Below are positions 1 to 20,592 of a DNA stretch of 20,592 nt, one piece after another (the first letter of the stretch is position 1; the number at the start of each line of letters is the position of its first letter). This stretch comes from a virus. The stretch lies in IMG/VR virus record IMGVR_UViG_3300042485_000716, positions 1 to 20,592 of that record. The stretch is one strand, 5' to 3'. Under the pieces are notes generated by a model. It did no database searches. It saw nothing but the letters and a program-made list of their open reading frames with translations, and was not told the DNA's origin. Position numbers and translations under genes: made by a program.

Positions 1-29
1 CGCTGTAGCTCTTCCCAACCTAAAGCCAT
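1..29 (-). CDS. Start of an unidentified gene, cut by the window edge
   Basis: An ATG at position 29 opens a frame that runs off the left edge after nine full codons, beginning MALGWEELQ. The ATG overlaps the stop codon of the preceding gene in a TAATG junction, the same arrangement as the next two junctions upstream, which supports it as a real start. Too little is visible to name a product. It is the fourth gene of the unit that begins with the VWA metallopeptidase. Confidence 0.6.
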
Positions 30-493
30 TATCGTTTCTCCAATTCTTTTATAAAGTCTTCAGCAAGCATACCGGAACTTGCGCCTTTATAGTTAGGATC
101 ATCACCGGCACTTAAACTTGGATCCCATACCCACATAGGAGTTGGTTTAGAAGTAGTTGGTGTACCGATCGGACCAAACGGACTGCCCGGATTGTATGGT
201 GGTGTAAATGGTTCAACTTGACGCTTTTGTTGATCCCATTTAATCTTGTTTAGATCATCTTCTAAACGACCTAATCGTTGATTAAGATTGCGCATATCCT
301 CAAACACACGTGCTAGCGGACCGTTGCGTAGCATTTGATCAGGATGTTCTGATGTACACAGCACAGTTATAGTCATAAGCGCACGTAAGGCGTCTTTAAT
401 GCGTTGATCATCAGACTCTAGTGCAGAATCAATTACCCGAACAATCTGTTCAAGATCGTAGTCTTTTTGGTCTTTTAGCCTACCTGTACTCAT
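29..493 (-). CDS. Hypothetical phage protein, 154 aa, coiled coil plus Pro-rich middle
   Basis: I do not recognise a family. The N-terminal half (about residues 10-90) is charged and helical, with a likely short coiled coil around 62-90 (RNLNQRLGRLEDDLNKIKW). It is followed by a Pro/Gly/Thr-rich, probably disordered segment (about 94-120) and a short acidic helical tail. There is no signal peptide or membrane segment. Both ends are TAATG junctions, so translation is probably coupled to both neighbours. Being third in the unit led by the VWA metallopeptidase suggests, without proving, a related role such as an adaptor or substrate. Confidence 0.8.
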   Translation of the reverse strand: MSTGRLKDQKDYDLEQIVRVIDSALESDDQRIKDALRALMTITVLCTSEHPDQMLRNGPLARVFEDMRNLNQRLGRLEDDLNKIKWDQQKRQVEPFTPPYNPGSPFGPIGTPTTSKPTPMWVWDPSLSAGDDPNYKGASSGMLAEDFIKELEKR

Positions 494-828
494 TACTCAA
501 CCACCTCTAACTTAGGTTTGGTTTTAAGTCGAGTTACATTCTTTGGCTTTTCTGGAGTAGCAGGTCTATAGTGGGTTGCTACTTCCACAATAGGAAAAAC
601 CCAAGAATTCTCTTCTTTATTATCACCAAAGAAGTATTCTAACAATTTCTTACCAAACCCTTTACGGTTTGGCACAGCCATAACCATTATTTTACCCGAC
701 AATTCATTATACTGTTCGGTGGTGATGTATTTGTACTTCCATAGATAAGCAAGTGTGTCGTGTGTAGCACTAGACATTTGCTCTGCTAACTCTGTAGGAC
801 TATAACTAAAACTTTGATATACTGACAT
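493..828 (-). CDS. Hypothetical phage protein, 111 aa
   Basis: A small soluble protein without a recognised domain. The N-terminal half (about 1-60) looks helical and has a helix-turn-helix-like texture (SPTELAEQMSSATHDTLAYL, then YITTEQYNELSG), but this is too weak to call DNA binding. The C-terminal third is Lys/Pro-rich and probably disordered. It starts in a TAATG junction with the stop of the VWA metallopeptidase and ends in a second TAATG, so it is co-transcribed and probably translationally coupled. Confidence 0.8.
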   Translation of the reverse strand: MSVYQSFSYSPTELAEQMSSATHDTLAYLWKYKYITTEQYNELSGKIMVMAVPNRKGFGKKLLEYFFGDNKEENSWVFPIVEVATHYRPATPEKPKNVTRLKTKPKLEVVE

Positions 829-2108
829 TAATTGGATCCTTTCGATAAATCATAATAAGCTGTAATACCAAACGGCGCTTCGATACTAGTAGTACCGTGT
901 ATTACAAATAATGTGTCTGCGTAACTCTCGTCACCCCAACCACCACCTGGGTAACCATCTGTAAACATAATAAACAATTTTGGCGCAATTTCATTTTCAC
1001 GCATAAATTCCCAGTTACATTCAAAGTCTGTACCGCCACCACCTTGTAATTCGTAAGTGTCAATATCGTCAATGTTATCTGGCGTGAATTTTTCGTAACC
1101 ATAAACATCTGTATCAAATGACCATACATCAAGTTTAAAGTCGTCAAACGCCTCCATAATACCTTTAACTTCACTTAAGATATCACGCAACATACCTTCA
1201 CTCATACTGCCCGACGCATCAATGCTAACACTAACATCAATTGTTTCTGCAAAGTTGCTACCTGGCAAAATTGCATCTAAATGTTGCCCTTTTCTATTCA
1301 TACGTGCCCAGGTAAAGTCAGCACGTACTAAACTCTGTACCTGTTGTCTAATCAGTTCACGCCAGTTTAGTTGTGGGTTTGTTAGCTTATTAATCAAACG
1401 TTTAACACCCATTGGCAAGTTACCTGCACCTGCCGCTTCTGCCGCTTGTAGTACAGCTTCGCGTATTTCGTCACGCAATGCTTTCTTTTCTTCAGCAGTC
1501 ATTTTAGCAGGGCGACCATCTTTGCCCTCACCGTTGCCGTCACTATCGCCTTCACCAGCATCGTCATCATCATCTAAGTGTTCATCTAACAATTGTTTAA
1601 GCAAATCATTAACGTTAATTTTTTCAGCGTTTTCATACAGCAAGTCATACACTTCTTCTGAGCTCATTCCTGCATATTTTTTATCATACAAAATAGGCAC
1701 ACTTGTAATTTTCTCGCCAATCTTGCTGTCAATTAAATCAGCATTAACACAATAGTCTGCCGCAACGTTATACAACTGCCCATCTCTATCTTGTCTACGT
1801 CCCATGTGATCGTAAACTACATGCAACACTTCGTGCCCTACTAAAAACTCCACTTGTTTCTGAGGCAGTTTGTTTACAAATTCACTGTTATAGTAAAAGT
1901 TACGTCCGTCTGTAGCCGCAGTGCTACACCATTCGTCTGCATTAACTAATTTTAAGCGTGTTGCTAAGTTACCAAAAAACGGCGCCTTAAGCAATAGCGC
2001 AATACGTGCCGTAATAAGTTTTTCACGTACAGCCGCATCAATACGTGCGTCTGTTACTGTTACAACTTTTTTCTTTTCTGCGCTAGTTGTTGCTGTTGCT
2101 GTAGACAT
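828..2108 (-). CDS. Putative metallopeptidase with C-terminal VWA-like domain (DUF2201 type)
   Basis: 426 aa with two domains. The N-terminal part is a zincin-like domain with HExxH at residues 92-96 (GHEVLHVVYDH). A very acidic linker (about 174-198, with a run of six Asp) follows. The C-terminal VWA-like domain begins near 290 and has a full MIDAS: D297-x-S-x-S301 (DASGSMS), T360 (GGGGTDF) and D384 (FTDGYP). This matches the DUF2201/VWA-like metallopeptidase family, which commonly pairs with MoxR AAA+ ATPases; such an ATPase lies upstream at 3506-4603. The expected role is a metal-dependent protease or cofactor-type assembly factor driven by MoxR; the substrate is unknown. The start is the ATG with AGGAG six bases upstream, under a consensus promoter at 2139-2167. 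An opposite-strand radical SAM gene and a small gene separate it from MoxR. Confidence 0.9.
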   Translation of the reverse strand: MSTATATTSAEKKKVVTVTDARIDAAVREKLITARIALLLKAPFFGNLATRLKLVNADEWCSTAATDGRNFYYNSEFVNKLPQKQVEFLVGHEVLHVVYDHMGRRQDRDGQLYNVAADYCVNADLIDSKIGEKITSVPILYDKKYAGMSSEEVYDLLYENAEKINVNDLLKQLLDEHLDDDDDAGEGDSDGNGEGKDGRPAKMTAEEKKALRDEIREAVLQAAEAAGAGNLPMGVKRLINKLTNPQLNWRELIRQQVQSLVRADFTWARMNRKGQHLDAILPGSNFAETIDVSVSIDASGSMSEGMLRDILSEVKGIMEAFDDFKLDVWSFDTDVYGYEKFTPDNIDDIDTYELQGGGGTDFECNWEFMRENEIAPKLFIMFTDGYPGGGWGDESYADTLFVIHGTTSIEAPFGITAYYDLSKGSN

Positions 2109-2138
2109 TTACTACTCCTAATCGTTTACTATAAAGCT

Positions 2139-2167
2139 ATTATACATTCGAATGATAATTCTGTCAA
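2139..2167 (-). promoter_or_regulatory. Consensus sigma-70-type promoter for the VWA metallopeptidase unit
   Basis: On the minus strand, TTGACA at 2167-2162 is followed by exactly 17 bases and TATAAT at 2144-2139. The predicted start leaves a leader of roughly 25 nt with a good Shine-Dalgarno before ATG 2108. It lies back to back with the plus-strand TATAAATA box at 2181-2188. Confidence 0.9.
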
Positions 2168-2180
2168 GTAGAATTGTGTC

Positions 2181-2188
2181 TATAAATA
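2181..2188 (+). promoter_or_regulatory. T4-late-type promoter box TATAAATA
   Basis: TATAAATA followed by CTTG matches the T4 late promoter core, which is read by gp55-type sigma factors. The box ends 4 nt before the ATG at 2193, so a transcript starting 6-7 nt downstream would begin at or inside the start codon. No Shine-Dalgarno is visible, so the message would be leaderless or nearly so. It could instead be a chance AT-rich match, but a similar box precedes the radical SAM gene at 20498. Confidence 0.55.
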
Positions 2189-2192
2189 CTTG

Positions 2193-3167
2193 ATGAAATA
2201 CTGTTCGGCACCCTGGGACACGGCCCATATTAATTACTCATCTCAAATGTCTGGCTGTTTTTGTGGAGTCTGGCACAAAAAAGGCGACATAGGTAGTGCA
2301 GCAGTACACCCAATTAGCTTTCTTTTTAATTCACAATCACAACAAGAATTTCGTGCTAGTATCATTGACCAGTCGTTCGAATACTGTAAAGCAGATACAT
2401 GCGTAAACTTTTATCGAATGGACCAAGTGGACCAAATCAGCTACGATCCAAATAAGGTTTACTTACCTACTACCTTACAATTGCAAATTGATCCAGTGTG
2501 TAATTTAAAATGTAGTATCTGCCGCCGCAACAACATTTATTATACCAAAGCTCGTCCGGAAGCTGTGCAAATTTTAAATAACATAGCCACCGAATATCAA
2601 AATTTTGAAGGCAAAGTAAATGTCCACTGCGACGGGTCTGGAGAAGTATTTGTTAGTCGTGCTTATTTAGATTTCTTCCGTCGAGAAGATCTTCCTAAAT
2701 GTTTTCATTTTAATATACAAACCAACGGCAATCTAATTACCAAGAATATGGATATAATTTTAAAATTACAATCTCAATTGGAAATGGTAGTAGTTAGTCT
2801 AGATGCTGCAACTGAAGAAACCTACAAAATTGTCCGCGGCGGAAACTTTAGTATTGTACTTGATGGTATAGTTGAACTAAAAAAATTAGGTATTAAAGTT
2901 TGGACTGAATATATTGTACAAACGGCCAATTACCAAGAAATTCCAGCGTATGTTAACTTGTGTAAAGAGTTAGGTGTTAATAAAATATCTCTACAACTTA
3001 TGAGTTTTATGAATCATATGACACCGGACTGGTGGAATGCTAATTCAGTAGAAGCTAGCCTAACTGTAGATAAACAATACCTAATTTCGATATTAACTGA
3101 ATTAACGAACGATCCACAAGTAGAAATTTGTGGCGGCCTTGAATACTTGCTTATTAAATCAGTTTGA
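2193..3167 (+). CDS. Radical SAM protein with N-terminal SPASM/twitch-like cysteines
   Basis: 324 aa from ATG 2193; an in-frame TTG lies one codon upstream. The radical SAM cluster motif CxxxCxxC is at C103, C107 and C110 (CNLKCSIC). It is followed by a GSGEVF segment (about 148-153), the counterpart of the GGEP loop, and QTNG (176-179). Before the core lies a SPASM/twitch-like set of cysteines, C4 (CSAPW), C22 and C24 (CFC), C65 and C70, suggesting an auxiliary Fe-S cluster at the N-terminus. Such proteins modify peptides or small substrates; the substrate here is unknown. It is the only plus-strand gene, sits between the VWA metallopeptidase and MoxR, is AT-rich and overlaps the end of the converging gene by 9 bp. 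This looks like an inserted cassette. Confidence 0.9.
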   Translation: MKYCSAPWDTAHINYSSQMSGCFCGVWHKKGDIGSAAVHPISFLFNSQSQQEFRASIIDQSFEYCKADTCVNFYRMDQVDQISYDPNKVYLPTTLQLQIDPVCNLKCSICRRNNIYYTKARPEAVQILNNIATEYQNFEGKVNVHCDGSGEVFVSRAYLDFFRREDLPKCFHFNIQTNGNLITKNMDIILKLQSQLEMVVVSLDAATEETYKIVRGGNFSIVLDGIVELKKLGIKVWTEYIVQTANYQEIPAYVNLCKELGVNKISLQLMSFMNHMTPDWWNANSVEASLTVDKQYLISILTELTNDPQVEICGGLEYLLIKSV

Positions 3168-3470
3168 ATTTACTAATAGAAAGAAGTCTAGGGCCTTTTC
3201 TGATACATATATTCTTAGTAGGTTATGTTCAGTTTGCCAAGCCCATTCTGGAGTTTGCTGAGTAATACTGTTTAGTCGATGACACTTACCAAGTTCACCA
3301 CTTGGACCAAACTTCTCCCAGAACCAAATACGTGCCTTGAGGAAATTTACTTCATTCTCAGAGACAGGATTATAGTTTCTACGAACATACACATTGTAAT
3401 TTATATAATGATTAAACAGTTCGTGACCTGTATGTCTACCATCCATCTTAGTTATTTTAAAATTGCTCAT
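3159..3470 (-). CDS. Hypothetical phage protein, 103 aa
   Basis: A small soluble protein rich in aromatic residues (KARIWFWEKFGPSGELGK and PEWAWQTE), with no domain I can name. The end overlaps the converging radical SAM gene by 9 bp. The proposed ATG is only 8 nt downstream of the terminator at 3478-3500 and has no Shine-Dalgarno or recognisable promoter. Expression therefore depends on readthrough of the terminator or on an unseen start site. An internal ATG (codon 9, MDGRHTGHE) is an alternative start. Confidence 0.7.
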   Translation of the reverse strand: MSNFKITKMDGRHTGHELFNHYINYNVYVRRNYNPVSENEVNFLKARIWFWEKFGPSGELGKCHRLNSITQQTPEWAWQTEHNLLRIYVSEKALDFFLLVNSN

Positions 3471-3477
3471 TGAATGT

Positions 3478-3500
3478 AAAAAGCCCCTTGCGGGGCTTTT
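3478..3500. terminator. Bidirectional Rho-independent terminator
   Basis: Perfect stem GCCCC (3483-3487) and GGGGC (3492-3496) with a TTGC loop, extended by A-T pairs and flanked by five A on the left and four T on the right. On the minus strand it lies 5 bp after the MoxR stop and ends in five U. On the plus strand it would also stop transcripts of the radical SAM gene after they cross the antisense of the 103-aa gene. It is the only clear intrinsic terminator I see in the window. Confidence 0.9.
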
Positions 3501-3505
3501 CCTTA

Positions 3506-4603
3506 TTATGCTACTGCCGCCACAACGTAACGACCAAAGCGTTTGTGGAACTCATCAAAGTTTTTCAACTTGTTAGGCACAAAAGGTAAGTTAAAAGTTG
3601 TTAACGCTACACGTGCGCCCATAACAGTAACTTCTGTAGTAAAGTTCTCCATCATAAACTTAAAGAAGTAATCTGCCATAGTATGCCATTTAGCATTGTC
3701 TTCCTTACCAATTTTAGTGTAGGCATCTTTCAATTCGTAACACATACTCATTGTCAAACTGTACATTGCACTAATTTCTTTAACAGCAAGTTCTGTAACC
3801 TTACCGTTTAAAATGTCTGTTGGATTAGGCATTTTAGCAGAAATCTTTCTATGCGCCATAAATTTAACCGCAGTACCTTCACCAATAGTACCTGCTACAA
3901 TATCTGTAGTAGTGCTATCTGCCATACCGTCATCTAACAACTCGCTAACAAAAGTCCAGCTACGAGGTGTTGCAAAACTACGGCTTGAGCTTTTTGGATC
4001 GAAGTCATACAAGTCTTGTTTAGCAAAACTAACATAACCAATAACGTCTTTGTTAATACGATTTTCAGTAGCCCATTGTAACCAGCTATCAAAGTCTACA
4101 CGCATTTCCAAATGCACAAATCTGTTAGCAAGTGGACTTGGCATTCTGTAGCTAACACCTTTGTCACCGTCTCTGTTACCTGCCGCTACCATTACAACGT
4201 TGTCAGGAAGTTTATACTTACCAACACGTCTGTTTAAAATAAGTTGATACGCAACTGCCTGCACACTCGGCGCCGCACTGTTCATCTCATCTAAAAACAA
4301 TACCACAATCGGATATTGTGCAGCCATTTCTTCTGTGGGCAAATCAATTGGCGGAGCCCAATCCATCACGCCCAAGTCTTTGTTAAAGTAAGGAATACCA
4401 CGTATGTCCGTCGGGTCCATTTGTGCCAAGCGTAAGTCAATCATCAACCCGCCCATGTCCTTAGTAATACCTTCTACTAATTCACTTTTACCAATACCTG
4501 GAGGACCCCATAAAAATAATGGGCGTTGTTTTGTAAAGCAACGTAAAATTGCCGCCTTTGCTTCTGTTGCTGTAACAGTTCTATTTTCAGTCATTGCCGC
4601 CAT
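3506..4603 (-). CDS. MoxR-type AAA+ ATPase
   Basis: 365 aa. Walker A is GPPGIGKS (33-40), Walker B is VVLFLDEMNSA with D105 and E106, and sensor 1 is AGN (141-143). Downstream are PSPLANRF and a mostly helical C-terminal half. MoxR ATPases act as chaperones that insert metals or remodel VWA-domain partners; the obvious partner is the VWA metallopeptidase at 828-2108, expressed from its own identical promoter type. The start at 4603 is supported by AGGAAGG about 8 nt upstream; a second ATG three codons later is less well placed. It is a single-gene transcription unit with a consensus promoter and an intrinsic terminator directly after the stop. Confidence 0.92.
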   Translation of the reverse strand: MAAMTENRTVTATEAKAAILRCFTKQRPLFLWGPPGIGKSELVEGITKDMGGLMIDLRLAQMDPTDIRGIPYFNKDLGVMDWAPPIDLPTEEMAAQYPIVVLFLDEMNSAAPSVQAVAYQLILNRRVGKYKLPDNVVMVAAGNRDGDKGVSYRMPSPLANRFVHLEMRVDFDSWLQWATENRINKDVIGYVSFAKQDLYDFDPKSSSRSFATPRSWTFVSELLDDGMADSTTTDIVAGTIGEGTAVKFMAHRKISAKMPNPTDILNGKVTELAVKEISAMYSLTMSMCYELKDAYTKIGKEDNAKWHTMADYFFKFMMENFTTEVTVMGARVALTTFNLPFVPNKLKNFDEFHKRFGRYVVAAVA

Positions 4604-4644
4604 TTTAAATCCTTCCTAATTAATTATTAAATGTAACAAAACAG

Positions 4645-4673
4645 ATTATACTATCAAATTCTTGTTTTGTCAA
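4645..4673 (-). promoter_or_regulatory. Consensus sigma-70-type promoter for moxR
   Basis: Minus-strand TTGACA (4673-4668), 17-base spacer, TATAAT (4650-4645), with G directly before the -10 box. It starts 7 bp after the stop of the 54-aa membrane protein and gives a leader of about 35 nt before ATG 4603. Confidence 0.92.
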
Positions 4674-4680
4674 GTGCTGT

Positions 4681-4845
4681 TTAATCACCAACAATACCTG
4701 TGGCAATTTCCCAAACTACCCAACCAACCGCAAAGTTACCTAATAGGTCATGTAACGCCAACCCATTCTCACCAAGTAATCCTAATGTTACATAACCAAT
4801 GATTAACATCACTGAAATTAAGATACGTTGTAAATTTTTACTCAT
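4681..4845 (-). CDS. Small membrane protein, 54 aa
   Basis: A 54-codon frame starting at ATG 4845, in a TAATG overlap with the LPD29-like gene and with AAGGAG about 8 nt upstream inside that gene. The protein has a hydrophobic segment at about residues 8-24 (LILISVMLIIGYVTLGLL-like) and a second, weaker one at about 38-53 (AVGWVVWEIATGIVG), so it is probably a two-pass or hairpin inner-membrane protein. There is no cleavable signal and no recognised family. It is likely co-expressed with the LPD29-like protein from the promoter at 5277-5305. Good coupling, a good ribosome binding site and a sensible membrane profile make it credible despite its length. Confidence 0.78.
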   Translation of the reverse strand: MSKNLQRILISVMLIIGYVTLGLLGENGLALHDLLGNFAVGWVVWEIATGIVGD

Positions 4846-5243
4846 TATGCAAACTCCTTTTCTTTTGTGCAGGCGTATGGCTCATTCCACTCACCTACGT
4901 TTAAATGAATGTAATAGGCAATATGGAAATAATCTATTTGCGAATCACTTTTATCAAACCAAGCACGACCACCAGCACGAGCTGGAGCACACTTGATAAT
5001 TTCTAATACTTGTTCAAAGAACGTTTGATACTTGCCGTAGTTATATAAATGATATTCATTGATTTGTGCGTATGCACCACGTCCTTGCGTAAACACTTCA
5101 GCAAAGTCAACTGGACCTTGTTTAATAGTTACGTCGACTGAACTACCTTCGTAACCTTTACGTACACCAAACTTGAATTTAGGAAAAGTTGCTTTAAGTT
5201 CGTCACGTATTGCTTTAACATCTTGTGCGCTAATATAAGCCAT
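4845..5243 (-). CDS. LPD29-like domain protein, 132 aa
   Basis: The N-terminal 45 residues read as an LPD29-type domain (large polyvalent-protein associated domain 29): a helix with KAIRDELKATFPKFKFGVR (10-28), followed by beta strands with SSVDVTIKQGPV (34-45). This domain occurs in mobile-element polyvalent proteins and in stand-alone phage proteins; its biochemical role is not established. The C-terminal half has many Tyr, Phe and Trp and no motif I know. The start has AGGAG 7 nt upstream and its own consensus promoter. The family call rests on recall of the motif pattern and needs a profile search. Confidence 0.75.
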   Translation of the reverse strand: MAYISAQDVKAIRDELKATFPKFKFGVRKGYEGSSVDVTIKQGPVDFAEVFTQGRGAYAQINEYHLYNYGKYQTFFEQVLEIIKCAPARAGGRAWFDKSDSQIDYFHIAYYIHLNVGEWNEPYACTKEKEFA

Positions 5244-5276
5244 TTATTGCTCCTGTGTTGTTAGTGTATGTGTAAC

Positions 5277-5305
5277 ATTATACAGTCATTTTACCAAAAT
5301 GTCAA
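5277..5305 (-). promoter_or_regulatory. Consensus sigma-70-type promoter for the LPD29-like gene
   Basis: Minus-strand TTGACA (5305-5300), 17-base spacer, TATAAT (5282-5277). It begins 3 bp after the stop codon of the HD-domain gene and gives a leader of about 28 nt. Confidence 0.9.
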
Positions 5306-5308
5306 CCG

Positions 5309-5839
5309 TTATTTGCCATCTAATTTAGCAAGTCCTGCTGATAGTGTGGCTTTAGCACGAGCCAACAGTGTTGCATCGCCATCTGTTAGCACAGCAAGCA
5401 TAGCTGATTTTTCTTTAAGATACACACGTGCAAAGCCTGGATCATGCTCAACAATACTAGCAGTGTTTGACAACAAGTCGGCAAGTTTGATTGTTTTAGC
5501 ATCAGCACAGGCCCTGGCAGTATGTGCTAAGTCAATGGCCTTGCGCACTGCTCTGTTGCCAAGGTCTGGTGTGCTAACATCAGTCAAGTCTGCTACGTAC
5601 ATTGCTACAATTGGACCAAATTCCGCACGGATTGTTTCAATACTAACATCAGTATCTTCTACTGTGTCATGCAACCAAGCGGCCGCTAGCATTTCGTCGG
5701 TGTGGGGAACAGTGGCAACAATAGCCGCAACTTCGGTAGGGTGAACAATGTAGTCTTCACCTGTGTATTTTCTTTTATGATCGATTGCGCGATGCGCATG
5801 TGCAGCAAATGCTCTTGCTCTGCTTACTAATGATGACAT
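5309..5839 (-). CDS. HD-domain hydrolase of the small alarmone hydrolase / MESH1-SpoT type
   Basis: 176 aa, a single HD domain. Metal and catalytic residues fall in the order known for RelA/SpoT hydrolase domains and MESH1: H33 (YIVHPTEVA), H57-D58 with E61-D62 (WLHDTVEDTDV), D121 and N125 (IKLADLLSNTA). KYTGEDYIVHP resembles the substrate-binding loop. No synthetase, TGS or ACT domain is present, so this is a stand-alone hydrolase of normal MESH1 size. The expected reaction is removal of the 3'-pyrophosphate of (p)ppGpp, or a related nucleotide, in the host cytoplasm; activity on NADPH or another pyrophosphate is possible. It is a monocistronic unit with a strong promoter and AGGAG before the start, so an early role such as damping the stringent response is inferred. 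Confidence 0.85.
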   Translation of the reverse strand: MSSLVSRARAFAAHAHRAIDHKRKYTGEDYIVHPTEVAAIVATVPHTDEMLAAAWLHDTVEDTDVSIETIRAEFGPIVAMYVADLTDVSTPDLGNRAVRKAIDLAHTARACADAKTIKLADLLSNTASIVEHDPGFARVYLKEKSAMLAVLTDGDATLLARAKATLSAGLAKLDGK

Positions 5840-5864
5840 GTTTGACTCCTAACTATTAAGTGCT

Positions 5865-5893
5865 ATTATACACTCTTAATAGGTAAAAGTCAA
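5865..5893 (-). promoter_or_regulatory. Near-consensus sigma-70-type promoter for the HD gene
   Basis: Minus-strand TTGACT (5893-5888), 17-base spacer, TATAAT (5870-5865), with G directly before the -10 box. The -35 box begins 3 bp after the stop of the 36-aa lipoprotein gene. Confidence 0.9.
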
Positions 5894-5896
5894 TCG

Positions 5897-6007
5897 TTAA
5901 TTTGGATTATTATATGAGGAGGCGTGTCGACAGTTAAAACACGTATTAAATTTTGCACAACCACTGAGAACTGCAACTACTACTGCCATTGCAATAAGAA
6001 ACCGCAT
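5897..6007 (-). CDS. Tiny lipoprotein, 36 aa
   Basis: ATG 6007 with AGGA about 7 nt upstream opens a 36-codon frame. The product has a short positively charged start, a hydrophobic stretch and a lipobox LSGC (14-17), so the mature peptide would be a lipidated 20-residue chain from C17. It carries two further cysteines (C23, C26) and ends in NNPN. The gene is 12 bp downstream of the exported 97-aa protein and shares its promoter. The product should sit in the inner or outer membrane. It could be a superinfection or envelope factor; a spanin role is not supported because no Rz-type partner is adjacent. Confidence 0.72.
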   Translation of the reverse strand: MRFLIAMAVVVAVLSGCAKFNTCFNCRHASSYNNPN

Positions 6008-6019
6008 ATAGGTCCTTTC

Positions 6020-6313
6020 TTAGTTGATTTGAACTAAAACACGACGATAACAAGCACAATTACCATCATAAATGTTCTGATATTGGTAGATTGGTTCGTT
6101 GTTGGCTGGAACATAACTTGGTAGCGGTGTATACTGTGGTTGCTGTACCACTACAGTACGAGGTTGTGCTATAATATAGCCAAGTGTGCCACCTACAATT
6201 AATGGAAGTAATACGTCATTGCCGTTGCCATGATAGTATCGATTGTAATAACCATCTGCGGCTGCAGTGGTGCTAAGTGATAATAACAGTGTTGCTAGTA
6301 ATAGCTTCTTCAT
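6020..6313 (-). CDS. Exported small protein with signal peptide, 97 aa
   Basis: A typical Sec signal peptide (MKKLLLATLLLSLSTTAAA) is probably cleaved after residue 19. The mature part is Tyr/Asn-rich, then has a hydrophobic glycine-containing segment at about 34-49 (VLLPLIVGGTLGYIIAQ), which could be a glycine-zipper-like membrane stretch. A Gln/Pro/Tyr-rich region follows, and the C-terminus has two cysteines (C86, C88; NCACYRR). The product is likely periplasmic or membrane associated. It has AAGGAG 5 nt before the ATG and its own promoter, and is followed by the lipoprotein gene. No named family is recognised. Confidence 0.82.
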   Translation of the reverse strand: MKKLLLATLLLSLSTTAAADGYYNRYYHGNGNDVLLPLIVGGTLGYIIAQPRTVVVQQPQYTPLPSYVPANNEPIYQYQNIYDGNCACYRRVLVQIN

Positions 6314-6337
6314 GCCTGCTCCTTATTAATATGTATT

Positions 6338-6366
6338 ATTATACTATCAATGTGACTGATTGTCAA
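6338..6366 (-). promoter_or_regulatory. Consensus sigma-70-type promoter for the exported protein and lipoprotein
   Basis: Minus-strand TTGACA (6366-6361), 17-base spacer, TATAAT (6343-6338). It is embedded in the 3' end of the 254-aa gene, whose stop codon (6349-6347) lies in the spacer. The last bases before the -10 box (TTGATAG) are the same as in the moxR promoter. Confidence 0.9.
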
Positions 6367-7111
6367 TTTGATTATTAGAATATAATTTAGTTAGGTCTGT
6401 TACAATTTCTTGTTCTGCTCGTTTATGCGCATTATACCATAATTTATGCACTATGCATGCACTTGCATAATTATCAGCTAAATTAAACCAAGTTATTAAT
6501 TGTTGATACCATGATCGATCTAATACTTCGTTGAAAAGAATATCAGCATTAAGTACTAATGTTTTTTCATCTGCCGCCGCCATATGTTTAGTATTATCAG
6601 CTACAATACTAGATTGGAATTCGCTCATTGATAAATTATTGCATAATGAATTAAATTTTACATATGATTTATATGCTAACAATGGATCTATTGTTAAAAT
6701 TAATGTTTTTCTATTAATATCAATAAGATCTATATAATTATGTCCTAATCCAATGGTATCATTTAATTGATCTCTCCATTGTCGTTCAAATGCTAACCAA
6801 TTATGCCATGTACGAGTAGTTGGATATATATGTCGTCTATACGCATTTAATTTATAATCTAATGTTGTAAAATTAAGTAGAAACGGTAAATTATTAATTT
6901 CATTGATAATTTTAACATCAATATTGAGATAATTATTGCTTATATAATCATAATATGACGGCCAACCATTACCTTGAAGTTTCTTGTAAAGAGATTCAGA
7001 ATCAGTTGACCCAACAACTAAGCAATACTGTGGATCTAATAACATTAACCATCTAATATGATTTGCAAATCCCCCAGTAGGTGATAAAATATTATATATT
7101 GGATGAGACAT
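6347..7111 (-). CDS. Unknown phage protein, 254 aa, with a WPSxxDY segment
   Basis: No fold is assigned. The N-terminus reads ILSPTGGFANHIRWLMLLDP (8-27), a Gly-rich loop-helix that could bind a nucleotide or sugar, but no Walker A is present. Residues 41-74 align without gaps to residues 195-228 of the SGNH protein at 10022-10957, with 15 of 34 identities around WPS and DY. The middle is rich in Trp and Arg. The C-terminal helix carries an IHxxWxxxHKRAE-like pattern (about 219-233). Base composition is clearly more AT-rich than in the conserved neighbours. The gene starts in a TAATG junction and is the last of the three-gene unit from the box at 7760-7767. It may be a carbohydrate- or peptide-modifying accessory enzyme; that is only inference. 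Confidence 0.85.
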   Translation of the reverse strand: MSHPIYNILSPTGGFANHIRWLMLLDPQYCLVVGSTDSESLYKKLQGNGWPSYYDYISNNYLNIDVKIINEINNLPFLLNFTTLDYKLNAYRRHIYPTTRTWHNWLAFERQWRDQLNDTIGLGHNYIDLIDINRKTLILTIDPLLAYKSYVKFNSLCNNLSMSEFQSSIVADNTKHMAAADEKTLVLNADILFNEVLDRSWYQQLITWFNLADNYASACIVHKLWYNAHKRAEQEIVTDLTKLYSNNQIDNQSH

Positions 7112-7440
7112 TATAGACTTTGGTTATCTAAGTATTGTTGTAGATTATTGGCGTGTAATGATAACATCATTGCATCACGGTCGCTGACAATGTGTATAGT
7201 CTTGCGATTTTGTACGTAATAAGGCTCTTTAAACCAACGCTCTAGCTGTACAAACGTTTTAGGACGTATGTCGTGACTCAGTTCAAACTTGTAGAATTTA
7301 GTGTGTTTGCGCACTTCCAAATAGGCTCTTTGGGTCAAACGTAAACTGTTGTGATTAGTTGGATTATACCACCAACTGCTAGGACTTACTGAGTATGGAG
7401 TTAGTTCGTAAAACTTTGCCTGCCACTCTGCTTGTAACAT
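7111..7440 (-). CDS. Conserved phage hypothetical protein, 109 aa
   Basis: A soluble protein with a WWYNPTNHNSLRLT segment (23-36), an aromatic/basic middle (KHTKFYKFELSHDIRPKTF) and a C-terminal IHIVSDRDAMMLSLHANNL (82-100) followed by YLDN. The pattern resembles uncharacterised proteins I recall from marine T4-like phages; I cannot verify that here. It begins 2 nt after the preceding gene and ends in a TAATG junction with the 254-aa gene, so it is part of a three-gene unit. Confidence 0.82.
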   Translation of the reverse strand: MLQAEWQAKFYELTPYSVSPSSWWYNPTNHNSLRLTQRAYLEVRKHTKFYKFELSHDIRPKTFVQLERWFKEPYYVQNRKTIHIVSDRDAMMLSLHANNLQQYLDNQSL

Positions 7441-7442
7441 GA

Positions 7443-7730
7443 TTATGGATAGATGGTATCGCCAGCTTTAAGTAATACAACTGAAAACTTTTCTGACTTA
7501 AACAGCGCATTAAGTTTTTTAGCGAGATTAATTGCGTGACCAGGATTGCTAAATGAAACTTTCTTATACTTTGGGCCTGGATAGGCTACTAAAATATTTT
7601 GTGTTTTTAGGTTAATTGGTTGGTTATCAAAGAAAACCGCCCAGATGCCTTCTGAATCTAGAATCTGATCACTTTTATAATTTGTTTTATTAACATGCTC
7701 TAATAGTACTGTTGGCTTTGGTCTGCTCAC
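7443..7730 (-). CDS. Conserved phage hypothetical protein, 95 aa, GTG start
   Basis: The start codon is GTG at 7730, with AGGAA about 7 nt upstream. The product begins MSRPKPTVLLEHVNK, has a beta-rich middle (AVFFDNQPINLK) and a very regular YPGPKYKKVSFSNPGHAINL (50-69) followed by AKKLN. It resembles an uncharacterised family I recall from cyanophages and other marine T4-like phages. It is probably DNA or nucleotide associated given its basic character, but no function is known. It is the first gene behind the late-type box at 7760-7767. Confidence 0.82.
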   Translation of the reverse strand: MSRPKPTVLLEHVNKTNYKSDQILDSEGIWAVFFDNQPINLKTQNILVAYPGPKYKKVSFSNPGHAINLAKKLNALFKSEKFSVVLLKAGDTIYP

Positions 7731-7759
7731 TCGATGTTTCCTAGTTCTTATTATATAGT

Positions 7760-7767
7760 TATTTATG
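7760..7767 (-). promoter_or_regulatory. T4-late-type promoter box CATAAATA
   Basis: On the minus strand CATAAATA fits the NATAAATA late consensus of marine T4-like phages. Transcription starting 6-7 nt downstream would give a leader of about 24 nt containing AGGAA before the GTG at 7730. It lies in the 59-bp gap between two gene units, which lack a sigma-70 promoter here. Confidence 0.6.
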
Positions 7768-7789
7768 CCAATTAACTACATATATAATG

Positions 7790-8011
7790 CTAGAATCCCC
7801 CGCCGTCCATTTCAACGTTGACTACTGCTTCGGCTTCTTCTGCTTCTTTAATTGCAGTTAGGGCCGCAATCTGTGCTAGTAATTCAAATATATCATTGTG
7901 TAAATTTCTAACATCCGTAGCAGATAATGTTAAATCCTTACTGTTAGTTTGATTCATTACCTTAACGCGGTTGTTAAATGCCTTTAAATGCAGACTAAGT
8001 TGATTCTCCAT
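7790..8011 (-). CDS. Conserved small phage protein, 73 aa, C-terminal DGGGF
   Basis: A mostly helical acidic protein with a likely short amphipathic coiled-coil region (about 30-62, HNDIFELLAQIAALTAIKEAEEAE-like) and a conserved-looking tail EMDGGGF. ATG 8011 is chosen because GGAGG lies five bases upstream; two further in-frame ATGs (8014 and 8023) are less well spaced. The start overlaps the end of the 188-aa gene by 17 bp. No function is recognised; the tail suggests a docking peptide. Confidence 0.78.
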   Translation of the reverse strand: MENQLSLHLKAFNNRVKVMNQTNSKDLTLSATDVRNLHNDIFELLAQIAALTAIKEAEEAEAVVNVEMDGGGF

Positions 8012-8561
8012 CATATCCTCCATTTGCTAATCTTAATTGTATTTGCATTTCTTCTTGAGTGGTGAATGGTCCTTGATAGGGATACCTATTTAAAGTAATT
8101 AATTTTGGACAATAACTCTTAACCCATCCGTTGTTAAATTGTATAATATAATAACCAGCACAGAAGAAACTCTTACTTTTGCTACCTTTAGTGAATACAG
8201 GTAACTTATGCTGTACGTCCCACAAGGCATTCTGAGGTTTATTTTCACAAGGATAACCATATACCTCATGTGATTCTTTAACTACCTTGGCTACTTTAGT
8301 CTTGTCAATAACAATATTGTAACGATCGCTTAGAAGTTTTAAACTACCAAATCTTTCCCGTTGCCCGTCATGTACCAATGTAACTCCACTATTACCATCG
8401 TTGGCAAGTATGGTAGCAACTTTTGTGCCATCACTTTCAACAACCCAACATTTGTTTTTTACGATAGTTCGTGCTAGTAACGTAAGGGTTGGCCCATCAC
8501 AATTAGCTGCACCTGCGCAGGTTTTTTCAAATTCACAAAATCGTTTATACTGTTCCGACAT
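7995..8561 (-). CDS. Conserved phage hypothetical protein, 188 aa, Cys-containing
   Basis: The protein begins MSEQYKRFCEFEKTCAGAANC, then has a beta-rich SH3-like segment (KCWVVESDGTKVATILANDG, about 37-56, to about 85). The C-terminal part has repeated cysteines and aromatics: YPCENKPQNALWDV, FFCAGYY and SYCPKLITLNRYPYQGPF. The two CxxxY-type patches could form a zinc site. I recall similar uncharacterised proteins in marine T4-like phages, without verification. AGGA stands 7 nt before the ATG; the start overlaps the DUF3307 gene by 17 bp and the end overlaps the next gene. Confidence 0.82.
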   Translation of the reverse strand: MSEQYKRFCEFEKTCAGAANCDGPTLTLLARTIVKNKCWVVESDGTKVATILANDGNSGVTLVHDGQRERFGSLKLLSDRYNIVIDKTKVAKVVKESHEVYGYPCENKPQNALWDVQHKLPVFTKGSKSKSFFCAGYYIIQFNNGWVKSYCPKLITLNRYPYQGPFTTQEEMQIQLRLANGGYDGEST

Positions 8562-8910
8562 AGATAATTCCTATATATGTTAAGTAATGCAGACCTTGAT
8601 CGGCGCCCATCCAAACCCAAAACATACGATCTGCTGTGGTTAAACCTCGATTTAGTTGTTGCTTTGCCCAGTCAACGTGATAGTGTATAATACCGTCTGC
8701 TAGAGAAAGAAAAATAATATCATTGGCACTATGCGCAAAGAACACAAGAATGAATAAAGTAAGTGCCGCATGTACTGCCGCATGATGCATGCCACCTTCT
8801 GCACCATATATACCTTTCTCTCTGAGCATGTAGTCATACTGCATAACAAAATCTGCAATAAAATGCTTAATGCCAAATAATGCTAGTAAGATAAAAACGG
8901 TAGTAGTCAT
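8545..8910 (-). CDS. DUF3307 family integral membrane protein
   Basis: 121 aa with about three to four hydrophobic helices (2-14, 44-60, 62-76, 107-121). The conserved polar set of DUF3307 is present: KHFIADF with K15, H16 and D20; HH..H at 42-47; D72 and H76 with YHVDWAK (77-83); and GADQGLHYLTY with D104, Q105 and H108. The family is widespread in bacteria and phages and its function is unknown; the buried His and Asp residues suggest metal binding or catalysis in the membrane. It starts 2 nt after the queD stop with GAGG in place, so the two are co-transcribed. Confidence 0.85.
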   Translation of the reverse strand: MTTTVFILLALFGIKHFIADFVMQYDYMLREKGIYGAEGGMHHAAVHAALTLFILVFFAHSANDIIFLSLADGIIHYHVDWAKQQLNRGLTTADRMFWVWMGADQGLHYLTYIGIIYVGTV

Positions 8911-8912
8911 AA

Positions 8913-9464
8913 TTAGCCTCTAATAAAAGTACTGCGTGACTTAGGAGTTTCCCACCAGTCAATACGATCTACTGTTACGTTAAGTGCTGTCATTTTCGCT
9001 TCAACAAGTTCAGCCATCCAAGCAGACAAGTTTTCACTTGTTGGAACGAAGTCAACGACCATAAATCCTTCGTAGTATTCGTACTCTGGAGTATTCGCTT
9101 CAATTCCAGATAAGTCCAAACACCAACCAGCAACGTGAGTAGTATTTGGAACAAGTACAGGAATAAGATTCCTATTACCAATAATACTGTCATATAAAGG
9201 ATCCTTTTTGTCTAAAATAAACTGATGATCGATGTATTCATTGATCCACTTCTTTAACCACTCTAGGTGTCTAAAGTCTGTTACCATACCTGTTGAATCT
9301 AAAGTACCAGTTGGGCTCTTTAGAAATACCTGCATCTTACCTTCATGTCCGTGTAGGTGACGGCAAGCGCACTTTAAGTCTGCCGCATATTCACCATTTA
9401 GTTTTTGTGTCCAAACTCTGTGTCCATAACAGAATTCAAATGTTTTATCGATTACGTGTGCCAT
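8913..9464 (-). CDS. queD: 6-carboxytetrahydropterin synthase-like protein QueD
   Basis: 183 aa. The expected zinc ligands are H15 (FCYGHRVW), H38 and H40 (CRHLHGHEGK), with C34 as the catalytic cysteine, D79-H80 (YIDHQF) and a C-terminal ETP segment. QueD turns dihydroneopterin triphosphate, made by FolE, into 6-carboxy-tetrahydropterin for 7-deazaguanine synthesis. The protein is longer than the roughly 120-aa bacterial enzyme because of an insertion at about 86-135, a feature I associate with phage forms. ATG 9464 is chosen because AAGGA lies 7 nt upstream and the promoter (9489-9517) lies inside the longer open frame that starts at 9521. It leads a unit with DUF3307 and two small genes. 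Confidence 0.92.
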   Translation of the reverse strand: MAHVIDKTFEFCYGHRVWTQKLNGEYAADLKCACRHLHGHEGKMQVFLKSPTGTLDSTGMVTDFRHLEWLKKWINEYIDHQFILDKKDPLYDSIIGNRNLIPVLVPNTTHVAGWCLDLSGIEANTPEYEYYEGFMVVDFVPTSENLSAWMAELVEAKMTALNVTVDRIDWWETPKSRSTFIRG

Positions 9465-9488
9465 ATCTTTTCCTTTGTCTATATTACT

Positions 9489-9517
9489 ATTATATTTAGG
9501 TTTTGTCTTAAAGTCAA
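9489..9517 (-). promoter_or_regulatory. Near-consensus sigma-70-type promoter for queD
   Basis: Minus-strand TTGACT (9517-9512), 17-base spacer, TATAAT (9494-9489). The TGA stop of the ClpP-like gene (9516-9514) lies inside the -35 hexamer. The promoter sets the upper limit for the QueD start. Confidence 0.9.
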
Positions 9518-10017
9518 TCAATTATTTTGCCATCTACAATAATTATTGGCCATAAATGTTCTACACTGTCAAACATGTAATGTATACGATCTGTATCATA
9601 TCCGTATGAGTTTAGTTTCTTAAGTATACGTTCGTTGTATTCCGGAGCCGCAAGTATTTGATGATGCTTATGTGAATAGAACGAATGTAATTTAAATTCA
9701 CCGTTGGCGTGATGTGTAGCTAAGGCCATAATAGCACAGGCACTGTCACAATAGTCTACAGCATACCAATTGACTAGCCCGTGTTGATATACTGTATCCA
9801 TAGCATCTAACAAATCTTCACTAGTGCCACCAATTGATGTAACATAAAAATTCAACGGTTGATTGGGGTGTTGCTTGACTATGGTGATTATTTCGTCATA
9901 TTCTTCTTTATGAAGTTTACCCACAACCTTATAGTCTTGCTCGCTGAGTTTGGTTATTTCTGGGGTAGCACAACCAATTAACATAATACTTAGAAAAATT
10001 AATATATTAAATTTCAT
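9514..10017 (-). CDS. ClpP/SDH-fold serine protease-like lipoprotein
   Basis: 167 aa from ATG 10017. The N-terminus is a lipoprotein signal with lipobox LIGC (13-16). The rest fits the ClpP/crotonase-like fold as used by ClpP and SDH-type proteases: a strand then SIGG (61-64) for the oxyanion loop, a helix with DAMDTVYQHG, the nucleophile context CDSAC with S92, and a candidate His at H111 (FKLHSF) after a strand. The third member of the triad is not assigned. The protein should be anchored in the envelope and could cleave host membrane or periplasmic proteins. It starts 4 nt after the preceding stop; a longer frame from 10071 would lack the signal at its N-terminus. The fold is inferred from motif order only. 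Confidence 0.72.
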   Translation of the reverse strand: MKFNILIFLSIMLIGCATPEITKLSEQDYKVVGKLHKEEYDEIITIVKQHPNQPLNFYVTSIGGTSEDLLDAMDTVYQHGLVNWYAVDYCDSACAIMALATHHANGEFKLHSFYSHKHHQILAAPEYNERILKKLNSYGYDTDRIHYMFDSVEHLWPIIIVDGKIID

Positions 10018-10021
10018 GTTC

Positions 10022-10957
10022 TTATAGTCGTTTGATATTAGAAGAGGTATTCTGCTGCCATAGTTCATCATAGTTTTGATTAGAAATTATTCTATTATTA
10101 ATTTCAATAGTCCAATTTTTAGTATTATCGCTGATATTAAATTTAGGAAGTACATTTTCAATATATTCTAAATGTTCGGATGGGATTGGATGTAGATCAG
10201 CTCTGCCGGACAGATTTTTTTGATTTTCATATTCTAGTTGTTCAGTTTGAATATGGTTATCAATTTTGTATACATTACGTATTTCTTTTAAAATAGCTAT
10301 GTCAATATTATTGATCTTTTTATTTAAGTAATCAGTAAAACTAGGCCACGATGTCCCTGCTACTTTTTCATATATAGATCTACTAGTCATTGGCGGCAAG
10401 TGTAATGGTCTACTAGACCAATTAGAATTAAATACCACTTCGTAAATACTTGGTTTTATTATTGATAATTCTTCTATGTATAATTCTTTAATTTCTTTAC
10501 TAATAGTAAAATTTGGATTATTATGAATTTGATTATCATTATAATGATCTAATGGAAGCATAGAAAGAAAATGCCAATTACAACCAATAGATTCGAGTAC
10601 CTTTTTAGTCATACTAATAGTAGCCAAATCCTTAATTAAATAGCCCATTGGATCTACTAGAGTTTTTATAAAATTATCATCGTATACTGGCTGATTATAG
10701 ATATTACCGTAGGTCAACCAGTCTCCATCGACCCATCGATCCTCTCGAGCAATACTAGTCCACATTATTATTACAGTATCGTTAGCAGTAATATTATTAC
10801 GCTTAATACATTCGGCAAGGGCATAAAAAATAAAAGAATTGCCGGCGCCGGACCGTCCCCAGTTTTCGAATTGTTCAAATTCTCTACCTAAAATATCTGC
10901 CCAAGTTGGCCATTTATAATTAGTAAAACTACAGCCAAATGTAAATAATCTATTCAT
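10022..10957 (-). CDS. SGNH/GDSL-type hydrolase-like protein, 311 aa
   Basis: Block I is FTFGCSFT with the nucleophile S10, block II is GRSGAGNS with G34-N40, and the acid-base pair is likely D254 and H256 in ADLHPIPSEHL (253-263). SGNH enzymes remove or transfer acyl groups on sugars, lipids or peptides; phage relatives are poorly characterised. Between the blocks, residues 195-228 match the 254-aa protein at 6347-7111 around WPSFTDY. Composition is AT-rich, with long runs of AAT/ATT codons, unlike the exonuclease genes upstream. It overlaps the second SGNH-like gene by 8 bp, so the two form a pair. The substrate is unknown. Confidence 0.82.
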   Translation of the reverse strand: MNRLFTFGCSFTNYKWPTWADILGREFEQFENWGRSGAGNSFIFYALAECIKRNNITANDTVIIMWTSIAREDRWVDGDWLTYGNIYNQPVYDDNFIKTLVDPMGYLIKDLATISMTKKVLESIGCNWHFLSMLPLDHYNDNQIHNNPNFTISKEIKELYIEELSIIKPSIYEVVFNSNWSSRPLHLPPMTSRSIYEKVAGTSWPSFTDYLNKKINNIDIAILKEIRNVYKIDNHIQTEQLEYENQKNLSGRADLHPIPSEHLEYIENVLPKFNISDNTKNWTIEINNRIISNQNYDELWQQNTSSNIKRL

Positions 10958-11723
10958 TATATTTTTGTGTAAAGTCTGATGCCATCTTTGTTAAATAATT
11001 ATCTAATAGATACTGCGCCCATGCTTTGTGAGCTTCTTCTGTCTGGTGACCACAAGGTTTGGTTTTATTGTTAACGATATAATGTTCTTTTCCAAACGGG
11101 GCAAACCCTTGATTATCGCACCATTCTAAAAATGAATTTTCAAATGGATTAATAATATTTTTATTTTTAATTATGTCCGAATAAAATGAGCTAATAAACG
11201 GAGCAGTAAAATCAATTGAGTTTAACAAAGGTCCTGAAAATATAACATATTTAATATTATTTAAGTCACACCAACTAGTAAATAATATTAAATTTTGTAA
11301 TAACGTTGTTGTAGCAGCTTCTTCATTATACCATGATAACCAAGAAATCGCAAATTGTTTATATCGATCAGCAATGTTAATTACTTTTTTGCTGTCGCAT
11401 TCATTGTACCAATCTGCTGAGTCAGAAAATTGTTCACTAAAAAAATCTCCATCATTGTACATTCGCCATTGCCCATTGGTGTGATTCTTATCCCACATTT
11501 CAGTCCGTAGTAAAAACGATAAAGAAATTACTGCTACAATGTCACTGTGCGTTTGCTTATGTAACATTAAATCTCTAAGTGAGGTCCTTAATATTCTACT
11601 ATTGCATGAACCAGGATGTGCAACATTGATAGTCGGACAATCTAATTGTTTACCTAAGAAATCACTATACCGTTTGCCGGATGAGATTCTTGAATAACTA
11701 CATCCGTTAACATATATTAACAT
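10950..11723 (-). CDS. Second SGNH-type hydrolase-like protein, 257 aa
   Basis: Block I is IYVNGCSYS with S9, block II is HPGSCNSRI with G38 and N41, and the C-terminal catalytic segment is probably GHQTEEAH (225-232). The middle contains a WxxWYNEE segment and a hydrophobic strand YVIFSGPLL (159-167). The sequence is clearly diverged from the neighbouring SGNH-like protein, so they are not a recent duplication. Translation is coupled to the exonuclease gene by a TAATG junction, and the end overlaps the next gene by 8 bp. AT-rich. It probably acts on an acyl or glycan group; the target is unknown. Confidence 0.78.
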   Translation of the reverse strand: MLIYVNGCSYSRISSGKRYSDFLGKQLDCPTINVAHPGSCNSRILRTSLRDLMLHKQTHSDIVAVISLSFLLRTEMWDKNHTNGQWRMYNDGDFFSEQFSDSADWYNECDSKKVINIADRYKQFAISWLSWYNEEAATTTLLQNLILFTSWCDLNNIKYVIFSGPLLNSIDFTAPFISSFYSDIIKNKNIINPFENSFLEWCDNQGFAPFGKEHYIVNNKTKPCGHQTEEAHKAWAQYLLDNYLTKMASDFTQKYNE

Positions 11724-12310
11724 TAATGAACTGCCTTTGCATCATGTAATAAGTTTTCAAGTCCACGTTGTCGCTCTAAGAACTTAAAGAATAGTGCCAG
11801 TGTATTAACTGCATCGATGTCTGCTCTGTGCGCTGTACCTTTAAACTGTAGTTTAAACGTGCCCATAGCACTAGCAAGTCCACCACTTGGGTTCTTGCCA
11901 CGTGCAAACATCATAAACGTATAGAATGTTTTACAATCAATCCATCTACGACCAAAGTGTGGAAAGTCTGCATAGTTTTTACAGAACTCATCTAATAGTT
12001 CTCTACTATCGCCACCACCCCAAGTAATTGGGTTGATCCAAGTATTGTGTTGTTTGATCAAGTCACTGAGTTCACGTGCAACTGTAGCGTGACTTACACA
12101 GTTTAATCTAATATCGTGATCGGTAATACCAGTCAAGTCAATAATAAATTGATCAATTGGTTCGTTTGGATCAATGTACCATTTCTTAGTTATGTAATTT
12201 TCAAACTTGTCATTTGCACTGCCAATGGCAATGCCAACCTGAATGATCTTACCACTGGGTTGGTTTAATTCTAAGTCTAACGCTAAAAACTTCTGTGATT
12301 TATCTATCAT
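11723..12310 (-). CDS. DnaQ-like 3'-5' exonuclease (DEDDh)
   Basis: 195 aa with the DEDDh set: D12 and E14 in exo I (LALDLELN), D101 in exo II (WGGGDSREL), and H161 and D166 in exo III (HRADIDAVN). KIIQVGIAIG (21-30) and GITDHDI (61-67) are typical of the fold. It should remove 3' nucleotides from DNA or RNA; in a phage it may serve repair, RNA turnover or nucleotide recycling. No polymerase domain is attached. The Shine-Dalgarno is weak and the start lies 14 nt after the preceding stop. It is third in the unit led by the 5'-3' exonuclease. Confidence 0.88.
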   Translation of the reverse strand: MIDKSQKFLALDLELNQPSGKIIQVGIAIGSANDKFENYITKKWYIDPNEPIDQFIIDLTGITDHDIRLNCVSHATVARELSDLIKQHNTWINPITWGGGDSRELLDEFCKNYADFPHFGRRWIDCKTFYTFMMFARGKNPSGGLASAMGTFKLQFKGTAHRADIDAVNTLALFFKFLERQRGLENLLHDAKAVH

Positions 12311-12324
12311 GTATTTCTTTCATA

Positions 12325-12651
12325 TTAAATCCACCAACTAAAAAACATTATATACATTAGTTTGAGCCAACCCCATACTAGTTTTGCAAAAAACCAATTT
12401 AAGTTGTAATCAATTATAAAATAGATTGCCCATACTATAATACTCGCAGTAGTGTCTGAGCTAGCGGCTTCTTCGTGGGTGCATCCAGATGAATAAGACG
12501 AAGTATGAGTTTGTTGTGCGTCTGCTCGCTGGGCCGCTGCCTCTTTAGCTGAACGCCCAATAGCTTCAATTTGCCTACATGCTGGGCAAATATGAAATCT
12601 GTTTGATGGTAACGGAGCATTACAGGTTAAACAATGATAAACTATTGACAT
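12325..12651 (-). CDS. Zinc-ribbon membrane protein, 108 aa
   Basis: The N-terminus has a four-cysteine zinc ribbon: C7 and C10 (CLTC) with C22 and C25 (CPAC). An Ala/Gln/Ser-rich charged linker (about 33-68) follows, then one or two C-terminal hydrophobic segments at about 70-80 and 92-107 (KLMYIMFFSWWI). The layout suggests a cytoplasmic zinc ribbon anchored at the inner membrane. No family is recognised. The start lies 3 nt after the stop of the 5'-exonuclease gene and has no visible Shine-Dalgarno, so translation probably depends on coupling. Confidence 0.75.
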   Translation of the reverse strand: MSIVYHCLTCNAPLPSNRFHICPACRQIEAIGRSAKEAAAQRADAQQTHTSSYSSGCTHEEAASSDTTASIIVWAIYFIIDYNLNWFFAKLVWGWLKLMYIMFFSWWI

Positions 12652-12654
12652 ATT

Positions 12655-13677
12655 TTAATTATTAATTAAATGATACAATGTTACTGCTTGTGCAGGATAA
12701 CTAGCCGTCATCCATTCTGCCATGTTGCTGGCATTGTCGCTTAGTTTAACTAGGTCATACTTGCCACAGAACTTTAAGAACTGCGCACCTACCATAGGAC
12801 GATTAAGCACAGTTGCATTAGCTTTGATAGTTTCTTCTATCATAAGTTTATACTCTTTAGGCTGTGCCGCTAAATCTACTAAGGTAACATTACGATTGTA
12901 GTCATCTAACACACGATGTTCATCACCGTTATGATCAGTCCAACGTTGTAGCATTAGGTTATTCCAAGCATACCCTTGTTTGTCTTTATCGCTGTAGGCT
13001 TCTTCCAAGCCAACTTTGTTCTTAGTGCCTTTAGTACGCACACCTGGATAAGCACTAAAGATATTATCTGTAGGATCACCACGCACACACTTTTCAAATA
13101 GGATAAACTTAGGATCTGGAATCTTTTTAGGTTCTTTAGTTTTCTTGTCTAGTACAAGTTTACCTTTCTTATCATAGATGCCAGTTAGCGTATGCAACTC
13201 ATCAGCAATACCGTTATATTGATTAACGTTTTCACTTAACAGTTGATAGAAGTCTGTGTCGCTACTAACAATAGTATGATGATCATGCGGATGTGTTTGT
13301 ATCCAACCTGCTACTAAATCATCTGCTTCTAAGTTGGCATGCTGTAATACTGTACAGTTAGTCTTTTCAGCTAAGAATGTTTTCATAGCATCAAAAGCGT
13401 CCCAGAACATTTGTTCTTCTTCTTGTTCTGCTTCTGTCTTAGCCGCACGTGCTACTGCTCGATTAGCTTTATACGGAGTATAAAAGTCTTTGCGCCAGCT
13501 ACGTCCTTCTAAACAGACAATAACGTGATCTGCCTTTTGATCACGCCATGCTTTGTTGATACTGGCTAGGGTAACATGAATGGCAAAGCCCAACTTATCC
13601 CATGTGTCTGCTTGACGATGGGCACTGTGTCGGGCTCTGAAGAATGTATTTGCTGCATCTACTATTAAGTATCTCAT
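12655..13677 (-). CDS. T4 RNase H-like 5'-3' exonuclease (FEN1/PIN type)
   Basis: 340 aa. Acidic metal-binding residues follow the FEN1-family order: D7 (LIVDAANTFFRA), E117, D119 and D120 (NLEADDLVAGW), D140 and D142 (SSDTDFYQL), then D201 and D204 (VRGDPTDNIF), at the start of the helix-hairpin-helix-type region. PYKANR (68-73) marks the substrate-binding helix. In T4 the related RNase H removes RNA primers and 5' flaps during lagging-strand synthesis, and the same role is expected here. The ATG lies 6 nt after the -10 box, so its A is the predicted first transcribed base and there is no leader. The N-terminus matches the family, so a downstream start is unlikely. It leads a six-gene unit. 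Confidence 0.92.
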   Translation of the reverse strand: MRYLIVDAANTFFRARHSAHRQADTWDKLGFAIHVTLASINKAWRDQKADHVIVCLEGRSWRKDFYTPYKANRAVARAAKTEAEQEEEQMFWDAFDAMKTFLAEKTNCTVLQHANLEADDLVAGWIQTHPHDHHTIVSSDTDFYQLLSENVNQYNGIADELHTLTGIYDKKGKLVLDKKTKEPKKIPDPKFILFEKCVRGDPTDNIFSAYPGVRTKGTKNKVGLEEAYSDKDKQGYAWNNLMLQRWTDHNGDEHRVLDDYNRNVTLVDLAAQPKEYKLMIEETIKANATVLNRPMVGAQFLKFCGKYDLVKLSDNASNMAEWMTASYPAQAVTLYHLINN

Positions 13678-13683
13678 GTAAAC

Positions 13684-13712
13684 ATTATACTTTCATTTGG
13701 TGTTGTTGTCAA
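13684..13712 (-). promoter_or_regulatory. Consensus sigma-70-type promoter giving an apparently leaderless message
   Basis: Minus-strand TTGACA (13712-13707), 17-base spacer, TATAAT (13689-13684). The sixth base after the -10 box is 13678, so the usual +1 position coincides with A of ATG 13677. The TGA stop of the preceding gene (13711-13709) lies inside the -35 hexamer. Confidence 0.9.
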
Positions 13713-14149
13713 GATATTTCTGTCCTGCCATTGCCTAAATCACGTCGATTACTACGTTTTTCGGGATCAGCTTGGTCCTGTTCGTATGTTTCGGTAACTA
13801 CGTTACGACATACTGTTTTAAACCAGTTATCCACAATGTCTTGATCTGTTTTACCTTGATAGCCCGCACGAACTAATTTAGCAACAAATATGTCATTCCA
13901 ATCAAGTTCAAACGCACCCTGCCCTGGATCCGTTTCATCTACTTCCATATTAATGATTTCTACCCAAGGCTCACCTTTTGCAGTAGCTTCTTCTTTAGCC
14001 GATGTTACTTTAACTTTGGCTTTGGCTTTTTCCGCTTTGGCTTCTGCACGTTTAGCCTTAGCTTCTTGTGCGGCCAATGCCTTAGCTTCGGCTTCTGCCG
14101 CTAATTCTGCTTTGTTTAATCCCAACGATGTTTTAATTTTCTTCCACAT
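13709..14149 (-). CDS. Conserved phage protein with Ala/Lys-rich coiled coil, 146 aa
   Basis: ATG 14149 follows the queE stop by one base; a run of G just upstream can serve as ribosome binding site. The longer open frame (from 14185) would overlap queE. The N-terminal 60 residues are Ala/Lys/Glu-rich, with repeated AEAKA-type units, and should form a long helix or coiled coil. The C-terminal domain (about 60-146) is compact, with EPWVEIINMEVDE, PGQGAFELDWND, AGYQGKTDQDIVDNWF and a polar tail RRDLGNGRTE. I recall this domain as a frequent uncharacterised protein of marine T4-like phages. No enzymatic motif is seen. Confidence 0.82.
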   Translation of the reverse strand: MWKKIKTSLGLNKAELAAEAEAKALAAQEAKAKRAEAKAEKAKAKVKVTSAKEEATAKGEPWVEIINMEVDETDPGQGAFELDWNDIFVAKLVRAGYQGKTDQDIVDNWFKTVCRNVVTETYEQDQADPEKRSNRRDLGNGRTEIS

Positions 14150-14150
14150 A

Positions 14151-15020
14151 TTATTTCCCCCAACTGTTACCCCAAAGATCAACATGCAATCTTGGGCTGT
14201 AATAATAACCTCTAAGCATTGCTTCGTCTGCTACGTTAAATTTGTTGCCGTTGTAAACACTAACAACACCACCAACAGGCATAATATAAACTACACCTGT
14301 AAAGCCTGCAGCTCTATACGCTTGTACTGCGCGATCTACTTCATCAAAGTCACTGGGTTTTTCTACTACAAACTTAAGATACACAGTACCAAACTCTTGA
14401 TAGCTAACTACAATATCTGGTTTAATAGCATCTTCCCAACGCTCGCCACTGGCACTTAGTTTAGCACTGACACTAAATGTAACTTCGCGATAACCTAGAC
14501 TGTCCTTACCAAACTGCCATACATCTAATACATGACCAAAATCCTCACTTAATTCTTGAGTACCGTTTGTTTCAAATGTAATATTCTTTAGGTCTTGCAT
14601 ACGTTCATGTTTGAACAGTTCACCATAACTACGTTGCCATCCTAACAATGGCTCACCGCCTGTAATAACCAAATGCACATCGTTGCCATTGGCCTGTTGC
14701 CACTTATTGTTAGGAGTTAGTGCTAGCATACGCTCAACTACCTCACTAGTATCTAATGTAGGACTAAGATGTTTGAACTTAGGATGCCAACTAGCATAGC
14801 TATCGCAACCAGTGTTGACTAGCGGAAGTTCTTCGTAGGTTTTATATAATTGTACAGTTTTAGCAACTTCATCTGCTTCTGCACTAGCAGTTCCTCTAGG
14901 CATACCAAAACCACTACAGGTGAAGTTACAGCCAAATGTACGTAAGAAAACTGAAGGAACTCCTACGAAGCGTCCTTCACCTTGCGCACTATAAAATATC
15001 TCACTAACTTTTAGTTTCAT
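14151..15020 (-). CDS. queE: 7-carboxy-7-deazaguanine synthase-like radical SAM enzyme QueE
   Basis: 289 aa. SAQGEG (11-16), the FLRTFGCNFTC segment (25-35) and TGGEP (120-124) are the expected QueE elements, with FETNG (148-152) further on. QueE converts 6-carboxy-tetrahydropterin, the QueD product, into 7-carboxy-7-deazaguanine. The cluster motif is not the usual CxxxCxxC: C31 and C35 are present but position 38 is Phe (CNFTCSGFGMP). The third ligand is probably C72 (NTGCDSYASW) after an insertion of about 35 residues. It lies 6 nt after the phosphoribosyltransferase gene in the folE-led unit. Phage QueE proteins usually serve DNA modification or interference with host functions; which applies here is not known. 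Confidence 0.9.
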   Translation of the reverse strand: MKLKVSEIFYSAQGEGRFVGVPSVFLRTFGCNFTCSGFGMPRGTASAEADEVAKTVQLYKTYEELPLVNTGCDSYASWHPKFKHLSPTLDTSEVVERMLALTPNNKWQQANGNDVHLVITGGEPLLGWQRSYGELFKHERMQDLKNITFETNGTQELSEDFGHVLDVWQFGKDSLGYREVTFSVSAKLSASGERWEDAIKPDIVVSYQEFGTVYLKFVVEKPSDFDEVDRAVQAYRAAGFTGVVYIMPVGGVVSVYNGNKFNVADEAMLRGYYYSPRLHVDLWGNSWGK

Positions 15021-15026
15021 AATAAC

Positions 15027-15512
15027 CTATCTTTCCCATGGGTAAACGATCCATACATCTTTTTCTGCTTTGTTAATTTCTTTAGCTGAGTAGTCTACTT
15101 TACGACTAAAGCTACTGCTTAAATTATCAATTAATACAGCTATTTTAACATTATTTCCCCAAACATGCAACCAGTGTGCGTCAGATGGATGGCAACTACT
15201 TTGCCAATCATTGATAATCCAATCTAATGTAGCACCAGTATCATTAATGTCATCTAAAATAAGAATGTTTTTGCCATTATATGCATCTTCGGCCATCCAG
15301 CAATTACTTTCAGTATCTGCATTATCACGCAAACTTACTTTTAACGTTTCCATTGGAACATTAAGATAATGACTTAGATACACTGCTGGAATTAATCCGC
15401 CACGTGTTAATCCAACAATATAATCAGGCTTCCAATTCTCGCGGTGCATTTGCATAGTAATATCACTGATCATTTCTTTAATGTGTAGTTCATCGTAATA
15501 TATTTTTTCCAT
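15027..15512 (-). CDS. Purine phosphoribosyltransferase-like protein
   Basis: 161 aa with the type I PRTase features: GLTRGGLIPAVYLSH (34-48) and the PRPP loop ILILDDINDTGAT (83-95). The C-terminal VYPWE resembles xanthine/hypoxanthine-guanine enzymes. The expected reaction is transfer of ribose-5-phosphate from PRPP to a purine base. In this operon, between folE and queE, a deazapurine or guanine substrate is conceivable but unproven. AAGGA lies 7 nt before the ATG. There is a 15-bp gap to the radical SAM gene upstream and 6 bp to queE. Confidence 0.88.
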   Translation of the reverse strand: MEKIYYDELHIKEMISDITMQMHRENWKPDYIVGLTRGGLIPAVYLSHYLNVPMETLKVSLRDNADTESNCWMAEDAYNGKNILILDDINDTGATLDWIINDWQSSCHPSDAHWLHVWGNNVKIAVLIDNLSSSFSRKVDYSAKEINKAEKDVWIVYPWER

Positions 15513-15527
15513 CTTTAATCCTTTATT

Positions 15528-16769
15528 TTATTGTATCCACGGAAATAATTCTTTCCAATTAGTATTGCGTCGACGATCTATTTCATTAAGAAATAGTTTA
15601 AGATTTTCTATTTCTTGCGTATCAGCAGAACTAGCTAATACATGAGTTTGTATACCTTTCATGTATTTTTTTGCTTCTTGCTCGCGATGGGTAGTATCAT
15701 TCATCAATGATAATATAATTTCAAAATCTTCCTTAAATATTTCATTACCAAAGATAGTTGGTTTTAAGTAAAGAGGACCTGGTGCAACTTCACTAAAATA
15801 ATGTCCAACAGCACGTGTTTCCTTCCATTCTTTTAATTTAAGCAATAATTTTGGCATAGTCTTTATAGTTAATGAACTAATAGTTTGATTAATATTTAAA
15901 ACTATCCAAGATTGAGATAATAGATAATTAAAATTAGTTTCCCATTTAACTAAATCTATTCCATAACGAACGAATTCTTGTTCTTTGCCCCAACAATCAA
16001 TACTACATGTAATATCTAATCTACGAATTTTTTTAGTTGCAACTAAGTTCTTTATTCGATTAACGTATGCTGTTAATTTAGGTAACGATATCATTAGATT
16101 GGTTACTATGTTAAATTCTAACTGTGGGTGCGCATTATTTTCAAAATAAGTTAAGAGATCATCAAATTCCTTTTGATAAAATGGTTCTCCTCCCATTACG
16201 TGTATACGAGATAACGAAGCTGAATTTTTATTCATCCATTGCCAAAATGCTGTAACATATTTAGACTGTTGGTCACCTGATATGATATTAAATGTAGGAA
16301 AATTACTAATATTAATATTATCGGTAGACTCATTGAATTTAATATTTTCAAAATTTAATTTTGAACTGTATAATCCACTGCAATACACACAACTTAAATT
16401 ACATGTATTATTTAAATATATCTCAAGAAGTTTAGGAGTAACGCGAGTTGCAGTTAGGTCTGTTTCTAATTCGGTTGGAACTAAATTAGGAATAGCCATG
16501 TGCATCATGCGATCACTTGAACCACCTGCATCTTCAATTTGTTTACAGTATTCGCAACCTCCACCGGGCCATTCTCCGTCTAACATTTTATTTCGATCAG
16601 AAATCTTTAAAGGAGTATTGTGGAAATCATCAAAGTCTTCTAAATTTAATTTAGAATGACCTGCTCTGTGACACGAACTAGTTTCACCACTGTATAAAAA
16701 TATAGTAGACCAAGTCCATTTTAGCTGGCACGAAGTTGCTGTTTTTATCGGAAAATACTTATTACTCAT
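15528..16769 (-). CDS. Radical SAM protein with N-terminal SPASM/twitch-like cysteines, 413 aa
   Basis: The radical SAM motif is C123, C127 and C130 (CNLSCVYC), followed by MGGEPF (192-197) and ITCSIDCWG (about 250-260). Ahead of the core are four cysteines in a SPASM/twitch-like layout: C14, C33 (SSCHR), C72 and C75 (GGGCEYCKQ), probably holding a second Fe-S cluster. The layout matches the plus-strand radical SAM protein at 2193-3167 and suggests a related, diverged family acting on peptides or other bulky substrates. The gene is AT-rich compared with folE and queE in the same unit. It has no clear Shine-Dalgarno and its ATG directly follows the stop of a duplicated gene tail (16770-16838), so translation may be coupled to that tail. 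Confidence 0.88.
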   Translation of the reverse strand: MSNKYFPIKTATSCQLKWTWSTIFLYSGETSSCHRAGHSKLNLEDFDDFHNTPLKISDRNKMLDGEWPGGGCEYCKQIEDAGGSSDRMMHMAIPNLVPTELETDLTATRVTPKLLEIYLNNTCNLSCVYCSGLYSSKLNFENIKFNESTDNINISNFPTFNIISGDQQSKYVTAFWQWMNKNSASLSRIHVMGGEPFYQKEFDDLLTYFENNAHPQLEFNIVTNLMISLPKLTAYVNRIKNLVATKKIRRLDITCSIDCWGKEQEFVRYGIDLVKWETNFNYLLSQSWIVLNINQTISSLTIKTMPKLLLKLKEWKETRAVGHYFSEVAPGPLYLKPTIFGNEIFKEDFEIILSLMNDTTHREQEAKKYMKGIQTHVLASSADTQEIENLKLFLNEIDRRRNTNWKELFPWIQ

Positions 16770-16841
16770 TTACCGCAGGTATTCCATAGTAACAATCTTA
16801 CCCAATGGTTTGGTTAGATCTGCGTTATTGTTAATAAGCAT
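16770..16841 (-). repeat. Detached duplicate of a gene 3' end (copy of 17133-17201)
   Basis: In one frame, 16838-16770 encodes 22 residues plus stop that align without gaps to the last 22 residues of the 112-aa protein at 17133-17471. There are 13 identities, including NAD and KIVTMEY, and both end in R-stop. At DNA level the block ATTGTTACTATGGA is identical. The frame is closed upstream by TGA, so the domain that should precede this tail is missing. An ATG at 16841 preceded by AAGGAA could open a 23-aa mini-frame. It could be a recombination scar, a gene remnant, or a retained coupling element for the radical SAM gene. Confidence 0.8.
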
Positions 16842-17133
16842 AACTTTTTTGTTCCTTCATATTATGTGAAACTACATACTTACTAAATTTCATAAGAAAT
16901 ATCAGTGCAATATCTGCATCTTCGCCTAAAAATCTTATAAGATACTGACCCGAATCATTTTGCATTCTGTGGCTAGCCCGCCCACCGCCATATGCTACGA
17001 TTGGTATAGATACTTCTTGACCACGCATATTATACCACGAGTCTTTGTTGACTCGCCCGCCAACTTCAAAATACCATTGTATTATTTCTTCAGTGATGTT
17101 TGATGCAACAATGGTAATTTCGGGTTTGCTCAT
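16831..17133 (-). CDS. Conserved small phage protein, 100 aa
   Basis: A soluble protein with IVASNITEEIIQWYFEVGG (8-26), a Trp/Arg-rich middle (DSWYNMRGQEV, YGGGRASHRM) and a C-terminal helix LGEDADIALIFLMKF (69-83) ending near VVSHNM. It reads like small uncharacterised proteins of marine T4-like phages and I cannot assign a function. It starts in a TAATG junction with the 112-aa gene. Its stop lies inside the duplicated tail region, which is in a different frame; six A at 16845-16850 (minus strand) precede the stop. Confidence 0.82.
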   Translation of the reverse strand: MSKPEITIVASNITEEIIQWYFEVGGRVNKDSWYNMRGQEVSIPIVAYGGGRASHRMQNDSGQYLIRFLGEDADIALIFLMKFSKYVVSHNMKEQKSYAY

Positions 17134-17471
17134 TAGCGCATATACTCCATAGTAACAATTTTACTTAAACTTTCTGCCATATCTGCGTTCTCGTCAATGA
17201 CATAACGTCTAATGCTTTCGTTATCTTTCTTGTCATCGTAGCGTGATGTTTCTACAATCTTACCACCATTAGCACCGTAGATTTTAAATGTAATAACACT
17301 GTCATCATCATAGTTATGATCTACTCTACGTGTACCATTACTTATAGGCCCTCCTTTACCAAGGCGCCCTCGAGCTCGTTTAGGCTCATCCCAACCATCG
17401 ACACATATAAGCTCATCACGCTCACGAGCACGATTATAACAACGTTGTATAAAACTATCTAACCATTTCAT
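17133..17471 (-). CDS. Conserved small phage protein, 112 aa
   Basis: ATG 17471 is chosen because AAGGA lies 8-9 nt upstream; the open frame extends to 17516 but that would overlap the preceding gene by 62 bp rather than 17. The protein has WLDSFIQRCYNRARERDE (3-20), a basic Gly-rich loop (PKRARGRLGKGG), VITFKIYGANGGKIVE (59-74) and a C-terminal tail SKIVTMEYMR. The YGANGGKIVE/tail pattern resembles uncharacterised cyanophage proteins I recall. The basic middle may bind nucleic acid. Its last 22 codons recur downstream at 16770-16838. Confidence 0.8.
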   Translation of the reverse strand: MKWLDSFIQRCYNRARERDELICVDGWDEPKRARGRLGKGGPISNGTRRVDHNYDDDSVITFKIYGANGGKIVETSRYDDKKDNESIRRYVIDENADMAESLSKIVTMEYMR

Positions 17472-17928
17472 TGGAAATTCCTTTATACTCATTATATTTT
17501 GCTTCGTTGTACGCATATATTTCTGCTAACAATCCTTTGAGGATGGCAGACTTGTGCCATTCTCTATCGCGTTTATCATAGGTATCCTTGTACTTTTTGT
17601 ACACCGGATCACTCAGCGACGCATATTTCTTATTTTGAAGTTGCTGATATAACTCAACAATCACACTATCTTCATAATCTAAAATTTCTTTTGGCGCACG
17701 TAACTCAGCTAACCTAGATTTTCTTCTAAGTTTTTCTTCGTATTTTTTGTTTAATTCATCACGAGTCAATTGGGGAGGTTCTGCATGATCACCCATAAAG
17801 ATTTTATACGCTTCGTCTAATATAACATCACCTCGTTCAGACAACTCGTCGTAGAGTGCTTCATTTTCTTCATATAGTTTATAGTCAACGCTGTTAGGGC
17901 CAACCCCTAAATGTGTCAATGGTCTCAT
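17455..17928 (-). CDS. Hypothetical charged helical protein, 157 aa
   Basis: No domain is recognised. The sequence is rich in Lys, Glu, Tyr and Asp and likely helical throughout, with probable coiled coil around 53-80 (TRDELNKKYEEKLRRKSRLA) and 110-130. No signal or membrane segment is seen. The ATG overlaps the folE stop as ATGA, with CAGGAG about 11 nt upstream, so it is translationally coupled to folE. Confidence 0.82.
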   Translation of the reverse strand: MRPLTHLGVGPNSVDYKLYEENEALYDELSERGDVILDEAYKIFMGDHAEPPQLTRDELNKKYEEKLRRKSRLAELRAPKEILDYEDSVIVELYQQLQNKKYASLSDPVYKKYKDTYDKRDREWHKSAILKGLLAEIYAYNEAKYNEYKGISNEMVR

Positions 17929-18620
17929 CGTGGCGCAAACTCCTGTTGTAGTTTAATGTTATCAAAGAACTCTTTCTTAGTATCCGGGTCATTTTTAAAT
18001 GCACCTTCTAAGACTGTAGTTTGAGTCAATGAACTATGTGCCATGATACCACGATTCTCACAGCAACCGTGCGTGGCCTGTATATAAACAGCAACATCTT
18101 TACTACCAGTTGCTTTCATAATTTCTCTAGTGATGTCATTGCACAGTTCTTCTTGTAAGGTACCACGTGTAGCACACCATTGCGCAATACGTGTATACTT
18201 ACTTAGACCAATTAGTTTCTGTGCAGCAATAATACCAATATAAGCTACACCTTTAACTGGCTGATGGTGATGACTACACATACTGCGTAGTTCACTACGT
18301 ACCACTAACATACCTTCATAGCGATCTGTGCTGTCATTAGGAAAAGCAGTAGCATCTGGTGCTGGATCATAACGACCTGCCATAATCTCATGATAGTACA
18401 TCTTAGCAAGTCTGCGTGCTGTACCATGGCTATTAGGATCGTTTTCGCGATCAATCAGCAATGTATCTAGCACTGCTTCAAATGCTTCAGTTGCTTCGTC
18501 GATTAACAGTTCTTTGTTTTCTTCTGTGATGTATTCTGAGATGTTATCGCCTGCCCAGAATCTTTTGTTGTTGCTTTTTAGATTGTTGCGAATATGTTCG
18601 CTTACTTTGTATTTTGACAT
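17925..18620 (-). CDS. folE: GTP cyclohydrolase I
   Basis: 231 aa, full length. Zinc ligands are C115 and H118 (SMCSHHHQPV) and C186 (THGCCENRG). FolE turns GTP into 7,8-dihydroneopterin triphosphate, the first step of folate and of 7-deazaguanine synthesis; with queD and queE in the same window the second route is favoured. ATG 18620 has GGAG at the right distance; the longer frame from 18653 uses TTG and reaches into the promoter leader. It leads an eight-gene unit down to 13709, containing the phosphoribosyltransferase and queE, and overlaps the next gene by 4 bp. Confidence 0.94.
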   Translation of the reverse strand: MSKYKVSEHIRNNLKSNNKRFWAGDNISEYITEENKELLIDEATEAFEAVLDTLLIDRENDPNSHGTARRLAKMYYHEIMAGRYDPAPDATAFPNDSTDRYEGMLVVRSELRSMCSHHHQPVKGVAYIGIIAAQKLIGLSKYTRIAQWCATRGTLQEELCNDITREIMKATGSKDVAVYIQATHGCCENRGIMAHSSLTQTTVLEGAFKNDPDTKKEFFDNIKLQQEFAPR

Positions 18621-18664
18621 AAAGTCTCCGATGTTAAGCCAGTGGATTGGCAATTGATAAGTTA

Positions 18665-18693
18665 GTATAACATGATTATTTAGGCTGTGTCAA
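18665..18693 (-). promoter_or_regulatory. Sigma-70-type promoter for the folE unit
   Basis: Minus-strand TTGACA (18693-18688) with TTATAC at 17 bases (18670-18665), or TATACT at 18 bases, preceded by TG. The -10 is weaker than in the other seven promoters. The TGA stop of the upstream radical SAM gene (18692-18690) lies inside the -35 hexamer. The leader is about 38 nt. Confidence 0.8.
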
Positions 18694-20498
18694 ACATATT
18701 TAAATATATTTTTTAGCCCGCCACGTCTTCTTGCATAAAAGAAATCAAAATGTTTATTCATTTTGTTTTTTGTTTCAATTGAATATTTGGTATTGGTTCT
18801 AGTCCAATCGGTGAGATTCAACGGAACTTCGATAATAATTGGCATCACCGCAGTATGATCGTATACAAAATGTTGTTGTAACGGATTAATGACATCAAGC
18901 TCGTCACTAAACTTACTAAAACATTCGGCACCTAATTTCATAACTAGTTCTTTATTATCATACATAAGTTTAGCACTTTTGGACACTAAGCCATGTCCGT
19001 GCGCCTTGCTAGTATCAGTTATAACTGACATATCAAATACACCTGTAGTTAGGTATATTGTCAGCAGTTGTTTATATTCTTTATAGTGTTGCCCAATTAC
19101 ATCATCTTGCTTAATTATAGTAACTAATGTATCGTAGAATTGTCTATAGGAAATATCCAGCACATTTCTACAGAATTTAGCATATAATTGCGTATAACCT
19201 GCAATATGAAAATTAATTATGATCCAAGAGTACATATATGCTTCGATGATATCATCAGTAGTCATAGTACTAGTTTGATTAATTAATAAAATATCTTCTT
19301 TAATATCTTGATAGTCGTCCGGGTTGCTAAAGCTCAAATAGTCGTAGGCTACTACAGTTTTAATTTTATATTGCATTCTACTTTCGAACGTAGCAAGTGC
19401 AGAATTTTCTAACAATTGGCAAAAGTAAATATCGATAGCATCGTGCTGACCCATTTCTAATATCTTACACATACCATCACGCCAAGTTTCTAATGTTTCT
19501 TCAGGTAAGCCTAAAATCGCTTCGGTATAAGTACCAATTTGATATTTTTGCCCTAGCTCTAACATTTTACTAATGTCGTTGACGTCCATGTTTTTACGTT
19601 CAATGATTTCTAAAGTTTTGTCATTCATGCTTTGTACAGATACAGTGATGCCTCTGTGCAAGTGTCCAAGTTCTCTAGCAATTTCAAATATAACTTCAGT
19701 TGAGTTTTTAGCATATTGTAGATTTACACTTTCTACCATACCTATATCGGCACAACGTTTAATCATACGTGCTATTTCTAAATCACGTTCTTTAAACATA
19801 CCAAAGTTAGCATCAGCACAGAAAATAAATGCTACTGGGTTAGCCGCTGCCCAATCTAATTCAAATTGAACGTGTTCTAAGCTAAAGCGTTTGACTTTAC
19901 TATAGGTAGTGCCGCCCCAATCACAGAACGTGCAAGCATAAGGACAACCACGATTAGTTTCTAATACCATGCTCCAAATTGCATCGGGGTTATTTTTAAT
20001 AATAGTATCAAACACACCCGTAGTATATGGACTAGGTATATCTAAATCTTGTAGTCTACTCTTTAAAAACAATTCCGGAACAGGTTTGTTGTCCTTAATA
20101 GCTTTGAGTAATTTTAAGAATGATTCTTCGCCCTCAGCCAGTACTACACTATCAACATAGTCTAGTTTGGTCATCGAAGTGCTAGCTTGCGGCCCACCAA
20201 TGACAATAACACAATCAGGCCAACGCTGCTTAATCTCTTTTGCTAGAATCATGCAGTATTTTTGATTCCATACGTATATACTGAATCCACAAATACTAGG
20301 ATTATCCAATGAATCGAGTAATTCTTTGGGGTCTTGACGTTTGAAGATTAAGTCTTTGAGAGTAAAATTTTCATTGACCCAATCAAACTGTTGAGCGTAA
20401 CTCCAGATGCAACCTACTGAATAAGGTAACCAGTAATTAGTTTCGTCTCGAACATCCACAGCAAATTGCGGTTGGAATAGATATACATTATGTCGCAT
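18690..20498 (-). CDS. B12-binding-type radical SAM protein, 602 aa
   Basis: The N-terminal 150 residues look like a cobalamin-binding Rossmann domain: LFQPQF (7-12), ICGFSIYVWN (69-78), VIVIGGPQAS (97-106) and VVLAEGEESF (118-127). The radical SAM core has C185, C189 and C192 (GCPYACTFCDWGG), CADANFG and VSVQSMND. A C-terminal region of about 200 residues has no motif I recognise. This is the architecture of class B radical SAM methyltransferases and relatives, which methylate or rearrange unactivated carbons. The substrate is unknown. ATG 20498 is preceded at 6 nt by AATAAATA and no Shine-Dalgarno; an in-frame TTG lies two codons upstream. The stop codon is part of the folE -35 box. Confidence 0.9.
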   Translation of the reverse strand: MRHNVYLFQPQFAVDVRDETNYWLPYSVGCIWSYAQQFDWVNENFTLKDLIFKRQDPKELLDSLDNPSICGFSIYVWNQKYCMILAKEIKQRWPDCVIVIGGPQASTSMTKLDYVDSVVLAEGEESFLKLLKAIKDNKPVPELFLKSRLQDLDIPSPYTTGVFDTIIKNNPDAIWSMVLETNRGCPYACTFCDWGGTTYSKVKRFSLEHVQFELDWAAANPVAFIFCADANFGMFKERDLEIARMIKRCADIGMVESVNLQYAKNSTEVIFEIARELGHLHRGITVSVQSMNDKTLEIIERKNMDVNDISKMLELGQKYQIGTYTEAILGLPEETLETWRDGMCKILEMGQHDAIDIYFCQLLENSALATFESRMQYKIKTVVAYDYLSFSNPDDYQDIKEDILLINQTSTMTTDDIIEAYMYSWIIINFHIAGYTQLYAKFCRNVLDISYRQFYDTLVTIIKQDDVIGQHYKEYKQLLTIYLTTGVFDMSVITDTSKAHGHGLVSKSAKLMYDNKELVMKLGAECFSKFSDELDVINPLQQHFVYDHTAVMPIIIEVPLNLTDWTRTNTKYSIETKNKMNKHFDFFYARRRGGLKNIFKYV

Positions 20499-20504
20499 AA
20501 GCAA

Positions 20505-20512
20505 TATTTATT
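20505..20512 (-). promoter_or_regulatory. T4-late-type promoter box AATAAATA
   Basis: AATAAATA on the minus strand fits the NATAAATA late consensus. It ends 6 nt before ATG 20498, so initiation at the usual distance would start the message at the start codon. It also contains the TAA stop of the upstream gene. A chance AT-rich match is possible. Confidence 0.5.
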
Positions 20513-20592
20513 GTAGATGTTGAACACACTGATTAATACTATAATCAACATTCTTAAATTCGTAGTTTCCAATTATAGTACGTAGTTTATCT
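20508..20592 (-). CDS. C-terminal end of an unidentified gene, cut by the window edge
   Basis: A frame enters from the right edge and runs 27 codons to a TAA at 20510-20508, ending in QCVQHLQ. Two of the three minus-strand frames here are closed early by stops and this one is open, and it stops 9 bp before the radical SAM ATG, the spacing typical of this genome. The product cannot be named. Confidence 0.6.
   Translation of the reverse strand, partial: DKLRTIIGNYEFKNVDYSINQCVQHLQ

Follow-up and report, generated by a model that had tools for sequence, protein, structure and literature searches.

A predicted lipid-anchored ClpP-fold protein encoded by an accessory gene of a large phage

The stretch of viral DNA analysed here (IMG/VR record IMGVR_UViG_3300042485_000716, positions 1 to 20,592; 20,592 nucleotides, hereafter the window) carries on its minus strand, at 9514..10017, a 167-residue open reading frame whose product appears, as judged from its sequence, to belong to a recognised but so far uncharacterised family of exported ClpP-fold proteins and to differ from its usual members in being lipid-anchored. 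The favoured reading, to which we assign a probability of roughly 0.6, is that an accessory phage gene encodes an exported ClpP-fold lipoprotein that acts as a Ser-His peptidase on envelope proteins. The initial annotation had placed the gene at the same coordinates, which were confirmed, and had named a lipobox at residue 16, SIGG, CDSAC with S92, and H111. These are LIGC ending in C16, SIGG at residues 61-64, CDSAC at 90-94 with S92, and H111, in agreement with the residue numbers it gave. Its anatomy was a sound first-stage reading, and its interpretation overall is partly supported; its assignment of the gene to an early unit is not supported.

Reading frame, lipobox and selection

The predicted protein begins with a signal peptide of 15 residues (MKFNILIFLSIMLIG; residues 1-15, 9973..10017, minus strand), which is followed by the lipobox cysteine C16 (9970..9972, minus strand). 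An alternative ATG at 10071 would give a reading of 185 residues and overlaps the neighbouring gene. The 167-residue start is supported because relatives such as locus L001, in which the ATG lies 16 codons before the Cys, have no earlier start codon in frame.

A scan of viral contigs recovered close relatives encoded at 26 distinct viral loci, with 84-95% identity in the best segment. The lipobox Cys, in the context CxTPE, is present in all 26 of these relatives, 16-18 codons after the ATG, and a small residue at position -1 is likewise kept in every one, whereas the signal peptides are divergent, so that a drifting hydrophobic leader precedes the same Cys throughout. The lipoprotein signal that had been proposed from the window alone is supported. 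In Escherichia coli, the Lol rule holds that the residue at +2 of the lipobox Cys governs outer-membrane sorting, and the Ala at +2 after C16 suggests that the protein would be sorted to the outer membrane.

Among 11 aligned close sequences, C90, S92, C94, H111 and the other motif residues are invariant, as is E153. Pairwise comparison of the mature part gave a median dN/dS of 0.059 (range 0.017-0.105; 45 pairs from 10 distinct complete sequences). We conclude that this is a genuine gene and that purifying selection acts on it.

The wider family and its active-site signature

Searches with the single sequence gave little. No Pfam family was found at E<=10, in a collection that covers both ClpP (PF00574) and SDH (PF01972), PHROGs returned only weak matches to families without an assigned function, and neither the PDB sequences nor PADLOC yielded a match. 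The nearest curated ClpP model, NF009205 of NCBIfam, scored 12.6 bits, far below its cut-off of 228.

The bridge to a wider family is a protein of Vibrio phage D479, which exhibits 24.5% identity with the window protein (E = 0.03 in the search and 7e-10 in a pairwise BLASTP comparison) and has no close relatives in the viral contigs. A tblastn search from the D479 protein led to Vibrio phage 2.275.O, to Agrobacterium phages Atu_ph07 and Atu_ph08, and to 189 plasmid records, mostly from Pseudomonas, Phaeobacter and Rhizobiaceae. An HMM of seven distant relatives, five trimmed at the C terminus and the two Vibrio phage proteins whole, scored the window protein at 36.5 bits; the highest score among 5000 shuffles of that protein was 11.0. 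The nucleophile elbow reads CxSAC in five of these seven relatives and CxSGC in two, and the only invariant columns across nine aligned sequences are G33, S61, G63, G64, C90, S92, C94 and H111.

These proteins share the signature SxGG...CxS[AG]C...GxH of an exported ClpP-fold family that we take to be COG3904 ('predicted periplasmic protein'). The HMM score and the D479 comparison establish sequence homology between the window protein and COG3904-like members that had been collected by similarity alone, and the protein presents the elements of the signature in order on a ClpP fold: S61-I-G-G64 (9826..9837, minus strand), which corresponds to the SPGG oxyanion loop of ClpP; the elbow C90-D-S92-A-C94 (9736..9750, minus strand), in which S92 is the presumed nucleophile; and H111 (9685..9687, minus strand), the presumed general base, which is preceded by K-L instead of the G-x of the family. 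The export signal of the family is present as a hydrophobic leader followed by a lipobox. The window protein thus resembles COG3904-like members in motif order, fold, N-terminal export signal and both cysteines, and differs from them in its lipobox, a shorter loop before the His and a shorter C terminus.

With a profile search at E<=1e-8, members were found in 22 of 31 genomes from the same taxonomic family as a Mesorhizobium genome and in 7 of 94 from the same class as a Cupriavidus genome. No description of a function for the COG3904-like family was found in a literature search judged by titles and abstract openings. An excerpt of PMC3091676 lists COG3904 only under category S.

The relatives gathered for residue counts comprised 54 domains from 44 loci, of which 47 were distinct, all found by profile search. 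Among the domains with a residue at the position concerned, Cys is present at the positions of C90 and C94 in 42/45 each, Ser at that of S92 and His at that of H111 in 44/45 each, and Gly at that of G64 in 43/43, counts that carry a mild bias since each of the eight sequences behind the search profile possesses the motif residues. A further set of relatives was retrieved by motif pattern, and 134 of its 174 loci were examined (54/54 viral and 80/120 bacterial), with an in-frame ORF in 105. Motif conservation in this set exists by construction and was excluded as evidence, the counts being taken from relatives found by tblastn or profile. The two cysteines that flank the Ser had been regarded as unusual in the initial annotation, a view that proved wrong: the family as a whole is marked by CxS[AG]C, and C90 and C94 are its rule and no oddity, Cys occupying each position in 42 of the 45 domains. 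What does look uncommon relative to the family is the predicted lipidation. By a simple ad hoc rule applied to ORFs scoring at least 15 bits, a lipobox was detected in 1 of the 25 viral and in 0 of the 47 bacterial relatives examined.

VPHD479_0238 of Vibrio phage D479 and NVP2275O_272 of Vibrio phage 2.275.O ('ClpP/crotonase-like domain protein', IPR029045) belong to the same family, are encoded by large phages and possess a CDSAC or CHSAC elbow like the CDSAC of the window protein, but they differ in a hydrophobic N-terminal stretch without a lipobox and in their gene neighbourhood. The proteins of Agrobacterium phages Atu_ph07 (281 residues) and Atu_ph08 ('putative periplasmic protein') exhibit the same signature, but are longer and have other termini, and no lipobox was seen in them.

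Two structure models were computed with AlphaFold2. The model from 11 close sequences (pLDDT 56.4) placed weak ClpP matches on top, the best at E = 0.033, and was too uncertain for use alone. The model from a 39-sequence alignment, which was assembled from 32 of the 69 references listed and six close relatives, reached a pLDDT of 89.8 and a pTM of 0.82, and relies on relatives chosen by motif pattern. The window protein exhibits 12-21% identity with the distant members of this alignment. A Foldseek search with the 39-sequence model gave 914 PDB matches at E<=1e-3, with ClpP first (2.7e-7), and the best 50 of the 914 are ClpP chains together with two entries of the 1510-N protease (6m4b_A and 3viv_A). 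With VIA, 142 residues were aligned to 9fsw_G, the ClpP of Staphylococcus epidermidis (Z 14.7, rmsd 3.4), and 964 of 1000 chains had a Z of 8 or more. No SDH entry was present among the PDB structural matches listed, which by itself says nothing on membership of the SDH family. The best structural match among viral models is the Atu_ph07 protein (E = 1.1e-8); phage-encoded ClpP is common among the viral matches, and a viral model annotated as crotonase was also matched. The window protein is modelled with the ClpP fold, and the ClpP/crotonase core, the absence of which would have counted against the initial annotation, is present in the prediction.

A profile of the 39-sequence alignment searched against PDB sequences matched ClpP at E = 6.7e-5 and the 1510-N protease at E = 0.012. 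In the profile alignment the family Ser coincides with the Ser in the AASMG elbow of ClpP, and the family His with the ClpP His, so that both residues proposed as ClpP-like take ClpP positions. The stretch that presumably holds the catalytic Asp of the ClpP sequence aligned here falls against a gap. D150 and E153 were considered as the third residue of a triad and rejected, neither column being conserved in distant relatives. The ClpP peptidases (S14) have the fold, the Ser, the His and the GG loop in common with the window protein, which differs from them in that it is exported and lipidated as predicted from sequence, possesses a CxSxC elbow, lacks a clear catalytic Asp and has no Pfam match; identity with ClpP is 11-15% in the structural alignments listed. 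The 1510-N membrane-bound stomatin-specific protease (NfeD type) is likewise a ClpP-fold peptidase and works at the membrane. It uses a Ser-Lys dyad and, to our knowledge, is not a lipoprotein.

A proposed role at the host envelope

In the mechanism that we propose, processing by signal peptidase II would leave C16 lipidated, and the 152-residue ClpP-fold domain would face the host periplasm, tethered most likely to the periplasmic surface of the outer membrane. The catalytic centre would be of the Ser-His (triad-like) type, made up of S92 and H111, and the SIGG loop would supply the oxyanion hole. C90 and C94 would make the elbow around the nucleophile more rigid, probably by pairing in a disulfide under the oxidising conditions of the periplasm. 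The protein, a small peptidase that needs no Clp ATPase, would cleave envelope proteins and thereby alter the surface or the envelope stress response of the infected cell. Active hydrolysis in the host envelope is, on balance, probable. Superinfection exclusion may be the single most likely benefit, although as the purpose of the gene it is put forward tentatively and is open to considerable doubt. The serine protease activity suggested by the initial annotation, with degradation of a receptor or a block to superinfection, is plausible. A more elaborate version of the mechanism, which we consider improbable, would make the protein a lipid-anchored, redox-gated ClpP-fold protease on the periplasmic surface of the outer membrane: a C90-C94 disulfide formed only after export would set the elbow, so that the enzyme would have no activity in the cytoplasm and would switch on in the periplasm, there clipping a receptor or porin and so closing the cell to competing phages.

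The catalytic acid bears on a different reading of the same fold. Given that the Asp region faces a gap and that the D150 and E153 columns are variable, the protein might have little or no catalytic activity and act, as a ClpP-fold lipoprotein, by binding, for example by capping an outer-membrane receptor, with the Ser and His in a structural role. Superinfection exclusion is known for phage lipoproteins such as those of the T5 Llp/Ltp kind, which stop a second phage from adsorbing or from delivering its DNA, and its mode is blocking rather than proteolysis, which also speaks for binding. However, the near-complete retention of Ser and His (44/45 each) and of the GG loop in very distant relatives is an active-site pattern, and action by binding alone is considered unlikely. 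An envelope hydrolase of another chemistry, directed at acyl, thioester or lipid substrates on a ClpP/crotonase fold, would agree with the crotonase-annotated viral model, crotonases being proteins that share the ClpP fold, and with a CxSxC elbow that differs from that of classical ClpP. Its probability is nevertheless judged to be low, as ClpP and the 1510-N peptidase provide the best structural and profile matches and the nucleophile Ser is placed as in ClpP.

Two further readings concern the location of the domain rather than its chemistry. An uncleaved N-terminal anchor, by which the domain would be tethered to the inner membrane instead of being lipidated, is suggested by the hydrophobic stretch without a lipobox in the relatives from Vibrio phages D479 and 2.275.O, but the close relatives all keep the Cys and the small residue at -1 while the leader drifts, which renders such an anchor quite improbable for the window protein. 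An ordinary cytoplasmic phage ClpP subunit that partners host ClpX or ClpA would account for the fold and for the abundance of phage ClpP among the viral structural matches, but is hardly credible for a protein with a leader and lipobox Cys in 26/26 relatives, no match to the Pfam CLP_protease family and nearest families that look exported.

If the exported ClpP-fold lipoprotein is an active peptidase, it would be a concrete, testable phage member of a widespread exported family for which the literature searched gave no function, and cargo of this kind, whose phenotype is probably a simple one such as an envelope change or phage exclusion, could provide a handle on the role of the whole family. 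In other respects it is a modest extension of known themes, namely phage ClpP proteins and phage lipoproteins (for the latter, for example, PMC9586334 and PMC3952083).

Phage context and the cargo slot

The window represents part of a large phage genome, and the longest contig with the gene spans 218,902 bases (L015). Pfam matches in the window comprise a metallopeptidase/VWA protein, an AAA ATPase, an HD-domain protein, PTPS (QueD), radical SAM proteins, GTP cyclohydrolase I, a DnaQ-like exonuclease and a 5'-3' exonuclease. No named phage has a near DNA match to the window. At the protein level, the nearest named phages include the Pseudomonas phages PA5oct and Paride (Arenbergviridae), with approximately 49% identity in the 5'-3' exonuclease and 48% in the AAA ATPase, and the 5'-3' exonuclease also matches that of Xanthomonas phage XaC1 (50%). 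The gene order PRT-QueE-exonuclease-h7995-h7443-AAA is common to the window and Paride, and no ClpP-like gene was found at the same place in Paride among 20 translated proteins searched with two HMMs.

The ClpP-fold gene lies in the gap between a DnaQ-like exonuclease gene (RNase_T; 11723..12310, minus strand), the upstream border, and queD (PTPS family; 8913..9464, minus strand), the downstream border, both assigned by Pfam. A survey of this slot covered 98 loci, in 47 of which both borders are present in order; 23 of the 47 carry the gene, and 22 of those 23 had been fetched because they carry it, the remaining one (L238) being the same contig as L001. In L226 and L227 the slot is empty, the exonuclease and queD matches lying 102 bases apart, and the exonucleases of these loci are 97-98% identical to those of the window. 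In other loci the slot holds different genes, such as SGNH-like and methyltransferase-like genes (named by eye) and small proteins of no assigned function. The ClpP-fold gene is therefore optional, accessory cargo, since the slot is empty or differently filled in related loci. It was detected in only 7 of the best 80 (of 597) viral 5'-3' exonuclease loci, many of whose contigs end before the slot, and is therefore dispensable for growth in general. Accessory status fits a role in host manipulation or phage competition, without proving it.

Across the related phages (L226-L283), the exonuclease-queD gap is a hypervariable cargo slot, which may be empty or be filled by one of several different gene sets. 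The window slot also holds two genes of 311 and 257 residues (10022..11723, minus strand) without a firm Pfam match, which look SGNH-like by eye; their products begin GCSFT and GCSYS and resemble SGNH-type hydrolases, and a homologue of one of them (44%) occupies the same slot in L005, L006 and L228.

A pattern search located a sigma-70-like promoter, TTGACT-17-TATAAT (11/12; 9489..9517, minus strand), that would serve the downstream queD, its -35 box lying at or overlapping the 3' end (stop codon) of the ClpP-fold gene. By our own pattern, 28 of 47 sequences, among them the window, have a sigma-70-like promoter ahead of queD. The promoter with the extended core CCTAAATATAATAGTA (9488-9517, minus strand) is also found in front of queD in related phages, including those with different upstream cargo (L244, with a near form in L270).

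Elsewhere in the window, the genes for QueD, a QueE-like radical SAM protein and GTP cyclohydrolase I (8913-9464, 14151-15020 and 17925-18620, minus strand) make up much of a pathway to 7-deazaguanine precursors, which suggests that the phage DNA is modified, and a phosphoribosyltransferase gene (15027-15512) lies beside these 7-deazaguanine-type genes. The window also encodes three other radical SAM proteins, of which one has a B12-binding domain, at 2190-3167 (plus strand) and at 15528-16769 and 18690-20504 (minus strand), a large number for a 20-kb phage sequence. A DUF2201 metallopeptidase/VWA protein and a MoxR-like AAA ATPase are encoded at 828-2108 and 3506-4603 (minus strand), and this pair is found in the same order in several related loci.
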